Below are positions 1 through 64,000 of a DNA stretch of 64,000 nucleotides, piece by piece; positions within the stretch are counted from its first letter, which is position 1; each line of letters starts with the position of its first letter. The stretch lies in assembly GCF_001611675.1 (NCBI RefSeq), contig NZ_CP014766.1, positions 3,534,001 to 3,598,000 on the forward strand. The letters run 5' to 3'. This DNA is from Pontibacter akesuensis (GTDB taxonomy: Bacteria; Bacteroidota; Bacteroidia; Cytophagales; Hymenobacteraceae). The notes beneath the pieces were generated by a model. That model had not been told where the DNA came from, did not search any database, and saw only the letters and a list, made by a program, of their open reading frames with translations. The position numbers and the translations under genes are program-made.

Positions 1-528
1 TACTGTCAGGACAATGAGATATCGTGGCTGCATTGGGAGGAAAAGGACGAGGAACTGCTGGAATTCACAAAGCGGCTCATACGGTTTAGCCGGGAGCACC
101 CCGCCTTTACCCGCAGGCGTTGGTTTCAGGGGCAGCCGATTAAAGGCGAAAAGCTGAAGGATATCGCCTGGTTCCTACCGGAGGGCAGGGAGATGACGGA
201 GGAGAACTGGAGCCATGACTTTGCGAAATCGCTGGCGGTGTATTTAAACGGCATGGGCCTTCATTCTAAAGGGCCGAAGGGTGAGCAGATTGTGGACGAC
301 AGCTTCTACGTGATCTTCAACGCGCACTTTGAGCCGCTGCAGTACAAACTCCCCCCGAAGAAGTATGGCGATGACTGGATAAAGGTGCTGGACACGGCGG
401 AAGGGGGATTTTGCGATAACAACAACAAGTATGGCGCAACAGAAATTGTAGAGGTTGCCCCACGCTCCGTTGTGCTGCTGCAACACCCGCGTTCAGAAAA
501 CGTTTCGGAAGCCAAGCATCAGATGTAA
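1..528 (+). CDS. glgX: Glycogen debranching enzyme GlgX, C-terminal part (5' truncated by window)
   Basis: The reading frame is open from base 1, upstream of the first ATG at 193, so this is the 3' end of a longer gene. The first residues (YCQDNEISWLHWEE) match the conserved segment found late in the catalytic barrel of GlgX/TreX-type isoamylases (GH13), which hydrolyse alpha-1,6 branches of glycogen limit dextrins in the cytoplasm. The remaining ~150 residues have the beta-sandwich look of the family C-terminal domain. It ends before a strong bidirectional hairpin at 541-590. The catalytic part lies outside the window, so activity cannot be judged. Confidence 0.85.
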   Translation, partial: YCQDNEISWLHWEEKDEELLEFTKRLIRFSREHPAFTRRRWFQGQPIKGEKLKDIAWFLPEGREMTEENWSHDFAKSLAVYLNGMGLHSKGPKGEQIVDDSFYVIFNAHFEPLQYKLPPKKYGDDWIKVLDTAEGGFCDNNNKYGATEIVEVAPRSVVLLQHPRSENVSEAKHQM

Positions 529-540
529 TAGAATTGCAAG

Positions 541-590
541 TATAAAAGAGAAAGCCGGAGCATATATGTGCTCCGGCTTTCTCTTTTATA
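541..590. terminator. Bidirectional hairpin terminator between glgX and the cus cluster
   Basis: A perfect 22-bp inverted repeat (arm TATAAAAGAGAAAGCCGGAG plus CA) with a 6-nt loop separates two converging genes. The A/T-rich outer arms supply a U-tract in either direction. The right edge runs directly into a TATACTT heptamer. Confidence 0.9.
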
Positions 591-622
591 CTTGACATGT
601 CGCAAGTTCAGAAAATGATCAA

Positions 623-1255
623 CTACTGCTTGTACACTTCTTCGGTTGAGCCGCACTTCAGCATTTTCTCCCCAAAGTATGGGTTTCGGATTTCCTCGTT
701 TGAGCTAAGCCAGTAAGCTCCTTTATCGTTCAGGGCCATTGGGCAATGCTGGTAATAGAGCGTTTGGTCGGCCGCGTTAAATGCCTTGGCGAGTGAGAAC
801 ACTGCCTCAGACAGATGCTCCAAATGCGCCCGCTGCCCTTCCAGGTCAGTTGCTGTGGCTATGGCCTCTGCCCCGCCGATAACATTAGCCGTTTTCTCTT
901 CGGCATAGGCTTTTTCATCGGTGGTGAGGGTGGCTACCGGCATGGCTTTGGCGGTGCCGAGCACCTCGTTGGCGGCAGCTTTGGTGGCTGCTACATCAGA
1001 TGCTACCAGTGCATTTTTCAGGTCCAGGTATTGGTCTACCAGCTGGTCTATCTGTGTCTGCAGCGGCTGAGCCACCGAGTCGAATTTGGGCGTCTCTACT
1101 ACGGTGCCTGTTGCCATTGCCTCTGTTTCAGCGCCAGCGCCATGCATGTCCCCATGCTCCATGGTCGTTGCCTCTGTGTTCTCGGTGCTGCTCTCGGAGC
1201 AGGAGGCGAATGTAAATGTAGCCAGTAAGGCTGCGGCAAAGAATGTCTTTTTCAT
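623..1255 (-). CDS. DUF3347-domain lipoprotein of the copper efflux cluster
   Basis: A 210-aa secreted protein with a lipoprotein signal (lipobox FASC, Cys19). After an acidic, Met/His-containing linker (residues ~25-55) comes the helical DUF3347 region (~65-150), then a C-terminal segment with Cys and Met (YYQHCPMALNDKGAYW, EKMLKC) that resembles the heavy-metal-binding extensions attached to CusB-type adaptors. DUF3347 proteins in Bacteroidota usually sit beside Cus/Czc RND genes. It is last in the minus-strand cus cluster, about 100 bp after the first adaptor. A periplasmic or outer-membrane-anchored metal-binding role is inferred; no enzyme activity is suggested. Confidence 0.8.
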   Translation of the reverse strand: MKKTFFAAALLATFTFASCSESSTENTEATTMEHGDMHGAGAETEAMATGTVVETPKFDSVAQPLQTQIDQLVDQYLDLKNALVASDVAATKAAANEVLGTAKAMPVATLTTDEKAYAEEKTANVIGGAEAIATATDLEGQRAHLEHLSEAVFSLAKAFNAADQTLYYQHCPMALNDKGAYWLSSNEEIRNPYFGEKMLKCGSTEEVYKQ

Positions 1256-1361
1256 GGTTGCTTTTTTTTAGTTTTATAAGGTTATGTTTAAAAATTCAGG
1301 TTAAAGTAATCTGCTTTAGGAAAAGCCTTATCTACATCGTTAATACTGTAGTTTCTTAAAA

Positions 1362-2561
1362 TTAATGTTGATGGCCTGCCATCGGGTCAGCGCCTTTTTT
1401 CAGCACATATTCGCTGTACAGCAGGTAAGCGCCCGAGGTCACTACCTTGTCGCCTTTCCCGATGCCACTAAGTATAGCTACGTTGTCGGCGCTTGCCTCG
1501 CCCAGGTTCACCATGCGTGCCTGAAAGGTGTGGTCGTCGGTTTGCACCCAAACGTGACTGCCGTTTTCGTCCCGAATCACAGCGTCCGTTGGTATAACCA
1601 GCGAGGTGCCGTTTTTGCCCGGCAAGGTAACATTGGCCTGCATGCCCGGCAAATACTGCGACTCCCGGTTCGGTAGTTCGGCACGAAGTATAGCCACCTG
1701 GCTCCCTTGCCTGTACTCCGGGCTGATAAAGGTTACCTTTGCCGGAACAGCTCCCTCCGGGAATCCCTGCACCGACACCAGCACCTCATCGCCTGCCTGT
1801 ACGTTTGCCAGTTCCTGCGCATACAGTTCCGCTTCCACCCATATTTTGCCCAGCTTCCCGAGCCGGTACAGCACAGCGCCTTCCGCGATATACTGCCCCT
1901 CGGCAGCGGCCACCTCTGTAACCACCCCGGATGATGGTGCCACAAATGTAACACGGGCATCTAAATTCCCGGAACTGGCCAAGCGCCTTATCTGAGCTTC
2001 GTTGAGGCCGTACAGCAGCAGCTTTTGCTTTGCAGACGCCAGAAAGGAAGCGAAACGCGGATTCTCCTTCCCCAGTTCCTGGTTCTGGCGCAGTGCCAGC
2101 AGGTACTCCTGCTGCAAGGTTAGCAGCTCTTCAGAGTACATCTCATATAGCGGCTGCCCTTTCTGCACGGGCTGGCCGGTTTCCTTGATGTAAAGGCGTT
2201 CTATCCGGCCTGCCACGCGGCTGCTCACCACATCCGTCTGAGTCTCGTCAAGCACCAGTTTTCCGGTAAGGATGGTGTTGCTGTTCACATCGCCATAGGC
2301 TACCTGCATTGTTTTGATGTTGCCCAAGGCAATCTGGCTTTCGCTTAGCATCAGCTCGCCCTCCTTTTCCCCGCTCTGCGACACAGGCACCAGGTCCATG
2401 TGGCAGATAGGGCAGGTGCCGGGCTCGTTCTGCACGATCTGCGGGTGCATCGGGCAAGTATAAGTCGTCTCCGCCGCAGCTGTTTCCTCGTGCGCAGGCT
2501 CAGAGCAGGCGCTGGCTACGATGAGCAGTAGCAAAAGGAGTATGTTCAGGTATCGTTTCAT
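1362..2561 (-). CDS. CusB-like RND efflux periplasmic adaptor with heavy-metal-binding domain (copy 1)
   Basis: A 399-aa membrane fusion protein. It has a lipoprotein signal (SAC, Cys19), then a heavy-metal-binding module of form CPMHP...CPIC (Cys36, His39, Cys50, Cys53), the lipoyl/hairpin/beta-barrel adaptor core, and a His-rich C terminus (MAGHQH). CusB-type adaptors link the inner-membrane pump CusA to a TolC-like outer-membrane channel and bind Cu(I)/Ag(I) in the periplasm. It follows a second adaptor gene in the same direction with a 163-bp repeat-bearing spacer. The signal peptide and metal module are nearly identical to those of the neighbour although the rest differs. The metal (Cu/Ag rather than Zn/Co) is inferred from neighbours. 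Confidence 0.88.
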   Translation of the reverse strand: MKRYLNILLLLLLIVASACSEPAHEETAAAETTYTCPMHPQIVQNEPGTCPICHMDLVPVSQSGEKEGELMLSESQIALGNIKTMQVAYGDVNSNTILTGKLVLDETQTDVVSSRVAGRIERLYIKETGQPVQKGQPLYEMYSEELLTLQQEYLLALRQNQELGKENPRFASFLASAKQKLLLYGLNEAQIRRLASSGNLDARVTFVAPSSGVVTEVAAAEGQYIAEGAVLYRLGKLGKIWVEAELYAQELANVQAGDEVLVSVQGFPEGAVPAKVTFISPEYRQGSQVAILRAELPNRESQYLPGMQANVTLPGKNGTSLVIPTDAVIRDENGSHVWVQTDDHTFQARMVNLGEASADNVAILSGIGKGDKVVTSGAYLLYSEYVLKKGADPMAGHQH

Positions 2562-2724
2562 GTCTTTCTAATTTTGAATGAGTAGCTGAGTGAATGCATA
2601 ATTCTTTTGTCATCTTTAAAGTATCTTGTGGGCAAGCTTCAACTGCTTCTACATTTCGCAGCTAAGACCTTTACAAGGTATCAGAAACAGGAGCATTTAT
2701 TCACTCATCCACTCATTCGCTTGA
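2562..2724. repeat. Diverged ATTTTGAATGA / TCATTCA intergenic repeat between the two adaptors
   Basis: This 163-bp spacer holds TTTTGAATGAGTAGC on one side and TTATTCACTCATCCACTCATTC on the other, a degenerate version of the palindromic repeats at 4062-4128 and 24982-25070. No ORF, promoter or terminator is evident. Confidence 0.45.
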
Positions 2725-4044
2725 TCACTCATTTATTTTTACAAAGCTTTCACTATCAATCATAAATTGGGCGTTGGCGGCGATAACGTCTGTTTGCTCC
2801 AGCCCGCTTACTACCTGTACCTGGTTGTTTTCTGCAGTGCCCACCGTAACGGCAACGGGTTTAAAGGCTCCATTTTCAAGCTTGAAGGCCACAGATCTGG
2901 TTCCCAGGTCCAGCACCGACTCGCGCGGAATCCATAGGGCCGGAGCCGTAGTGTAAGTGGCTGTAGCGGAGACCAGTTGGCCCACTCTTGCCACTTGCTG
3001 CTGGCCCGGCAGGTATACCCTTACTTTTGCAAAGTTCTCGCCAGCCTCGTAGAATGGCTGAACAAAGCCTACCTGTGCCTCCAGCTTCTCGCCGGGCAGT
3101 TCCGGAAACGTTATTTGCACGGGAGCCCCTTTGGCAATGGAGGTAACCTCGCCGGCAGGAATGTTGAACTCCGCCCAAAGCTGCTCGGGGTTCACAACAC
3201 GCAGCAGCGGCTGTCCGGTGGTTACATACATGCCCTCGCGCAACTGCAGCTGGCTGCCTGCCGCTGGCCCTGCAACCGCTACAGGGTTTGCTGTGGAACC
3301 ACCCATGCTTCCACCCATGCCGCCCGCACCGGAGGCCGCCGCTAGAGGGGTAGAACTTGGCGTAGCGGCTGGTGGAGAGGTATTGAGGCCAATGGCGTAG
3401 CCGTCGTAAGGGCTGTAGACGGCAAAGGTATAGCTGGCTTCTCCGGTTTTTAGCAGGCGGTTAATTTGGGCATCGGTGGCGCCCAGCAGGCGAAGCTTCT
3501 GCTTTGTAGCCGCTATCAGGGCCTTGTCTTCGGGAGCCGACTGCACCAGGTACAGCAGTTGCTGTTGGGCTGTCACCAGTTCCGGGCTGTATACTTCCAT
3601 CAATTTCTGCCCTTTGTTGATGGGCTGGTAGTTATACTTCACAAACAGCTTCTCAATGCGGCCGCCCACCCGCGCCGGAACAGAGTATATGCGGCGCTCA
3701 TCGTACGTGATAATGCCCTCCATCTTAACAGAAGCCGGAAGTGCTTTCAGCTGCGGTTTGAGGGTGCCGATGTTGGCAACCACCGTTTCATTCGTTGGCT
3801 GCAACAGGAAAGCCAGGTCCTCAGTAATTTCAATTGCCTCTCCCTCCGCTGAAGTCGGCACCAGGTCCATGCCGCAGATAGGGCAGGTGCCGGGCTCGTT
3901 CTGCACGATCTGCGGGTGCATCGGGCACGTATAAGTCATCTCCGCAGCGGTTGTTTCCCCGTGTTCGTGCCCTTGCTCGTTTTTACAGGCAACCGTAGCC
4001 ACGACCAGGAGCAGCAGTAGGAGTATGTTCAGGTTTCGTTTCAT
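2725..4044 (-). CDS. cusB: CusB-like RND efflux periplasmic adaptor with heavy-metal-binding domain (copy 2)
   Basis: A 439-aa membrane fusion protein with lipobox Cys20, a His-containing linker (HEHGE), the CPMHP...CPIC metal module (Cys40 to Cys57) and a full adaptor core. A Gly/Met-rich insertion (GAGGMGGSMGG, ~245-260) sits near the lipoyl hairpin; Met clusters of this sort commonly bind Cu(I). It lies directly downstream of the TolC-like gene, with a palindromic repeat in the gap. Length is typical for CusB. Of the two adaptors this is the one closer to the channel and pump genes and is the likelier pump partner; that pairing is inferred. Confidence 0.9.
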   Translation of the reverse strand: MKRNLNILLLLLLVVATVACKNEQGHEHGETTAAEMTYTCPMHPQIVQNEPGTCPICGMDLVPTSAEGEAIEITEDLAFLLQPTNETVVANIGTLKPQLKALPASVKMEGIITYDERRIYSVPARVGGRIEKLFVKYNYQPINKGQKLMEVYSPELVTAQQQLLYLVQSAPEDKALIAATKQKLRLLGATDAQINRLLKTGEASYTFAVYSPYDGYAIGLNTSPPAATPSSTPLAAASGAGGMGGSMGGSTANPVAVAGPAAGSQLQLREGMYVTTGQPLLRVVNPEQLWAEFNIPAGEVTSIAKGAPVQITFPELPGEKLEAQVGFVQPFYEAGENFAKVRVYLPGQQQVARVGQLVSATATYTTAPALWIPRESVLDLGTRSVAFKLENGAFKPVAVTVGTAENNQVQVVSGLEQTDVIAANAQFMIDSESFVKINE

Positions 4045-4061
4045 GTTTATTTTTTTTGAAT

Positions 4062-4128
4062 AACTGACTTTTGAATGATTGAATGGGTAGTATTTGAAAA
4101 TTCAAAAATCAGTTATTCAGTCATTCAA
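4062..4128. repeat. Palindromic TTTTGAATAACTGA intergenic repeat
   Basis: An imperfect inverted repeat: TTGAATAACTGACTTTTGAA on the left pairs with TTCAAAAATCAGTTATTCA on the right around a short centre. It lies between cusB copy 2 and the tolC-like gene inside one transcription unit. Related copies occur at 2562-2724, 14460-14490 and 24982-25070. Confidence 0.75.
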
Positions 4129-4130
4129 AA

Positions 4131-5453
4131 TTATCGCTCTATCTCCCGCTCGTAAGCCACGGCCAGTTGGTACAGTGCCTGCAGGTTGTTCAGGTAATCC
4201 ATCTGGGCCATGTTCAGGGCTTCCCAGGCGTCGATTACTTCCGGTAGTTGGGCCGTGTTCTGTTCGTAAGCCAACATCGTCACGTCGTAGTTTTTCTTGA
4301 GCGCCGGCAGGATTTTGGTCTTGTAGTTCTCCACCTGCTCGCGCTTGGCATTCAGCTCCAGCGCCATGTTGCGCACCATGCCCTGTGCCTCGTTCAGAAT
4401 GTTTTCGCGCTCACGCTGCATCGCGTCAATCTCCAGGTTCATGGCTTTGGTGTTGGCCTTGTACATTTTGCTCGACCAGGGTGCAATCGGAATGGAAACC
4501 ATGCCCATGGCCGTGAACTGGTTCGGCATCATGCCGTTGCGGGGTGTCATGTGGTCGAAACGCAGGCTGAAGTCTGGTTTGCGTTGCAGTTTCTCTTGCT
4601 CCACGCCCAGGCGCATGGTCTGGATGGTCCTGTCCAGCAGGCGCAGGTCACTCCGGTTTTCGTTCAGGTAAGCGGTATCAGCGGCCAGTGCCACGGGGCC
4701 TGGAATACTCAGCAGCGTGTCTATTTTAAACTGCTGCTCCTTGGGCTGGTTCATCAGAATGTTGAGCGTCACGTTTTGCTGGGCTATCTCGTTGCGCGTC
4801 ATCAGCTGCATGTTCTCTACCTCGTGCAGGCGTGCCTCAGCTTTGTAGATGCTCCCCAGCTTGCCCTGGCTGTAGGGGTAGCGGATGCGCGCCAACTTGA
4901 GCATGTAAGCCATGATTTTGGCATTGTCCTGCAGCACATCCAGCTTACGCTCCAGCACCACCCAGTTGTAGTAAGAGGCCTTGGCCTGTGCCCGAAGTTC
5001 ATTGTAGGTTGCCGCCGCATTGGCCTGCTCGATTGCTGCCCGTGAGTCGAAGTATGCCTGCTTGGCGCGCTGCTTGGCCGGGTTCGGGATTGCCTGCTCT
5101 GCGGAAATCATCAGGGAGCCCTCTTTCTCATCGCTTTCCACGTTCTGGCCCGGGTAAGGCAGCATGAACACGCCAGCTCCTACCATCGGCGCCATCCAGC
5201 CGGTAGCCCCTTCCGCGTAAGCGTTCTGTGCTTTGGCCCGCAGGTCGTACTGTTGCAGCATCGGGTTGGTGGTGCGGATGGTCTGGAGAACGCTGTCGAG
5301 CGCCACTGGCTGCTGCTGGGCTGAGGCAGGCACGCCTATAAACAGTATCAGCAGTATAGCGACAGCAGATCCAAAACGTCCCCTTGCCCCCTTCAAAGGG
5401 GGAGTAATAGCTCGTAAGAGTAAGTATGAAGTATATTTCTTAGTGCTTGACAT
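4131..5453 (-). CDS. TolC family outer-membrane channel (CusC-like)
   Basis: A 440-aa outer-membrane efflux protein with the two-repeat, long-helix organisation of the TolC family (heptad-like helices at ~60-240 and ~260-430, ending in YQLAVAYEREIER). It forms the exit duct of the RND pump. The start overlaps the 3' end of the second cusA fragment by 14 bp, so the genes are co-transcribed. Oddity: the segment before the hydrophobic signal core contains TPPLKGARGRFG (residues ~18-29), encoded by a common intergenic repeat (AGGGGGCAAGGGGACG type) that has landed in the signal-peptide region. A downstream start is not obvious. Confidence 0.88.
   Translation of the reverse strand: MSSTKKYTSYLLLRAITPPLKGARGRFGSAVAILLILFIGVPASAQQQPVALDSVLQTIRTTNPMLQQYDLRAKAQNAYAEGATGWMAPMVGAGVFMLPYPGQNVESDEKEGSLMISAEQAIPNPAKQRAKQAYFDSRAAIEQANAAATYNELRAQAKASYYNWVVLERKLDVLQDNAKIMAYMLKLARIRYPYSQGKLGSIYKAEARLHEVENMQLMTRNEIAQQNVTLNILMNQPKEQQFKIDTLLSIPGPVALAADTAYLNENRSDLRLLDRTIQTMRLGVEQEKLQRKPDFSLRFDHMTPRNGMMPNQFTAMGMVSIPIAPWSSKMYKANTKAMNLEIDAMQRERENILNEAQGMVRNMALELNAKREQVENYKTKILPALKKNYDVTMLAYEQNTAQLPEVIDAWEALNMAQMDYLNNLQALYQLAVAYEREIER
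5373..5407. repeat. G-rich intergenic-type repeat inserted in the tolC signal-peptide region
   Basis: The motif TCCCCCTTTGAAGGGGGCAA followed by GGGGACG (minus-strand reading) is of the same C/G-run family as the intergenic runs at 33234-33300 and 50998-51153. Here it is inside the ORF and is translated as PPLKGARGRF. Confidence 0.65.
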
Positions 5454-7347
5454 CGTATATCTCTAGTTTTCCGTGTTTCTTCAGTTCGTGCTCTTTCGTC
5501 ATCTCAAACACCACCGGCGTTACCAGCAGGATGTGGATGGAGGAGGTAAACACGCCGCCGATCATCGGCAGCACAATCGGCAGCATCACATCAGTGCCCA
5601 CGCCGCTGGCCCAGAGCACCGGGATCAGGCCAAACAATGCCACAGAAACCGTCATGATCTTGGGGCGCAAACGCTTAGCGGCTCCCATGAATACATAGTC
5701 GCGGATGTCCTGCTTCGTGATGGTTTCGGAGGAATTACCCTTTTTATCCACCAGCTCTTTCATTGCCTCATTCAGGTAGACCACCATTACCATGGCCGTT
5801 TCGATGGCCAGACCAAACAGCGCAATAAAGCCCACCGCAACCGCCACCGACAAATTCACGCCGTAGAAGTACACAATGAACACACCACCCACGAGCGCAA
5901 ACGGAATCGTCACCAGGTTCAGCAGCGCCTCCTTTATGGATTTGAAGGAGAAGTATAAAATGAGGAAAATGATGAGCAGTACCAGCGGGATGATGAACTG
6001 TAGCGTCTGGGTAGCACGCACCTGGTTCTCCCATTGGCCGCTCCACTCCAGGTAATACCCTTCCGGGATACCCGTTACCTCGGCATTGATCTTCTCCATC
6101 GCCTCTTCCACCGTTCCGCCTAAATCGCGGTCACGCACGTTGAAAAGCACCGCACCGCGCAGCTGCGCATTCTCCGAGTTGATCATGGGAGGGCCGCTGG
6201 TGAAACTGATATCCGCGACAGAAGACAAGGGAATAGTACCGGCAGCAGCCGTTTGGAGCGGGATGCGCTGGATGCGCTCCACGCTGTTGCGGTACTCCTG
6301 CGCCAGCCGCACGTTAATGGAGAAACGCTCCCGGCCCTCGATGGTGTTGCCTATACTTGCACCGCCCAAAGCAGACTCGATCGTCATGGTCACGTCGTCC
6401 ACTGTCAGGCCATAGCGCCCCAATGCTTGCCGGTTGATGTCTATTTGGAGGTATTTGCCGCCCGTAATAGGCTCCACGTACAGGTCTTTCACGCCCGGCA
6501 CTGTCTCCAGCGCCGTCTTCACCTTTTCAGACACCGCATACACCGAATCCAGGTTCTGGCCGTAAACTTTCACGCCCACATCGGTGCGGATGCCCGTGGC
6601 CAGCATGTTGATGCGGTTGATGATAGGTTGCGTCCAGCCGTTGACTACCCCCGGAATCTGCAGCTTGGCGTCCAGTTCCTGAATGATCTCCTGCTTTGTA
6701 ATACCCTCGCGCCACTCTGATTGCGGCTTCAGCATGATGATGGTTTCGATCATGCTGATGGGCGAGTTGTCAGTGGCGGTGCTCGCGCGGCCGGCTTTGC
6801 CCAATACCTGGTCTACCTCCGGCAGCGACTTGATAATCTTGTCCTGCACCTGCAGGATGCGCTTCGCCTCAGCATTCGATACATCGGGCAGCGTAACGGG
6901 CATGAATAAAATGGAACCTTCATCAAGCGGCGGCATGAATTCTGTGCCCAAGCTAAACAGCATCGGGATAGCCACCAGCAGCGCCAGTATGTTGATGCCG
7001 ATGGTGGTTTTGCGCCACTTCAGGCACCACTTCAGCACTGGCCCATACACGCGCTCCATACCCCGGTTTATGGGGTTGGCATTATCATCTTTAAACTTGC
7101 CCTTGAGAAAGTAGGAGATGAGTACCGGCGTTAAAGTGATAGCCACAATGGCATCCACGATAAGTATAAATGTCTTCGTCCAGGCCAGCGGACTGAACAG
7201 CTTTCCTTCCTGTCCCGTCAGCAAAAACACCGGCAGGAAGGAGGTTATCACAATAATTGTACTCCAGAACACACTGGGGCCTACCTGCTTGGAGGCTTTC
7301 TCGATGATGCGGAGCCTTGTTTCTTTATCTAGGTTCATGAGATTCAA
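5440..7347 (-). pseudogene. cusA: CusA-type RND pump, C-terminal fragment (635 aa)
   Basis: This is the C-terminal ~60 percent of a heavy-metal RND permease: transmembrane helices after the first porter domain (VFWSTIIVITSFLPVFLLTG), the second periplasmic domain, and the distal helix bundle ending in LKKHGKLEIYDVKH. In an intact CusA (~1040 aa) it continues from the fragment at 7462-8748. Both fragments are in the same frame; the 114-bp gap carries stop codons and a palindromic repeat in a cytoplasmic loop. Either the pump is inactivated, or the two halves are made separately from an ATG at 7347 and assemble. Sequence inside both halves looks undecayed, so the break is recent or tolerated. 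Confidence 0.85.
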
Positions 7348-7386
7348 TATTGAATACGCTCATATTTTATATGTCTGCTCTTACCA

Positions 7387-7455
7387 TGTCATCTCGACGA
7401 TAGGAGAGATCTTTTCAGTATTTCGGATAGATTTCTCGCGCTGCTCGAAATGACA
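7387..7455. mobile_element. Small palindromic repeat (MITE/REP-like) interrupting cusA
   Basis: A 69-bp element with imperfect terminal inverted repeats: TGTCATCTCGACGATAGGAG at one end and, on the opposite strand, TGTCATTTCGAGCAGCGCGA at the other. This TGTCATTTCGAGC type is a familiar intergenic palindrome in Bacteroidota (general knowledge). It encodes nothing and brings in-frame stops. Confidence 0.75.
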
Positions 7456-7461
7456 ACAATG

Positions 7462-8748
7462 CTATTCATTTTCCATCCATTTCTTACCCTTGGAAGCCTC
7501 CGCTAAATGCCTGTAAGAATTCTCCACCATCACGATGGCATCATCCACAATTACACCCACCGAAAGGGCGATGCCGGTGAGGGACATGATGTTGGAGGAG
7601 ATATCGAAGGCATTGAGAAGTATAAACCCAATGGAAACGGACAGCGGCAATTGAATGATGATGACGAGGGCGCTGCGCCAGTGGAAGAGGAACAGAAAAA
7701 CGATGACGGAGGCCACGATCATCTCTTCAATGAGGGTGGTTTTCACAGAGTTTATACTTTCGTTGATGAGGCCGCTGCGGTCGTAGACGATGTTGAATTT
7801 TACACCCTCGGGTAAGCCTTTGGACACTTCCGCCATCTTTTCCTTTACATTTGAGATGACCTCTTCCGCGTTCTCGCCGTAGCGCATCACCACAATGCCG
7901 CCCACCGCCTCGCCTTCGCCGTTGAGGTCGAAGATGCCCAGGCGGCTTTCGCCCGTCATCTGCACGGTGGCCACGTCCTGCACGCGCACTGGAATGGTGT
8001 TGCTGGTGGTGATGGCGATGTTCTCTATCTCCTCAGCCGACTCGAGGTAACCAGTTGTTTTGATGATATAGCCAATGTCGGATCGCTCAAATTTGCGGCC
8101 GCCTGCTTCGTTGTTGTTGGCCCGCACCGCCTGTATTACCTGCGGGATGGTGATGTTGTAGTAGGTGAGTTTGTTAGGGTCTACGGTTACCTCATACTGC
8201 TTCTGAAAGCCTCCGAAGGAGGCCACCTCACTCACACCATCCACGTTTTGCAGCGCAAACTTCACATACCAATCCTGAATGGCGCGCTGCTCGCCCAGGT
8301 CCATGCCGGGGGCATCCAGCGTATACCACAACACGTGCCCCACGCCGGTACCGTCGGGGCCAAGGGTTGGCGTAACGCCTTCGGGAAGGGTATTCCCCAG
8401 CGAGTTCAGGCGCTCCAGCACACGGGAACGGGCCCAGTACACATCGGTGTCGTCTTCAAAAATGATGTAAATAAAGCTCATGCCGAACATGGAGGTGCCG
8501 CGCACATACTTCACCTCGGGCAGGCCCTGCAGGTTGGTCACCAGCGGATACGTCACCTGGTCTTCGATAATCTGCGGACTGCGGCCCATCCACTCAGTAA
8601 ACACGATCACCTGGTTCTCCGACAGGTCGGGAATGGCGTCGATTTTGTTTGTTTGCACCGAGTAAAGGCCCCAGCCAAACATAACCGCCGAAACCAGCAG
8701 CACAAGTACGCGGTTGCGTAGCGAAAAGGAAATTAACCTCTCAATCAT
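7462..8748 (-). pseudogene. cusA: CusA-type RND pump, N-terminal fragment (428 aa)
   Basis: This is the N-terminal ~40 percent of a CzcA/CusA-family proton-driven heavy-metal exporter. It begins MIERLISFSLRNRVLVLL (first membrane helix), followed by the first periplasmic porter domain (PDLSENQVIVFTEW, GGFQKQYEVTVDP) and helices 2-4 including the conserved GVIVDDAIVMVENSYRHL segment with the proton-relay acidic residues. I chose the start at 8748 because family proteins begin there; upstream Met codons give an unlike extension. It stops at WMENE in the cytoplasmic loop just before the repeat at 7387-7455. The HYC_CC_PP gene lies 162 bp upstream on the same strand. Confidence 0.85.
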
Positions 8749-8910
8749 GGGAAGTGATGTTCTATGAATAACAGAATTGAACCTGCCGCAGGAGAGCGGC
8801 AATGCGGGTGGTGCCGGCTACGTTGAAAGTATAGGCATGGCAAAGGGGATGCTCGTAGCCAAGTATAGCCACAGCTGTCCGGCATGCCCAATCGGCACCT
8901 GATCTGTTAT

Positions 8911-9351
8911 TTATAGAAGGAAAGACTGCACCAGCACAGGAATGTCGCGGGGCAGGGGAGGAGACTCGTAAAAAGCGTAGGTTGGCTCCAGTTCAGTACC
9001 GGGAGCGAAGAAATTAAACACGACCGCCTGCAGTACGACAGCCATTTTTAGCTGCTGTAGCTTGCTAAGGGTCGTTATTTTGTGCTTGGAGGCATCATCC
9101 AGCTGTTTTACTTCCAGTTGATGGTCCTCGCAGCAGTTTTCACTGTCAGTTGCAGCGTCTTCTTTAGGAGTATGGCAAGGCGGCAGTTTTTTCTGCTGCT
9201 TTTGCTCCATCGGGCAATCTGCGGCGGCACCAAAGAAAGTTACGTCGCGCAGCTCACCGCCACATAAATGCATACCCACCGCCATGCCTGTCGAGGAGAC
9301 GAGCACCAGCAGCGTGAGGGTTAGCAATATGATCTGGCGGTACAGCTTCAT
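8911..9351 (-). CDS. HYC_CC_PP family protein
   Basis: A 146-aa exported or membrane-anchored protein with an N-terminal hydrophobic segment (~8-28), then the family signature pieces: MHLCGG (HYC position), ENCCEDH (CC position, after a Lys/Gln-rich linker with further Cys) and ESPPLPRDIPVLVQSFLL at the C terminus (PP position). A second hydrophobic stretch lies at ~105-118. The family is unassigned functionally but is typically found next to Cus RND genes in Bacteroidota; the paired Cys/His residues fit metal binding in the periplasm (inference). It is the first gene of the minus-strand copper cluster. Confidence 0.8.
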   Translation of the reverse strand: MKLYRQIILLTLTLLVLVSSTGMAVGMHLCGGELRDVTFFGAAADCPMEQKQQKKLPPCHTPKEDAATDSENCCEDHQLEVKQLDDASKHKITTLSKLQQLKMAVVLQAVVFNFFAPGTELEPTYAFYESPPLPRDIPVLVQSFLL

Positions 9352-9466
9352 GTGATAGTTTTATACTTGCCTTACAAAGGTAACCCCCTTGCAGCAGGTA
9401 CTGTTACAAAATTAACGTAAAATCTTATACAATTATTCCTTTCACCTCAAAATCTGATTCTGCAGA

Positions 9467-10279
9467 TCAGCCATTGTCGCTGAAAGCCGGGTAAAGCGTC
9501 ATGCCGCCATCCACGTAGATGGTGGTGCCGGTAATATAATCCGCCTCGTCGGTTGCCAGCCACACGGCTACCCTGGCAATATCTTCCGGCTCTCCGATGC
9601 GGCCGTAGGGAATAAGCGTGAGCATGTCTTTTCGGCCTTGCTCCGTTTCCCATACGCTTCGGTTAATGTCTGTTTTGATGGCACCGGGTGAAATGCCGTT
9701 TACCCTGATCTTGTTTGGCGCCAGTTCCTGAGCAAGTGTTTTCATCAGCATCTGCACGCCACCTTTGGCCGTGGCATAGTTCACGTGGCCAGCCCAGGGA
9801 ATGATATCATGCACTGAACTGATGAAGATGATGTTGCCAGCGGATGTTTTTTCCTCTGGCTGTACTTTGCGCTTCATAAACTCCTTTGTGGCTGCCTGCG
9901 CGCACAGGAAATGGCCGGTCAGGTTGGTGCTGATCACTTTGTTCCATTGCTCCAGTGTCATGTCCACAAAAGAGCTGTCTTTCTGCACCCCGGCGTTGTT
10001 TACCAGTATGTCCAGCTGCCCAAACTGCTCTACCGCTGTGTTAATGAGCCGCTGGCAGTCTTCAGGTTGTGCTACATCTGCTTGCATGATGACGGCCTGG
10101 CTGCCCTGGCTCTCTATTTTTTGCTGGGCCTCCCGGGCTCCGTTCTCATCAGAGTGATAGTTGATCACTACTTTGGCGCCCGCCTTGCCCATCATGATGG
10201 CGATGGCCTGGCCAATACCGGAACTACCTCCGGTTACTACGGCTACTTTGCCGGCTAATCTCTTATCAAGTTCACTCAT
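9467..10279 (-). CDS. SDR family oxidoreductase (glucose 1-dehydrogenase-like)
   Basis: A 270-aa classical short-chain dehydrogenase. It shows the NAD(P)-binding GGSSGIGQAIA motif near residues 17-27, NNAG at ~90, a catalytic Ser in FISSVHD with Tyr and Lys in YATAKGG, the PGAIKTDINR loop, and the C-terminal ADYITGTTIYVDGGMTLYP typical of glucose 1-dehydrogenase and related enzymes. Substrate cannot be fixed from sequence. It stands between the copper cluster and the ebo cluster with its own upstream gap; no operon partner is clear. Confidence 0.85.
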   Translation of the reverse strand: MSELDKRLAGKVAVVTGGSSGIGQAIAIMMGKAGAKVVINYHSDENGAREAQQKIESQGSQAVIMQADVAQPEDCQRLINTAVEQFGQLDILVNNAGVQKDSSFVDMTLEQWNKVISTNLTGHFLCAQAATKEFMKRKVQPEEKTSAGNIIFISSVHDIIPWAGHVNYATAKGGVQMLMKTLAQELAPNKIRVNGISPGAIKTDINRSVWETEQGRKDMLTLIPYGRIGEPEDIARVAVWLATDEADYITGTTIYVDGGMTLYPAFSDNG

Positions 10280-10521
10280 AAATTTCTAGTCTCTTTGGTC
10301 AGCTTGTTTTCTGCTGGCGCTATGTTTTTTGGTGCCAGATAGGATGTAGGAATATTTTATTTGTTGGGTGCAGCTTTAACGGTATACCATGAAGGGCACT
10401 ACTAAGTTGTCTGCGTTACTGATGCCTTTGCTCAGTCAAACTAATGTGTACCAGTAGCAGATTAAGTTAAAACGACGTAGGCTTGTTTTAGCTTTTTTTG
10501 AGAAACGCTGTGGCTTCTAAG

Positions 10522-10559
10522 TACAGCGCGGCTACTGGTGGTACAGTAGCCGCGCTGTA
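10522..10559. terminator. Hairpin downstream of the ebo operon
   Basis: A perfect 15-bp stem (TACAGCGCGGCTACT paired with its complement) around an 8-nt loop, 15 bp past the stop of eboF. There is no long U-tract in the operon direction, so it may act as a 3'-end stabiliser as well as a terminator. Confidence 0.7.
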
Positions 10560-10573
10560 TAATGTAGTATGAG

Positions 10574-11980
10574 TTATACCTGTGCGATGAATACCGGCTC
10601 GGGTTTCGGCACCTGCAGGTGCTGCAGGATAACATCGAACACATCCACGGCCTGCACTTCCTGTGGGAGATTTGATTTATACTTGGTAAGCAGCAGTGGC
10701 CACTCGTTTTTGTCTTCCTGGATGCGCCCGTGCGAGCCTTTTATCAGGGTGGCATCCAGCGGTATGATGTCCATCACCATCCGGAAGCCAAGTTTTTTCT
10801 TCAGCACCTTGCCGGCCACCTTGGGTAGCAGGAACTTGATTTTTGGGTCAGCAAACATCTCCACAGGGTCGAAGCCAGGCTTTTTGTGGATGTCGACCAT
10901 GCGGGCGTAGTCCGGTGCTTTTTTATCATCCAGCCAGAAATAGTACGTGAACCAGGCATGCGCTTTGGCCACCACCACCAGCTCACCGCAGCGCTCGTGG
11001 GCAAGTTTATACTTGTTCCGTTCATCGCCAGCCAGTACTTCCTCAATACCGTCTACCCCTTGCAACAGCTGCTGCACTTCTGCTATTTTCGCTGCATCCT
11101 TCACATACACGTGGGCCACCTGGTGATCGGCCACGGCAAAGGCCTCGCTCATGGCCATGTCCAACAGCTCGGTACCGCGTTCGATACGCACATTGATGTA
11201 GCCGTTTTCGCGCAGCACGCGGTTGATGTGCACCGGCTGGTTGACATCCGAAATGCCGTACTCCGATAACACCATCACGTTGGCTCCTTTGGCTTCATAA
11301 AACGAAATCAGGTCGCCAGCTACAGCGTCTATCTCCTGCAAGTCTTTGGCAATGCGCGGGTTTGATGGGCCGAGGCGCTGCAGGTTGTAATCGAGGTGCG
11401 GCAGGTAGATGAGCGTGAGCGTCGGGTCGTAGAGGTTATCGGTGATCTTGCTGGCATCGGCAATCCACCTGCTCGACTTGATGGAGGTCTTTGGCCCCCA
11501 GTAGTTGAACAGCGGAAAGGTGCCCAGTTCTGCCTGCAGCTTATCGCGCAGGTCGGCTGGTTGCGTGTAGCAGTCGGGCAGTTTGCGGCCATCGGCCAGG
11601 TACTGCGGGCGCGGCGTTAAAGTATAATCGGCAGTGGTGTTCATGTTGTACCACCAACCCATGTTGGCTACTGTAAATTTAGGGTCGGCGGCACGGGCCA
11701 CTTCCCATACTTTGGGCGCCTGCACCAGCTTGTTCGACTGCCGCCACAGCTTCACCTCATCCTCCTCCCGAAAATACCAGCCGTTCGCCACAATGCCGTG
11801 CTCCTGCGGCCACTTGCCGGTGAGGTACGTGGATTGCACGGTACAGGTAACAGCCGGAAGTACGGGTTTTATACTTGCCTGCTGCGCATTAGCTGCCCAT
11901 TTGGCCAGGTGCGGTGTGTGCTTGCCGATCAGGGATTTCGTTAGCCCCACGATGTTCAGCACTACGGTCTTCTGCGTCAT
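10574..11980 (-). CDS. eboF: EboF: alkaline phosphatase superfamily protein (nucleotide pyrophosphatase-like)
   Basis: A ~468-aa alkaline phosphatase superfamily enzyme. The start at 11980 (MTQKTVVLNIVGLT) fits the family; an ATG at 12001 is also possible. Visible elements are the PAVTCTVQSTYLTGKWPQEHGI region with the Thr nucleophile, YLPHLDYNLQRLGP supplying metal-binding Asp/His, VLSEYGISDV, and a C-terminal KGSHGR motif with the last His. The residue after the first beta strand is Asn rather than the Asp seen in many NPP enzymes. It is the last gene of the ebo cluster and overlaps eboE by 92 bp. In cyanobacteria the ebo cluster is involved in moving scytonemin precursors to the periplasm; the substrate here is unknown. 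Confidence 0.85.
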   Translation of the reverse strand: MTQKTVVLNIVGLTKSLIGKHTPHLAKWAANAQQASIKPVLPAVTCTVQSTYLTGKWPQEHGIVANGWYFREEDEVKLWRQSNKLVQAPKVWEVARAADPKFTVANMGWWYNMNTTADYTLTPRPQYLADGRKLPDCYTQPADLRDKLQAELGTFPLFNYWGPKTSIKSSRWIADASKITDNLYDPTLTLIYLPHLDYNLQRLGPSNPRIAKDLQEIDAVAGDLISFYEAKGANVMVLSEYGISDVNQPVHINRVLRENGYINVRIERGTELLDMAMSEAFAVADHQVAHVYVKDAAKIAEVQQLLQGVDGIEEVLAGDERNKYKLAHERCGELVVVAKAHAWFTYYFWLDDKKAPDYARMVDIHKKPGFDPVEMFADPKIKFLLPKVAGKVLKKKLGFRMVMDIIPLDATLIKGSHGRIQEDKNEWPLLLTKYKSNLPQEVQAVDVFDVILQHLQVPKPEPVFIAQV

Positions 11981-13202
11981 GTTTTTTGTTGATAGTTTCA
12001 ATCACCCACTCCAGCTCACGTTGGATGGAAAGGGAAAGGTCTTTTTTAAGGTCAAGCGGCAGCACGTCCCACGTATAGGTTTCTACCTCCAGGTGCTGCG
12101 TTACGTTATTTTGCTGCAACAGGCGCAGTACTTCGGCCACATCCTCCTGGGTAGACTGCAGGCCGTTGTACTCCTGCGTGAACAGCGGCACATGGAAGTG
12201 CGTGCGCCATTCTACGGCGTTGGGTTTGCGGATGTGCTGCAGGGCAAAAGTCAGGTCGGGGTACTGCGTGAGTTCTCCCTCCTTATCCTTTTCCACCACC
12301 TGGTGCAGGTAAGTCGATTCGGCAAACATGGCCATGGCTTCGGAAAGCTCGGCGCGCGTTTCCACATCCTGTGGGAGCTCGGCTTTCAGGGCCGCACTTA
12401 ACTGAATCTTGCCGATTCTGATGCCGGCATGCTTCAGTTTGGCAAAGGCTTCCTGGGGCTTTTCGTAAGCCAGCGCGAAGTGACACACATCGTAGCAGAG
12501 CTGCACGTAAGTATAGATCGCTTCAACAGCATCGTCCTTTGTCAGCCCCAGCGACTCCTGCAGTTTATCTGCGCCAATTGGCTGCAGCCACTCCTTGTAA
12601 AACTTAATCACTTCCTTGGAGTTCTCCAGCAGTCCGTCTGGCTCCGGTTCAATGTCGAGGTGGATGGTTTTGCCTGTCTGCGTTTTGATCTGGTGCAGCG
12701 CCTCCACTACCTGTACCAGGTGCTGGGCCGCATGGGTAAACACAGACTTCATTTTCTGCTCATCGGCCTCGCGCAGCCAGGGCTTGTAGGAGAGAGGAGA
12801 GGTGGAAATACCGCCCTCCATGCCCTCGGGTAACAGCTCGGCCATGATCTGTGCCAGCCGGATAGTATAGGCCACCCGCTCTTCCGTTGCCCAATCAGGG
12901 AAGTGCACCCTGTCTTTGACTTCCTGGTTGTGGAAGCCGCCATATGGAAAGCCGTTCATCGTGAACACATACAGCCCCTGCTCGTGCAGCCAGCTTTTAA
13001 ACTCCTGCAGTTGATTGCCTTCCAGTAGTTGTTCGCTGGCGAGGTTAGAGAGGCGCAGGCCAATGCCAAAGGGCTTGTCTGGCGAGAGCTCCTTTTTGAG
13101 CGGCGGAAAGTATGATTCCAGATTAGTGAAGACCTCCTCCCAGCTTTCGCCGGGATGGATGTTGGTGCAGTATGTGAGGTGGTAACCCTGTTGCAGGTAC
13201 AT
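11889..13202 (-). CDS. eboE: EboE: metabolite traffic protein, xylose isomerase-like TIM barrel
   Basis: A 437-aa protein from the start MYLQQGYHLTYCTNIHPGES at 13202; an ATG at 13247 adds 15 unlike residues. The TIM-barrel (AP endonuclease 2/xylose isomerase-like) core shows metal-site candidates in LDIEPEPDGLLE, CYDVCHFALAYE and HFHVPLF, and ends LEVETYTWDVLP followed by a helix. The final ~30 residues are hydrophilic and are encoded inside the eboF reading frame in another phase, which suggests the original stop was lost or that the long overlap is tolerated. Members of this family accompany EboC/EboD in ebo clusters; the reaction is not known. Confidence 0.85.
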   Translation of the reverse strand: MYLQQGYHLTYCTNIHPGESWEEVFTNLESYFPPLKKELSPDKPFGIGLRLSNLASEQLLEGNQLQEFKSWLHEQGLYVFTMNGFPYGGFHNQEVKDRVHFPDWATEERVAYTIRLAQIMAELLPEGMEGGISTSPLSYKPWLREADEQKMKSVFTHAAQHLVQVVEALHQIKTQTGKTIHLDIEPEPDGLLENSKEVIKFYKEWLQPIGADKLQESLGLTKDDAVEAIYTYVQLCYDVCHFALAYEKPQEAFAKLKHAGIRIGKIQLSAALKAELPQDVETRAELSEAMAMFAESTYLHQVVEKDKEGELTQYPDLTFALQHIRKPNAVEWRTHFHVPLFTQEYNGLQSTQEDVAEVLRLLQQNNVTQHLEVETYTWDVLPLDLKKDLSLSIQRELEWVIETINKKHDAEDRSAEHRGANEIPDRQAHTAPGQMGS

Positions 13203-13264
13203 GTTGCGTTTTTTAGGTGAGAATACAGTAAGCGGCTGGTTCTTCACGAGCTGCCTTTCCTGTA

Positions 13265-14443
13265 TTATACTTGCGGCTGGGTATGGGGTTGCTGTTTTTT
13301 CTGGAGGAAGCGAATCGCCTGTTCTACCAGTTCCGGATTCATGTGGTGCACTTCCACGCCTGTGCCGATGCGCGACAGCAGCATAATGGTCAGCTGCCCG
13401 CCCAGGTGCTCCCTGAATTCTGTTAAGCCGCGGATCACAGACAGCTGCCCGTCTTCCCCCTGCTGCACCAGTTCCGGCACAAAGAGGTTAAATCCCAGTT
13501 CCTGCAGTAGCGCCAGTATTTCGTCGTGTTCCGGTGCATTTATCATGCCCTGTAGCCAGGAGTAAGTTACATCCAGCGCGATGCCAATGGCCACTGCCTC
13601 GCCGTGGCGCAGGCTATACTTGGTGAGTTGCTCCAGTTTGTGCGCTGCCCAATGCCCAAAATCCAGTGGCCGCGAAGAGCCCATCTCGAACGGATCAAGG
13701 CCGCCGATATGCTCCACGTGTAGCTCGGCGCAACGGTGAATCAGCTGTTGCATGGTCGCCATGTCGCGCTGTGCCAGCTTCCGGGCGTCTTGTTTTATAC
13801 TTTGGTAAAAGGCTTCGTCTTTGATCAGTGCTACCTTGATGGCCTCCGAAATGCCGGAGCGCCAGTCGCGGTCTTCGAGTGTAAGCAGAAAGTTGCTATC
13901 GTTGATTACGGCGAAGGGCGGCGCAAAGGTGCCCAAGAAGTTCTTTTTGCCGAAGGCGTTGATGCTGTTTTTCACGCCAACTCCAGAATCATTTTGCGAA
14001 AGCACGGTTGTTGGAATGCGCACAAGGCGTATGCCGCGATGCGCGATAGCAGCGGCAAAGCCAGCCAGATCGAGCAGGGCACCGCCACCGATGGCGATCA
14101 GGTAGGAATGCCGGCACACGCCAAACTGGTTAATACCCGCAAGTATGGTTTGCAGGTGTTCCGGGTCGTTTTTGGAATCCTCGCCCCCCGGAAGTATAAG
14201 CGGCTCCGCTACCTGTTGCAGCGCCTGGGCATGTGCCGAAGTATAGGAATTGATTTGCTCCAGCAAACCCGGGCTGGCCTCAGCCACGCCGCTGTCTATT
14301 ACAAACAACACCTTACGGCAACTGGCGGAGTTATCCTGTGCCAGCACATCTGTGAGCATGGTATTCTCCGGCTGAAAAAGCCCTTCTGTAAAGTATACCC
14401 CATACCGGAACGGTACTGCAAAATTCTGTTCTATCGTCTTCAT
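13265..14443 (-). CDS. eboD: EboD: 3-dehydroquinate synthase-like enzyme
   Basis: A 392-aa sugar-phosphate cyclase superfamily protein with the NAD-binding GGALLDLAGFAAAIAHRG segment, the IPTTVLSQNDSGVGVKNSI loop, conserved KNFLGTF, metal-binding Glu in SGISEAIKVALI, and zinc-ligand His in LDFGHWAAHKLE and LRHGEAVAIGIALD. These are shared with AroB, but context and divergence place it as EboD rather than the shikimate enzyme. It could cyclise a sugar phosphate other than DAHP (inference). It lies 62 bp upstream of eboE; a half-copy of the TTGAATAACTGA repeat separates it from eboC. Confidence 0.87.
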   Translation of the reverse strand: MKTIEQNFAVPFRYGVYFTEGLFQPENTMLTDVLAQDNSASCRKVLFVIDSGVAEASPGLLEQINSYTSAHAQALQQVAEPLILPGGEDSKNDPEHLQTILAGINQFGVCRHSYLIAIGGGALLDLAGFAAAIAHRGIRLVRIPTTVLSQNDSGVGVKNSINAFGKKNFLGTFAPPFAVINDSNFLLTLEDRDWRSGISEAIKVALIKDEAFYQSIKQDARKLAQRDMATMQQLIHRCAELHVEHIGGLDPFEMGSSRPLDFGHWAAHKLEQLTKYSLRHGEAVAIGIALDVTYSWLQGMINAPEHDEILALLQELGFNLFVPELVQQGEDGQLSVIRGLTEFREHLGGQLTIMLLSRIGTGVEVHHMNPELVEQAIRFLQKKQQPHTQPQV

Positions 14444-14459
14444 ACCCGGGGTAATTTTA

Positions 14460-14490
14460 GTTTGAATAACTGACTTTTGAATGACTGAAT
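14460..14490. repeat. Half-copy of the TTTTGAATAACTGA repeat
   Basis: TTTGAATAACTGACTTTTGA followed by ATGACTGAAT is one arm of the palindromes at 4062-4128 and 24982-25070. Here it lies between eboD and eboC without its partner arm. Confidence 0.6.
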
Positions 14491-14558
14491 GTTAATATTA
14501 AATGAGGGACTAAGAACTGTAGAAGCCTAGCATCTAAAATCTAATATCTAGCGCCCCG

Positions 14559-15467
14559 TTAGGTTACAGCGAAACGCCTGGCGATGTAGATGGATACGGG
14601 TAGAAGCAGCAGCACGATCAGGCCGTATTGCCAGCCTGCAAAACCAGCGGCTATACTTGCATTCATCACGATCAGGGCCAGAATACCCGCTTTCACGGCC
14701 TTAATGATAAGCTTTGGTTCCTTAGTGGGCATGGCCTTAAAGAGCGGCGGGAAAATAAGCCAGGCAAACAGCAGCAGGAAGGGCAGCGTGTAAAGCAGGT
14801 TAAACTGCGGCAGCAGCGCCAGGCTCATAATTCCGGCAAACACAATGCCATACATCAGCACGGCTCCTTTCAACGCGGCTGTGTTCCCACCATGCACTTC
14901 CCCACGACTCACCATGGTAATGGCAGCAATATAGATGATAGGAATCAAGGCAATGAACCACAAATCATCTAAAGCGGCGGGAATGGCACTCACTCCTAAA
15001 AGCAGATTGCCACCCCGACAAGAGCCCATGTTTATCGGGCCTAGGAAAGTATGATGCTTGCCTTTCCAGTCGTAGAGCAGGGCGAGCAGGGCAACAGCCA
15101 GTGCGATAAGGGCACTTACATCCGATACCTGCCAGGCAGCCAGAATGCCGCCAATCAGCAACACCAGTCCAAGTATAGTTGCCCCTGCCAATGAAGCCTT
15201 GCCACTCGGAATAGGCCGCTCTGGACGTTCCACTCTGTCGAGGTCTGCATCAAATACATCATTAAACACTACGCCGCCGCCGTACAACCCGATAGTGGCC
15301 AGCACCAGCCAGCCGAGCGGCTGCAAGTGTGCGGCCTCAAATCCATTCTCCCACAGGCTGCGTGAAAGCAAAGCACCTGATGCGGCGAAACCTAACATAA
15401 TATCCGCAATGGCGGTCACAATGTTAGCTGGGCGCATCAGGCGTACGTAAGCTCCTACTGTACTCAT
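14559..15467 (-). CDS. eboC: EboC: UbiA-like prenyltransferase
   Basis: A 302-aa integral membrane protein of the UbiA superfamily with about nine membrane segments. The first aspartate-rich motif is clear (FNDVFDADLDRVERPERPIP), binding prenyl diphosphate through Mg. The second is altered: YDWKGKHHTFLGPINMGSCRGGN has few acidic residues, as in other EboC proteins. In the ebo cluster it is thought to act in membrane passage or lipid attachment of a secondary metabolite (knowledge from cyanobacterial ebo; function here inferred). Its start is 3 bp after the eboB stop, so the two are translationally coupled. Confidence 0.88.
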   Translation of the reverse strand: MSTVGAYVRLMRPANIVTAIADIMLGFAASGALLSRSLWENGFEAAHLQPLGWLVLATIGLYGGGVVFNDVFDADLDRVERPERPIPSGKASLAGATILGLVLLIGGILAAWQVSDVSALIALAVALLALLYDWKGKHHTFLGPINMGSCRGGNLLLGVSAIPAALDDLWFIALIPIIYIAAITMVSRGEVHGGNTAALKGAVLMYGIVFAGIMSLALLPQFNLLYTLPFLLLFAWLIFPPLFKAMPTKEPKLIIKAVKAGILALIVMNASIAAGFAGWQYGLIVLLLLPVSIYIARRFAVT

Positions 15468-15470
15468 TTT

Positions 15471-16412
15471 TTAGCGTACAATGTTTGAGTCCAGGCTGTC
15501 GGTGGCTTTAACTTCACCCACGACTGGCGTTTGGCCGCCACGCAGCACCGAGTTGTCTGAGAACTTCTCGCGCTGGTCTACCTGTGTGCCTTTCAGCCAA
15601 TCCGACTCATGCATCTGGCCGCTTTTGCCAAATGAGTCGAGGGCATTCTGATAACATACTTTGCGCACATCCTCTATACTTATCCCGCGCTCGAGCATCA
15701 GCGAAGCGGTTTTTGGTACCGAGAGCGGATCGCTCACGCCCCAGTCGGCAGAAGAGTTGACGATGATGCGCTCTGAGCCATACTGCTTCACGATCTCCAC
15801 CATGCGTTCGTTGCCCATTTTGGAGTTCGGGTAAATGGTAAAGGCGGCCCAAAAGCCCCTGTCCAGCACATCCTTCACCGTTTCCTCGTTGTTGTGGTCG
15901 ATCACCACCATGTCGGGCGCAATGCCGTGTTCCAGGCATACCTCCATACTTTTAATGGTCCCGGCTTTCTTGTCGCGGTGCGGTGTGTGTACCTGCACCG
16001 GCATGTTTACTTCCTTGGCAAGCTCCAGCTGTGCCCTGAAATACTTGTCTTCTGTAGGCGTCTGGTCGTCGTACCCGATCTCGCCCACGCCAACCACGCC
16101 CTCTTTGCAAACGAAAAGCGGCAGCAGTTCCATCACCTGCTCTGCCAGCGCCTCGTTATTGGCTTCCTTGGAGTTTAGACCGATGGTGCAGTAGTGCTTG
16201 ATGCCGAACTGGCTGGCACGAAAGCGCTCCCAGCCAACAAGGCTGCTGAAATAATCTTTAAAGGAGCCGGCCTCAGTGCGGGGCTGCCCTAGCCAGAATG
16301 CTGGTTCGATTATGGCCACAATGCCTGCCTTTTGCATCCGCTCATAATCATCCGTTGTGCGGGAAGTCATATGGATATGCGGGTCGATCAGCATCAGGTT
16401 GTGCGTGTTCAT
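15471..16412 (-). CDS. eboB: EboB: TatD family metal-dependent hydrolase
   Basis: A 313-aa amidohydrolase-fold protein. Metal ligands are visible in order: DPHIHM near the N terminus, VGVGEIGYDD, VQVHTPHRD, VVIDHNNE and NSSADWGVSD. The middle matches the TatD/EboB group; the last ~45 residues are hydrophilic and unlike TatD. It sits between eboA and eboC on one strand with 116 bp and 3 bp gaps. The substrate is unknown; phosphodiesterase or lactone hydrolysis are the precedents in the superfamily. Confidence 0.87.
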   Translation of the reverse strand: MNTHNLMLIDPHIHMTSRTTDDYERMQKAGIVAIIEPAFWLGQPRTEAGSFKDYFSSLVGWERFRASQFGIKHYCTIGLNSKEANNEALAEQVMELLPLFVCKEGVVGVGEIGYDDQTPTEDKYFRAQLELAKEVNMPVQVHTPHRDKKAGTIKSMEVCLEHGIAPDMVVIDHNNEETVKDVLDRGFWAAFTIYPNSKMGNERMVEIVKQYGSERIIVNSSADWGVSDPLSVPKTASLMLERGISIEDVRKVCYQNALDSFGKSGQMHESDWLKGTQVDQREKFSDNSVLRGGQTPVVGEVKATDSLDSNIVR

Positions 16413-16528
16413 ATAGTAAGGGTTATAGTTGGAGACCTCTTTGATACTCGTGTAGGTGTGAATTTAAAAACTTATTGGCTGAAATGATATGTTATAGTCC
16501 AACAAGTGCCAAGCCCGGAGGTTTAATT

Positions 16529-17425
16529 TCAAGAAAGCTGCAGGTTTTTATCGCCGATGAGGCGCCAGGTAATTTCTCCGTTCTCTACGCGGGATTTAAG
16601 TTGCGGATGGGCGCTTAGCAGCTCTTTTGCCTGCTGGTTGCTGCTTTGGGCGCAGGCCAGCGCGGCCGCCTCCTGCTCCAGCTCGCTGGGCTGCGCGAAC
16701 AGCTTTTTAATGTCCTTGAGAATGGCCTCATCAATAAAGGGCCCAACCGGGCGCCACAGTTCGGGAGAAACGGGCCTGCCGGCAGCCCAGCGCTCGTGGG
16801 CGTAATCAGAGAGGATACGGGCCAGCTTGGCGTTTCGTCTCTTTTCAATGCCATAAATGCGAAACACTGGCTTTCCAACAAAGAGCGTCTTCAGCACCAT
16901 GTTGTTCCAGGCGTCCTCGTGCATGTAGTCGGCAGGGTAGGGGTTGTCCAGCGCCACCGCCTCAAACACATCGCCCATGTTGGTACGGAAGCCCTCGGCG
17001 GCACGCTCGCGGAATAGCTCAGGGTGAGGCAGCAGCGGCAGGCCCGCATACAGCGCCACCAGTTCGCCCATGTCTGCGGTGTTAAAAAGCGTCTCGAGTT
17101 GCTGCCGGAACGCCTCTCCATCCTGGTACGGCATGGAGAGGATCAGCAAGGTGCGGGCGGCCTGAGCAGCGGTCCAACGGCTGGGGTCAAAACCGGGCCG
17201 GATGATATCGGCCATTTCCGCGTCGTGCGGCGTGAGTTGCAGGGGCGCTTTACCGATAAAGCGGGAAGCTGCGCTAAAAGCCAGGTAAAGCTCTTTTGGT
17301 TTGGCGTTTTCATCCTCCACCAGCTTCATTTTCTGCACGAGCCATTTTATGCCTTCGGGTGTGGTGGTGCGCTCGAGTACCTCCATCAGGAAGGTTTTAG
17401 TAGCGTAGATATCTGCCTGGTACAC
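16529..17425 (-). CDS. eboA: EboA domain-containing protein
   Basis: A 298-aa, almost entirely helical protein without signal peptide or membrane segment. The N-terminal half (~1-130) and the NPYPADYMHEDAWNNMVLKTLFVGKPV block (~165-190) match the EboA family, as do the distal helices. EboA is the first gene of the conserved ebo cluster; its biochemical role is not known. It is the promoter-proximal gene here, preceded by a 650-bp non-coding stretch. Confidence 0.85.
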   Translation of the reverse strand: MYQADIYATKTFLMEVLERTTTPEGIKWLVQKMKLVEDENAKPKELYLAFSAASRFIGKAPLQLTPHDAEMADIIRPGFDPSRWTAAQAARTLLILSMPYQDGEAFRQQLETLFNTADMGELVALYAGLPLLPHPELFRERAAEGFRTNMGDVFEAVALDNPYPADYMHEDAWNNMVLKTLFVGKPVFRIYGIEKRRNAKLARILSDYAHERWAAGRPVSPELWRPVGPFIDEAILKDIKKLFAQPSELEQEAAALACAQSSNQQAKELLSAHPQLKSRVENGEITWRLIGDKNLQLS

Positions 17426-18075
17426 GGTAATGCTAGGTTAAGTATTTTCGGGTGAAATTTGCTGCACGCGCCTCGATAAGGATCTTCTATACGCGCTAGT
17501 GCGGCGTAGGGAGCTCTATCTTAACATAGGGCACAAAGTGCTATATAGCGATGCTGCTATTACTGTAGCTTTTTACGTCTGGTAAAAGAGAAGGTTGATA
17601 GCGCGCGAAACCTTCCGCAAAATGTGCAATTAAATTTTTGAGCGTTCCTCGTGCCTTACCTGTAAAAGCGGAAACAGGAGTTCTATTCTGGCTCTTCTCT
17701 CTAGTGTAAGGTTGCAATTTAAACTGACTGTGCGGCGGCTGCGTGAGCCAACTCAGATACTTAATGCTCCAAAGTGAAAATCATGACAATCTTATTGTAA
17801 AAAGAATATTAAAAGTTTCTTTTATGCAGGAACCTTTCAAGTAAATATGATGTATACTATATAGACAGCACCCACTGTTTTGCCACGTGTCAAGCTCAAT
17901 TTCTGGTTTGACAAACATTTAAACTAAGTTTTCAGAAAGCGTATCAGCGTAAATCTCGCCATTCACCCCCAGATGAATGTGTTTTACTTGTGATTTTTAT
18001 ACGTTTGTGTTTTTCTGTCTTTAGTTTGAACTTTTGGATAGAAAATAATGTGTGTTCTGTAGAAGTATAAGCAAA
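17426..18075. other. Non-coding gap upstream of eboA and the small gene at 18076
   Basis: About 650 bp between divergent genes with no supportable ORF. It presumably holds the ebo promoter. The only element I can name is a -7-like TACGTTTG at 18000-18007 facing the small gene. No repeat family was recognised. Confidence 0.5.
18000..18007 (+). promoter_or_regulatory. Candidate -7 element (TAnnTTTG) for the gene at 18076
   Basis: TACGTTTG fits the Bacteroidota -7 consensus, 69 bp before the start codon. No -33 TTG is found at the expected distance. Confidence 0.4.
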
Positions 18076-18348
18076 ATGAAAGAACTGGAAAGAATCGAAA
18101 ACGGACTAAAAAGCAGCCATACGTTGCTTTACAAAAATGATGGCCAAGGCCTGGCCTGCTCTTTCGTAAATGGGGGGTTGGTAGTGGATTCCTTTGTGAT
18201 TGAGGATGAGGTAATTGCCGAAGCACTGGCTAAGAAAGGCGTAAACGGTGTAGTAGAAGGAAGCAATTTTAACATGCTGAAAAGCAATTATGATTGGTTC
18301 TCGCTGCACGTAAAGTCTAAAAAACTGTACGAGACGCTGAAGTCTTAA
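18076..18348 (+). CDS. Hypothetical protein, 90 aa
   Basis: A small soluble protein starting MKELERIENGL; an ATG at 18052 is in frame but gives an unlike, Cys-containing extension. There is no signal peptide or membrane segment. Alternating strands and helices (SSHTLLYKNDGQGLACSFVN, VVDSFVIEDEVIAEALAKK, YDWFSLHVKSKKLYETL) look like a compact alpha/beta fold. It ends 17 bp before a strong terminator and has its own candidate promoter, so it is likely expressed alone. I do not recognise the family. Confidence 0.7.
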   Translation: MKELERIENGLKSSHTLLYKNDGQGLACSFVNGGLVVDSFVIEDEVIAEALAKKGVNGVVEGSNFNMLKSNYDWFSLHVKSKKLYETLKS

Positions 18349-18365
18349 CAAGTATAGACAAGTAT

Positions 18366-18400
18366 AAAAAGAAAGGCAGCCCCCAGCTGCCTTTCTTTTT
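18366..18400. terminator. Bidirectional terminator between the 18076 gene and the YczE-like gene
   Basis: A perfect 15-bp stem AAAAAGAAAGGCAGC / GCTGCCTTTCTTTTT with a 5-nt loop and T-runs on both sides. Two AAGTATA heptamers directly precede it (18350 and 18360). Confidence 0.92.
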
Positions 18401-18401
18401 G

Positions 18402-19067
18402 CTATGCCCGTGCCTCACGCGGGTTTGGTTCACTTAGCACATGCCGCAGGTGCGCGAATAGCTTCAGCGAAACCTGGAATACCGGACTTAAAATAAACGT
18501 GTAGAAAAACGTAACAATCCCCACCGGGCCACCCAGCAAGTAGCCGATCAGCAGCACGATACACTCCACCACAATTCGTGCTTTGCTCACCGAAAAGCCC
18601 GTGCGGTCGGAGATGGTGAGCATAAAGCCATCACGCGGGCCAGCCCCAATGCCGCCTGCCACATACAGGCCACCACCAATACCCACAATCAATATTCCGA
18701 TCAGCAGCCACACGTAATCCACCCAGGTATAGGTTGGCTCCGGCAGCACATTCGTCCATAGGAAAAAATCAAGTATAGGCCCAATCAGCAGCGCATTCAG
18801 GAAGGTGCCGATGTTAATGTATTTCCGGTTGATAAACAGCGCGATGATGATCAGCACAAGCCCAATGATCACGCTCCAGGTGCCGATGCTTAGGCCGAAC
18901 CGCTGCGCGAAAGCCACGTTCAGCACGTCCCAGGGGTGCAGGCCCAGGTGCTTTACCTTCACGGAGATGCCAATGCCCAGGCCAAAGCAAATCAGCCCGA
19001 GAAAGAAGAAGGCATAGCGAATGATCCAGTTGCGGGGCGTGTCGTTCTTGAAAATGTTCGTCGGCAT
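18402..19067 (-). CDS. YczE/YyaS-type integral membrane protein
   Basis: A 221-aa membrane protein with five to six predicted helices (first ~17-37). Conserved stretches are GLGIGISVKVKHLGLHPWDV, the NALLIGPILDFFLW segment and a Gly-rich GGGLYVAGGIGAGPRDG loop, all typical of the YczE/YitT-like family. The family's transport substrate is not established. It stands alone between a terminator and a hairpin, so it is probably monocistronic. Confidence 0.8.
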   Translation of the reverse strand: MPTNIFKNDTPRNWIIRYAFFFLGLICFGLGIGISVKVKHLGLHPWDVLNVAFAQRFGLSIGTWSVIIGLVLIIIALFINRKYINIGTFLNALLIGPILDFFLWTNVLPEPTYTWVDYVWLLIGILIVGIGGGLYVAGGIGAGPRDGFMLTISDRTGFSVSKARIVVECIVLLIGYLLGGPVGIVTFFYTFILSPVFQVSLKLFAHLRHVLSEPNPREARA

Positions 19068-19138
19068 AAAGAAAAAGCTATAGGCTGCAAGATTACGTAA
19101 AACCGGCCACTCTGCGGCAAAGTTTTCATCTTTATGGG

Positions 19139-19181
19139 ATGAAGTATAGCTGCAAGGGTAGTAGGCTTGCAGCTATACTTC
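19139..19181. repeat. Hairpin bounded by AAGTATA/TATACTT heptamers
   Basis: TGAAGTATAGCTGCAAG pairs with CTTGCAGCTATACTTCA around a 9-nt loop, so the overrepresented heptamer forms the outer stem. It lies between the YczE-like gene's start and the region downstream of the TonB receptor. Confidence 0.8.
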
Positions 19182-19301
19182 ACCATAACTCTCTCTACAA
19201 GGAGCGATGAAAATTAAGACTCTTGCTGCTAACCAGGAGTAAGATTGCCACAGGTAGATGAAGTATATAATACCTTTTAAACCCTCTATTTTCAAAAACA
19301 G

Positions 19302-19330
19302 AAGGCCTCACCCGGGGGAGGTGAGGCCTT
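19302..19330. terminator. Terminator of the TonB-dependent receptor gene
   Basis: An 11-bp stem AAGGCCTCACC / GGTGAGGCCTT with a 7-nt loop, followed in the minus direction by CTGTTTTTGAAAATA. It lies 41 bp after the receptor stop. Confidence 0.85.
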
Positions 19331-19370
19331 TGCCATTAAGTAGTGGATAGAACCAGGTAGTGTGTCTTCT

Positions 19371-21881
19371 TTATTGAACGCCACCGGCACCGTTGCCGTC
19401 ACCTTGCTTGGTGTCGTCGTTGCGGATGCTGCGCTTGCGGCGCGATGGCTTTGATTTCTCCATTTTACCGAAGCGGTAATCAACGGAAACACGGGCGCCG
19501 CGGTTGTAGTTATTGATGCGGATGCGCTGCGTGAAATCGATCGCCTCCACGTCGTTCTTCATCTTCATGCTCTTGCGGAACGGGTTGTCAAGGCCCAGGC
19601 TGATGCCGCCCTTGCCATCAAACAGCTCTTTCTTGAAGGCCAGCGTGTGGTAGGAGAAAGCGGCAAAGCTACCCTGCAACTGAATGCGGCGGGAGTTAAA
19701 ACCACCGTTGAACTGCGCACTATAGCCTTTTCCGAAGTCGTAGGAGGAGTTGGCGTTGATGTTGTACATCCAGCCGCTGTTTTCATACAGGGCACTCTTC
19801 AGGTCCACAAAGTAGATGTTGGAGCTGCCGCTCACCGTCCACGCTTTCACAGGCTTTACCGATCCGAAGATGCTGCCGCCGTAGGTTTTGTTCTGCGCTA
19901 CGTTGGCAAAGCTCAGCACGGTGGTGTTGCCTTCTACGCCAGGCACGGTCTCGATCGCGTTGTCTGTTTCGCGCATGTAGAAGGAGGTGCTGATAGACGA
20001 GGTTTTGAAGTAGGTGCTGTAGCCCAACTCGTAGAGGTTCGTTAGTTCCGCATCAAGAAACGGGTTGCCACGCACCACAGTGCCTGGCGCCTGCTCCTGG
20101 TCAAACGGGTTCAGGAAGAACAGCGACGGGCGCTGGATGCGCTGCGTGAAGTTTGCCTTCAGCGTGTGCTTCTCTTTTAAAGTATAAGACAAGGCTATAC
20201 TTGGGATTAGGTTGTTGTAGCTGTCAGAGATGTCCGAGGTCTCTTCGGTGCCGTCCTCTTTTATGCGGAAGTAGTCCCCGTCAATCTCAGTCTGCTCCAC
20301 ACGTCCGCCCAGTTTCACGTTCAGCTTCTTTTTGATGGCAAAGCCATAGGTAAAGTAAGAGGCGTACACATCCTGCGAATAGTCAAAGTTCAGGGTGCTG
20401 CTTTCTTCCGGGCTATCGTTAAAAATGTCGCGGTAAATACCATCGCTGCTCACGCCACGGAAAATGCTCTTGGCACCCAACTCCAAGGTGGTTTTGTTTT
20501 TGAAAGGATGGATGTAGTCTGCCTGAAACGTAAGTTCGTCGTTGCCGCCGTCGTTCTGGTTGCGCTGCAGGAAGAACGGATCTTCGCCCTGGTCGTAGCG
20601 GTCCTGGTAGTTGCGGGTATCGGTGTTGGTGGTGGTGTACTGCGAGAGAAGCGCTAGCTCCTGCCCCTCCTTGCCGAAGGTATGCACAAAGTCCAGGTTG
20701 ATGTCTGTGCCCTGGCGCTTGTTGCGGTTTTCAATGTCTGTGTAAAACGACTGTAGCGGTTGTTCCTCCCCACCTACAGTTAAGAACTGGCGCTGGTCGT
20801 TCTCCATTTTAAATGCGCCACCGTTCTTGCGTATACTTCCTGATAGGCTGTTCTTGGCTGATATCTCGTAATCAAATCCCAACTGGCCGTTCATAAAGCC
20901 GCCCCGGATATCGGTCTCCCCAAACTGTGAGCGAATGGTACGTGATGCCTCTGGCGCGTTGAAGACGGTGACATTGCTCATGTCGCCGTGGTTATAGAAC
21001 TGGAAGGTGCTGGCGCTGGCATTGATACCCAGCTTACCGCGGCGCACATTCACACTGGCGTTGCCGTTGCTGTTGCGTGTGCCCACGGTGGCGCTCACAG
21101 AGCCGTTTACGCCCTCCAGGCCGCTGTCTTTTTTCGTGATGATGTTGATGATACCGGCGGTTCCCTCGGCATCATACTTAGCCGATGGGCTGGTGATTAC
21201 CTCCACCGACTTGATCATATCGGCCGGGATCTGCTTTAGGGCATCAGCCACGCTACCCGCCATAATGGAGGAAGGCTTGTTGTTGATGAGCACGCGCACG
21301 TTGCCGCTGCCGCGCAGCTGCACGTTACCGTCGGTGTCCACACTTAAGGAAGGCACTTTCTGCAGCACGTCAGCGGCGTTGCCACCGGCATTGGTGATGT
21401 CTTTTTCGGCATTGTATACGGTGCGGTCTATTTTCTCCTCCACCAGTGGCTTCTCACCCGTAATCACCACCTCGCTCAGCTTCTGTGTATCAGAGGCCAG
21501 GGATACGGTTCCTACGTTTACCTGGGAGTTGTCGGCGGCTACTGTCACGTTTTCTACGGTCTGCAGCTGGTAACCCAGAAATGAAATATTGAGCTTGTAC
21601 TGGCCGGCGGCCACTTTCTGTATCGTGAAGCGGCCTTTGTCGTCTACCATGGCTCCGTCAATCGGCTTGCCGGTGCTAAGGTTGATGAGGGCCACCGTCG
21701 CAAACTCGACGGGTTGCTTTGTTTCGGCATCCACTACGGTGCCGCTGATGGTGGCATTGCCTTTAGGGGCGGTAGTGCCAGGTATGGCGGCCTGTTGGGT
21801 TGGCCGCGACTGCTGTGGCGCCTGAGCCAGCACAGCGGTAGTGCTAAGGCCAAGCAAGATTAAAAGTATATTTTTCTTCAT
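19371..21881 (-). CDS. TonB-dependent outer-membrane receptor (CarboxypepD_reg-like plus OMP_b-brl)
   Basis: An 836-aa secreted protein with a signal peptide (~1-19). A carboxypeptidase-regulatory-like beta-sandwich follows (ISGTVVDAETKQPVEFATVALI, ~45-130), then a TonB plug (VVITGEKPLVEEKIDRTVYNAEK, ~138-250, with VLINNKPSS) and a ~550-residue beta-barrel rich in aromatic strands. It belongs to the outer-membrane beta-barrel family seen in Bacteroidota, not to the SusC group, and no SusD partner is adjacent. The barrel ends with a basic, Gly-rich tail beyond VSVDYRFGKM. The ligand is unknown. It is monocistronic with its own terminator. Confidence 0.87.
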   Translation of the reverse strand: MKKNILLILLGLSTTAVLAQAPQQSRPTQQAAIPGTTAPKGNATISGTVVDAETKQPVEFATVALINLSTGKPIDGAMVDDKGRFTIQKVAAGQYKLNISFLGYQLQTVENVTVAADNSQVNVGTVSLASDTQKLSEVVITGEKPLVEEKIDRTVYNAEKDITNAGGNAADVLQKVPSLSVDTDGNVQLRGSGNVRVLINNKPSSIMAGSVADALKQIPADMIKSVEVITSPSAKYDAEGTAGIINIITKKDSGLEGVNGSVSATVGTRNSNGNASVNVRRGKLGINASASTFQFYNHGDMSNVTVFNAPEASRTIRSQFGETDIRGGFMNGQLGFDYEISAKNSLSGSIRKNGGAFKMENDQRQFLTVGGEEQPLQSFYTDIENRNKRQGTDINLDFVHTFGKEGQELALLSQYTTTNTDTRNYQDRYDQGEDPFFLQRNQNDGGNDELTFQADYIHPFKNKTTLELGAKSIFRGVSSDGIYRDIFNDSPEESSTLNFDYSQDVYASYFTYGFAIKKKLNVKLGGRVEQTEIDGDYFRIKEDGTEETSDISDSYNNLIPSIALSYTLKEKHTLKANFTQRIQRPSLFFLNPFDQEQAPGTVVRGNPFLDAELTNLYELGYSTYFKTSSISTSFYMRETDNAIETVPGVEGNTTVLSFANVAQNKTYGGSIFGSVKPVKAWTVSGSSNIYFVDLKSALYENSGWMYNINANSSYDFGKGYSAQFNGGFNSRRIQLQGSFAAFSYHTLAFKKELFDGKGGISLGLDNPFRKSMKMKNDVEAIDFTQRIRINNYNRGARVSVDYRFGKMEKSKPSRRKRSIRNDDTKQGDGNGAGGVQ

Positions 21882-22237
21882 AGTTTTATAGGGACAGGAA
21901 GTGTTGTGTTTCGTTGTGAATGGTATGGGTAAAATCGTTCATCTGCAGTTCTTTTAATCTCTTTAGGCAACAAAGTAAAGCTGCTTTTTCCGGCTGCTAA
22001 AACAGAATATACAAAGGCACTGCATTTCTATATGAATAGCCTAAGTAAACCGATAAGGCGTTGGTAGGGGAAAATAGCAGCTTGGTCGGCAAAGCGAAGA
22101 ATTGCCCAGGGATTTATGCCGCGACGGCGGGTGCGGGGACAGGAGCAGGCGGTGTAAGTATGGCAACGATGCGGCACCGCTAATGCCGTAATTTTCAAAA
22201 AAGATGCTGCTGCTGTATCTTTTTTGTTTTTCTTGAG

Positions 22238-22245
22238 TACATTTG
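22238..22245 (+). promoter_or_regulatory. Candidate -7 element for the sulfite reductase leader transcript
   Basis: TACATTTG fits TAnnTTTG and would start transcription about 20 nt before the riboswitch P1 stem. The same geometry is found at the cysH locus (32716-32723). No -33 TTG sits at exactly the expected spacing. Confidence 0.5.
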
Positions 22246-22273
22246 CAGCGAATACTGTTGCAATCTGCAAGAG

Positions 22274-22374
22274 ATTTATAGACGAAGAGGCGAGAGAACA
22301 GGCTCTGTGACCCTCTGGCAACCATCCGCTTTGGAAAGGTGCCACATCCTGCCCAACAAAGGGAAAATATAAAT
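22274..22374 (+). ncRNA. SAM-I-type riboswitch upstream of sulfite reductase
   Basis: The core elements of SAM-I aptamers are present in order: GAGAGAACAGGCTCTGTGACC (P2 region), CTCTGGCAACC, then AAGGTGCCACATCCTGCC, and a P4 hairpin CCCAACAAAGGG. The P1 helix is formed by ATTTATA at 22274-22280 and TATAAAT at 22368-22374. The aptamer ends 9 nt before the start codon of a poly-Cys small ORF. A second copy with the same core and P1 arms precedes cysH. SAM binding is family knowledge; the effect on downstream genes is inferred. Confidence 0.88.
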
Positions 22375-22383
22375 TACAAAACC

Positions 22384-22497
22384 ATGAACTTAACACAGCC
22401 AACCTCTGCATCCGGAAGCGCGCCTTTCCGATACCGTTTTACTTCGTACGGCATCTCTGCTAGTGCCGCGAAGTGTTGTTGCTGTTGTTCCTGCTAG
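22384..22497 (+). CDS. Poly-cysteine leader peptide 1 (37 aa)
   Basis: A small ORF between the SAM riboswitch and sulfite reductase, starting ATG 9 nt after the aptamer. The body is rich in Ser, Thr and Ala and the end is KCCCCCSC-stop: six of the last seven codons are Cys (TGT TGT TGC TGT TGT TCC TGC TAG). The cysH leader carries an equivalent peptide ending NCCCCCPC in the same position after the same riboswitch. Poly-Cys leader ORFs are known cysteine-responsive attenuators in mycobacteria; by analogy ribosome stalling at the Cys run when charged Cys-tRNA is scarce would signal cysteine need. No independent function as a protein is suggested. Confidence 0.82.
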   Translation: MNLTQPTSASGSAPFRYRFTSYGISASAAKCCCCCSC

Positions 22498-22579
22498 GGA
22501 AACCCTCCTCTTTCTGGTCTGAAATGGTACTGCTTTTCAAGTAGTGCACAGGCCCCCTCATTTATTTTTCACGCCCATT

Positions 22580-22617
22580 CCTGCAGTGTAGTATAGGTCA
22601 TACTATACCTATGCAGG
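22580..22617 (+). promoter_or_regulatory. Strong hairpin between the two leader ORFs
   Basis: CCTGCA/TGCAGG closes an inner 9-bp stem GTGTAGTAT/ATACTATAC (one G-U pair) with a 5-nt loop and a 3-nt bulge. It lies 82 nt after the first leader stop and 23 nt before the second leader start. There is no U-tract, so it is more likely an anti-terminator, Rho-control or translation-blocking structure than an intrinsic terminator. Confidence 0.6.
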
Positions 22618-22640
22618 TGTTGGCGCATAGCAGAACAAGT

Positions 22641-22784
22641 ATGCAGACAGCAGCCACACTTTTCAATCTCCCTAACTATACCGCCATTCCGACTCCTGTT
22701 GCCGTGGCTACCTTCTTCAGCCAGGCCAGTACTGCCGATTGCTGTTGCAGTCTGCAGCAGCTTCGGGACATGCGCGCCTGTTAG
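22641..22784 (+). CDS. Cys-cluster leader peptide 2 (47 aa) upstream of sulfite reductase
   Basis: A second small ORF, starting MQT like the cysH leader peptide. It shares the string ATF(F/V)S followed by a Cys run (DCCCSL) with that peptide and ends RAC-stop. The resemblance to an independent leader 10 kb away argues that it is translated rather than accidental. It ends 115 nt before the sulfite reductase start, so this operon appears to have two Cys-sensing ORFs in tandem. Confidence 0.65.
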   Translation: MQTAATLFNLPNYTAIPTPVAVATFFSQASTADCCCSLQQLRDMRAC

Positions 22785-22899
22785 GGTAAGTATCTGCTTA
22801 CGCCTTTATGTAGCGCAGTCAACACAGGCCGCGCCAGGCACCCTTTCCCATCATTTCATTTTCAATAATAGCCTAAAGGGCACTTTATACTTTACCAGC

Positions 22900-24993
22900 A
22901 TGCAAAGTTTTAGAACCGAAATAGAAAATCCGCTCGTTGAAAAAGATATCATCGAACTGGAGCGGAAGATTCGACTTTACCGGGAGGGAAAGCTTCAGGA
23001 AGATAAATTCAAGAGCCTGCGCCTGGCGCGCGGCGTGTACGGGCAGCGCCAGTTAGGCGTACAGATGGTGCGCATCAAGTTGCCTTTCGGGAAGCTTAGC
23101 ACGCAGCAGTTAATCCGCATTGCCGACATTTCGGATGAGTATTCAACCGGCAACCTGCACCTGACCACACGCCAGGACATTCAAATCCACTTCGTAAGCC
23201 TGGACAGAACACCGGAACTGTGGGCCAAGCTGGAGCAGGATGACATCACCTTGCGCGAAGCCTGCGGCAACACAGTGCGAAACGTAACCGCATCGCCGGA
23301 AGCAGGCATTGACCCGAACGAACCGTTTGATGTGTCGCCTTATGCGGATGCCACCTTCCGCTATTTCCTGCGCAACCCGATCTGCCAGGAAATGGGCCGC
23401 AAGTTCAAAATGTCCTTCTCCTCCAGCGACTCCGATACAGCCATGTCCTACATGCACGACCTTGGCTTTATACCGAAGGTGGTGGAGGGGCAATGTGGTT
23501 TTAAAGTGATGATTGGAGGAGGTTTGGGAGCACAGCCGGCGTTGGCGCATACGGCTTTTGAGTTCTTGCCAGAAGATAAGGTAATTCCTCTTATCGAGGG
23601 CGTATTGCGCATCTTCGACCGCTATGGCGAGCGCAACAACCGCAACAAAGCCCGATTCAAGTACCTGATTACGAAACTGGGGCTTGAGGAGGTGATGCGC
23701 TTGGTGAACGAAGAGTACAAAGCGTTGAAGTCAAAGATATTTGCTATCGATAAAAGCATTGATTTCAATCCGGCTCCTCCGGCTCACAGGGAGGTTCCTG
23801 ATTTTGTGATAGAGGATACTGACAAGTATAACAAATGGCTAAAAACGAATGTGTTCAGCCAGAAACAGGAAGGCTATTACGGCATCTATATCAAAGTGCA
23901 GATCGGGGATATTAGCAGCGATACGGCGCGTAAATTGGTGCCGTTGGTGCGCGATTTTGCGGCCGATGAGATTCGTGTCACGCAGGGGCAGAACCTGCTG
24001 CTGAAGTATGTGCGGGCAGAGGCGCTGCCCTACTTCTTTGCCAGTCTGGATGAGTTGGGGCTTGCCGAGCCGGGCTTCAATAGTGTGGCTGATATCACCA
24101 CCTGTCCCGGTACTGATACCTGTAATCTGGGTATTTCGAACAGCACCAACATCACGAAAGTGCTGGAGCGGGTGATAGTGGAGGAGTATCCGGAGATGCT
24201 CTTCAACACCGACATCAAAATAAAAATCAGTGGCTGCATGAATTCCTGTGGTCAGCACGGGATGGCAAATCTCGGTTTCCATGGCTCCTCACTGAAGAGC
24301 GGGAAGAGTGTGGTACCGGCGCTGCAGGTGCTTCTAGGCGGTGGTACCGTGCATAACGGGGAAGGCAGAATTGCCCAGAAGCTTTTGAAAGTGCCGAGCA
24401 AAAGAGGGCCAGAGGTACTGCGCTATGTGCTGGATGATTACCAGGCGAACAAGCTGGAAGGCGAGCGCTTCAACACCTACTACGACCGCAACGGCAAAGA
24501 TTATTTTTACCAACTGCTCAAGCCGCTTGCCGACCTCACCAGTCTAACCTCTGATGACTTCATTGACTGGGGACATCAGAATGATTTCCAGCCTGCGATT
24601 GGCGTAGGCGAGTGTGCCGGGGTGATGATAGACCTGGTGGCCACGCTACTGTATGAGGCGGATGAGAAGCTGGAGTGGGCCGCAGAGGCTCTGGAAGAAA
24701 AGCGCTTCGGCGATGCGGTTTACTATGCCTATGCGGCTTTTATCAGCACAGCCAAAGGGCTTCTGCTTGATAAGAATGTGAGCACCAATACGCAGCTTAG
24801 CATCCTGCAGGAATTCGACACGCACTTCGTCCAAACAGGCATTTTCTCATTTGAAACCGATTTCAAAACGAAGGTACTGCAAATCAACCAGCATGAGCCA
24901 AGCGAGGTGTTCGCTACAGATTACCTAAGCCAGGCGCTCTTATTTCTGCAGGAAGCGAACCGCTACAGGCACGCAGCAATTTTGAATAACTGA
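22900..24993 (+). CDS. Sulfite reductase (siroheme/4Fe-4S) with C-terminal HEPN-like domain
   Basis: A 697-aa enzyme starting MQSFRTEIENPL; an in-frame ATG at 22699 would overlap leader ORF 2 and gives unlike sequence. It has the ferredoxin-like half-domains and siroheme/Fe-S domain of the NirA/CysI family (RQLGVQMVRIKLP, STGNLHLTTRQDIQIHFV). The cluster and siroheme ligands are at TTCPGTDTCNLG (Cys ~402, 408) and SGCMNSCGQHG (Cys ~446, 450). The last ~90 residues (LEEKRFGDAVYYAYAAFIST...) form a helical HEPN-like extension found on Bacteroidota homologues. It reduces sulfite to sulfide in assimilation; a nitrite reductase role is possible but the neighbours are all sulfur genes. Regulated by the SAM/poly-Cys leader. 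Confidence 0.9.
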   Translation: MQSFRTEIENPLVEKDIIELERKIRLYREGKLQEDKFKSLRLARGVYGQRQLGVQMVRIKLPFGKLSTQQLIRIADISDEYSTGNLHLTTRQDIQIHFVSLDRTPELWAKLEQDDITLREACGNTVRNVTASPEAGIDPNEPFDVSPYADATFRYFLRNPICQEMGRKFKMSFSSSDSDTAMSYMHDLGFIPKVVEGQCGFKVMIGGGLGAQPALAHTAFEFLPEDKVIPLIEGVLRIFDRYGERNNRNKARFKYLITKLGLEEVMRLVNEEYKALKSKIFAIDKSIDFNPAPPAHREVPDFVIEDTDKYNKWLKTNVFSQKQEGYYGIYIKVQIGDISSDTARKLVPLVRDFAADEIRVTQGQNLLLKYVRAEALPYFFASLDELGLAEPGFNSVADITTCPGTDTCNLGISNSTNITKVLERVIVEEYPEMLFNTDIKIKISGCMNSCGQHGMANLGFHGSSLKSGKSVVPALQVLLGGGTVHNGEGRIAQKLLKVPSKRGPEVLRYVLDDYQANKLEGERFNTYYDRNGKDYFYQLLKPLADLTSLTSDDFIDWGHQNDFQPAIGVGECAGVMIDLVATLLYEADEKLEWAAEALEEKRFGDAVYYAYAAFISTAKGLLLDKNVSTNTQLSILQEFDTHFVQTGIFSFETDFKTKVLQINQHEPSEVFATDYLSQALLFLQEANRYRHAAILNN

Positions 24994-25070
24994 ATTTTGA
25001 ATAATCGAATGAGTGGTACTGGCGAGATATAAAAATTCAATTATTCAGTCATTCACTCATTCAAAATTAA
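24982..25070. repeat. Palindromic TTTTGAATAACTGA intergenic repeat
   Basis: TTTTGAATAACTGAATTTTG at the left and AATTATTCAGTCATTCACTC then ATTCAAAATTA at the right form a long imperfect palindrome between sulfite reductase and cobA. The left arm begins inside the last codons of the reductase gene. Same family as 4062-4128. Confidence 0.75.
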
Positions 25071-25076
25071 GCTAAG

Positions 25077-25913
25077 ATGGCATCAAGAAGAAAAGAACCA
25101 AGAAATATTGCTGCAGCGCAGCAGGCATCGCCAAAGTATATACTGCCAAAATTAACCCTGGTAGGAGCTGGTCCGGGGGATGAAGATTTAATTACCTTGA
25201 AAGGGATGAAAGCGCTGCAACAGGCGGATGTGGTGTTGTATGATGCGCTGGTAAATCCGGAACTGTTACAGCATGCACCGGCTGATGCGCCTAGAATTTA
25301 TGTAGGCAAACGAGCTGGGGCGCATTACCTGAAGCAGGAGGAGATCAACAACCTGATTGTGGACTTTGCCTTTTCGCACGGGCATGTGGTGCGCTTGAAG
25401 GGTGGGGACTCCTTTGTGTTTGGCCGCGGCTACGAAGAGTTGGCACATGCTGATAAGTTTAACATTCAGACAACGGTGGTGCCGGGAATATCCAGTGCCA
25501 TCGCGGTGCCGGAGTTACAGCAGATTCCACTCACGATCCGGGGTGTGAACGAAAGCTTCTGGGTGATAACCGGGACTACCAGTTCTGGTGACATATCCTC
25601 GGATGTGCACTTAGCCGCGCAATCCAATGCAACGGTGATAATTTTGATGGGAGTGCGTAAATTGCCGCAAATTTCACAAATCTTCGCAGCAGCCGGTAAA
25701 GCCGACACACCTGTAGCCGTTATCCAGAATGGCTCTTTGCCAGATGAAAAAATAGCGTTGGGCAACATCCACAACATTGTGGAGCGTGTAGAGGCAAAGC
25801 AGGTAGGAGCTCCGGCCATCATTGTGATAGGTGAGGTGGTGAACTACCATCCGGCCCTGCGCTATGCCCTGTCACTGCAACAGCCGCAGGAATTGGCCTT
25901 TGTGGAAGCATAA
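25077..25913 (+). CDS. cobA: Uroporphyrinogen-III C-methyltransferase
   Basis: A 278-aa SAM-dependent methyltransferase of the CobA/CysG-C family: LTLVGAGPGDEDLITLKGMKAL near residue 25, YDALVNPELL, VRLKGGDSFVFGRGYEEL, the GISSAIAVPELQQIPLTIRG segment, and VIILMGVRKL. It makes precorrin-2 from uroporphyrinogen III, the first step to siroheme, the cofactor of the sulfite reductase directly upstream. The first ~20 residues are a basic extension. It lies in the plus-strand sulfur operon, 20 bp before the siroheme-synthase fusion gene. Confidence 0.92.
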   Translation: MASRRKEPRNIAAAQQASPKYILPKLTLVGAGPGDEDLITLKGMKALQQADVVLYDALVNPELLQHAPADAPRIYVGKRAGAHYLKQEEINNLIVDFAFSHGHVVRLKGGDSFVFGRGYEELAHADKFNIQTTVVPGISSAIAVPELQQIPLTIRGVNESFWVITGTTSSGDISSDVHLAAQSNATVIILMGVRKLPQISQIFAAAGKADTPVAVIQNGSLPDEKIALGNIHNIVERVEAKQVGAPAIIVIGEVVNYHPALRYALSLQQPQELAFVEA

Positions 25914-25933
25914 AAAAAGGCATCAAATTAAGA

Positions 25934-27463
25934 ATGGAGCATCTCCAAAAAGATCAAATAGCATTGCCTTCCCCAGTGAAGGAGGGAGCCGAAGCGGCAA
26001 ACCCGCTATTCCCGGTTTTTCTGAAACTCGAGGAATTGCAGACGCTGGTGGTTGGCGGTGGGGCGGTAGGACTGGAAAAGCTTTCTGCCATACTTGCCAA
26101 TAGCCCGCAGGCGCACGTGCGCCTGGTAGCTCCGGAGATCCGGGAGGACATCTGGGCGCTGGCAGCCAAACACCCAACGGTAAAGCTGGACGTGCGGGAG
26201 TTTCACGAGGATGATTTGGTTGATACTGACATTGTGCTGGTTGCTACCAATGACCCTGTGCTGAACAAAGCCATCCGGGATCTTGCCAAATCTAGGAAGA
26301 TACTGGCCAATGTGGCCGATACGCCGCAGCAGTGTGATTTTTACCTGGGCTCGGTGGTGCAGAAAGGAAGCCTGAAGTTTGGCATATCTACCAATGGCAA
26401 GTCGCCCACTGTGGCGAAGCGGGTAAAGGAGGTACTGAACGAGGCCTTTCCGGAGGAGATTGACCAGGTACTGGGCAAGATGGGCAAAATACGCGCCCAA
26501 CTGAACGGCGATTTTGCAGAGAAGGTAAAGCAGCTGAACGCGCTCACGGAAGGGCTGGTGGCGCCGGTGCCGAAAAGGAAGTCGAAGGTTAACCTTACCT
26601 CTGTTTTGGTCACGCTGTTTGCCGCAATTGCCCTGATGGTAACAGGGCACCTGTTGTTCACTTACATTCCGTTGCAAACCATCGGCAACGCCGCCATGGA
26701 TGTGGCCGGACAAGTGGATTCGGATATCCTGATATTTATACTTGCCGGTTTTGTGGCGCAGCTGATTGATGGGGCTTTGGGCATGGCCTATGGCGTGAGT
26801 GCAACGACTTTCCTGTTGAGTTTCGGGGTGAGTCCGGTGGCGGCCAGTGCGAGTGTGCACGCCTCGGAGATCTTCACCTCGGGTGTATCCGGCTGGATGC
26901 ACCTGAAGTTCGGAAACGTGAACAGCAAGCTATTTAAAAATATTGTGCTGCCGGGCGTGCTGGGGGCTATTGTTGGGGCCTACCTGCTGTTCAGCTTTGA
27001 AGAATACCTGTACGTTATTAAGCCGCTTGTGGCAGTTTACACGCTGGTGCTGGGTATCCTGATCTTAAAGAAAGTGCTGCAGAAGAAGGTGAAAAAGCAG
27101 CCGGTGAAGCGGCTTGGGATGTTGGCAACAGTTGGTGGTTTCCTAGATGCCATCGGCGGTGGCGGCTGGGGCCCGATCGTGTCGTCCACTCTAATTGCGA
27201 AAGGGCGTAATCCGATGTATACGATTGGCTCTGTCAACCTGGCGGAGTTCTTTGTGTCCATTGCCAGCTCTGCTACCTTTGTCGCATTTGCAGGTATTTC
27301 GCACTGGCAGGTGATAGTAGGGCTTATACTTGGCGGCTCCATTTCAGCCCCGATTGGGGCCAGGCTGGCGCGTAAGCTGCCGGTAAAAACCATGATGATT
27401 ATCGTAGGCATCGTGGTGATCATCGTGAGCCTAAGGCTGATCATGATGGCGCTGCCTTTTTAA
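25934..27463 (+). CDS. Fusion: precorrin-2 dehydrogenase/ferrochelatase domain plus TSUP (TauE/SafE) permease
   Basis: A 509-aa two-part protein. Residues ~25-215 match the CysG N-terminal/Met8p-like module (LVVGGGAVGLEKLSAIL, DIVLVATNDPVLNKAI, ISTNGKSPTVAKRVKEVL) that oxidises precorrin-2 and inserts iron. Residues ~225-509 are an eight-helix TSUP permease (GFVAQLIDGALGMAYGVSATTFLL, GGFLDAIGGGGWGPIVSSTLI) of the kind that exports sulfite or related sulfur compounds. No separate siroheme synthase gene is seen nearby, so this would complete the cofactor pathway begun by CobA. One polypeptide thus joins cofactor synthesis to sulfur-compound transport across the inner membrane. Confidence 0.88.
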   Translation: MEHLQKDQIALPSPVKEGAEAANPLFPVFLKLEELQTLVVGGGAVGLEKLSAILANSPQAHVRLVAPEIREDIWALAAKHPTVKLDVREFHEDDLVDTDIVLVATNDPVLNKAIRDLAKSRKILANVADTPQQCDFYLGSVVQKGSLKFGISTNGKSPTVAKRVKEVLNEAFPEEIDQVLGKMGKIRAQLNGDFAEKVKQLNALTEGLVAPVPKRKSKVNLTSVLVTLFAAIALMVTGHLLFTYIPLQTIGNAAMDVAGQVDSDILIFILAGFVAQLIDGALGMAYGVSATTFLLSFGVSPVAASASVHASEIFTSGVSGWMHLKFGNVNSKLFKNIVLPGVLGAIVGAYLLFSFEEYLYVIKPLVAVYTLVLGILILKKVLQKKVKKQPVKRLGMLATVGGFLDAIGGGGWGPIVSSTLIAKGRNPMYTIGSVNLAEFFVSIASSATFVAFAGISHWQVIVGLILGGSISAPIGARLARKLPVKTMMIIVGIVVIIVSLRLIMMALPF

Positions 27464-27573
27464 GTATGAAATAGAAATTGAAAATTAAATATGAGCGGAA
27501 TCAAGAACGATAAACTGCATCTTAGCGGAAGTCTTTTGTCTTGATACCTGATACTTGTGTCTAAAATAAGAAT
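27464..27573. repeat. Spacer with TGATACCTGATACTTGTGTC scrap
   Basis: A 110-bp non-coding spacer. Its right half, CTTGATACCTGATACTTGTG followed by TCTAAAATA, has the look of short intergenic repeats common in this phylum. No promoter or terminator is clear. Confidence 0.3.
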
Positions 27574-28737
27574 ATGGAAAATGAAACCGGGGCGATACGC
27601 CTGCAGGCGGAGCGGTCGCAGTACAGGGAGCATTCGGTGCCGCTATACTTAACCTCCAGCTTTACCTTTGAAGATGCCGAGCAGGCGCGTGCGGTGTTTG
27701 CCGAAGAAGAGCAGGGGCAGGTATATTCCCGTTACGCAAACCCAAACGTAGATGAGCTCCTGCAGAAAATGTGTTACCTGGAGAAGGCGGAGGATGGCTT
27801 TGCTTTTGCCTCGGGTATGGGCGCTATTTTCGGTTGCCTGGGAGCGCTGCTACAGGCCGGTGACCATGTGCTGGCCTGCCGTTCGGTTTTTGGCTCTACG
27901 CACCAGCTGCTAACAAATATCTTCCCGAAGTGGGGTGTCTCGTACAGTTATGCCGATGCAGGTAAGCCGGAGGAATGGGAGCTCCTGATTACGCCCGCCA
28001 CAAAACTTATATTGATAGAGACACCCTCCAACCCGGGGCTGGAGCTGATCGACCTGGAATGGCTTGGTGCGTTGAAGCGGAAGCATAACCTGCTGCTGTT
28101 GGTGGATAATTGTTTTGCCACACCCGTACTGCAAACGCCTGCCGATTTTGGAGCTGATCTGATACTGCACTCTGCTACCAAGTATATCGATGGTCAGGGG
28201 CGGGTATTAGGTGGAATAGCCGTTGGCTCTAAGGAACTGATGGCGCAGATCCGCTACTTTGCCCGGCACACAGGCCCGGCCATGTCGCCGTTCAACGCCT
28301 GGATTTTATCGAAGAGCCTGGAGACGCTGACACTGCGGGTGGAGAAGCACAGTGAGAACGCCCTGAAACTGGCTGAGGCCCTGGAAGGAAATTCAGCGTT
28401 GGAGAAAGTTAACTATCCGTTCCTGCCCTCTTTCCCACAGTATGAGCTGGCCAAAAAGCAGATGAAGCAAGGCGGAGGCATTGTGACGCTGGAAGTAAAA
28501 GGCGGCTATGATGCAGCCAAGCGTTTTATCGATCACCTGCAGATGGCCAGTATCAGTGCCAACCTCGGCGATACGAGAACAATTGTCACGCATCCGGCTT
28601 CTACCACGCATTCCAAACTAAAAGAAGAAGAGCGTGCGGCCACAGGCATTACACCGGGGCTGGTGCGTGTGTCGGTAGGACTGGAAGGTATCAATGATAT
28701 TATTGCCGACATAACACAGGCGCTGGAGCAAGTGTAG
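27574..28737 (+). CDS. Trans-sulfuration family PLP enzyme (O-succinyl/acetylhomoserine sulfhydrylase-like)
   Basis: A 387-aa Cys/Met-metabolism PLP enzyme. It has YSRYANPNVDELLQKM with the cofactor-contacting Tyr/Arg, ASGMGAIFGCLGALL, LILIETPSNPGLELIDL, DNCFATPVLQTP and the PLP-binding lysine in LILHSATKYIDGQGRVLGG. The C terminus (THPASTTHSKL, PGLVRVSVGLEGINDIIADI) is canonical. The operon (sulfide production upstream) favours direct sulfhydrylation, as in MetZ, over cystathionine synthesis, but the two cannot be separated by eye. It lies 32 bp before the OsmC-family gene. Confidence 0.87.
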   Translation: MENETGAIRLQAERSQYREHSVPLYLTSSFTFEDAEQARAVFAEEEQGQVYSRYANPNVDELLQKMCYLEKAEDGFAFASGMGAIFGCLGALLQAGDHVLACRSVFGSTHQLLTNIFPKWGVSYSYADAGKPEEWELLITPATKLILIETPSNPGLELIDLEWLGALKRKHNLLLLVDNCFATPVLQTPADFGADLILHSATKYIDGQGRVLGGIAVGSKELMAQIRYFARHTGPAMSPFNAWILSKSLETLTLRVEKHSENALKLAEALEGNSALEKVNYPFLPSFPQYELAKKQMKQGGGIVTLEVKGGYDAAKRFIDHLQMASISANLGDTRTIVTHPASTTHSKLKEEERAATGITPGLVRVSVGLEGINDIIADITQALEQV

Positions 28738-28769
28738 ACAGAAACTTTAGAAACCCTAATCAAACCAAC

Positions 28770-29186
28770 ATGGAAGTTAACTTAACCCGCGTAGACCAGG
28801 ATTTTCACTTTGCGGCCACAGGTGCATCAGGAGTTGAGATTAATATAGACGGATCACCTGAAATCGGTGGGCACAACGCGGGAGCCCGCCCAATGGAATT
28901 GCTGCTGATGGGCCTCGGCGGTTGCAGCGCCATCGACATAATTCAGATTCTAAAGAAGAAACGCCAGCAGATCGACTCCTTCAAAATCAATGTGAAAGCA
29001 GATAGGATAGCAGGTCAGGTTCCTTCGCTGTTCAAGCAGATCCATGTTCATTTTATACTTGGCGGACAGCTGGAGGAAGCAAAGGTGCAACAGGCCATCC
29101 AACTGTCGATGGACAAGTACTGCTCCGTAGCTGCCATACTTTACAAAACCACCACCATCAGCTACAGTCATGAGTTGGTGAAGTAA
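28770..29186 (+). CDS. OsmC family protein
   Basis: A 138-aa OsmC/Ohr-fold protein. The two redox cysteines are in GLGGCSAIDI (~residue 52) and MDKYCSVAAIL (~116), and the RPMELLLMGLGG helix start is typical. OsmC/YhfA-type proteins reduce organic peroxides or act in sulfur-linked thiol metabolism. It is last in the sulfur operon and ends just before a repeat and a bidirectional terminator. Confidence 0.88.
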   Translation: MEVNLTRVDQDFHFAATGASGVEINIDGSPEIGGHNAGARPMELLLMGLGGCSAIDIIQILKKKRQQIDSFKINVKADRIAGQVPSLFKQIHVHFILGGQLEEAKVQQAIQLSMDKYCSVAAILYKTTTISYSHELVK

Positions 29187-29198
29187 ATAAATGATTTT

Positions 29199-29225
29199 TG
29201 TAGGGACAGGTTGCAACCTATTCCG
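29199..29225. repeat. TGTAGGGACAGGT palindromic repeat, copy 1
   Basis: TGTAGGGACAGGTTGCAACC then TATTCCG carries the near-palindrome AGGTTGCAACCT. It matches the copy at 33158-33182 except at the centre. Confidence 0.7.
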
Positions 29226-29230
29226 TCATA

Positions 29231-29275
29231 AACAGTGAAGCCGCTGCAAGTATAAACTGCAGCGGCTTCACTGTT
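29231..29275. terminator. Bidirectional terminator between the convergent sulfur operons
   Basis: AACAGTGAAGCCGCTGCA pairs perfectly with TGCAGCGGCTTCACTGTT. The 9-nt loop contains an AAGTATA heptamer. It ends both the osmC and the cysN transcripts. Confidence 0.88.
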
Positions 29276-29292
29276 ATCTGAAATTTCTGTAC

Positions 29293-30549
29293 CTAAAATT
29301 CTATTTCAGCTACCATACCGGCACCAACTGTGGCAAACGAGGTGTCGTCCACAAGTATGAATCCGCCGTTGGCGCGGTTGTTCGCATACTTGTCCAGCAG
29401 GAGCGGAGTGGCTGTTTTAATTTGCACGCGGCAGATGTCATTCAACTGTACCTGGTCAATGTCCTCCAGGTGCTCAAGCGAGTTGATGTCGATCTTGTAG
29501 TCGATGTGTCGCACCACACAGCGTGTTTCAGTGGAGTTGTGGCGAAGCAGCAGTTTAGCACCGGGCTTCAATGCTTTGTTGTGCATCCAGCAAACTACGG
29601 CCTCAAACTCCTGCGCAACTTCCAGGTTATCGGCGGCTTTTACCAGCACGTCGCCGCGGCTAATGTCTACCTCATCAGCCAATTGCAACACTACCGACAT
29701 CGGTGCGAAAGCTTCCTCGAGCACTTTCCCGCCCAGCTCTACAGATTTCACGGTAGTGGTCTGGCCAGATGGCTGCACGGTAACTTTATCGCCTGCTTTG
29801 TACGTGCCGCTGATCACTTTACCTGCATAACCGCGGTAATCGTGGTGTTCGGCAGTAAGCGGACGAATCACGTACTGCACCGGAAAGCGCGCATCTTCCA
29901 GGTTGAAGTCCTGCGAAACTGGCACCTGCTCCAGGTGCTCCAGCAGGCTCGGCCCCTGGTACCATGGCATCGAGAAGTCCGATCCCTCTACAATGTTGTC
30001 GCCTTTCAGCGCACTGACAGGTATGAAGGTGATGTCTTTGGCGTTCAGCTTACGGGCAAACTGCTGGTAATCGGCCACAATCTCGTTGTATACCTGCTCA
30101 TCATAGCCCACCAGGTCCATCTTGTTGATACAGATCACCAGGTGCGGAATGCCCAGCAGGGAGGAAATGATCGAGTGGCGGCGCGTCTGCTCCTGCACGC
30201 CTTTGCGGGCATCCACGAGTATAATCGACAAGTTAGAGTTTGACGCACCCGTTACCATGTTGCGGGTATACTGGATGTGGCCCGGCGCATCGGCAATGAT
30301 GAACTTGCGCTTCTCTGTGGAGAAGTACTTGTACGCCACATCAATCGTAATGCCCTGCTCGCGTTCGGCTTTCAAACCATCTGTGAGCAGCGACAGGTCA
30401 ATCTGTCCGTCCTCGTTCACGCGGCCGGAGCTTTCAATGGCTTCCAACTGGTCGGCAAAAATCTGCTTCGTGTCGTAGAGCAGGCGACCGATCAGAGTGC
30501 TCTTGCCGTCGTCTACGCTGCCGGCGGTGATAAATCGTAGTATATCCAT
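29293..30549 (-). CDS. cysN: Sulfate adenylyltransferase subunit 1 (GTPase)
   Basis: A 418-aa EF-Tu-like GTPase. The G-motifs are GSVDDGKST (~10-18), a DAPGH switch II motif (~90) and NKMD (~145), followed by two beta-barrel domains. There is no fused APS kinase (CysC) domain: the length stops at the CysN core. With CysD it activates sulfate to APS, GTP hydrolysis driving the reaction. It overlaps the cysD stop by one base (TAATG), indicating translational coupling. Last gene of the minus-strand cysHDN operon. Confidence 0.95.
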   Translation of the reverse strand: MDILRFITAGSVDDGKSTLIGRLLYDTKQIFADQLEAIESSGRVNEDGQIDLSLLTDGLKAEREQGITIDVAYKYFSTEKRKFIIADAPGHIQYTRNMVTGASNSNLSIILVDARKGVQEQTRRHSIISSLLGIPHLVICINKMDLVGYDEQVYNEIVADYQQFARKLNAKDITFIPVSALKGDNIVEGSDFSMPWYQGPSLLEHLEQVPVSQDFNLEDARFPVQYVIRPLTAEHHDYRGYAGKVISGTYKAGDKVTVQPSGQTTTVKSVELGGKVLEEAFAPMSVVLQLADEVDISRGDVLVKAADNLEVAQEFEAVVCWMHNKALKPGAKLLLRHNSTETRCVVRHIDYKIDINSLEHLEDIDQVQLNDICRVQIKTATPLLLDKYANNRANGGFILVDDTSFATVGAGMVAEIEF

Positions 30550-31457
30550 TAAAAGTATCCTCCTTTCTTACGGTCTTCCATCGCCGTCTCCGACAGCTTG
30601 TCGTCGATGCGGGTGGCGCCACGCTCACTAATTTTAGACTCCAGAATCTCGGCAATCACGCCGTCAATGTCATGGGCAATTGATTCTACCGCAGCCGTAC
30701 AGGTCATGTCGCCCACCGTGCGGAATCGTACCTGCCGCTTCACAACGATATCGTCCGGCTCCTGGTAAATAAAATCAGACCAGGCCATCAGCTTGCCATC
30801 CCGCACCAGGCACTCGCGCTCGTGCGTGTAGTAAATGTTTGGCAGGGCTATTTCCTCTCGTTTGATGTAGTTCCACACGTCCAGTTCTGTCCAGTTGGAG
30901 ATCGGGAACACGCGCACATTTTCACCTTTGTTGATGTGGCCGTTGTAGATGTTCCAAAGCTCGGGGCGCTGGCGCTTCGGGTCCCACTGGCCAAATTCAT
31001 CACGCACCGAAAAGATGCGTTCCTTGGCACGGGCTTTCTCTTCGTCGCGTCGGGCACCACCGATGCAGGCATCAAATCCAAACTCCTCAATCGTTTCCAG
31101 TAAGGTATGCGTTTGCAGTCCGTTGCGGCTGGCATAACGTCCCTTCGGCTCCGAAAGGCTTTTGCGTTTGATCGTGTCTTCCACGTTGCGCACAATCAGC
31201 TTCTCGCCCAGTCGCTCAGCCAGTTCATCGCGGTAGCGGATGGCCTCCGGGAAGTTGTGGCCTGTATCGATGTGCACCAGCGGGAACGGGAACTTACCGG
31301 GTCGAAACGCTTTCTCGGCCAAACGCACCAGCGTGATAGAATCTTTGCCGCCCGAAAAGAGCAGGGCCGGCTTCTCAAACTGCCCCGCAACCTCGCGCAT
31401 GATGTGAATTGCCTCCGCTTCCAGCTGGTCAAGGTAATCCAGGTATCTCTTAGTCAT
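30549..31457 (-). CDS. cysD: Sulfate adenylyltransferase subunit 2
   Basis: A 302-aa ATP-PPase. The PP-loop LLFSGGKDSITLVRLA lies near residue 30, followed by FPLVHIDTGHNFPEAI, then GGARRDEEKARAKERIFSVR and VFPISNWTELDVWNYI. The C terminus, CTAAVESIAHDIDGVIAEIL with a basic ERGATRIDDK stretch, is canonical. It forms APS from ATP and sulfate together with CysN. A spacer with AT-rich TTTTGAATTATGAAT repeats (31460-31564) separates it from cysH. Confidence 0.95.
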   Translation of the reverse strand: MTKRYLDYLDQLEAEAIHIMREVAGQFEKPALLFSGGKDSITLVRLAEKAFRPGKFPFPLVHIDTGHNFPEAIRYRDELAERLGEKLIVRNVEDTIKRKSLSEPKGRYASRNGLQTHTLLETIEEFGFDACIGGARRDEEKARAKERIFSVRDEFGQWDPKRQRPELWNIYNGHINKGENVRVFPISNWTELDVWNYIKREEIALPNIYYTHERECLVRDGKLMAWSDFIYQEPDDIVVKRQVRFRTVGDMTCTAAVESIAHDIDGVIAEILESKISERGATRIDDKLSETAMEDRKKGGYF

Positions 31458-31459
31458 AC

Positions 31460-31564
31460 TTCGTATCTAATTTTGAATTATGAATGCTTAATTTTGAATT
31501 GAGACCCTCGAAGAGTATCGCACAAACCACATTTATAATTCATAATTTATAATTCATAATTATA
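31460..31564. repeat. AT-rich TTTTGAATTATGAAT repeat between cysH and cysD
   Basis: AATTTTGAATTATGAATGC and AATTTTGAATTG on the left face two copies of ATAATTCATAATTTATAATTC on the right, giving a long AT-rich inverted structure inside the operon. Confidence 0.6.
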
Positions 31565-32284
31565 TTATCGCGCGTGCAGGCCGCATTCCTTTTTGGAGTT
31601 ATCCTCCCACCACCAGCGGCCGGCGCGGAAATCCTCGCCTTCAGCAATGGCACGGGTACAAGGGGCGCAGCCTATACTTACAAAGCCCTTGTCGTGCAGC
31701 GGGTTGTAAGGAATGTTAAGCGCTTTGATGGCCGCCCACACGTCATCCAGAGTATAGTGCAGCAGTGGGTTATACTTAATGAGTTGGTGCGCCTCGTCCC
31801 ACTCCAGCAGCTGCAGGTCCTGCCGGGCTCCTGATTGGTCGGCGCGGATGCCGGTTACCCAAATCTGCACGCCTTCCAGGGCCCGGTTCAGCGGCTCCAC
31901 TTTGCGGATGTAGCAGCACTGTTTGCGATCGTCGATGGAGTTGTAGAAGCTCATCGGCCCTTTCTCGTTCACGAGCTGCTCCACGGCCTCGTGCTTGGGG
32001 AAGTATACTTCTATCTTTTTGCCGTAGTGGTTGTTCGTTTTGTGCAGCAGGGTATAGGCCTCGTTAAAGAGGCGCCCCGTATCCAGCGTGAAAACGCGCA
32101 CCGGCAAATCATTCTCGAAAATAAAGTGCGTGATGAGCTGGTCTTCCACGCCCAAACTGGAGGAAAAAGCAATACTGCCCTCAAACTCCTGTGCCAGGAT
32201 GCGCAGTCCCTCTTCCGCCGGAAGTTCGGCGAGGGCGTTGCGCAGGCTATCGAGCTTCGCCAGCAATCCTTGTGATAAATCCAT
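31565..32284 (-). CDS. cysH: Assimilatory adenylyl-sulfate (APS)/PAPS reductase
   Basis: A 239-aa thioredoxin-dependent sulfonucleotide reductase; start MDLSQGLLAKLD at 32284. The PP-loop-like AFSSSLGVEDQLI and VRVFTLDTGRLFNEAY are present. Cysteine pairs QCCYIRK and GCAPCTRA (a CC...CxxC pattern) indicate a 4Fe-4S cluster, and the tail KKECGLH holds the catalytic Cys. The cluster pattern marks the APS-type enzyme, which fits the absence of an APS kinase here. It is first in the cysHDN operon and lies behind a SAM riboswitch and a poly-Cys leader peptide. Confidence 0.92.
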   Translation of the reverse strand: MDLSQGLLAKLDSLRNALAELPAEEGLRILAQEFEGSIAFSSSLGVEDQLITHFIFENDLPVRVFTLDTGRLFNEAYTLLHKTNNHYGKKIEVYFPKHEAVEQLVNEKGPMSFYNSIDDRKQCCYIRKVEPLNRALEGVQIWVTGIRADQSGARQDLQLLEWDEAHQLIKYNPLLHYTLDDVWAAIKALNIPYNPLHDKGFVSIGCAPCTRAIAEGEDFRAGRWWWEDNSKKECGLHAR

Positions 32285-32440
32285 AGGATATCGTATAATC
32301 TCTTGAAAACTAAAACAGGTACTTGGGTTTTCGGTGCTGCACCACAACCATGCCAAATGGCGGCGGCTGCCTAAGCAGGGAAAAAGGCGCGATGGTTTTA
32401 GCTGCCTGTTATACCGAAAGTGTGTTTGGGAAGTGCCAGA

Positions 32441-32569
32441 TTAACACGGACAACAGCAACAACAATTCAGTTTACCCTGTGCACTGGTAGATACAAAGGT
32501 TGCGTAAGCAGTGGGGGAGGTGCCATTGCTTGCTTTACTGCTTGCTGATGTGTTGTAATAGGTTTGCAT
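32441..32569 (-). CDS. Poly-cysteine leader peptide upstream of cysH (42 aa)
   Basis: A small ORF starting ATG 10 nt after the riboswitch P1 stem. It begins MQTYYNTSAS, has a Ser/Thr/Ala-rich body with ATFVS, and ends LNCCCCCPC-stop (six Cys in the last seven codons). Position, composition and terminal Cys run match leader peptide 1 at 22384-22497, and the MQT start and ATF-S string match leader peptide 2 at 22641-22784. The stop lies 156 nt before the cysH start codon. Inferred role: cysteine/Cys-tRNA-responsive attenuation of cysHDN. Confidence 0.83.
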   Translation of the reverse strand: MQTYYNTSASSKASNGTSPTAYATFVSTSAQGKLNCCCCCPC

Positions 32570-32579
32570 TGCTTTTGTA

Positions 32580-32681
32580 ATTTATATGCCCCGGCCTGAC
32601 CGGGATAGGAATTGGCACCTTACCACTTTGGAGGTTGCCAGAGGGTCATAGAGCCTAGTCTCTCGCCTCTTCTTTATAAAT
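32580..32681 (-). ncRNA. SAM-I-type riboswitch upstream of cysH
   Basis: Minus-strand reading gives GAGAGACTAGGCTCTATGACC, CTCTGGCAACC, AAGGTGCCAATTCCT and a P4 hairpin CCCGGTCAGGCCGGG, closed by P1 arms ATTTATA (32681-32675) and TATAAAT (32586-32580). Core and P1 are shared with the copy at 22274-22374. From P1 to the next ORF both loci have nearly the same sequence (ATATAAATTACAAAA then ATG). Confidence 0.9.
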
Positions 32682-32715
32682 TTTACAGACGTGACGTCCA
32701 TTGGTTTACTACCGG

Positions 32716-32723
32716 CAAAAATA
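32716..32723 (-). promoter_or_regulatory. Candidate -7 element for cysHDN
   Basis: On the minus strand TATTTTTG fits TAnnTTTG. It would place the transcript start about 25 nt before the aptamer, as at the sulfite reductase locus. Confidence 0.5.
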
Positions 32724-32861
32724 CGGTTTTTTCCGGGATGTATAAATTTTATGAGGTAAATATTAGAGAATTAATGTTGACGTTAGGATACTGGGCAACA
32801 TCAGGGTACGGATTTCATAAGTGTCCGACGGGGGTGTTTTAGAAGTGTCAAATGTCCTGCT

Positions 32862-32908
32862 GGCGCGAGTTTTTAACTCGCGGCCTACAAATGAGGTTCA
32901 GTTTGTAG
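32862..32908. repeat. Double-hairpin repeat (CGCGAGTT...AACTCGCG)
   Basis: CGCGAGTTTTTAACTCGCG followed by CTACAAATGAGGTTCAGTTT then GTAG gives two adjacent hairpins of REP type in a gene-free region. Confidence 0.6.
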
Positions 32909-32966
32909 CTCGATTGGCCTGAAAAGCCATACTTGCATAGCTGCAGCTGTACTTGTTGCATTCCCT

Positions 32967-32988
32967 GGCGCAAGCGTCCGCTTGTGCC
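32967..32988. repeat. GGCGCAAGCG palindromic repeat
   Basis: GGCGCAAGCGTCCGCTTGTG followed by CC is a compact palindrome with one mismatch, of a type widely scattered between genes in this phylum (general knowledge). Confidence 0.6.
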
Positions 32989-33157
32989 TTTGACTACCTC
33001 CGCTTTTCGCAACTTGAACCAAGCTATTTTTTCTAGTTGCCGTTTACCCTCCGGTTCCCTGATACTTATGTTTCACCTCCTACCTTGGGGCGCTCAACCC
33101 AAGGACTGAAACAGTTCAACTAGCCGCTGCCTTTGCTCTCCTTCAATTACAGGAATT

Positions 33158-33182
33158 GTAGGGACAGGTCGCGACCTGTTCG
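33158..33182. repeat. TGTAGGGACAGGT palindromic repeat, copy 2
   Basis: TGTAGGGACAGGTCGCGACC then TGTTC, with the palindrome ACAGGTCGCGACCTGT. It is the better-preserved copy of the element at 29199-29225. Confidence 0.75.
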
Positions 33183-33233
33183 GGGAATACCATCGGCTAC
33201 AGAGCTTGTACCTGAGTAAAAGCAGTACCGCTA

Positions 33234-33300
33234 CTCCCTCTCCTGTTTTTAGGAGAGGGCAGGGGTGAGGTAAATTTTTCTCCTCAAAGGGGTTAGGGGT
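33234..33300. repeat. G/C-run repeats (CCCTCTCCT...AGGAGAGGG type)
   Basis: CTCCCTCTCC...TAGGAGAGGG followed by CAGGGGTGAGG, then CTCCTCAAAGGGGTTAGGGG. Similar runs occur at 5373-5407, 33359-33385 and 50998-51153. Confidence 0.55.
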
Positions 33301-33411
33301 GGGTTCCCTGTTTTAGCCGAAACCATAAAGCTTATACTTCAGCAACAGCAGCTACAGACTCTCCTCTAGGAAAAGGAGGAGTTAGTGACTGTTGGATCCT
33401 GCAGTCACACC

Positions 33412-34131
33412 TCACGCAGCCAAACCCGTTACATACTTCACAAGGGAGCGCTTGGCAATGGGCAGCAGGGCCTGCTCCAGCGGCATGGGCACTTTGGCTA
33501 TTGCCACGAAAGCGGCTGGGTTCGGCAGCTCCTGCCGTTCCCGGAGCAGCTGCACTTTCAGTTGCTCATGGGTTTGGGCAAGGCCCCGGCGCACGGTCTG
33601 CAGGTGTTTTGTGTTGATGCCCCTATACTTCTCGTAGGTGTTTTCGAAAACAGTAATGTTATACACGTACACGTGCGTTTCCTTACCCGGGAATGCATCC
33701 AGGAAAAGATACCCTTCGTTGTGGTACATCGGCGTAATGCCAACCGGACTTATCTCCAGGTGGCGTTCCACGAAACTGTACAGCTCCTTTCCCTCTTCCA
33801 GCGTCTCGGTGAAAAGCGGCGTGGCGTACTGAATAATTTCTTCTATCTGCTGCATCGTCTCGTCGTCGTTCACAATCTTTTCATATACCAGTTCCAGCTT
33901 CTCAAAGTCAGCACGGCTGATGCGCTTCGGGAATGACTCATATACCAGTTGCTTGTGCGCCTTTACCTGCTGCAGGTTGCGGTAATGCATGATCAGGTCG
34001 GAGAAAACAGGATAGAGGCGCTGCTTGTTGAATTCGTTTCTGGCGGCTTTCAGGTAAGCCAGCAGCAGGTACTTCTTGTACTCAAAGTCAAGGAGTCCTT
34101 CGGTAAGCCAGTTGACAGGTAGGGTGCTCAT
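33412..34131 (-). CDS. Hypothetical protein, 239 aa
   Basis: A soluble, largely helical protein with no signal peptide. Notable parts are the N-terminal WLTEGLLDFEYKKYLLLAYLK, a central acidic helix (DDETMQQIEEIIQYATPLF, ~90-110), a strand-rich section with YLFLDAFPGKETHVYVYNI (~140-165) and a C-terminal helix pair. I do not recognise a named domain; the look is of a conserved Bacteroidota protein of unknown function. It is separated from the cysH leader by the repeat-rich stretch and from its other neighbour by a terminator, so it is likely monocistronic. Confidence 0.8.
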   Translation of the reverse strand: MSTLPVNWLTEGLLDFEYKKYLLLAYLKAARNEFNKQRLYPVFSDLIMHYRNLQQVKAHKQLVYESFPKRISRADFEKLELVYEKIVNDDETMQQIEEIIQYATPLFTETLEEGKELYSFVERHLEISPVGITPMYHNEGYLFLDAFPGKETHVYVYNITVFENTYEKYRGINTKHLQTVRRGLAQTHEQLKVQLLRERQELPNPAAFVAIAKVPMPLEQALLPIAKRSLVKYVTGLAA

Positions 34132-34250
34132 AAGCCTTCAACTTGTTAAGGTTAAAACGTGTGGTATTTAACGTGAAACTGGGGCCCGGGATTATGATCT
34201 CGTCAGGTATTGTGGGCACACAGCAAAAAAAAATGACAATGTACCACCCC

Positions 34251-34301
34251 AAAAGCATGAATGGCAGGAACCGCTGTAACAGTTTCTGCCATTCATGCTT
34301 T
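34251..34301. terminator. Terminator downstream of the sugar dehydrogenase gene
   Basis: AAAGCATGAATGGCAG...CTGCCATTCATGCTTT is a near-perfect 18-bp stem with a ~14-nt loop, between the 33412-34131 and 34357-35505 genes (both minus strand), so it terminates the sugar dehydrogenase transcript. Confidence 0.8.
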
Positions 34302-34356
34302 GATTTTTATTTGTTGCACAACATACGAATATGGTGCTCGGTAATCGACTACAAAC

Positions 34357-35505
34357 TTACTTTAAAGGCTTCAGCCGGAGTACCTTTCCGTTGCTCTGGT
34401 CTGTTAGCACATAGATAGAACCGTCTGGTGCCTGCTCCACATCCCTTACACGCACCACTAATGGTATTCGCTCTACCTCCTCGGCCTTCTCCCCGTTTAC
34501 TTTTACCCGCACCAGCCCGGTGCTCGTAAGGCCGCCGATCAGCGCGGTTCCCTTCCATTCCGGAAACATGTTGGCTGTATAAAACACCATGCCGGAAGGG
34601 GAGATGGTAGGCGTCCAGTGGATAGCTGCATCAGCGAACTCAGGTCGTGTATTTGGTCGCGGTATTTTAGAGCCATCATAGTTGTCGCCCCAGCTTACCA
34701 CCGGCCAGCCGTAATTCTTACCAGCTTTCGGCTGGTTTAACTCATCGCCCCCCATCGGGCCCATCTCAACAATCCAAAGTTTGCCTGTGGCCGGGTCGAT
34801 GGCGGCGCTTTCAATGTTTCGGTGGCCATACGACCATATCTCGTCACGCGCATTCGCTTTCCCTACAAAAGGATTATCCTTCGGCACGGAGCCATCGCGG
34901 TTCAGGCGAATAACAGTGCCCAGGTGGTTGGAAAGGTCCTGCGCAGGGTCGAACTGAAAACGCTCGCCGGTGGTAAGTATAAGATGGCCCTCAGGAGTGA
35001 AGGCAATGCGGCCTCCAAAATGGTTTGGCCCTTCTATTTGTGGCTTCTGCTGAAAAAGCATTTTAAAGTCTTTGAGCTCATTGCCCTCCAGCCTGCCACG
35101 GCCTACAGCGGTAGAGGCGGTGCCGTTCTCCCCGGGGTCGGCAAACGACAGGTATACCAGTTTATTTTGCTTAAAATCAGGATCAAGGGCAACATCCAGC
35201 ATACCGCCTTGTCCTTTGGCAAAGACTTCTGGCGTACCTTTGATTGGTGCGGAAAGCTTGTTGTTCTGGTCCAGGATTCGGAGTGTGCCGGAGCGTTCAG
35301 TCACCAGCAAACGGTTGTCAGGCAGAAACGCCATGCCCCACGGACGGTTCAGGTTCTCGGCCAGTGTTTCTACCTTTATGTCGCCGGCATCGGTCTTAAC
35401 AGTTGATTTTTGTGCGAAAGCCTGTCCGGTCAGCAACACAAAGGCCACTGCTCCCAAAGCATGGCGGCAGAAGTATGTAAGTGTAGCGTATGTTCGTGTT
35501 TTCAT
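34357..35505 (-). CDS. PQQ-dependent sugar dehydrogenase (glucose/sorbosone dehydrogenase family)
   Basis: A 382-aa secreted six-bladed beta-propeller with a signal peptide (~1-31, ending AFAQ). Family signatures are LNRPWGMAFLPDNRLLVTERSG, GGMLDVALDPDFKQNKLVYLSF, NHFGGRIAFTPEGHLILTTGE, WSYGHRNIESAAIDP and WIVEMGPMGGDELN (PQQ and calcium pocket). It resembles YliI/soluble aldose sugar dehydrogenases, oxidising sugars in the periplasm to the lactone. No PQQ synthesis genes are in this window, so cofactor supply is unknown. Confidence 0.9.
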   Translation of the reverse strand: MKTRTYATLTYFCRHALGAVAFVLLTGQAFAQKSTVKTDAGDIKVETLAENLNRPWGMAFLPDNRLLVTERSGTLRILDQNNKLSAPIKGTPEVFAKGQGGMLDVALDPDFKQNKLVYLSFADPGENGTASTAVGRGRLEGNELKDFKMLFQQKPQIEGPNHFGGRIAFTPEGHLILTTGERFQFDPAQDLSNHLGTVIRLNRDGSVPKDNPFVGKANARDEIWSYGHRNIESAAIDPATGKLWIVEMGPMGGDELNQPKAGKNYGWPVVSWGDNYDGSKIPRPNTRPEFADAAIHWTPTISPSGMVFYTANMFPEWKGTALIGGLTSTGLVRVKVNGEKAEEVERIPLVVRVRDVEQAPDGSIYVLTDQSNGKVLRLKPLK

Positions 35506-35773
35506 AGAATTTGGGTTGTGCTTGTTTAAGTTTGGCTAACGTAGCATAAACTGTTGATGTTCTGATATGTTTTGAGGAGCAAGCCTGCTACAGCGGGATT
35601 GTACAGGTTAAGCAGCGGCACAAAACCTGAAAGATGGGTCCATTTGACCTTTACTTTCTGCTGGTGCGAAACCCCGATCAGCAGGCATGCGTTTGTCTGC
35701 CACCGATTCAGGGTCCCGAATACCCGCAACCCTTTTATCTGCCATGGGTAAAAGCTAGCAAAACCAATCACGG

Positions 35774-36559
35774 ATGATGAGTAACACTTACTACACCAAC
35801 AAGAATGTTCTGATTACGGGCGGGGCACAGGGTATCGGGCTGGGGATGGCACTGGCTTTTGCAAAGGCGGGCGCCAACACGGTTATCACCGACAAAGACG
35901 AAGAGGCAGGGCAGGAGGCGGTGCAGCGGCTGGAGCAGGAGGGCCAAAAAGTAATATTTATACATTGCGACGTGAGCCAGGAGCAGGAGGTAAAAGCACT
36001 GCTGCAGCAAGTAGGGGAAAAGTATAAGCAGTTAGATACCCTCATCAACAATGCGGGAATTGCCGATCCGTTTGTGGGCCCGCTGCAGGAGATGGATATG
36101 GCTGTGTTTGACAGGGTGTTGGCGGTGAACCTGCGCGGCCCGCTGCTCTGCGCCAAGTATGCGCTGCCGCTGCTGGCGAAGGCTGAACACCCGGCCATAC
36201 TTAACATTTCGAGCACACGCGCCTTTATGTCTGAGCCGAACACTTTTCCCTACTCGGCTTCTAAAGGTGGGTTGGAGGCACTTACGCATTCGCTGGCGGT
36301 AAGCCTGACGGAGGAGCGGGTGCGGGTGAACGCAGTGGCTCCCGGCTGGATTGAGGTGGGGGAGTGGCAGAAGCAAAGCGAGCGTTATGAGCCGCACCAC
36401 TCCAAGGAGGACAAGGCCCAGCACCCGGTGGGGCGTATCGGCATGCCCGAGGATATTGCGGAGGCTGCCCTCTTTCTCTGCTCCGACAAAGCAGGCTTTA
36501 TCACCGGCCAAACACTCACGATCGATGGCGGCATGACAGTGAAAATGATTTATGGCTGA
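35774..36559 (+). CDS. SDR family oxidoreductase
   Basis: A 261-aa classical short-chain dehydrogenase starting MMSNTYYTNKNVLITGG. It has the GGAQGIGLGMA cofactor loop, an Asp-type NAD preference (VITDKDEE), NNAG, ISSTRAF with the catalytic Ser, YSASKGGLEAL with Tyr/Lys, and the GFITGQTLTIDGGMTVKM C terminus. The APGWIEVGEWQKQSERY loop differs from the SDR at 9467. Substrate unknown. The gene stands alone. Confidence 0.87.
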   Translation: MMSNTYYTNKNVLITGGAQGIGLGMALAFAKAGANTVITDKDEEAGQEAVQRLEQEGQKVIFIHCDVSQEQEVKALLQQVGEKYKQLDTLINNAGIADPFVGPLQEMDMAVFDRVLAVNLRGPLLCAKYALPLLAKAEHPAILNISSTRAFMSEPNTFPYSASKGGLEALTHSLAVSLTEERVRVNAVAPGWIEVGEWQKQSERYEPHHSKEDKAQHPVGRIGMPEDIAEAALFLCSDKAGFITGQTLTIDGGMTVKMIYG

Positions 36560-36723
36560 GAAACCTGAGCGCTATACTTTAAAGTGCTGAAGAGATAAGG
36601 CAGTTAACACATACTCCTGTAAACTCCACCAGCGCCCTTCTTCAGGCTACTTTAATTCAGGTGCAAAGTTAAACCTCTGCCAGTTGATTGCGGTAAACTG
36701 ATTAGGTGAAATTTAGAAATTAA

Positions 36724-37353
36724 ATGGCCCAGCAACCCGAAAAGATAACCCTCCTCTATGTTACAAACCCCATGTGCGCATGGTGCTATGGCACTACGCC
36801 TGTCATTCGCCGACTGCGGGCCATCTGGCAGAGCCGTTTGCAGGTGCAGGTACTGTTGGGCGACCTGCAGGCCCATGCTTCCCAGCCGCTGCTGCCCCGG
36901 CAGAAAGAGCAGTTGGCCATAAGCTGGCATCGGGTGCAGGAGCAAATAACGCTTCCCTTCGACTTTAATTTTTTCACCCGTCGCGATTTTGTGTTCAACA
37001 CTGAGCCCGCCTGCCGTGCGCTGCTTTGCGTGCGGCTGCTAAGGCCTGTGCTTACGCTGGAGGTGTTGCGGGCCATGCACTCTGCTTTTTTTGTTGACAA
37101 CCTGGACTTGAAAAATACAGCGGTTTTAGTGCAGTTGGTGGGAATGTTCGGCATCTCAGAAAACCTGTTCCTGACGCTTTTCGAGTCTGAGGAGATTCAG
37201 AGTCAGCTTGAAAACGAATTTGCCTTCGTGGATAGCCTTGGGGCAAATACGTACCCCAGTCTTTTTCTGAAAACAAAAGAGGGGCCTCAGCAGTTAACTG
37301 CCGGATTTGTACAGTTGGAGGAACTCGAACACCGTCTTTTTCAGCTACTTTAG
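36724..37353 (+). CDS. DsbA-family thioredoxin-fold protein
   Basis: A 209-aa protein with the redox motif CAWC (Cys18, Cys21) directly after the first beta strand (LLYVTNPM). Helical insertion and the late cis-Pro segment ANTYPSLFLKT (~177-187) follow, as in FrnE/2-hydroxychromene isomerase-like DsbA proteins. There is no signal peptide, so it is probably cytoplasmic. It may act as a disulfide reductase/isomerase; the partner is not known. Confidence 0.87.
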   Translation: MAQQPEKITLLYVTNPMCAWCYGTTPVIRRLRAIWQSRLQVQVLLGDLQAHASQPLLPRQKEQLAISWHRVQEQITLPFDFNFFTRRDFVFNTEPACRALLCVRLLRPVLTLEVLRAMHSAFFVDNLDLKNTAVLVQLVGMFGISENLFLTLFESEEIQSQLENEFAFVDSLGANTYPSLFLKTKEGPQQLTAGFVQLEELEHRLFQLL

Positions 37354-37495
37354 CAAAATGTGATTATCTTTCATTTTGATTATCTTATTTAAAGTAAGCG
37401 GTAGCCACAACAGAAGATGCGTTTTTAACGTATATTAAAAATATAGTATATTTATGTGTTTATGTGTTTCCACGTTACACACATCTAAACCCCTT

Positions 37496-37855
37496 ATGAG
37501 AAGCAAAACAACAACCAACCAAGTAGACGAGTACGTCGAAACTTTATCTCCTGAGAAGCGCTTGCTGGCACAGGAGGTCCGCCGGATCATCAACTCCTCC
37601 GTAGCACACCTGGAAGAATGTGTGCGCTGGGATTGCGCCTGTTACTTCTTTTACGGCCCGGTCTGCTACTTTGCATCCTCCCGCAGCGGCATTCACTTCG
37701 GTTTTTTCAGAGGCAAAGAACTTGCAGATCCGCAGCGCCGCCTGGTAAGCCGGAACGGCCAGAACCCGCATGTTAAAATTCGCACCCTCGAAGATATTGA
37801 TGAGGCTTACTTTGCAGATCTCGTACGCGAAGCAGTGCTTCTAAATCAAAACTAA
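37496..37855 (+). CDS. DUF1801 domain-containing protein
   Basis: A 119-aa YdhG/YdeI-like small protein. Start MRSKTTTNQVDEYVETLS at 37496; an upstream in-frame ATG at 37454 gives an unlikely Cys-rich extension. The typical order is a helical N terminus (SPEKRLLAQEVRRII), CVRWDCACYFF, the aromatic strand GIHFGFFRGKEL and HVKIRTLEDIDEAYFADLV. Function is unassigned. Two cysteines in WDCACYF are adjacent and may be redox-active. Confidence 0.85.
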   Translation: MRSKTTTNQVDEYVETLSPEKRLLAQEVRRIINSSVAHLEECVRWDCACYFFYGPVCYFASSRSGIHFGFFRGKELADPQRRLVSRNGQNPHVKIRTLEDIDEAYFADLVREAVLLNQN

Positions 37856-37859
37856 TGCG

Positions 37860-38768
37860 TTAGATGGCACTTTGGTGGCTGCACTCTTCGCCTGGTGCTT
37901 CCAGTTCCAGTGTCACGTGCTGTATGTCCATGTCAGCCATCAGGCTCCTGACACGCTTTTTAAGGTCCTGTGCCTGTTGCGCTGGTAGGTTTGGCGCTAC
38001 CACGGCGTGCATCGTGAGCACATTGTAGCTTCCGTCCAGCGTCCAGATGTGCAGGTCGTGCAGTGATTTTATTTCTTCCACGCTCTTTAGTTTTGCGGCT
38101 ACATCGTCGGGCTTGATGTGCGGTGGGGAAGCCTGCAGCAGGATCTTGGATGTGTCGCGCAGGTTGCCGATAACATTGTACAGCACGTACAGGGTAATAA
38201 TGACAGAAAGCAGCGGGTCCAGGAACGGTACATCATAAAAATACATGACAATACCGCCAACCAGTACCGCGACCCAGCCCAATACATCCTCGAGCAAGTG
38301 CAGCCTTACGGCGCGCTCATTAAGCGAATCGCCGCTTTTCAGGCGAAGAACGGCAGCACCGTTCACCAATATGCCTATCACGGCAAAGGCCATCATACCG
38401 GGTGCGTTTACCTCCTGCGGGTCCCAGATGCGGGGTACCGCCTCCCAAAGTATAAAGAAGGAACCAACCAGCAGGATAACTGAGTTGATGACGGCTCCCA
38501 GCAGCGAGAACCTTTTGTAGCCGAACGTATACTTCTCGTTGCGCCCCCGCTTGGCAACTTTTTCGAAGTACCAGGCCAGTCCCAGCGATAGGGAATCACC
38601 CAGGTCGTGCAGGGCGTCCGAAAGAATGGCCACGCTGTTGATCCAGAGCCCGCCGAAAATCTCGAGCACCGTAAAGCCCAGGTTCAGGAAAAAAGCTACT
38701 TTGATGTTGCTGCCGGCGCCGTGGTGGTGATGTCCGTGGCCGCCTGCATGATCGTGGTTGTGTGCCAT
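37860..38768 (-). CDS. Cation diffusion facilitator family metal exporter
   Basis: A 302-aa CDF transporter. A His-rich N terminus (HNHDHAGGHGHHHHGAG) precedes six membrane helices with metal-site SDALHDLGDSLSLG in helix 2 and HLLEDVLGWVAV in helix 5, then a cytoplasmic ferredoxin-like domain (DLHIWTLDGSYNVLTMHAVV). It resembles CzcD/ZitB zinc exporters using the proton gradient. It is divergent from the two-component system at 38893, with a shared 124-bp promoter region, which raises the possibility of common metal control. Confidence 0.92.
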   Translation of the reverse strand: MAHNHDHAGGHGHHHHGAGSNIKVAFFLNLGFTVLEIFGGLWINSVAILSDALHDLGDSLSLGLAWYFEKVAKRGRNEKYTFGYKRFSLLGAVINSVILLVGSFFILWEAVPRIWDPQEVNAPGMMAFAVIGILVNGAAVLRLKSGDSLNERAVRLHLLEDVLGWVAVLVGGIVMYFYDVPFLDPLLSVIITLYVLYNVIGNLRDTSKILLQASPPHIKPDDVAAKLKSVEEIKSLHDLHIWTLDGSYNVLTMHAVVAPNLPAQQAQDLKKRVRSLMADMDIQHVTLELEAPGEECSHQSAI

Positions 38769-38815
38769 AGTTTATGAAACGGAAATCAATTAGCTTAGAT
38801 GCCTATCGGGCCGGC

Positions 38816-38845
38816 TTGCTGATTCAGGAGCAGGTTGTACCTTTG
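38816..38845 (+). promoter_or_regulatory. Promoter of the two-component system
   Basis: TTG at 38816-38818 and TACCTTTG (TAnnTTTG) at 38838-38845 are separated by 19 bp, the expected Bacteroidota -33/-7 arrangement. Transcription would begin near 38852, about 40 nt before the response regulator start. Confidence 0.65.
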
Positions 38846-38892
38846 CAGGGTGCGGCAGCCAACTGCAAAATACAAAGTATATCCCACAGCCT

Positions 38893-39576
38893 ATGAAGAT
38901 TCTGTTAGTTGAAGATGAACCGAAGGTAGCCTCCTTCATTAAGAAAGGGCTGGAGGAGCAAACCTACGACGTAGACCAGGCCTACGATGGCACGATGGGG
39001 GTGAAACTGGCGCTGCAGAATGAGTATGACCTCATTATCCTCGATATTATACTTCCCGGCATGAATGGGCTGGACGCCTGCAGGCAGATCAGGCTCCATG
39101 ATACCAATGTGGCCATACTTATGCTGACGGCCCTCGGCACGACCGACGACAAAATAGTGGGGCTCGATGCCGGTGCTGACGATTACCTGACCAAGCCCTT
39201 CGAGTTCAAAGAAATGCTCGCCCGTGTCCGCGCCTTGTCCCGGCGCAACACAGATACAGGCACCAGCGAAAAGCTAACCATTGCCGACCTGGAGTTGGAT
39301 GTAGCCAAAAAAGCCGTTACACGGGCCGGTAAGCTCATCAACCTAACGGCACGCGAGTTTTCCCTGCTCTACTACTTGCTGCGTAACCAGGGTAGGGTTG
39401 TTTCCAGGGTGGATATAACAGAGCAAGTATGGGAAACCTCATTCGACACGGGCAGCAACGTGATTGATGTGTACATTAACTTCTTGCGGAAAAAAATAGA
39501 CAAAGACCACAGTAACAAGCTGATACATACGCTGGTGGGCATGGGCTATGTGCTAAAAGAGCAGGAGAACCTATGA
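38893..39576 (+). CDS. OmpR-family response regulator
   Basis: A 227-aa regulator. The receiver domain has the acidic pocket (EDE at 7-9), phospho-acceptor Asp51 in LIILDIILPGMNG, switch Thr in MLTALG and Lys in YLTKPFEF. A winged-helix DNA-binding domain follows (~130-225, LTAREFSLLYYLLRNQGRVVSR, IDVYINFLRKKID). The 3' end overlaps the kinase start by 4 bp. An 11-bp direct-repeat array of the kind bound by this family is found 1.4 kb downstream before the SulP gene, a plausible target. Confidence 0.95.
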   Translation: MKILLVEDEPKVASFIKKGLEEQTYDVDQAYDGTMGVKLALQNEYDLIILDIILPGMNGLDACRQIRLHDTNVAILMLTALGTTDDKIVGLDAGADDYLTKPFEFKEMLARVRALSRRNTDTGTSEKLTIADLELDVAKKAVTRAGKLINLTAREFSLLYYLLRNQGRVVSRVDITEQVWETSFDTGSNVIDVYINFLRKKIDKDHSNKLIHTLVGMGYVLKEQENL

Positions 39577-40964
39577 AAATCCGTACCAGGCTCACCCTTC
39601 AGTTTGCCAGCATCTTTGCGCTGATTCTGCTCCTTTTCTCACTGGTGGTATACTATTTCACCTCTATTTACCGACAGGATGATTTTTACAGGCGCATTTC
39701 CCGCCGCGCCCTGATACTGGCGCGCCATATACTGGAGGCCGATGAAGTGGACAAGCTGCAGCAACGGCGCAACCAGATAAGTTATTTCCAGGAGCTTCCG
39801 TTTGAGTCGGTGCGGATTATAAACGCGGACGGGGATGCTATTTTCTCGGAGGGCGAGGGAGACCTTGGCTTTACCCCAGCAAGGGCAGAGAAGATCCGGC
39901 AGGAGGGGGTGCTGAAGTATGAGGAGGGCGTGCGGCAGGTAGTGGGCATGTATTACCAGGATAACCAGGGCGACTATATCATTCTGGCCTCCTCTATAGA
40001 CGCCTATAGCCTTAGGAAACTGCACCACCTGGAGATCCTGCTGTTGGTGGGCTTTTTCGGCTCCATGGCCGTGGTGCTTGTAGCTGGCTGGATTTTCTCG
40101 AAACAGGCTATGCGCCCGATTATAAAGGTAATCAGCGAGGTGCAGAAAATCAGTGCCAGCGACCTGCACCTGCGCCTAAGCGATGCGGACGGGAAAGATG
40201 AAATATCGCACCTGGCCCAAACATTTAACCGCATGCTCGACCGCTTGGAGCTGGCGTTCGAAATGCAGAGCACCTTTGTTTCGAATGCCTCCCATGAGCT
40301 GCGTACGCCCCTTACTGCCATGATCGGCGAGCTGGAGGTGGCCCTGATGAAGCCGCGTGAGGCGACAGAGTACCACAGAGTGCTGCAAAGTGCCCTGGAA
40401 GAGGCGCGGATGCTGACGGAGCTTTCAAACGGCCTGCTGCAAATAGCGCAAGCCAGCCTCGACCCATCCAAGATAAAACTGACCACCCTGCGCTTCGACG
40501 AGCTGGTGTGGATGGCCCGTGACCAGGTGCTGAAGCGCCAGCCGAAGGCCCGCATCGATATTGACTTTGCAAACTTCCCGGAGGAGGAGGACCGCCTGGT
40601 GGTGCGCGGAAACGAAGCGTTGTTGCTCGTGGCCGTTGTGAATGTACTTGAAAATGCCATTAAGTTCTCCCCGAACGAGCAAGCCGTGGTGGGCCGTATC
40701 GTTGTCCGCAAAAACGAAGTAATGCTACAGGTGCGCGATCGGGGGCTCGGCATCGCACCGGATGATCTAAAGCATGTGTTTGTTCCTTTTTTTCGGGCCG
40801 AAAATGTGCGAAGTATTACTGGGCACGGCATCGGCCTGCCCTTGGCAGAACGCATCTTGAAGCTGCACAAAGGGGCTATCTCAGTTGATTCGAGGATAAA
40901 CGAAGGTACGGAAGTAATCATTAGCCTACCCCAAGTATATCTGATCATACCTGATTATACCTGA
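39573..40964 (+). CDS. Sensor histidine kinase
   Basis: A 463-aa membrane kinase with TM1 (~10-30), a periplasmic sensor loop of ~125 residues, TM2 (~153-173), and HAMP (~175-230). The DHp domain has His241 in SHELRTPLTAM, and the ATPase domain has an N box (NVLENAIKFS), DRGLGIAPDD (G1) and GHGIGLPLAERIL (G2). It is partner of the adjacent response regulator (ATGA overlap). The periplasmic loop has no recognisable ligand motif. The last residues (LIIPDYT) follow the final ATPase strand and run into the regulatory region of the next operon. Confidence 0.95.
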   Translation: MKIRTRLTLQFASIFALILLLFSLVVYYFTSIYRQDDFYRRISRRALILARHILEADEVDKLQQRRNQISYFQELPFESVRIINADGDAIFSEGEGDLGFTPARAEKIRQEGVLKYEEGVRQVVGMYYQDNQGDYIILASSIDAYSLRKLHHLEILLLVGFFGSMAVVLVAGWIFSKQAMRPIIKVISEVQKISASDLHLRLSDADGKDEISHLAQTFNRMLDRLELAFEMQSTFVSNASHELRTPLTAMIGELEVALMKPREATEYHRVLQSALEEARMLTELSNGLLQIAQASLDPSKIKLTTLRFDELVWMARDQVLKRQPKARIDIDFANFPEEEDRLVVRGNEALLLVAVVNVLENAIKFSPNEQAVVGRIVVRKNEVMLQVRDRGLGIAPDDLKHVFVPFFRAENVRSITGHGIGLPLAERILKLHKGAISVDSRINEGTEVIISLPQVYLIIPDYT

Positions 40965-41004
40965 TTTTAATCTCATTTTAATGTCGTTTTAATTCCCTCT
41001 TAAT
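40965..41004 (+). promoter_or_regulatory. Four-copy 11-bp direct-repeat operator
   Basis: TTTTAAT begins at 40965, 40976 and 40987 and TCTTAAT at 40998: four copies with an exact 11-bp period. The array ends 10 bp before a -7 element at 41015. OmpR/PhoB-type regulators bind such head-to-tail 7+4 bp repeats just upstream of the promoter core (pho-box geometry), replacing a -33 element. Confidence 0.75.
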
Positions 41005-41014
41005 CTTACCAACG

Positions 41015-41022
41015 TATGTTTG
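41015..41022 (+). promoter_or_regulatory. -7 element of the SulP/carbonic anhydrase operon
   Basis: TATGTTTG matches TAnnTTTG, 10 bp after the direct-repeat array and 93 bp before the SulP start. No -33 TTG is at the usual spacing, as expected for an activator-dependent promoter. Confidence 0.6.
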
Positions 41023-41114
41023 CACTTCCATCCTGAAACAGCTCTTGTATAGGCTATACTTGCACGTTTTCCCGGGGTGTGAAAACTTCTATAAGATTTG
41101 TTTGTAATTAAAAC

Positions 41115-42686
41115 ATGAAAGAAAGTAGGAATTCCTCTCAGTACCTCTCGCACCTTGGTAAAGACATACCCGCGGGCTTAGTTGTTTTCTTTGTGGCTCT
41201 GCCGCTTTGCCTGGGCATTTCGCTTGCTTCCGGTGCGCCGCTTTTGTCGGGGCTTGTGACAGGTATCGTTGGTGGCGTGGTGGTAGCCTGGTTAAGTGGC
41301 TCTCAGCTCGCGGTGAGCGGCCCTGCTGCAGGCCTGACGGTTATCGTTCTGAACGGTATTGAGACGCTTGGTTCCTTTGAAGCGTTCCTGCTGGCTGTGG
41401 TAATCGCTGGTTTTTTACAGCTTATACTTGGCTTCATGAAGGCGGGCGTCATCGGTTTGTACTTTCCCTCCTCAGTTATTAAGGGAATGCTGGCCGCTAT
41501 CGGCCTTATTCTAATCCTAAAACAGATTCCTCACTTTTTAGGTGCCGATGATGACTTTTTCGGTGAGATGGAATTTTTCCAGCCGGACGGCCGGAATACC
41601 TTTTCCGAAATTGGATACGCTTTTTCAGCCATCCAACTGGGTGCGCTACTGATCGGTGTGATATCGCTTGCTATAATCCTGCTGTGGGACAACCCTAAGA
41701 TCAAGAATAACAAAATCCTCAAGTTTGTTCCAGGCGCGTTGGTGGCCGTGTTGCTTTCTATTGTGATTAACATGCTGTTCATCAACTTTATGCCGGAGCT
41801 TGCCGTTACCTCCAGCCACCTGGTGTCTATACCTATCATGGAGAGCTTTGGCGACATTAAGTCGGAGCTTCGGTTTCTGGATATTAATGCCCTTAGCGAC
41901 CCCTCACTCTATATTGTTGCGTTCACCATTGCCATTGTTGCCAGTCTGGAGACGCTGCTTAGCATAGAGGCCATTGATAAACTGGACCCGCACAAGCGCC
42001 GCAGCGACACCAACCGTGAATTGAAAGCCCAGGGCGTGGGTAACATGGTAGCCGGTCTTATTGGCGGCCTGCCAATGACTGCCGTAATTGTTCGTGGCTC
42101 CACTAACGTTGCCTCTGGCGCCCAAACAAGAGTTTCGAGCTTTGTGCACGGTATATTCCTGGCGCTTTCAGTGCTGCTGTTAGCAGGGATGATGAACCAG
42201 ATTCCGCTTTCGGCTTTGGCGGCAGTGTTGCTGGTGGTGGGTTTCAAATTAACGAAGCCAGCCCTGTACAAGACGCAGTTTAAGCTGGGACATGAGCAGT
42301 TCATTCCATTTATAGTAACAGTACTCGCCATACTCTTCACGGACTTGCTGATTGGTATCTGCGTGGGTCTGGCAGTAGGTATCTTCTACATCCTTAAGGC
42401 AAATTACAAGTCGCCATACTTCTACCACAAGGAAGAGCATCAGGAAAAAGATTACATCCGCATCAAACTAAGCGAGCATGTATCCTTCCTTAACAAAGCC
42501 AGCATAATCCTGACACTGGACCACATGCCGCACAACAGCCACGTGATTATAGATGGAGAAAACTCCGCCTTTATTGATTATGATGTACTGGAGGCCATTC
42601 AGGAGTTTAAAAAGACAGCCCACGAGCGTAACATAAAGGTGGAGCTGGTTAACATTAATGATGTAGAGGTAATGGACCTGCATTAA
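41115..42686 (+). CDS. SulP family anion transporter (likely bicarbonate)
   Basis: A 523-aa SLC26/SulP protein with about 12-14 membrane helices. SulP signatures are near the N terminus (DIPAGLVVFFVALPLCLGIS, ALPLCLGI, GSQLAVSGPAAGLTVIV) and mid-protein (ETLLSIEAIDKLDPHKRRSDTNREL). A short cytoplasmic STAS-like domain closes it (~430-520, SFLNKASIILTLDHMPHNSHV). The gene for a beta-carbonic anhydrase follows 48 bp later, a pairing typical of bicarbonate uptake (BicA-like), so bicarbonate is the favoured substrate over sulfate. Confidence 0.9.
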   Translation: MKESRNSSQYLSHLGKDIPAGLVVFFVALPLCLGISLASGAPLLSGLVTGIVGGVVVAWLSGSQLAVSGPAAGLTVIVLNGIETLGSFEAFLLAVVIAGFLQLILGFMKAGVIGLYFPSSVIKGMLAAIGLILILKQIPHFLGADDDFFGEMEFFQPDGRNTFSEIGYAFSAIQLGALLIGVISLAIILLWDNPKIKNNKILKFVPGALVAVLLSIVINMLFINFMPELAVTSSHLVSIPIMESFGDIKSELRFLDINALSDPSLYIVAFTIAIVASLETLLSIEAIDKLDPHKRRSDTNRELKAQGVGNMVAGLIGGLPMTAVIVRGSTNVASGAQTRVSSFVHGIFLALSVLLLAGMMNQIPLSALAAVLLVVGFKLTKPALYKTQFKLGHEQFIPFIVTVLAILFTDLLIGICVGLAVGIFYILKANYKSPYFYHKEEHQEKDYIRIKLSEHVSFLNKASIILTLDHMPHNSHVIIDGENSAFIDYDVLEAIQEFKKTAHERNIKVELVNINDVEVMDLH

Positions 42687-42734
42687 GTGTAGGCACGTAT
42701 TGTTGATAACACACCGATTTATAACTTATATATC

Positions 42735-43373
42735 ATGGAAAAAATATTTGAGAACAATAGAAAGTGGGTTGCTGAGAAGCTGGCCCAGGATCCGGATTAC
42801 TTTAAGAAGCTAGCGCTAGGGCAGGAGCCGCGTTACCTGTTTATTGGCTGCTCTGATAGCCGCGTACCAGCCGGTGAGATTACGGGCCACGGACCGGGAG
42901 AAATGTTCGTGCACCGTAACATCGCCAACATGGTCGTGCACACCGACGTGAACATGCTGTCGGTGCTGCAGTATGCCGTGGAGGTGCTGAAGGTAAAAGA
43001 CATTATTGTGTGTGGCCACTATGGCTGCGGCGGAGTGGCAGCGGCCGCTGGCAACAAGCAGTTCGGTCTTATCGACAACTGGCTCCGAAACATAAAGGAT
43101 GTGATTCGCCTGCACGAGGAGGAGTTTACAGGCATCAAGGACGAAGAGCAGCGCCTGCGCCGCCTGGTGGAACTGAACGTGATAGAGCAGGTGCACAACC
43201 TGTCCAAAACGTCCATTATTCAGAATGCCATGCAGTCTGATAACCCGCCAAAGCTCCATGGCCTGGTTTACGACATCAGAGAGGGCCTTTTGCGCGACCT
43301 GAAGGTGAATGTAGATCAGTTCCAGCAGTTTGATCATATTTATAACGTGACGGGGGAGCAGGTATCCGCTTAA
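42735..43373 (+). CDS. Beta-carbonic anhydrase
   Basis: A 212-aa beta-class enzyme. Zinc ligands and catalytic dyad are visible: Cys and Asp/Arg in FIGCSDSRVPAGE, and His/Cys in VCGHYGCGGV, with the HRNIANMV strand between. It interconverts CO2 and bicarbonate in the cytoplasm. It is co-transcribed with the SulP transporter and ends 43 bp before a terminator. Confidence 0.95.
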   Translation: MEKIFENNRKWVAEKLAQDPDYFKKLALGQEPRYLFIGCSDSRVPAGEITGHGPGEMFVHRNIANMVVHTDVNMLSVLQYAVEVLKVKDIIVCGHYGCGGVAAAAGNKQFGLIDNWLRNIKDVIRLHEEEFTGIKDEEQRLRRLVELNVIEQVHNLSKTSIIQNAMQSDNPPKLHGLVYDIREGLLRDLKVNVDQFQQFDHIYNVTGEQVSA

Positions 43374-43416
43374 CTCTTGCACACACCATATCTCCTCCTG
43401 TTATGGAGGGCATCAA

Positions 43417-43446
43417 AAAACCCCGTTGCATCCGCAACGGGGTTTT
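43417..43446 (+). terminator. Terminator of the SulP/carbonic anhydrase operon
   Basis: AAAACCCCGTTGC pairs perfectly with GCAACGGGGTTTT around a 4-nt loop, followed by a short T-run. Confidence 0.92.
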
Positions 43447-43523
43447 CTATGTGGAGTTCATCCACTGTTCTTAGGTTAAACTACCACGGGTAGCCATACT
43501 GAAATGGCCGCCTGTAGGTGTTA

Positions 43524-44519
43524 TTACCATTCATAGTCTCTTCTCGAAGATGATCCGTAAGTGTAGGGAGGTCCGCCATAGGTGTTTCTGTTTCCACCAT
43601 AGCTGGAGCTGCTCCCATAACTGTTGCGGTCACGGTTTTCATAGGATCTGCGGCGATCGTTATCATCATCGCTGAACCAGGATTTTACCGTATCTCCAGC
43701 CTTCTCTAGAAAGCCCCGATCATGGTCATCATGGTTGTTACGGTCATAATCAGAGCCATAACGGTTGCTAGAGCCATAGTTGTTGTTGCTGGAACCATAG
43801 CTGCTGTCGCTTCTGTAGCCCATTCTGTCTCTGTTTCCAGAGCCATAGTTGCTTGATCCGTAGTTAGACGAGCCATAGTTAGAACCTGATCCGTAGTTAG
43901 AGCTTCTGCCATAGTCAGATCCATTACGGTCGCGGTCATAGTCTGTGCCGTAATTGCTGGTAGTATAGCCCGTGCCATAAGTGCCGGAGCCATAGTTTCC
44001 GCTGTAGCTAGACCCACTGTTGTAAGTGCCGCTACCGTAGCTGTTTCTGCCCGAGTTGCGGTCAGAGTCATAGCTTGAGTAGCTGTCGCGGTTGCTCATG
44101 CCGCTTCTTCTGCGGTTATCGTTGTCATCGTCGTTAAACCACGAGGATACTTTATTTTCTGCTTTATCCCAGAAACTGCGGTCGTTGTCATTGTCTCTGT
44201 TGGAGCCATAGCGGTTGCTGGAACCATAGTTATCAGACGAGCCATAATCTGAGCGACCGTAGCTTGAGCCACTACTGCGTGGTGAATCATAAAATGAGCC
44301 GGTTGTGCGGCCGGTTCCAGAGCTTGAATAAGCGTCTATACCTGATCCCATGCCTGAGTTACGGTTTCCGTAGCCACTTGCACTTGAACTGCCATAGCTT
44401 GTGCGGTGGCGGTCTGTTAAATCCATATCGCCGGAATAATAGTTTCTGGCTGATCCTCTCGTTCTGGTTGTTTCGTTGTCATTAAACGGGTTGTAGCCCG
44501 AGTTTTCATAGCTTCTCAT
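43524..44519 (-). CDS. Low-complexity SYGS/Asp/Arg-rich protein (disordered)
   Basis: A 331-aa protein of extreme composition: Ser, Tyr, Gly, Asn, Asp and Arg make up most of it, with many SSNYGS/SYGS repeats resembling the prion-like regions of eukaryotic FUS-type proteins. Two ordered-looking islands of one motif interrupt it: RSFWDKAENKVSSWFNDDDND (~115-135) and RGFLEKAGDTVKSWFSDDDND (~270-290), each followed by basic residues. There is no signal peptide or membrane helix. Similar (F/W)(L/F)EKAGDxVxSWFxDDD motifs occur in Hymenobacteraceae proteins (recollection). Function unknown; a stress or desiccation-linked condensing or coating role is speculation. The gene has its own long upstream region. 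Confidence 0.85.
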   Translation of the reverse strand: MRSYENSGYNPFNDNETTRTRGSARNYYSGDMDLTDRHRTSYGSSSASGYGNRNSGMGSGIDAYSSSGTGRTTGSFYDSPRSSGSSYGRSDYGSSDNYGSSNRYGSNRDNDNDRSFWDKAENKVSSWFNDDDNDNRRRSGMSNRDSYSSYDSDRNSGRNSYGSGTYNSGSSYSGNYGSGTYGTGYTTSNYGTDYDRDRNGSDYGRSSNYGSGSNYGSSNYGSSNYGSGNRDRMGYRSDSSYGSSNNNYGSSNRYGSDYDRNNHDDHDRGFLEKAGDTVKSWFSDDDNDRRRSYENRDRNSYGSSSSYGGNRNTYGGPPYTYGSSSRRDYEW

Positions 44520-45023
44520 AGTTGTCGGTTTTAATTTAAAGATCTTATTTTCATCGTATTTGCTAGTCCCAATTATAAAACCGGGGCTAGTTATTTTTAC
44601 GTCTTCCTGGCATATATGTTATAATCTTCCTCTTTGCACTGTTCAAAAGTAACACAGCAACCCACCCAATGCTTTAGCGGCTAAAAGCTCTTTACTAGTG
44701 GTGCAATGCATAAAATATTTTACAAGTATAAAGTGCCAGCCTTTATAGTACTTTAAGATTGTTTGGCTACTTAAGAGTTAATTAGCAGGGTAGGTATATA
44801 AGGGCTGTGAACCTATTTTACAACTTGTATTACGGTGCTTTTTGCCTCTGTTTGGTGCTATGTATCTCGCTTTTGATATGAGCCTTAAATAGCAATATAT
44901 TTATAAGGTTCAAACTGGTGCATTGCTTTTGATGGTTTTTCTTTGTGGAGAAGGAAATTTAAAGTGCAATTCAGCTGTTTACCCGTCGTTAACAGTACAT
45001 CACATTTTAGCCATATTTTTCAT
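44520..45023. other. Non-coding gap between divergent genes
   Basis: About 500 bp, AT-rich, with one AAGTATA at 44725. No ORF, strong hairpin or consensus promoter was identified, though it must carry the promoters of both flanking genes. Confidence 0.5.
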
Positions 45024-45440
45024 ATGAGATTAAAAACAATGCTAGCCGCTCTGGCAGCAGTAGGCATGCTTACTGCGTGTGAGGATATCTTTGAGGATGG
45101 AAACATGCAACCTGATGGCTCAAAACCTAGTGTCGTAGTAAATAGCCCAAGCAGCAACCAAGCTATTAATGTGGCGCAGGGGCTGCTCGTCAATATCTCC
45201 GCCGTTGATAAAGACAAAGTAAAGGATCTTGATATTGTGCTGCAGTCGCAGGAGGAGGAGCAGAATACACTGATCAGCTTCTCAACCACCCCGGATAAAA
45301 ACGTGGTGGAGTTTGACTCGGTAGTAAGTGTCCAGGGAGTTAAGCCCGGTCGCTACAACCTCATTATCACCGCAACCGACTACCGCACCAACCAGACTGT
45401 TCAGGAGGTTCCGGTAATCATTCAGGCTCCTGCAAATTAG
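45024..45440 (+). CDS. Small lipoprotein with Ig-like fold
   Basis: A 138-aa protein starting MRLKTMLAALAAVGMLTACED; the in-frame ATG at 44943 lies before the signal peptide and is rejected. The lipobox LTAC places Cys19 as lipidation site. The rest is a beta-sandwich-like domain (KPSVVVNSPSSNQAINV, GLLVNISAVDKDKVKDLDIVL, PGRYNLIITATDYRTNQ) similar to DUF4625-type Ig domains. Probably an outer-membrane lipoprotein of unknown role. Ends before a strong terminator. Confidence 0.78.
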   Translation: MRLKTMLAALAAVGMLTACEDIFEDGNMQPDGSKPSVVVNSPSSNQAINVAQGLLVNISAVDKDKVKDLDIVLQSQEEEQNTLISFSTTPDKNVVEFDSVVSVQGVKPGRYNLIITATDYRTNQTVQEVPVIIQAPAN

Positions 45441-45455
45441 AACGAACGCTTTTAT

Positions 45456-45502
45456 AACTGAAAAGGCTGCTGTGGTATCATCCACAGCAGCCTTTTCAGT
45501 TT
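45456..45502. terminator. Bidirectional terminator between the lipoprotein and topB
   Basis: AACTGAAAAGGCTGCTGTGG pairs with its perfect complement around a 6-nt loop, giving a 20-bp stem with T-rich continuation. Confidence 0.92.
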
Positions 45503-45570
45503 AGCTTTTTTCCCCCTCATCCGTAGCCGGTTTATACTTCAGCAGCAGCCAATCCTTTAAGTATGGCTTC

Positions 45571-48012
45571 TTAAAACTGGTACACTACCTGCCACTGCTC
45601 ATTAAGTATAAGCGCGGCATCGAAAGGCTCACCGGTTTTTTGGGAGATAAAACCCTTTATTTTTGGCGTCTTACCTTTCAGTACCAGCGCAGCAATTTGC
45701 TTTTCTGACAGTTGTTTGCCGCCCATCTCAAAGGGCACCAGGAATTTGCAGCCCTCCCTGAACCGGCTGCAGCCATAGGCGCTGTTGCCTTTGAGCAACT
45801 TACCCTGCTTGCACCTGGGGCACTGGGCAAAGGGATCTTTCTCGGCGGTTTTCTCCACCTTCTCCACCTTCTCCACCACCAGTTGCTTATTTGCATCCAG
45901 CGTAAGTATGGCATCATAGCTTTCACCCTGCGCATCCTTAAACCCTTTGATGGTGGGCGTTTTGCCTTTGCTCAGCAGGGCCTGCACCTGCTTATCGGTT
46001 ATTTCCTTGCCCTGCTGTTCGATGGGCAGCAGAAAGCGGCAGCCTTCTTTATAGCGGATGCAGCCATAGGCTTTGGAGCCCTTTAAAATGTGGCCTTCTT
46101 TGCAGGCAGGGCAGGAGCCAAGTCCCTGAGTCGGAGGTGCAGCAGCGCTGTTCTTTTTAGCTGCTTTAGCAGGCTTTTGTGCAGGCTTTGCTTCGTCCGG
46201 TTGCGGCTCCATTGTTACGGTGGCGGCGTGGTCATACTTCACTTCCTGCACCAGGCTCATCACAAACTCCTGCAGTTCCTGCAGAAACGTCTCGGCTTTA
46301 AACTCGCCGCCCTCTATTTGCCGTAGCTTGCGCTCCCACTGCCCCGTCATCTCCGCCGACTTCAGCGTCTGGTTTCTTATAACGCCAATCAGGTCGATGC
46401 CCATTTGTGTGGGAATGATTTTCTTCTTGTCTTTGCGGATGTACTGGCGCTTAAAGAGTGTCTCGATGATGGCGGCACGGGTAGAGGGGCGGCCGATTCC
46501 GTTCTCCTTCAGCGCGTCCTTCAATTCCTCATCCTCCACCTGCCTGCCGGCTGTTTCCATGGCGCGAAGCAGGGTGGCCTCTGTATACTCCTTGGGCGGG
46601 TTCGTCATTTTCTTCTCCAGCAGCGGGGCGTGCGGGCCATGTTCGCCTTTGTCGAAGTGGGGGAGAACGCCGGTAGCTTCGTCCTCTTCTTTCCCGTCCT
46701 TGGTGGTTGGTTCGGTTTTGATGTCTTCCGCACCGTACAGCACGCGCCAGCCCGGCTCCAGAATCTGCTTGCCGCGCACCCGGAAATCATACCCAGCCGA
46801 CTCGGCCATCACTGTGGTGTTGCTCACAATACAATCCGGGTACAGGGCAGCCAGGAAACGGCGCGTGATGATATCGTACACATCCGCTTCGCGCCCGTAC
46901 AGGCTACCTGCATCAGCGCCTGTCGGGATGATGGCGTGGTGGTCTGTTACTTTGTTGTTGTTAAAGACTTTCTTCGTTTTCCGGATTTTACTTTCTAAGA
47001 GCGGCGCTACTTCCTGCCTGTACTGGTTCAGCCCCTGCAGGATGTCGGGAATCTTCGGGTAGATATCATCGGGCAAAAACGTGGTATCCACACGCGGGTA
47101 GGAAACTACCTTTTTTTCGTACAGGCTCTGCACCGTTTTCAGTGTCTCGTCTGCCGAAAGGCTTAACTTGTTGTTGCACTCAATCTGCAATGAGGTCAGG
47201 TCGAATAACTTAGGCGGAGATTCGGTGCCTTTCTTTGTCTCCACATCCGTTATAGTCAGTTCCGCCTCCCGGATGGCATCCATTATTTTCTGCGCCTCTT
47301 CCTCTTTCTGGAAGCGCCCATTGGTACTCGAGAAGGTTGTGTCGCGGTAAACGGTTTTAAGCTCCCAGAAAGGCTGGGGCACAAAATTGGCTATTTCGTG
47401 ATGTCGGTTCACCAGCATGGCCAATGTAGGCGTCTGCACCCTGCCTATGGAAAGCGTCTGGCGGCCGTTGGCATACTTCAGCGTAAAGAGGCGCGTGGCG
47501 TTCAGGCCCAGCAGCCAATCGCCGATGGCGCGGCTTTTACCTGCCTGGTACAGCAGATCGAATTCCGAGCCATCCTTTAGTTTGGCAAAGCCCTGCCGAA
47601 TGGCATCCTCGGTGAGCGAGGAAATCCAGAGGCGTTTAAAAGGCTTACGGTAATTAGCCTCCGTAAGCACCCAGCGCTGTATTACTTCCCCTTCCTGCCC
47701 GGCGTCACCGCAGTTTATTACTTCCTCGGCATTCTCCAGCAGCTTTTTTATAATACCGAACTGCTTTTGCACCCCGCTGTCCTTCATCAGCTTAATGCCA
47801 TACTTCTCAGGCAGCATCGGCAGGTCGTACATGCTCCAGCGCTTCCACTCGGGTTTGTAATCGTCGGGTTCGCGCAGGGTACAGAAATGCCCGAAGGTCC
47901 AGGTTACCTGATAGCCGTTGCCTTCAAAGTAGCCTTCTTTCCTGGCTTTGGCACCAAGCACCAGGGCAATCTCACGGGCAACACTCGGTTTTTCAGCAAT
48001 GCAAACTTTCAA
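45571..48012 (-). CDS. topB: DNA topoisomerase III
   Basis: An 813-aa type IA topoisomerase. The Toprim domain starts at the N terminus (MKVCIAEKPSVAREIALVLG, NCGDAGQEGEVIQRW), the cleavage/rejoining region includes LSIGRVQTPTLAMLVNRHHE, and the catalytic Tyr is in VVSYPRVDTTFLPDD. The C-terminal third adds two zinc-finger-like repeats (CPACKEGHILKGSKAYGCIR and CPRCKQGKLLKGNSAYGCSR) separated by KGKTPTIKGF-type segments. It relaxes negatively supercoiled DNA and decatenates. Chromosomal TopB of this long form is common in Bacteroidota. Monocistronic. Confidence 0.95.
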   Translation of the reverse strand: MKVCIAEKPSVAREIALVLGAKARKEGYFEGNGYQVTWTFGHFCTLREPDDYKPEWKRWSMYDLPMLPEKYGIKLMKDSGVQKQFGIIKKLLENAEEVINCGDAGQEGEVIQRWVLTEANYRKPFKRLWISSLTEDAIRQGFAKLKDGSEFDLLYQAGKSRAIGDWLLGLNATRLFTLKYANGRQTLSIGRVQTPTLAMLVNRHHEIANFVPQPFWELKTVYRDTTFSSTNGRFQKEEEAQKIMDAIREAELTITDVETKKGTESPPKLFDLTSLQIECNNKLSLSADETLKTVQSLYEKKVVSYPRVDTTFLPDDIYPKIPDILQGLNQYRQEVAPLLESKIRKTKKVFNNNKVTDHHAIIPTGADAGSLYGREADVYDIITRRFLAALYPDCIVSNTTVMAESAGYDFRVRGKQILEPGWRVLYGAEDIKTEPTTKDGKEEDEATGVLPHFDKGEHGPHAPLLEKKMTNPPKEYTEATLLRAMETAGRQVEDEELKDALKENGIGRPSTRAAIIETLFKRQYIRKDKKKIIPTQMGIDLIGVIRNQTLKSAEMTGQWERKLRQIEGGEFKAETFLQELQEFVMSLVQEVKYDHAATVTMEPQPDEAKPAQKPAKAAKKNSAAAPPTQGLGSCPACKEGHILKGSKAYGCIRYKEGCRFLLPIEQQGKEITDKQVQALLSKGKTPTIKGFKDAQGESYDAILTLDANKQLVVEKVEKVEKTAEKDPFAQCPRCKQGKLLKGNSAYGCSRFREGCKFLVPFEMGGKQLSEKQIAALVLKGKTPKIKGFISQKTGEPFDAALILNEQWQVVYQF

Positions 48013-48313
48013 GCTTCGTGGTTTTTAAGAGTATAATCAGCCTACAAATTTAATCATTTCAGGGCTGATCTGCGAACTTAATATAAAGGGATTGGCAGAA
48101 TCAAAACTTAAAACAAAAGAGCATTTCTGATGTTGAGGGCATATGGAAATACAACAATCCGGGTGTAGGCTATTGTAGAGTTATACTTACCTTTAGGCCT
48201 AATAATTATATTTTTATAATTAAGTGTTTCATCCCTAATGTTATAAACCTTGCGTTGCAACATTAGGAGCAAAGTGGTTGTAGAACAAAGTAATTACCTT
48301 GAGCAAATGATAT
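48013..48313. other. Intergenic region with a 9-bp inverted repeat
   Basis: CCTAATGTT (48234-48242) and AACATTAGG (48259-48267) flank a 16-bp centre about 50 bp before the phosphoesterase start and could be an operator. A TATACTT lies at 48182. Nothing else is recognised. Confidence 0.45.
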
Positions 48314-49141
48314 ATGATTACTAATGTGATAAAGTATGGCCGAGCTGCTTTGATGCCGGTCGTACTGCTTTTCAGCGCCTTTTTTATGCAGGCCTGCGAA
48401 GAGTTTGAATACAGCCCTTACGAAGTGCGCCTTAGTGCTGATGAGAAAGGCATCAACAAGCGCAACATCGATAAAATAAATGCGCTGAACATTTCCCCTT
48501 CAGATACCCTTCGCTTCGTGCTCACCTCAGACCCACAGGGGTTTTACCAGGAAAACGAGAAGCTGGTAAGGCAGATCAACACATTGGATGACATCTCTTT
48601 TGTGCTGATTGGGGGGGACTTGACTGATTTTGGCCTCACCAAGGAGTTCAAGCTGGTGCATGAAGATTTCAAGACCCTAAAAATGCCATACGTGGCGGTG
48701 GTGGGCAACCATGATGCCATCAACAACGGCAAAGAGGTTTTCAGCGCCATGTACGGCGACTATGACGTGAGCTTCGGGGTGGGCAACAGCAGGTTTATTT
48801 TGCTGAACACCAATGCGCTGGAGTTTAAGGATGAGGCGCCGGACCTGGTGTGGCTGGAGCAGGAACTGCAAGCGGCTGCGGGTTACGAGCACATCTTCGT
48901 GATTTCGCACATTCCCCCTACCAACGGTGAGTTTGGGGAGAATAACGCTGAGAAGTATAGCAACCTGCTGAAGCAGTACAACGCCTCATACTCAATCCAC
49001 GGGCACAACCATAGCTTTAAACACCACTACCCGTATGGGGAGCAGGTACCGTATATGGAGTCAGCCGCTACCGAAGACCTGGAGTATGTAGTGTTCACGG
49101 TTGTTGGAAACCGGGTGAGTTACGAGCGGGTTATTCTTTAA
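48314..49141 (+). CDS. Metallophosphoesterase lipoprotein
   Basis: A 275-aa calcineurin-like phosphoesterase with a lipoprotein signal (FFMQAC, Cys28). Metal motifs are LTSDPQG, IGGDLTDFG, VVGNHDAIN, VISHIPPTN and SIHGHNHSF. The first motif has Gln where many members have His (DxH), which may alter the metal site. Likely anchored facing the periplasm; the substrate (phosphoesters of lipids or nucleotides) is unknown. The next gene starts 10 bp later. Confidence 0.87.
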   Translation: MITNVIKYGRAALMPVVLLFSAFFMQACEEFEYSPYEVRLSADEKGINKRNIDKINALNISPSDTLRFVLTSDPQGFYQENEKLVRQINTLDDISFVLIGGDLTDFGLTKEFKLVHEDFKTLKMPYVAVVGNHDAINNGKEVFSAMYGDYDVSFGVGNSRFILLNTNALEFKDEAPDLVWLEQELQAAAGYEHIFVISHIPPTNGEFGENNAEKYSNLLKQYNASYSIHGHNHSFKHHYPYGEQVPYMESAATEDLEYVVFTVVGNRVSYERVIL

Positions 49142-49151
49142 GCGAATCACG

Positions 49152-49757
49152 ATGAAATTAAAAATACACCTGCTGCTGCTTTGTCTGCTCGCCCTCCCTT
49201 ATGTAGGTATTGGCCAGATGGCAGCAGACTCTGCGGATGCCAGAAAGTGGTATGCCCCGGATGCGGTAACGCTGCAGTTTGCCGGGAACACGGGTTTTTT
49301 GTCGCTGGGGGCCAACTACAGTTTCCAGAAAGATAAAGTGAATGCAGAGTTGCTCTATGGTTTCGTTCCAAAGCTTGATGCCGAGGAAGTGCTGCACCTG
49401 CTAACACTAAAAGGCATTTATAAACCTATTCGCAGAGTGGAACTGGGCAATGATTTTACCCTGACGCCGCTACGCATGAACCTGGGCATCAGCTACTATT
49501 TCCGGGACCAGTTCTCCACCACCTGGGACTCAGCCTACCCCAAGAACTATTATTGGTGGACCAGCAGCCTGCGTTTAACAGGCGGCCTGGGTTCTGAGCT
49601 GCATTATCCGCTCAGAAACAGTAACACGTTCAGGGAACTGACCTTTTATGGAGAAGTTGGCACCTACGACTTGATTGTAACGTCTGCCGTAAAAGACCCT
49701 ACACTTAAAGCCTGGGACATCATCAGCTTTGCGCTTGGGGCACGGGCAAACTTTTAA
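49152..49757 (+). CDS. Predicted outer-membrane protein, 201 aa
   Basis: It has a signal peptide (~1-21, GIGQ) and then alternating amphipathic strands rich in Tyr/Trp/Phe (VTLQFAGNTGFLSLGANYSF, LRMNLGISYYFRD, YYWWTSSLRLTGGLG), ending in a strand with terminal Phe (FALGARANF), the signature of small outer-membrane beta-barrels. No named family recognised. It is in tandem with the phosphoesterase lipoprotein with a 10-bp gap, so the two may work together at the outer membrane. Confidence 0.75.
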   Translation: MKLKIHLLLLCLLALPYVGIGQMAADSADARKWYAPDAVTLQFAGNTGFLSLGANYSFQKDKVNAELLYGFVPKLDAEEVLHLLTLKGIYKPIRRVELGNDFTLTPLRMNLGISYYFRDQFSTTWDSAYPKNYYWWTSSLRLTGGLGSELHYPLRNSNTFRELTFYGEVGTYDLIVTSAVKDPTLKAWDIISFALGARANF

Positions 49758-49782
49758 GTATAGAATTAAGACTAAATTTTAA

Positions 49783-50004
49783 ATGCAGCCGATAGGGAAG
49801 ACCATTGTTATACTAGGTGTCATACTTGTAGTGGTCGGGCTGGTGGTATGGCTGGCAGGCGATAAGTTCAGCTGGTTCGGCCACCTCCCAGGCGATATTC
49901 GCATAGAGAAGAAGAACATGCGGTTCTATGCCCCCATTACAAGTATGATTTTGCTAAGCATCCTTTTTTCAGTGGTGCTGTGGCTCTTCCGCAAGTTCTT
50001 TTAA
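49783..50004 (+). CDS. DUF2905 domain-containing protein
   Basis: A 73-aa membrane protein with two hydrophobic helices flanking the conserved LPGDIRIEKKNMRFYAPI loop that defines DUF2905. Function unknown. It follows the preceding gene by 25 bp. Confidence 0.88.
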   Translation: MQPIGKTIVILGVILVVVGLVVWLAGDKFSWFGHLPGDIRIEKKNMRFYAPITSMILLSILFSVVLWLFRKFF

Positions 50005-50129
50005 TCTGCAGGATTCAAACTTTGCCAGCACTTGCTTAACTTGTGTCGCCAAAGTATAAATCCTGCACTACCACTTCATCTTACCGGTATTTAACGGTGT
50101 CTGTGCTGCTTTGGCTTAGCTACTGAGCC

Positions 50130-50894
50130 ATGTTTTTTATTCTTTCCAAAACCCTTGATTTCCTGTTGATGCCCCTGGTTTGGGTGCTGTTGCTGCTTTT
50201 CCTGGCGCTCTTCCTGAGGTCGGTTAAATGGCGGCGCCTTAGCATGGTTGGCGCTGTACTCATACTTGTTGTTTTTAGCAATCCATTTATCAGCAACCTG
50301 GCCTGGCGTGCCTGGGAGGTTGCCCCAACACCTGTAAGAGAAGTGGGTACCTATGATGTGGCGGTGGTGTTAACCGGCGTAACAGAGTACCATCCGGGAC
50401 TGACCGATAGGGTGCACACCAAAAAAGGAGCCGATCGCCTCCTGCACACGCTGCAGCTTTACAGGTTGGGAAAAGTCGATAAAATCCTGATCACCGGCGG
50501 CAAAGGTTTTCTGATGGACGACATGGTGCCTGAGGCCGAGCAACTGAAGCGCATCCTGCTGATGGCGAAGGTGCCGGAGGAAGATATCGTGATAGAAACC
50601 AGAGCAGTTAACACGCGCGAGAATGCGTTGTTCACGGCTGAACTGCTAGAGCGCCACCCCGAGTGGCAGCGCGTGCTGTTGGTTACCTCAGCCTTCCACA
50701 TGCGCAGGGCTGCCGGCTGCTTCGAAAAAGCCGGTATCAGGTTTGACGCTTACCCAACGGACTTTTACTCCTCAGCACCCATTTACACACCCGACTACAC
50801 CATTATTCCCAGCGCCATCTCCTTTGAAAGCTGGCACCACCTGATTCATGAAATAGCAGGATACATGGTGTATAAGATCCTTGGCTATTGCTAA
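50130..50894 (+). CDS. YdcF family (DUF218) envelope protein
   Basis: A 254-aa protein with two N-terminal membrane helices (~10-28, ~36-55) and a DUF218 domain: VAVVLTGVTEYHPGLTDRV, ADRLLHTLQLYRLGKVDKILITGG, then VIETRAVNTRENALFTAELL and VLLVTSAFHMRRAAGCFEKAG with the conserved Ser/His. ElyC/SanA/YdcF-type proteins are linked to envelope integrity. The C terminus (HHLIHEIAGYMVYKILGY) matches ElyC-like members. Confidence 0.88.
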   Translation: MFFILSKTLDFLLMPLVWVLLLLFLALFLRSVKWRRLSMVGAVLILVVFSNPFISNLAWRAWEVAPTPVREVGTYDVAVVLTGVTEYHPGLTDRVHTKKGADRLLHTLQLYRLGKVDKILITGGKGFLMDDMVPEAEQLKRILLMAKVPEEDIVIETRAVNTRENALFTAELLERHPEWQRVLLVTSAFHMRRAAGCFEKAGIRFDAYPTDFYSSAPIYTPDYTIIPSAISFESWHHLIHEIAGYMVYKILGYC

Positions 50895-51297
50895 GTATGA
50901 TGTACTGGTTTGGGAATGTGTTAATTTGCTAATGGGCTGATTCTGGAATGTTTTTTTTGCTGGGTGAAGTATAGGACAGCTGTTTATACTTAGCAGCTAC
51001 CGTATACCCACCCCTGCCCCTCCGAGGAGGGGAATTTCCAACAAGCGTAAAAGTCCCCTCGCCCCTTGGGGAGAAGGGGGTATACTTAGCAGAAGCTATC
51101 AATACGGAAGCATTTACCTTATCCTAGCCCTCTCCTGCCAGTAGAGGGGAATTCAATAGCAAAAACGTAGTAAGCTAAGACCTAGCAGCGTGCGCAGCTC
51201 CTGCGAGTGTCTGGCCTTAGCAGAACAAAGCTTGAATCTTCGACTTAGCACATCACCACATTAACTAATCAGCACATTAAATCAATCAATCCAAAAA
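50895..51297. repeat. Gene-free stretch with C/G-run repeats and a 16-bp tandem duplication
   Basis: Three C/G-run elements are seen (CACCCCTGCCCCTCCGAGGA near 51008, GTCCCCTCGCCCCTTGGGGA near 51052, CCCTCTCCTGCCAGTAGAGG near 51130). Adjacent to the aldehyde dehydrogenase stop, ATCAATCAATCCAAAA (51281-51296) is duplicated at 51297, so the stop codon lies in the second copy. Three TATACTT/AAGTATA heptamers occur in the first 190 bp. Confidence 0.6.
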
Positions 51298-52662
51298 TCA
51301 ATCAATCCAAATACTCTTCTGATTGACAAACTCCCGAATACCTAAGTAGGATAACTCACGGCCGTAGCCGGATTTCTTGATGCCGCCGAAAGGCATTTCG
51401 GGAGAGGAAGCCACGAGGGCGTTAACGAACATGGCGCCTGTTTCCACCTGCTTCGCCACACGCAAGCCGCGTTCCCGATCCTGTGTCCAAACGGCACCAC
51501 CGAGGCCGAAGCGGGAATCGTTGGCTACGGCAATAGCCTCATCTTCGTCTTTCACCACCATCACCGCCGCCACCGGCCCAAACATTTCCTCCTCGTAAGC
51601 AGGCATGCCCGGTTTCACGTTCTTCAGGATCATCGGCTTAAAGTAGGCGTTGTCGTTTCCCTGGCGGCCGCCGTCCAGCACCACTTCGGCTCCTTTCGCC
51701 ACCGAGTCGTTTACCTGCTGTTCCAGCTCCTCGGCCAGATCCTTCCGGGCCATCGGTCCAAAGTCCACATCTTCTTTCAATGGATCGCCCGTTTTAAAGG
51801 CCTGCATCTTCTGGGAAAACTTCTGCAGAAACGCTTCGGCTATACTTTCCACCACGATAAAGCGCTTGGCGGCAATACAGCTCTGGCCCGTGTTCACCAT
51901 GCGGGACTTTACGGCTACCTCAGCAGCCTGTTCTAGGTCGGCATCGTCCAGCACAATAAAGGCATCGCTGCCGCCTAGCTCCAGCACAGTTTTCTTGATT
52001 TCCCTGCCTGCCTTTTCGGCCACTTTAGATCCTGCCAGCTCACTTCCCGTTAAGGTCACGGCTTTAACGTGCGGGTGCTCAATCACGGCATCCACGGCGC
52101 CGGAGCCGATCAGCAGCGACTGGAATACATTATCCGGAAAGCCTGCCGTCCGCACAATTTCCTCGATGGCCTGAGCGCATTGCGGTACATTGGAAGCATG
52201 TTTCAGCAAGCCAACGTTACCGGCCATCAGCGCCGGGGCCAGGAAACGGTATACTTGCCAGAACGGGAAATTCCAGGGCATGATAGCCAGCACCACCCCG
52301 AGCGGCTCATACGAAATAAAACTGCGGGAGGCACCCGACGCTATTTCTTCATCAGCCATAAATTCTGCTGCGTTCTCGGCGTAGTAGCGGCACACGGTGG
52401 CGCACTTCTTTACCTCTGCCATGGCCGATTTCAGAGGCTTCCCCATTTCCAGTGAAATTATCCGGCCATACTTCTCCGCCTCCTTCTCCAGGATATCTGC
52501 CTGCTTTTGCATGTGCTTTGCCCGCTCCTCAAAAGGTACCTTGCGCCAGGAAAGGAAGGCTTGATGTGCCTGTTCTATTTTCTCTGTCACCTCGCCTGAG
52601 GTGTGCGCAGTAAAGGTTTTTATAAGTTCTCCGGTAGCGGGGTTTCGTGTTTCTATCGCCAT
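51298..52662 (-). CDS. NAD(P)-dependent succinate-semialdehyde dehydrogenase family protein
   Basis: A 454-aa aldehyde dehydrogenase. It has PWNFPFWQVYRFLAPALMAGN, the cofactor-binding TLTGSELAGSKVAE, catalytic Glu in TVLELGGSDAFIVL and catalytic Cys in NTGQSCIAAKRFIV; the C terminus (EMPFGGIKKSGYGRELSYLGIREFVNQKSI) is typical of the GabD/SSDH group. It oxidises succinate semialdehyde or a similar short aldehyde in the cytoplasm. Divergent from the sigma-factor operon. Confidence 0.88.
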   Translation of the reverse strand: MAIETRNPATGELIKTFTAHTSGEVTEKIEQAHQAFLSWRKVPFEERAKHMQKQADILEKEAEKYGRIISLEMGKPLKSAMAEVKKCATVCRYYAENAAEFMADEEIASGASRSFISYEPLGVVLAIMPWNFPFWQVYRFLAPALMAGNVGLLKHASNVPQCAQAIEEIVRTAGFPDNVFQSLLIGSGAVDAVIEHPHVKAVTLTGSELAGSKVAEKAGREIKKTVLELGGSDAFIVLDDADLEQAAEVAVKSRMVNTGQSCIAAKRFIVVESIAEAFLQKFSQKMQAFKTGDPLKEDVDFGPMARKDLAEELEQQVNDSVAKGAEVVLDGGRQGNDNAYFKPMILKNVKPGMPAYEEEMFGPVAAVMVVKDEDEAIAVANDSRFGLGGAVWTQDRERGLRVAKQVETGAMFVNALVASSPEMPFGGIKKSGYGRELSYLGIREFVNQKSIWID

Positions 52663-52784
52663 AGTATTGTTTTCAGTTTATGCTACTCCTATACGCAAAG
52701 GCAAAAAGAGGGTATGTTTCCCCGCAAAGCTACAACTACAGCAGGTGCAGCGATAACATTTTTCACCCCTCTATAGTTAAAGAG

Positions 52785-52792
52785 TATATTTG
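52785..52792 (+). promoter_or_regulatory. Candidate -7 element of the ECF sigma operon
   Basis: TATATTTG fits TAnnTTTG, 64 bp before the TTG start. The expected -33 position is T-rich (ATTTTTC) rather than TTG. Confidence 0.45.
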
Positions 52793-52855
52793 TTGGGAAA
52801 TTTTTAATTTTGGTGTGGGCGTTTAGAAGCACCCGTATTGTAAGCCTTAACACAC

Positions 52856-53407
52856 TTGTCAAGAGAACCTCAGAATATAAGCGAAGAAGAGTTAGTAGCC
52901 AGGCTACGGGAAGGTGACACCAAAGCGGTGTCGCAGCTGTACGACATGTACAACGCCGCCCTTTACGGTGTTGTACTGCAGATTGTGAAAGTGGAGGAGA
53001 CGGCAGAGGATGTACTGCAGGAGGCATTCGTGAAAATTTGGAATTCGTTTCCGAGCTATGATGCCTCGAAAGGCCGGCTGTTCACCTGGATGATCAATGT
53101 ATGCAGAAATCTTGCAATCGATAAAATCCGCTCTAAGCAGCATCGCGTAAGTTTGAAGACGCGGGAAATACCTGCCTCTCCTCGTGCCGATATGGGGTCC
53201 GATAGCTTTAAACCAGAGCACATCGGTCTTCGCGAAATCACAGAAGCACTAAACCCGGATCAGAAGCTGATTATTGATTTGATGTATTTCGAAGGTTTAA
53301 CGCAAAGTGAGATAGCTGATGAGTACCAAATACCACTTGGTACCGTCAAGACAAGGGCACGCAGTGCAATTAAAGTCTTAGCAAAAATGTTTAAAGGACG
53401 TGGTTAA
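52856..53407 (+). CDS. ECF RNA polymerase sigma factor
   Basis: A 183-aa sigma-70 family factor. Region 2 (LYDMYNAALYGVVLQIVKVEETAEDVLQEAFVKIWN, FTWMINVCRNLAIDKIRS) and region 4 (LNPDQKLIIDLMYFEGLTQSEIADEYQIPLGTVKTRARSA) are clear. The start is TTG at 52856 (LSREPQNISEEE, read as Met). The linker is typical of the ECF group paired with RskA-like anti-sigma factors; the anti-sigma gene overlaps it by 8 bp. Confidence 0.93.
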   Translation: MSREPQNISEEELVARLREGDTKAVSQLYDMYNAALYGVVLQIVKVEETAEDVLQEAFVKIWNSFPSYDASKGRLFTWMINVCRNLAIDKIRSKQHRVSLKTREIPASPRADMGSDSFKPEHIGLREITEALNPDQKLIIDLMYFEGLTQSEIADEYQIPLGTVKTRARSAIKVLAKMFKGRG

Positions 53408-54218
53408 CCAAGAAGAGTACATAGCGTCCGGAATACTTGAACTGTATGCCGCCGGCGCCTTAAGCCCTGCAGAGCAGCAGGAGGTAGAGCAGGTGGCCGC
53501 AGCTTCGCCTGAGGTGCGTTACGCCTTAGATGAGGCGCTCGTTGCCATGGAAGGGTATGCCCGCGCCCATGCCGTTACACCGAATCCTGCCTTAAAAAAT
53601 CGCATCATACAACAAATAGAAGACCAGCAGCTGGAAAGAGAAGCCATGGCTGCTGAGGTGCGTCCACTATACGGGGAGCAGGAAAGCTCGCCTTATAAGT
53701 GGATGTTTGCGGCCAGCATTACCCTGTTTCTGCTTTCGGGGGTCTTGAGCTTTTATTTTTACAGCAGGTGGCAAACCGCTGAAAACCGCCTGGCCCAGGC
53801 TGAGGCGCAGGAGCAGCTGCTGGCGCAGAACTTTAATACGGTGTCGCAGCGTGTGGCGCAGCAGGAGCGGCTGGTGCGCTTGCTGCGCGATGAGAATTAC
53901 CGCCCCGTAAAACTGCAGGGCGTGGAGGCGCACCCAGAGGCAAACGCCATTGTGTACTGGAACCCAAGCCAGCAGAATGTGTTTATCGACCAGGGGCAGT
54001 TGCCTGCTCCACCGGCAGGGCGCCAGTACCAACTATGGGCGCTGCTAGATGGCAAGCCCATCGATGCCGGTATGTTGCAGCAGGATGCTCAGGCGAACCT
54101 GCAGCAAATGAAGCAGGTTGGTGCGGCACAGGCCTTTGCCATTACGCTGGAGCCAGAGGGCGGCAGTGTGAATCCGACCATGGAGCAACTGTATGTACTG
54201 GGCGAAGTGCAGTCATAA
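53400..54218 (+). CDS. Anti-sigma factor (RskA-like)
   Basis: A 272-aa membrane protein read from GTG at 53400, overlapping the sigma gene. It has an N-terminal helical anti-sigma domain (YIASGILELYAAGALSPAEQQEVEQ), one membrane helix (~99-120), a Gln-rich coiled coil (~122-165) and a periplasmic RskA-type domain (AIVYWNPSQQNVFIDQGQLPAPPAGRQYQLWALLDGKPIDAG). It holds the ECF factor inactive until released by regulated proteolysis (family knowledge). The inducing signal is not evident. Confidence 0.9.
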   Translation: MVNQEEYIASGILELYAAGALSPAEQQEVEQVAAASPEVRYALDEALVAMEGYARAHAVTPNPALKNRIIQQIEDQQLEREAMAAEVRPLYGEQESSPYKWMFAASITLFLLSGVLSFYFYSRWQTAENRLAQAEAQEQLLAQNFNTVSQRVAQQERLVRLLRDENYRPVKLQGVEAHPEANAIVYWNPSQQNVFIDQGQLPAPPAGRQYQLWALLDGKPIDAGMLQQDAQANLQQMKQVGAAQAFAITLEPEGGSVNPTMEQLYVLGEVQS

Positions 54219-54234
54219 TACATCAAATTTCATT

Positions 54235-54750
54235 TTGAAGAAACACCTCGTACTGTTGGCAATCATGTGGCTTCCGTTGCTGCAGGCCTGCGGCCAGGCG
54301 CCGGATAAGGCGTATGCACTGATGCTGAAAGGGCTTTACAACAATACCGTGCCGGTTGTCGCACCAACAGACCTGTACTCCATACTTGCCTCTGAAGAAA
54401 AAAAGCCCCTGCTGCTGGACACGCGCCAGCTGGCTGAGTACAAGGTGAGCCATCTCGCTGGCGCCAGGTTTGCAAACTACGATACGTTTGAGGCCACTCA
54501 ATTAAAAAATCTTCCAAAGGACCATCCTATTGTTGTGTACTGCTCTGTGGGCTACCGAAGTGAGCAGGTAGGGGAGAAACTAAGAAAGGCAGGGTTCACA
54601 AATGTACAAAACCTGTACGGCGGGATCTTTGGATGGGTAAACCAAGGCTATCCCGTTTATGATTCCGAAGGAAAGACTACGAAAGTGCACGCTTACTCCA
54701 GAGCATGGGGCGTGTGGTTGAAAAAAGGGGAGAAAGTGTATGACAAGTAA
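54235..54750 (+). CDS. Rhodanese-domain lipoprotein
   Basis: A 171-aa protein read from TTG at 54235 (KKHLVLLAIMWLPLLQAC), which gives a proper lipoprotein signal with Cys at LQAC; the ATG at 54193 lies inside the preceding gene and gives no signal. The rhodanese fold has KPLLLDTRQLAEYKVSHLAGA and the active-site loop VYCSVGYRSEQV with catalytic Cys, then NLYGGIFGWVNQGYPV. A periplasmic sulfur transferase or thiol-handling role is likely. It overlaps the next gene by 11 bp. Confidence 0.87.
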   Translation: MKKHLVLLAIMWLPLLQACGQAPDKAYALMLKGLYNNTVPVVAPTDLYSILASEEKKPLLLDTRQLAEYKVSHLAGARFANYDTFEATQLKNLPKDHPIVVYCSVGYRSEQVGEKLRKAGFTNVQNLYGGIFGWVNQGYPVYDSEGKTTKVHAYSRAWGVWLKKGEKVYDK

Positions 54751-55336
54751 AAAACTCCTGCTGCTGTTTGTCCGCAACCCAGAACTGGGCAAGGTAAAGA
54801 CACGTCTGGCGGCTACTGTCGGCGATGAAAAGGCACTGGAAATTTACATGAAACTGCTGCAGCATACCCGTGATGTAACCGAAGCACTGCCGGTGCATAA
54901 ACGGGTATATTATGCAGATAAAGTAACCGCAAACGATCTCTGGCCAAACGATATCTATCAAAAGGAAGTGCAGCCAGCAGGGGATCTGGGCCATAAAATG
55001 CAGGCTGCCTTTGCCGAGGGTTTCGCCGATGGCTATACTTCTATTGTGATCATCGGGAGTGACTGCCTGCAGCTGACGCAGCAAACTGTGGAAGAGGCAT
55101 ACCAGCAGCTGGAGAAGCAGGAAGTGGTGGTTGGCCCTGCGAGGGATGGCGGCTATTACCTGTTGGGCATGAACTGCCTGCACCCGCAACTCTTCCAGAA
55201 CAAGCGCTGGAGCACGGCACACGTTTTCCCCGATACCCTACAAGACCTGGAGCAACTGGAACTAAGCTATGCACTGCTTCCTGTACTCTCGGACATAGAT
55301 TATGCCGAGGATCTTAACGAGGAATTGCTGCGGTAG
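54740..55336 (+). CDS. TIGR04282-type (DUF2064) glycosyltransferase
   Basis: A 198-aa nucleotide-sugar-fold protein: LLLFVRNPELGKVKTRLAATVG at the N terminus, GDLGHKMQAAFAEGF, VIIGSDCLQLTQQTVEEAY (DxD-like) and VGPARDGGYYLLGMNCLHPQLF. In arsenosugar clusters this family adds the sugar, but no arsM or arsS gene is near, so the arsenic link is unproven here. A pairing with a rhodanese gene is seen in related genomes (recollection). Confidence 0.85.
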   Translation: MTSKKLLLLFVRNPELGKVKTRLAATVGDEKALEIYMKLLQHTRDVTEALPVHKRVYYADKVTANDLWPNDIYQKEVQPAGDLGHKMQAAFAEGFADGYTSIVIIGSDCLQLTQQTVEEAYQQLEKQEVVVGPARDGGYYLLGMNCLHPQLFQNKRWSTAHVFPDTLQDLEQLELSYALLPVLSDIDYAEDLNEELLR

Positions 55337-55525
55337 CAAGTATAAATAGCCTGGGATAGCGCAGGTTTAGGGGTTGTGCAACACGATAGCCTCACTTAAA
55401 TTTGCAGCTTGTAAAGCCATAGTTAAAAGGCACAGTTTCGGGTTAGTTTATTTCAGCTTTTGAAACAAGCCTGCACGGCTTCTGTTAACCTTTTTTGGGT
55501 TGAAATCCTTTCATTGAATCAATTC

Positions 55526-56209
55526 ATGCATATCATACAGCCAAGTACCCTTTCCTTTCTGTCTGACCTTGCCGAGCACAACACGCGCGAGTGGTTTGGT
55601 GAGCACAAGCAGCGCTACGATGCCGCACGCAAAGATTTTATCTGTTTTCTGGATGAACTGCTGCAGGAAGTGCAGTTGTTTGAGCCTGCCGCCCACAACC
55701 AGCAGGGAAAAGACCTCGTGTTTCGGATTTACCGCGATGTGCGCTTCTCGAATGACAAGCGGCCTTACAAAGATCATTTTGGCGCTTATATCACGGAGGG
55801 CGGGCGCAAGTCTACACTACCGGGCTACTACCTGCACCTGGCTGGCAAGAACCAGTCTTTTGTGGCAGGTGGCCTTTGGTACCCGCCAGCAGACCAATTA
55901 AAAGCCGTGCGGCAGGAGCTGGACTATAATCTGGAGGAGTTTAAGGCGATTGTGGAGGCAAAGGAGTTCACCAGCCGCTTTGGCGCGGTGCAGGGAGAGC
56001 AACTGAAAACCACGCCGAAAGGCTACGACAAAGAAAACCCGGCCATACATTACCTGCGCTTCAAAAGCTGGAACGGCATCATGCCGCTTTCGGACGAAAC
56101 GGTGCTAAGTGCAGGTTTTATGCAGGAAGTGGTAAATGCCTTTAAAGCCCTGAAGCCCCTGAACGATTTTCTGGTTCAGCCGCTAAAGGATATGGGTAAA
56201 GCGGAGTAG
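55526..56209 (+). CDS. DUF2461 domain-containing protein
   Basis: A 227-aa protein starting MHIIQPSTLSFLSDLAEHN; upstream in-frame ATG at 55460 is rejected as unlike the family. DUF2461 hallmarks are NTREWFGEHKQRYDAARKDF, VFRIYRDVRFSNDKRPYKDHFGA, GYYLHLAGKNQSFVAGGLWYPP and KGYDKENPAIHYLRFKSW. Cytoplasmic, function unknown. Confidence 0.9.
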   Translation: MHIIQPSTLSFLSDLAEHNTREWFGEHKQRYDAARKDFICFLDELLQEVQLFEPAAHNQQGKDLVFRIYRDVRFSNDKRPYKDHFGAYITEGGRKSTLPGYYLHLAGKNQSFVAGGLWYPPADQLKAVRQELDYNLEEFKAIVEAKEFTSRFGAVQGEQLKTTPKGYDKENPAIHYLRFKSWNGIMPLSDETVLSAGFMQEVVNAFKALKPLNDFLVQPLKDMGKAE

Positions 56210-56229
56210 GCTGCTCCAACACAACGCTT

Positions 56230-56799
56230 TCAGTTCAAATCAAAAGCATCCACCTCTTTCACTCCGCCCACGGCCAAGTCGCCCAGGTGCGTGTGCCCGA
56301 TGCGCACCCGGATCAGGCGCAGTGTCGGGAAACCAACGGCAGCGGTCATTTTTCGGACCTGCCTGTTCTTGCCCTCCGTTACGGTAATGGAAACCCAGCT
56401 GGTGGGCCCGTGGCGCTCGTCCCTGATCTTGCGGCTGCGCTCTGGAAAGCTAGGGGCAGGTGTAAGTATGTCGGCTTTACAGGGCCTGGTTTCATACTTC
56501 TCGCCGCTCAAGCCAATCTCAACCGGCTGCTGCAGCCGCTCCAGTGCTTCTTCCGTTATGAGCCCGTCTACCTGAGCATAGTACTCTTTCTCCACCTGCT
56601 TGCTCCGTACCTGTTCGCTCATTTTTCCATCTGTTGTCAGCAGGAGCAGACCCTCGCTGTCCTCATCCAGCCGTCCAATGGCCATCGTGCCTTCCGGAAA
56701 ATCATAGATATCACGCAGCAGCTTCTTCCTTTTATGGTTAGTCACAAACTGGCTGACATACCCATAAGGCTTGTTTAAAATAAAGTGGCGGTGTGGCAT
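56230..56799 (-). CDS. Pseudouridine synthase (RsuA/RluE type)
   Basis: A 189-aa enzyme without S4 domain, beginning RHFILNKPYGYVSQF. The catalytic Asp is in AIGRLDEDSEGLLLLTTDG, followed by EKEYYAQVDG and the C-terminal EGKNRQVRKMTAAVGFPTLRLIRVRIG. It most resembles 23S rRNA pseudouridine 2457 synthase (RluE), but RsuA-type targets cannot be excluded. Confidence 0.9.
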   Translation of the reverse strand: MPHRHFILNKPYGYVSQFVTNHKRKKLLRDIYDFPEGTMAIGRLDEDSEGLLLLTTDGKMSEQVRSKQVEKEYYAQVDGLITEEALERLQQPVEIGLSGEKYETRPCKADILTPAPSFPERSRKIRDERHGPTSWVSITVTEGKNRQVRKMTAAVGFPTLRLIRVRIGHTHLGDLAVGGVKEVDAFDLN

Positions 56800-56942
56800 G
56801 GGGTAATAGGTAATTCTGGTGATGTTGTTTGGTGGGTGAGAACAGGTCCTGCTTCAGGCCGTTTTTAAAATCGGTTATAAACCTGTCTTTACTCCTTTAA
56901 GACAGGTCCGTTGGGCCTGCAGCAATTCGGAGCGCAAGATAA

Positions 56943-57809
56943 CTAATAAACAGGTGAACTGTAAGGCGCTTTACCTGGCTTAAAGTATACTTGCAGGTGC
57001 ACCTGGGAATTTACTTTCCTCCCCATAAACGTTGCAGGCTTCCACTTCTTGCCCATGTTAAGCTTGCTCATAATTTCCTTTTGAAGTTCAGTATCGAGGC
57101 TGTCAATAGGAGTGTATGCAGGATACATGACACCATATACTTCCTTTATCTTAAAGTTTTTTACTTTCCGATGAACGGCTACAGTGCTGATTTCCCCTTT
57201 GGTGTTTATGCTGACAATAATGTTTTCGAAATGGTTATCCGGAATAGTATCATAATACTTTTTATCCACCAGTGCCAGCAGCGAATCCAGTGGAGTGATT
57301 GGTTCAGGACCTTTGTACTCCTTCAAAGTCGACAAGCGACTCGTCATGCTCTCGAAAACTATTTTATCCAAATCTATACTTTCACCCGCCTCTAAGATTT
57401 CAAGCTCCTGTTTTGGAATAGCATCCATACTAGTATAAGGCTTGGAGTTGGAGCAGTAATAGCTAAAAACAAGTTCTCCTTTGTAGTAGTTGGCACATAC
57501 CAGCCACTTCTCGCCTTTGTCCATATGGAATTCGAATGAACTGGAAATCCCGGTGTAGCTGCCTTCTGCTTTTTTTGTAAATGTAAAAGTCTTCGGATTA
57601 TCCTCTATGGTTTTCAAGTGCTTTTCAACTTGCAAAGTGACCTTGTAGGTTGAGGAGTCTTCCGCATATTCTTTCTTAACAACAGTACCCCAGAAAACAT
57701 ATTTGGATGTAAGAAACTCCAGGGCGACCAGCGGCGGATCGCAGGAGTTGGCCAGCGTGTAAAGCGGGAAAAGGAAGATAACTACGAGCAGGTACTTCAT
57801 CCTGTACAA
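56943..57809 (-). CDS. Secreted protein with TIMP/netrin-like N-domain and TonB_C-like C-domain
   Basis: A 288-aa protein with a signal peptide (~4-21) followed by SCDPPLVALEFLTSKYVFWGTVVKK and TYKVTLQVEKHLK, a pattern like netrin/TIMP-type OB folds with CANYY and YYCSN supplying further Cys. The final ~90 residues (NIIVSINTKGEISTVAVHRKV, ELQKEIMSKLNMGKKWKPATFMGRKVNSQVHLQVYF) resemble a TonB C-terminal domain. I do not know a family with exactly this pair. The S41 peptidase gene ends 3 bp before its start, so the two are co-transcribed. Confidence 0.7.
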   Translation of the reverse strand: MYRMKYLLVVIFLFPLYTLANSCDPPLVALEFLTSKYVFWGTVVKKEYAEDSSTYKVTLQVEKHLKTIEDNPKTFTFTKKAEGSYTGISSSFEFHMDKGEKWLVCANYYKGELVFSYYCSNSKPYTSMDAIPKQELEILEAGESIDLDKIVFESMTSRLSTLKEYKGPEPITPLDSLLALVDKKYYDTIPDNHFENIIVSINTKGEISTVAVHRKVKNFKIKEVYGVMYPAYTPIDSLDTELQKEIMSKLNMGKKWKPATFMGRKVNSQVHLQVYFKPGKAPYSSPVY

Positions 57810-57811
57810 TT

Positions 57812-58816
57812 TTACTTCGTGCCCTTGCTGATGAATTCTTTGGCCGCTTCCAAGTATAGCCTTTCGTTTTCAGCCGCGTCTTTTGTCAGGTTTTCCAGCC
57901 TGATGTCTGGTGCAATGCCTTCGCCTATTTTAGCGTACTCCTTGTTGTTGCGATCTATATAATTGCCTTCCGTTACCACAAGGTATGCTCCGTCAGATAA
58001 CTCATGCTCGTTGTTGGCCGAGGTCAAGCCCTGGGTGTTTGTGCCGATCAGCTTAGTATTAGGTCTGCCGACAAAGGAAGTGGTTACAACCTCACCAGAA
58101 CTTGAAGTGTTTTTGCCGATTAGGACTGCCACTGGCTTTCTTCTGCTTTTGACTTTATATGGCTTTGCTTTCATGTCGAAAACAAGCTTGTCATCTTCAA
58201 ACACCTTTCCCTTTTTATAAATCCAGTAGGTGCTTTTACCATCTGCGTCTAGCCAACCCACGCTTTTGTCTTTCTCAACGAAAGGCCCTATGCCAGCCGT
58301 CATGGGTGAAGACATACCGCCATCGTTTTGACGCAGGTCTATTATCCAGCCTTCGGGCTTCTGCTTGTCCAGGTGCTTGATGGCTGCCTGTATGGAAGCA
58401 GCGTACTCCCGCTGCTCTTCGAGGTTTATGGCGGCAAAAGCCGGGATTTGAAGGTAGGCGTATTTGTTGTCGATCATTCTGAACTGGGGACTGGGAAACT
58501 CCATGCCCATGGCTCTGTAGCCCTGCTTGTAGGCTTCTATGTCTTCTGGCGGATAAAAGCCGGAATGGCGGTCCTTGAGTTGTGCTAGCGCAGCGGAAAT
58601 AATGGGATAGGTGTCTCTGATAGTTCGCGCTGAGGCGGTTTTCTCCAATGCGCCTGCATAAACGCTTTCCCAATCAACAGTTTTTTTATTAACCGAGTTG
58701 GCCTTCATAATAGCAAGCGCTTCGGTGACATAAGCGGTGAGCGAGTCTGATTGGGCGTAAAGCTGATAGAAAGCTGTGGAAAAGAATGTGAGGAGTAGGA
58801 GGAATGATTTTTTCAT
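57812..58816 (-). CDS. S41 family peptidase (tail-specific protease-like)
   Basis: A 334-aa secreted protein with signal peptide ending LYAQ (~residue 22). It has a helical N-part, then the S41 core: GWIIDLRQNDGGMSSPMTAG, VAVLIGKNTSSSGEVVTTSFVG with catalytic Ser, and KLIGTNTQGLTSANNEHELSDGAYLVVTEG. The position of the usual catalytic Lys (GxxTxG(K/Q)) is Gln, as in some tricorn/C-terminal-processing relatives. No PDZ domain is obvious. Periplasmic proteolysis is inferred. Confidence 0.87.
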   Translation of the reverse strand: MKKSFLLLLTFFSTAFYQLYAQSDSLTAYVTEALAIMKANSVNKKTVDWESVYAGALEKTASARTIRDTYPIISAALAQLKDRHSGFYPPEDIEAYKQGYRAMGMEFPSPQFRMIDNKYAYLQIPAFAAINLEEQREYAASIQAAIKHLDKQKPEGWIIDLRQNDGGMSSPMTAGIGPFVEKDKSVGWLDADGKSTYWIYKKGKVFEDDKLVFDMKAKPYKVKSRRKPVAVLIGKNTSSSGEVVTTSFVGRPNTKLIGTNTQGLTSANNEHELSDGAYLVVTEGNYIDRNNKEYAKIGEGIAPDIRLENLTKDAAENERLYLEAAKEFISKGTK

Positions 58817-58955
58817 TGCTGTACTAAGTTTGTTTTTGTGGTTGTTTACACGTGAATTAGCAGGCTTTTGCCCTGTCCATACTTCAAATATAGGCTTTCC
58901 ATTGAATTGTATGGTGCTACAACGGGAAATAGTGATGTATCAGTAAGTTATACTT

Positions 58956-60377
58956 CTAAGCTTTCAGGTTTACAGCCCGCTGGCGTTGGCGGTAGATGTA
59001 GAGTTCGATTACAAGCCAGATGGCCACAATGCCATACTCCAGCGCCACCAGCGTAAGCGACTCCTGGTAGGTGTTGGTGCGGTAGGCGGCGTACGTAAGT
59101 ATGGCCAGCCCCGTCCAGGCAACGGCAAAACGGAAATGGCTCATCACGGTAAGGGCCAGCAGGGTGGTGAGGTACCAGGGATGCACCGTAGTAGATAAAA
59201 ACAGGAAAATGGCTAGTGCCGTCGCCATAAAGCCTGCCAACCGGCGCACCGAGGCAAGTTTCTTAGTAGCAGCCAGCACACAGATAGCAACGAATGTGGC
59301 CATCGAAAGCAGCGGACCAAGTATGGCAATCAGGTTATAACCCACAACCCGAAAGCCGAGCCAGCGCAGCACATAGTAAACGCTGGCATTAAACTCGAAC
59401 TTGCGGAAGTATAGCTCCACGCTTTGCGATATGTTGTGCAGCACCTCGGGCTGAAGCAATGGCAAGTATAAGGTGACGACCACAACCGCGACCACAGCGC
59501 CGTAAAGTATAAACTTTCGCCATCCAAGCTTGCGCCAAACAAAAGGCAGGAACATGAGCGGCAGCAGTTTGGCCCCAACCGCCAGGCCAAAGGCAACGGC
59601 AGAAACAGTGAGCCGCTGGTAGGTAAGCTGGTACAGCGACAGCAGGAGAAAGAAAATCAGCAGTGCCTCAAAGTGCAGGTTGCCTACAAGTTCCAGGATC
59701 ACGAGTGGGTTCAGTGCGTAAAGCAGCACGTGTTTTTCAGGCAACGCCATTTTGCGGAGCAGGCGCAGGAGCAGCAGTATACTTCCCACCTCAGCCAGCA
59801 GCAGCACCAGCCGTATCACTACCACGCTACCCAGCATGTTATCAGGCGATAGCTGCACCGAAAGCCAGAACACCGCCTGCGCCACCGGCGGATACACGCT
59901 GTAATAACCCTGGGAGTTCAGTTGCTGGAAGAGCGCCTCGTTTATACCCGGCACCTGCGGTGCGTCCGGGGAAAGGAAAAACCGGGGCAGGTGCAGGTAA
60001 GGGTTCAGACCTGCCTGCAGCAAGTGGCCATCCCAAACAAACCGGAAATAATCATCCGACAAGGCAGGCATGGCGAAAAGAAAGATCAATCTGAAAATTA
60101 TGGCTGCCCCAATCCCGTGCCATACATTCAGGCGCTGCTGCGATACGTACAAATAAGCGGCAAAAACCAGTGCATAAAGCACCACGAGCTGCGTAAAATC
60201 AGTACGCGGCGTGGCGTATGCCATAAACCAGTACACAACCGCAGACAGGCCCAATGCCACATGCGGCAGCACATTCCTTTTTTTAGGGGGAAGGGCGGTG
60301 GCGGGCATTTGTTCCGGGTATAGCGACAAGGGTTTTGGTGTTTTGGCGGACCTGGTATGCGTGTCGTCTTGACGCAT
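58956..60377 (-). CDS. GT-C fold glycosyltransferase (DUF2029/GT87-like)
   Basis: A 473-aa polytopic protein with roughly 11-12 membrane helices. The first large loop after helix 3 holds DDYFRFVWDGHLLQAGLNPY, with the acidic pair and the GxNPY motif of polyprenol-phosphate-sugar-dependent mannosyl/arabinosyl transferases. Later motifs are LVILELVGNLHFEALLIFFLL and VGAKLLPLMFLPFVW. It is followed in the cluster by, and separated by 22 bp from, a GT2 family gene that probably makes the lipid-linked sugar donor. The start could be internal (Met24). Confidence 0.85.
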   Translation of the reverse strand: MRQDDTHTRSAKTPKPLSLYPEQMPATALPPKKRNVLPHVALGLSAVVYWFMAYATPRTDFTQLVVLYALVFAAYLYVSQQRLNVWHGIGAAIIFRLIFLFAMPALSDDYFRFVWDGHLLQAGLNPYLHLPRFFLSPDAPQVPGINEALFQQLNSQGYYSVYPPVAQAVFWLSVQLSPDNMLGSVVVIRLVLLLAEVGSILLLLRLLRKMALPEKHVLLYALNPLVILELVGNLHFEALLIFFLLLSLYQLTYQRLTVSAVAFGLAVGAKLLPLMFLPFVWRKLGWRKFILYGAVVAVVVVTLYLPLLQPEVLHNISQSVELYFRKFEFNASVYYVLRWLGFRVVGYNLIAILGPLLSMATFVAICVLAATKKLASVRRLAGFMATALAIFLFLSTTVHPWYLTTLLALTVMSHFRFAVAWTGLAILTYAAYRTNTYQESLTLVALEYGIVAIWLVIELYIYRQRQRAVNLKA

Positions 60378-60399
60378 ATTTTTAAAAAGCTAGCATGGC

Positions 60400-61092
60400 T
60401 TACAAGTATCTAAATATAGTAAGTATAATTTTATATCCTGCCATTATGGTGCCTTTCACGGTACCGGATATTTTGGAGAAGCCGATTCGCTTCCGGTACG
60501 TGACCGGCACTTCGGTACAGGGGATGTTCTGGCGAGCTGCCTTGGCCTGCATCTCCACCGTCCAGCCGTAGGTTTTGTCTTGCATGCCCAGGGCCAGCAG
60601 GGTACTGAAACGAATGGCGCGGAAAGGACCCAGGTCGGTGAAACGGGCACCGTAGAAGAGGCGCAGCAGGCTGGTGGCAAGCCAGTTGCCGAAGATTTGC
60701 TGCGGCAGCATGGCCCCCGGTTCCCGGTTCCCCAAGGCCCTGGAGCCGATCACCAGGTCTGCCTGCCCCTGCTGAATAGGCGCCACCAGTTGCACCATCT
60801 CCCCGGGGTAATCTGAGTAGTCCCCATCCAGGAAAACAACAATGTCGGGTTGGGCTTCCGGCGGTTTGGCCGCAACATAGGCTATTCCTTTCAGGCAGGC
60901 GTTTCCGTAGCCGGGGGCTGGTTCGTGCAGCACCGTGGCTCCTGCGGCGGCGGCAACAGCGGCTGTGTTGTCGCTGGAGTTGTTGTTCACCACAATCACC
61001 TCCTCCACAAAGCCTTTGGGAATATCCCGTAACACAAGGGCAATGGATTTCTCTTCGTTGTAAGCGGGTATGATAACGTGAATTCGGGCCAT
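60400..61092 (-). CDS. Glycosyltransferase family 2 (dolichyl-phosphate sugar synthase-like)
   Basis: A 230-aa GT2 enzyme starting MARIHVIIPAYNEEKSIALV; an upstream in-frame ATG at 61134 gives an unlike extension. It shows NNNSSDNTAAVAAAAGATVL, a DxD-type VFLDGDYSDYPGEM, GSRALGNREPGAMLPQQ and the acceptor-loop ALGMQDKTYGWTVEMQAKAA. It probably transfers a sugar from a nucleotide donor to polyprenyl phosphate. It precedes the GT-C gene in one operon. Confidence 0.88.
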   Translation of the reverse strand: MARIHVIIPAYNEEKSIALVLRDIPKGFVEEVIVVNNNSSDNTAAVAAAAGATVLHEPAPGYGNACLKGIAYVAAKPPEAQPDIVVFLDGDYSDYPGEMVQLVAPIQQGQADLVIGSRALGNREPGAMLPQQIFGNWLATSLLRLFYGARFTDLGPFRAIRFSTLLALGMQDKTYGWTVEMQAKAARQNIPCTEVPVTYRKRIGFSKISGTVKGTIMAGYKIILTIFRYL

Positions 61093-61244
61093 AGGAGCAG
61101 AGCGTGGCGCAAAGATGCCCAAATTACAGGACACTCACCATAATTGTACACTTTCTTTGGTGTTTTGCGCTGAGTGTCACTACCTTTGCAGCCCAACTTT
61201 TTTAACAGTTGGCGTGTTATACTTTAGTTAACATACACAACAGA

Positions 61245-61733
61245 ATGAGAGACGAGGTTATAAAGGTAGGAGACAAGGCCCCTGATTTTGAGTTGCGACG
61301 CCAGGATGGAGGATTGTTTCGCCTGTATGATATTTTGAAGGAGAAGAACGTTGTGCTTTACTTTTACCCGAAAGACAGCACCTCCGGCTGCACCAAACAA
61401 GCGTGCGAGTTTCGGGACCAGTACGAGTCTTTCCAGGAAGAGGGCGCTGAGGTGGTCGGCATCAGCTCCGACAGCATCGAATCGCACCAGCGGTTTGAGC
61501 AAACGCACCAGTTACCCTTTAAGCTGCTCAGCGACGATGATGGCAATGTACGCAGGCTTTTCGGCGTGCCGCGCATACTTGGGCTGTTACCCGGTCGCGT
61601 TACCTACATTATCGACCAGTGCGGCATGGTGCGCTTTGTGCACAACTCCCTGATGAAGCCACTGGAGCACGTAAGCACAGCCCTCGAGGTACTGCAGGAA
61701 ATTAACGGAGAACTGAAAAAGCAGACAGCTTAA
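61245..61733 (+). CDS. bcp: Peroxiredoxin (bacterioferritin comigratory protein type)
   Basis: A 162-aa thioredoxin-fold peroxidase starting MRDEVIKVGDKAPDFELRR. The active site is YFYPKDSTSGCTKQACEFRD with peroxidatic Cys and the BCP-typical second Cys five residues later; later GVPRILGLLPGRVTYIIDQ is canonical. It reduces hydroperoxides using thioredoxin. Divergent from the GT2 gene; ends before a strong terminator. Confidence 0.93.
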   Translation: MRDEVIKVGDKAPDFELRRQDGGLFRLYDILKEKNVVLYFYPKDSTSGCTKQACEFRDQYESFQEEGAEVVGISSDSIESHQRFEQTHQLPFKLLSDDDGNVRRLFGVPRILGLLPGRVTYIIDQCGMVRFVHNSLMKPLEHVSTALEVLQEINGELKKQTA

Positions 61734-61756
61734 GAATTAGAAGTATATATCCCTTT

Positions 61757-61803
61757 AACACAGCAGCGGCGGCCAAGTTTAGTTGGCCGCCGCTGCTGTG
61801 TTT
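61757..61803. terminator. Bidirectional terminator between bcp and the lipoprotein gene
   Basis: AACACAGCAGCGGCGGCCAA pairs with TTGGCCGCCGCTGCTGTGTT around a short loop: a 20-bp GC-rich stem followed by a T-run. Confidence 0.92.
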
Positions 61804-61812
61804 TACTTAAGG

Positions 61813-62421
61813 TTATAAAATTTCCAGTAAAGACAGCTTTTTTTTGTCATTCACAAAATGTACCTCCAGAAATCCATACTCCTTGTTGAAGTATAGCTTC
61901 TTTACATCTGTGGGCTTGGTGCCGGTGCCGGTGAGCTCATAGACGTCATAGTACTCTTTACCATTTATTAGCATCTGCGGCAAGGTTACACCATTCGGGT
62001 CAATAGCCCAACTGCCTGTTTTGTCTACCCCAATGCGAATCAGCAGCGAATCGGGCTTGGAGAGGATGGAAGTGGCGAGCAGCGGGTTTCGCTTTGATTC
62101 GTCTTCGATGATGTTGGTCATCTGAGTGTTCAGCTGCTCAATGCATTGGTCCTCGATGGAGTAACCATCCCCTGGCAGGCTTTGGGCGTAAATGCCGGTG
62201 CGGAAGTAGCGGATTGTATCTTTCGTCTCCTCATCCAGAAACAGAATAGTGTCCTTCAAGTCGCGCTGCTGATCTGCCACTGCTTTTTGTAGGTTTCCGT
62301 ACACCAGCCACTCAGTTTCTGCGAGAGTGGGCTCTGAGAAGGAAACGTTGGCGCATTTTTCGCACCCCATCAGAAAGGAAGAGGCAAATAATAGCAGGAG
62401 AATTGTTCTGATCGTTGTCAT
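61813..62421 (-). CDS. Hypothetical lipoprotein, 202 aa
   Basis: A lipoprotein signal with lipobox LMGC (Cys20) directly followed by EKC. The rest is acidic with predicted helices (ETEWLVYGNLQKAVADQQRD) and a strand-rich C terminus (LPQMLINGKEYYDVYELTG, YGFLEVHFVNDKKKLSLLEIL). No recognised domain. Its start is 27 bp after the stop of the alpha/beta hydrolase gene, so it likely belongs to the same transcript. Confidence 0.78.
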   Translation of the reverse strand: MTTIRTILLLLFASSFLMGCEKCANVSFSEPTLAETEWLVYGNLQKAVADQQRDLKDTILFLDEETKDTIRYFRTGIYAQSLPGDGYSIEDQCIEQLNTQMTNIIEDESKRNPLLATSILSKPDSLLIRIGVDKTGSWAIDPNGVTLPQMLINGKEYYDVYELTGTGTKPTDVKKLYFNKEYGFLEVHFVNDKKKLSLLEIL

Positions 62422-62448
62422 TCTGGGTGATGTATGAAATTTAATGCC

Positions 62449-63414
62449 TTACGTTAAGTTTGTCCTTCTCTTTACCTGACCCATCTGCGGGCGGAACAGT
62501 TGCATCGTCTCCCGCATTTTAAACCAGGCCACCACCTCCGGGAAATGATCTTCGGGGGCATCGGGGTGTGTCAGGATATCGATGTGCCCGTAATCGTGCT
62601 TGTAGCCGGCCTCTTTGCCCAGCAGCCTGAACTCGCTGCCGCTGGCTCCAGCTTCCTGCCTCAGCCGCTGCACATCTTCCGGGTGGCCCAGCACCTTATC
62701 GTTTGCGCCGGCAAGGTACAGAATCGGTGGCAATTGCATGTTACGGAGGGCGGCGGCATAGTCGAAATTATCGTTCCAGTCGAGCCAGCGCCGTTGCTCC
62801 ACCCACTCATTTGTCTGGCTGTGGGTGAGGCGGGTTTCGCTGTCCGAGCCCATCTTCAGCTTTTTGGCGTACAGCGCCCCGGTGGTAGCCACGGCAATGT
62901 TGGCCACCAGGTTCCACATCACATCAATCATGAAAAAACGCTGCAGGCTTTGCACACTGATACGGCGCTTGGTAGCAAAGAAGGCCATCGACTGCACCTC
63001 CACGGGCACAACCGGCCGCGCCAGGTAGGCCAGCATCAGCACACCTCCCCAGGAGTGGGCGCCCCACAGCTGCGGCACATCGCCTTTCAGTTCTTTTATT
63101 TTGTTGATGAAAGCCGGGAAATCCTCCTGCAGCGTCTCCGTTAGACCAAACTTCGATTTGCCCGAGATGGCAGGAGTGCTCTGGCCACGTCCGCGCAGGT
63201 CGGCCACGAAAACATCGTAGCCCTGCTGCGCCAGGTACGGCGCGAAGCCTTTGCCGGAGTTGGAGTAAAAGATGCGGCCGTTCTCGATCGAGCCGTGCAC
63301 CAGAAATACCGGTGCGCCCTGTTGCTGCTGGCTAAAGCGCCTCAGGTGCAGGGTGTCTTTTTCGGTAACAGGTATAAAAATAGATTCTGCTGTGATGTCG
63401 GGTTGTAAAGCCAT
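62449..63414 (-). CDS. Alpha/beta hydrolase
   Basis: A 321-aa alpha/beta hydrolase read from Met at 63414 (MALQPDITAESIFIP); the upstream Met at 63468 lies at the foot of a terminator hairpin, so it is unlikely. The fold shows VFLVHGSIENGRIF (oxyanion), VFVADLRGRGQS, nucleophile Ser in WGAHSWGGVLML, PILYLAGANDKVLG with acid Asp, and His in YKHDYGHIDIL. Related to esterase/lipase-type hydrolases acting on lipid esters; substrate unknown. Confidence 0.87.
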   Translation of the reverse strand: MALQPDITAESIFIPVTEKDTLHLRRFSQQQQGAPVFLVHGSIENGRIFYSNSGKGFAPYLAQQGYDVFVADLRGRGQSTPAISGKSKFGLTETLQEDFPAFINKIKELKGDVPQLWGAHSWGGVLMLAYLARPVVPVEVQSMAFFATKRRISVQSLQRFFMIDVMWNLVANIAVATTGALYAKKLKMGSDSETRLTHSQTNEWVEQRRWLDWNDNFDYAAALRNMQLPPILYLAGANDKVLGHPEDVQRLRQEAGASGSEFRLLGKEAGYKHDYGHIDILTHPDAPEDHFPEVVAWFKMRETMQLFRPQMGQVKRRTNLT

Positions 63415-63450
63415 GCGTTTAAAAGGTAATAGATGCCGGATAGGACGCAA

Positions 63451-63508
63451 AAAAGCCGGCACCTGCAAAACGAGCTACAATATACTCATTTTTAAGGTGC
63501 CGGCTTTT
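63451..63508. terminator. Terminator between the small membrane protein and the hydrolase gene
   Basis: AAAAGCCGGCACCT pairs with AGGTGCCGGCTTTT (14 bp) around a ~30-nt loop. It sits between two minus-strand genes and supports the downstream start of the hydrolase. Confidence 0.7.
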
Positions 63509-63531
63509 AACAGTGGTGTCGCCTAAATAGT

Positions 63532-63765
63532 TTAGCTTTTCACCGGTATTGGTATTGGCTTCAGCTTAGGTCGTAGCGCAATCCAGATTAGCGTGCCCAG
63601 GGCAGTACCTGCAAAAAAGGCCAGCGCCGTGATCACCCACCCATTCATGCCGCGCATTTCCGCATCGTAGTACACGTACGTCAGAATCATTCCCAATAGC
63701 ACCACGTAAAGTCCGATTACCGTCAGGAAAAGCAAATTTGTAATATCTATCATCATCAGTTCCAT
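63532..63765 (-). CDS. Small membrane protein, 77 aa
   Basis: It reads MELMMIDITNLLFLTVIGLY from 63765; Met at 63792 is possible. Two hydrophobic helices (~8-28 and ~42-62) are joined by the charged loop YDAEMRGMNGW and followed by a basic, Pro-rich tail (RPKLKPIPIPVK). The arrangement resembles small phospholipase-D-nuclease-like or DUF-type membrane proteins, but I cannot name the family. Next to a terminator, so it is likely expressed alone. Confidence 0.65.
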   Translation of the reverse strand: MELMMIDITNLLFLTVIGLYVVLLGMILTYVYYDAEMRGMNGWVITALAFFAGTALGTLIWIALRPKLKPIPIPVKS

Positions 63766-64000
63766 AGCTCTTCGAAATAATAAATTAGTCAAAAGCCGAC
63801 ACAGAATTGCATCAGCTATACTATGTTTAACTAGTGTACAGGGTTTTATGTTTTTAACTTTGAGATGAAAGGTGTTGTAATATTCGGTTTATACTTGTTT
63901 TAAGATTGTATTTTGATAGGATTTCTTAGGCAAGGGCATAGCACAGGCACTATTCACGTTCGTGGAAGCCGCGGCAAGTATAAATTTACTTTTTGTGCTG

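Follow-up and report, generated by a model that had tools for sequence, protein, structure and literature searches.

A SAM-I riboswitch joined to a cysteine-codon leader ORF upstream of sulfur-uptake genes in Pontibacter and other Bacteroidia

In Pontibacter akesuensis, the sulfite reductase gene (sir) is preceded by a SAM-I-type aptamer and, directly behind it, by a short ORF whose 3′ end is a run of cysteine codons. This locus raises the question of whether the two parts are neighbors by chance or operate together in the control of the genes that follow. The locus was examined in a window of 64,000 nucleotides, which is the whole stretch of DNA analyzed here, and in SAM-I loci of other Bacteroidota. 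The leader joins known kinds of part in a new combination, with an unusually clear comparative record, and it probably lets the cell sense two signals through a single RNA.

Leaders of the sir and cysH operons

The sequence-only reading of this DNA had proposed a SAM-I-type aptamer, which the RF00162 search of the window recovered at 22273–22375. The gathering cut-off of this family is 44.4 bits, and both aptamers of the window are above it (62.0 and 78.8 bits). The 37-codon ORF ending in KCCCCCSC and a stop codon is present as it had been described, at 22384–22497, and its translation is MNLTQPTSASGSAPFRYRFTSYGISASAAKCCCCCSC*. The proposed adjacency of aptamer and ORF also holds, but the spacing of 9 nt does not, since 8 nt separate the end of the aptamer match from the ATG. 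The position upstream of sulfite reductase was supported by the Pfam domains NIR_SIR and NIR_SIR_ferr; against NCBIfam, every match of the sir protein was under the cut-off.

Upstream of aptamer 1 there is a promoter-like box, also visible in the alignment of sir loci, of the type TANNTTTG, which we take to be the consensus of the Bacteroidota −7 promoter box. Directly past leader ORF 1 a stem-loop is predicted, and in several sir orthologues equivalents with altered sequence and retained pairing were recognized by eye. A terminator search of the window returned no intrinsic terminator behind the leader. At the gathering thresholds, each leader of the window has one Rfam match, not the two aptamers of a tandem riboswitch.

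A second copy of the aptamer and Cys leader is located on the minus strand before cysH (32441–32682). The sir and cysH operons are convergent and their contents, by Pfam, are the sulfite (or nitrite) reductase, siroheme genes, a TauE fusion and cysH; two genes downstream of cysH, recognized by sequence, are presumably cysD and cysN. The nearest 14 named sulfite reductase loci (L076–L089) are all from Pontibacter, with 76–89% identity. All 14 named Pontibacter sir loci, which were located by regular expression, without Rfam scoring, have a homologue of leader ORF 1 with the Cys run.

Between leader ORF 1 and sir, the window has another Cys ORF, leader ORF 2. A second ORF with at least three Cys in eight residues was found at 10 of 15 sir loci, with its stop codon 103–121 nt 5′ of sir in the ten loci and 114–118 nt in eight of them. 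The shuffle control for this second ORF gave 1 in 500 at a threshold of at least four Cys, and is thus inapplicable to the window copy, which has only three in eight residues.

As a check for chance, the 303 ATG ORFs of 20–60 amino acids in the window were screened; a density of at least four Cys within eight residues occurs in four of them, two being the SAM leaders. The three Cys peptides of the window presented no NCBIfam or Pfam family above the cut-off, with one chance-level NCBIfam match (E 0.11). Apart from these features, the sequence TTTATACTT occurs in 25 copies in the window, for 0.37 expected (e.g., 22884–22892), and has the appearance of a repeat present in very many copies in the host genome.

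Table 1. Coordinates of leader elements and genes of the two sulfur operons in the window
Feature	Position	Strand	Evidence
Bacteroidota-type −7 promoter box (TANNTTTG), here TACATTTG, 27 nt 5′ of aptamer 1	22238..22245	+	sequence
SAM-I aptamer 1, P1 of UUUAUA/UAUAAA type	22273..22375	+	RF00162, 62.0 bits, E 5.7e-12
Leader ORF 1, 37 codons, Cys codons 31–35 and 37 (22474–22494)	22384..22497	+	
Stem-loop GGUCUG...CAGGCC directly 3′ of leader ORF 1, then loose U-rich tract	22516..22554	+	MFE fold
Leader ORF 2, MQTAAT...DCCCSLQQLRDMRAC*; in-frame upstream ATG at 22611	22641..22784	+	
sir, assimilatory sulfite (or nitrite) reductase, first structural gene	22900..24993	+	Pfam NIR_SIR, NIR_SIR_ferr
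Siroheme uroporphyrin methylase-like gene, sir cluster	25077..25913	+	Pfam TP_methylase
Siroheme-synthase N-terminal domain and TauE/SafE sulfite-exporter domain in one fused ORF	25934..27463	+	Pfam NAD_binding_7, TauE
cysH (adenylyl/phosphoadenylyl-sulfate reductase), first gene past the leader of aptamer 2	31565..32284	-	NF002537 above cut-off; PF01507
Leader ORF of aptamer 2, 42 codons, C-terminal NCCCCCPC*	32441..32569	-	
SAM-I aptamer 2, P1 type as aptamer 1	32579..32682	-	RF00162, 78.8 bits

Distribution of the Cys leaders among SAM-I loci

From RF00162 searches at the family, order and phylum levels (60, 118 and 198 genomes, overlapping), together with the sir search, 207 SAM-I loci of Bacteroidota were taken, of which 205 were scored. 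The P1 type, the spacing and the downstream gene were assigned by regular expressions, and the expression for UAUAAA-type P1 also admits UAUAAG and AGAUAAAU. The loci counted include relatives and hence are not independent.

At 74 of the 104 loci with a UAUAAA-type P1, the ORF places at least four Cys within eight residues; 10 more have three and 20 have fewer, whereas none of the 101 loci with GAUAAG or another P1 reaches three. Lack of conservation of the Cys run in relatives, which the sequence-only reading had named as a ground for refutation, is contradicted by leaders with at least three Cys at 84 of 104 UAUAAA-type loci, against 0 of 101 with other P1. Leaders with at least four Cys are spread over 14 families of the class Bacteroidia, in the order of the host (f1, f2, f4, f9, f13, f17, f18, and f21) and beyond it (f22, f27, f58, f61, f86, and f91). 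Outside the class, no Cys leader was found in the 27 scored loci (of 28). A covariance model built from the UAUAAA aptamers and the start codon had matches in 205 of 296 Bacteroidia genomes; of 69 loci from this model, some duplicating earlier loci and some bearing a GAUAAA P1, 57 could be scored, with at least four Cys in 19 and three in 4. No SAM-I motif was found by regular expression within up to 2 kb 5′ of sir at 66 named loci outside Pontibacter (L090–L155), of which L107 and L154 offer less than 2 kb of upstream sequence.

The Cys leaders stand before sulfur-uptake genes and hardly ever before later methionine genes. Leaders with at least four Cys were found at sir (14/14), cysH (5/5), nhaC (7/7) and M14 peptidase genes (3/3), at four of five APC genes (the fifth has three Cys) and at two of four ATP-grasp genes (the other two have three). 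For metY, 30 of 63 loci reach this number, 4 further loci have three Cys, and among all 63 the P1 is of another type in 20. The Cys leader is absent from metH (0/49), metB/C (0/12) and hom (0/4), together 0 of 65 loci, and no metX locus (0/6) has at least four Cys. The 20 of 104 UAUAAA loci with fewer than three Cys include nine at metY. Since a UAUAAA P1 without a Cys run occurs at three metH and five metX loci, gene function, and not P1 alone, predicts the leader. On re-examination of 33 unassigned loci, eight with a Cys run were found to carry cysH or sir motifs, and seven have metX-like motifs (L164 with three Cys, the others with fewer). At the Cys-run loci L028, L252 and L271, a motif look did not tie the next genes to sulfur.

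The host genome itself has six SAM-I aptamers, five of them with a Cys-run ORF next to them: those of sir, cysH, metY (O-acetylhomoserine sulfhydrylase), a RimK-like ATP-grasp gene and an NhaC-type antiporter gene. The sixth, 5′ of metH, has no Cys-run ORF. At metH loci (e.g., L037, L040, and L048–L051), the sequence TTCTTGATAAG recurs after a GAUAAG-type P1 and could base-pair with the aptamer's 5′ strand (CTTATCAAGAA), to which it is complementary; judging from this complementarity, it is likely to be an anti-aptamer platform, quite unlike the Cys leaders.

Runs of Cys codons also occur apart from SAM-I. The host genome has 21 distinct (TGY)5 sites, six in ATG ORFs of at most 60 codons, of which four are SAM leaders, and two in longer ATG ORFs (78 and 118 codons). 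A general role of (TGY)5 sites as leaders was discarded, with few of them in short ORFs and one of the six antisense to a Gln-run gene. In the genus, 30 ATG(TGY)5 loci were examined; 21 are SAM leaders and eight are of another type, with an ORF of 11–12 codons, MCCCCC..., 5′ of a gene with the motif LDNAATTP, which we take to be cysteine-desulfurase-like. The host copy (L306, C1:1535101–1535118, minus strand) begins about 20 nt past the end of a presumably glmM-like gene; the others are in L311, L314, L317, L318, L319, L330 and L331. The MCCCCC ORF is followed by a terminator-like hairpin and T8 (−37.7 kcal/mol, z −5.0 in the host copy), and no SAM aptamer motif was found within 260 nt 5′ of it. 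Possibly this ORF attenuates in response to Cys with the sign reversed; alternatively, the terminator may be that of the gene before it.

Codon selection and structure of the leaders

In 73 of the 84 leaders, the start codon is 8–12 nt past the UAUAAA P1 core. The start is ATG in 75 and GTG in 9, and the length ranges from 23 to 51 codons (median 39, n = 84). The last Cys of the run is the final codon in 51 of 84 leaders and is at most two codons from the stop in 75, and the longest run varies from 2 to 10 Cys. The box TANNTTTG was found 65–5 nt 5′ of the aptamer at 51 of 84 leader loci, for 3.4 expected from shuffles, so that the transcript probably starts a short way before the aptamer.

The Cys run persists while the ORF bodies diverge strongly. 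Both codons are used (TGT 327, TGC 168) and some runs are broken by other codons (e.g., CCICICCPCCC), which argues for selection on Cys codons and not for a simple repeat. A scan blind to ORFs, for four consecutive TGY codons 15–220 nt past P1, gave 65 of 104 UAUAAA-type loci against 0 of 101 others. The tract is a near-repeat, as would be expected if (UGY)n were selected as RNA, for protein binding or structure, with the reading of Cys incidental; however, at 57 of 59 loci the first ATG within 30 nt past P1 is in frame with the TGY run and open through it, the interruptions of some runs are whole codons, and pairing of the tract with the RNA downstream is not enriched (see below), which makes selection on the RNA tract highly improbable. 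The coding element expected of a ribosome-mediated attenuator of the trp/his type, a short ORF enriched in codons for the amino acid under control, is present in these sequences as a conserved in-frame Cys run.

The codons of the leaders also differ according to the gene. In Pontibacter, at least two Met within the last 15 residues were found in 13 of 13 metY (homocysteine synthase) leaders and in 0 of 29 sir, cysH, nhaC and ATP-grasp leaders. In the whole set of metY leaders, which takes in 14 leaders added solely for metY, Met accounts for 80 of 720 tail residues against 6 of 1183 body residues. The difference is small when any Met in the tail is counted (metY 35/48, against 20/39 for sir, cysH, nhaC and APC; p 0.046). 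Read from these sequences, the leader codon content appears to track the gene, with Cys for sulfate/sulfite reduction and transporters, and Cys plus Met for O-acetylhomoserine sulfhydrylase. In view of these Met codons, the cysH copy and the tandem ORF at 22641–22784, the earlier single-locus view was too narrow.

That the ORFs encode a functional small Cys-rich peptide, for thiol or metal binding, co-expressed with the sulfur genes is the least probable of the readings considered here. The product is Cys-rich and its presence is conserved, but the bodies diverge and vary between 23 and 51 codons with the Cys run retained, the same type of ORF precedes unrelated transporters and enzymes, the Met codons track the product of the next gene, and the three peptides of the window match no family above the cut-off.

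At Pontibacter metY loci (L002, L010, L036, and others), a CCCTT in the 5′ flank and an AAGGG in leader codons 2–4 are kept in 13 loci, and L045 has CCCTG in place of the flanking CCCTT. A long-range CCCUU:AAGGG pairing that encloses the start codon is possible; these sequences are near-invariant, which makes a covariation test impossible.

The RNA 5–95 nt past the leader stop is more structured than its dinucleotide shuffles (mean z −1.05, n = 84), more strongly for metY (z −1.77, n = 34) and less so for sir (z −0.65, n = 14), against controls in the leader body (z −0.21, n = 83) and in the following 90 nt (z −0.01, n = 84). A strong hairpin with a U-tract follows 30 of 84 leaders (36%, against 18% in shuffles), with a similar excess at loci with other P1 (17/61, against 11%). 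As only 30 of the 84 leaders have it, intrinsic termination is probably not general, and a strict stem scan gave 7 of 84 leaders for 2.7 expected; in view of this weak excess, a general intrinsic terminator was set aside. A trp-type exchange of strands, in which the Cys run would be strand 1, was also considered, but duplex energies against dinucleotide shuffles gave no signal. Pairing of the Cys run with post-leader RNA is not enriched (mean z −0.17 in 74 loci, against −0.19 for a control piece), so an exchange that includes the codons is unsupported, and the mutually exclusive structures that hold the codons in an attenuator were not found for the Cys run. Consensus folds of the aligned post-leader regions of sir, metY, cysH and nhaC returned local stems only, from alignments too divergent for firm covariation.

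The leader bodies are C-rich and G-poor, with C above G in every one measured; the mean C−G is +0.145, against −0.019 for genes, and upstream regions of ordinary genes also show the bias, more weakly (−0.058 to +0.142 for 11 genes of the window), in a range that overlaps that of the leaders.

Proposed control and relation to known systems

We consider it likely that these leaders are two-input attenuators, in which the SAM-I P1 gates the leader start, Cys-tRNA is read at the Cys run, and the genes are on when both are low. In SAM-I switches, the binding of SAM turns genes off, and in classical attenuators an untranslated leader is the off state (superattenuation). If P1 gates the leader, the untranslated leader must therefore be the off state. 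The aptamer, the ORF, their spacing, the codon selection, the gene specificity and the excess structure past the stop are observed; SAM gating of initiation, ribosome stalling, the direction of regulation and the step at which output is set are inferred. Nothing but the region where leader initiation takes place, 8–12 nt past the P1 core, is close behind P1, and a SAM-stabilized P1 that ends about 10 nt 5′ of the start codon would lie inside the ribosome footprint. Excerpts of one study describe Bacteroidetes mRNAs as without SD, with initiation governed by mRNA structure and by A at −3 (PMC6847099). The commonest base before the leader start is A (45/84 at −3, 58/84 at −6), within an A-rich stretch. 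At L269, a metX locus, it is the structural gene that starts 9 nt past the aptamer match end, behind a UAUAAA P1; this is roughly the usual position of the leader start, as expected if P1 gates the start codon.

With SAM bound, P1 would be stable and cover the SD-less initiation site, the leader would remain untranslated, the RNA downstream would stay in its default closed state, and the genes would be off. With SAM low and Cys-tRNA ample, ribosomes would reach the stop and depart, and the genes would be mostly off. With SAM low and charged Cys-tRNA scarce, ribosomes would stall in the Cys run, shortly before the ORF ends, and they and the ribosomes queued behind them would block termination or unfold the post-leader structure, allowing the sulfur genes to be made. 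At sir, the second Cys ORF may repeat the Cys test ahead of the gene. The off state could depend on Rho, on intrinsic termination or on a start site that is closed. Rho is encoded in the host genome, which together with the C-rich, G-poor leader bodies fits a Rho-dependent default-off state; these features and the few terminators incline us to Rho, and the structure past the leader stop leans to an RNA switch.

The aptamer and the Cys leader could also be independent controls in series, the former acting on transcription or RNA stability and the latter separately, their closeness being a matter of packing. Each acts alone elsewhere, as is established for SAM-I riboswitches and Cys leaders (excerpts of PMC8632094), and Pontibacter itself has the aptamer-less Cys ORF 5′ of the cysteine-desulfurase-like gene. 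However, the distance from the P1 core to the start is kept at 8–12 nt in 73 of 84 loci despite divergent ORF bodies, the gap between P1 and the ORF leaves little space for another platform, and loci with other P1 have no Cys ORF, so that separate controls seem unlikely. Returning to the joint two-input device, for the class Bacteroidia we incline slightly to the view that SAM-I serves as a gate for leader-peptide translation, giving an AND device with a codon-programmed second input, doubled at sir and acting by superattenuation.

A combination of this kind is known from the mgtA leader of enteric bacteria, where a Mg2+ sensor and the proline-rich leader peptide MgtL occur together. As here, ion sensing and leader-peptide translation share one 5′ leader, but the ligand, the codons and the order of the parts differ. 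Polycysteine leaderless uORFs of mycobacteria are the subject, reportedly, of Canestrari et al. in 2020. Later papers, in excerpt, cite such uORFs as Cys-responsive attenuators of downstream genes, and they resemble the leaders described here in being short ORFs with contiguous Cys codons (PMC9094748, PMC9031893). In those accounts, as excerpted, the uORFs are leaderless and have no aptamer, whereas here the start is internal, after a SAM-I P1, and the phylum is another; with an aptamer and a promoter-like box annotated upstream, leader ORF 1 would not be leaderless.

In Xanthomonas, the SAM-I riboswitch SAM-I_Xcc likewise takes in a second signal related to translation, but according to the excerpted account its platform binds uncharged initiator tRNA directly, while here a ribosome on Cys codons would do the reading (PMC7270179). 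The uORFC-8-2 motif of cysS in Rhodobacterales has a conserved leader ORF with tandem Cys and a proposed ribosome-mediated attenuation; it differs in its two Cys codons, its terminator-like U run and its alphaproteobacterial hosts, and the excerpts mention no SAM aptamer (PMC8632094). In Sinorhizobium (S. meliloti) metA, a riboswitch likewise affects translation via upstream sequence, with a terminator in its leader, but it is a SAM-II and regulatory codons are not reported in the excerpts (PMC9373788). In the open-licence literature, with most subscription journals outside its scope, no description of a SAM riboswitch joined to a Cys leader was found in the parts of the texts available; passages of two riboswitch surveys contain nothing on a SAM aptamer with a Cys leader (PMC3766115, PMC2258182), and the use of a metabolite aptamer by superattenuation was not found in the same open-licence texts.

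If the proposed control is true, a large bacterial class couples SAM and aminoacyl-tRNA (Cys, Met) signals in one protein-free RNA. The dozens of natural variants allow the gene, the codons and the aptamer to be compared, and they add a set of short leader peptides without a curated family match where tested, as for the three of the window. The codon content of a leader would be a possible way to read its regulation. In addition, one genome presents the same aptamer with different platforms, at metH on the one hand and at metY and sir on the other, so that the part played by the leader can be tested directly.
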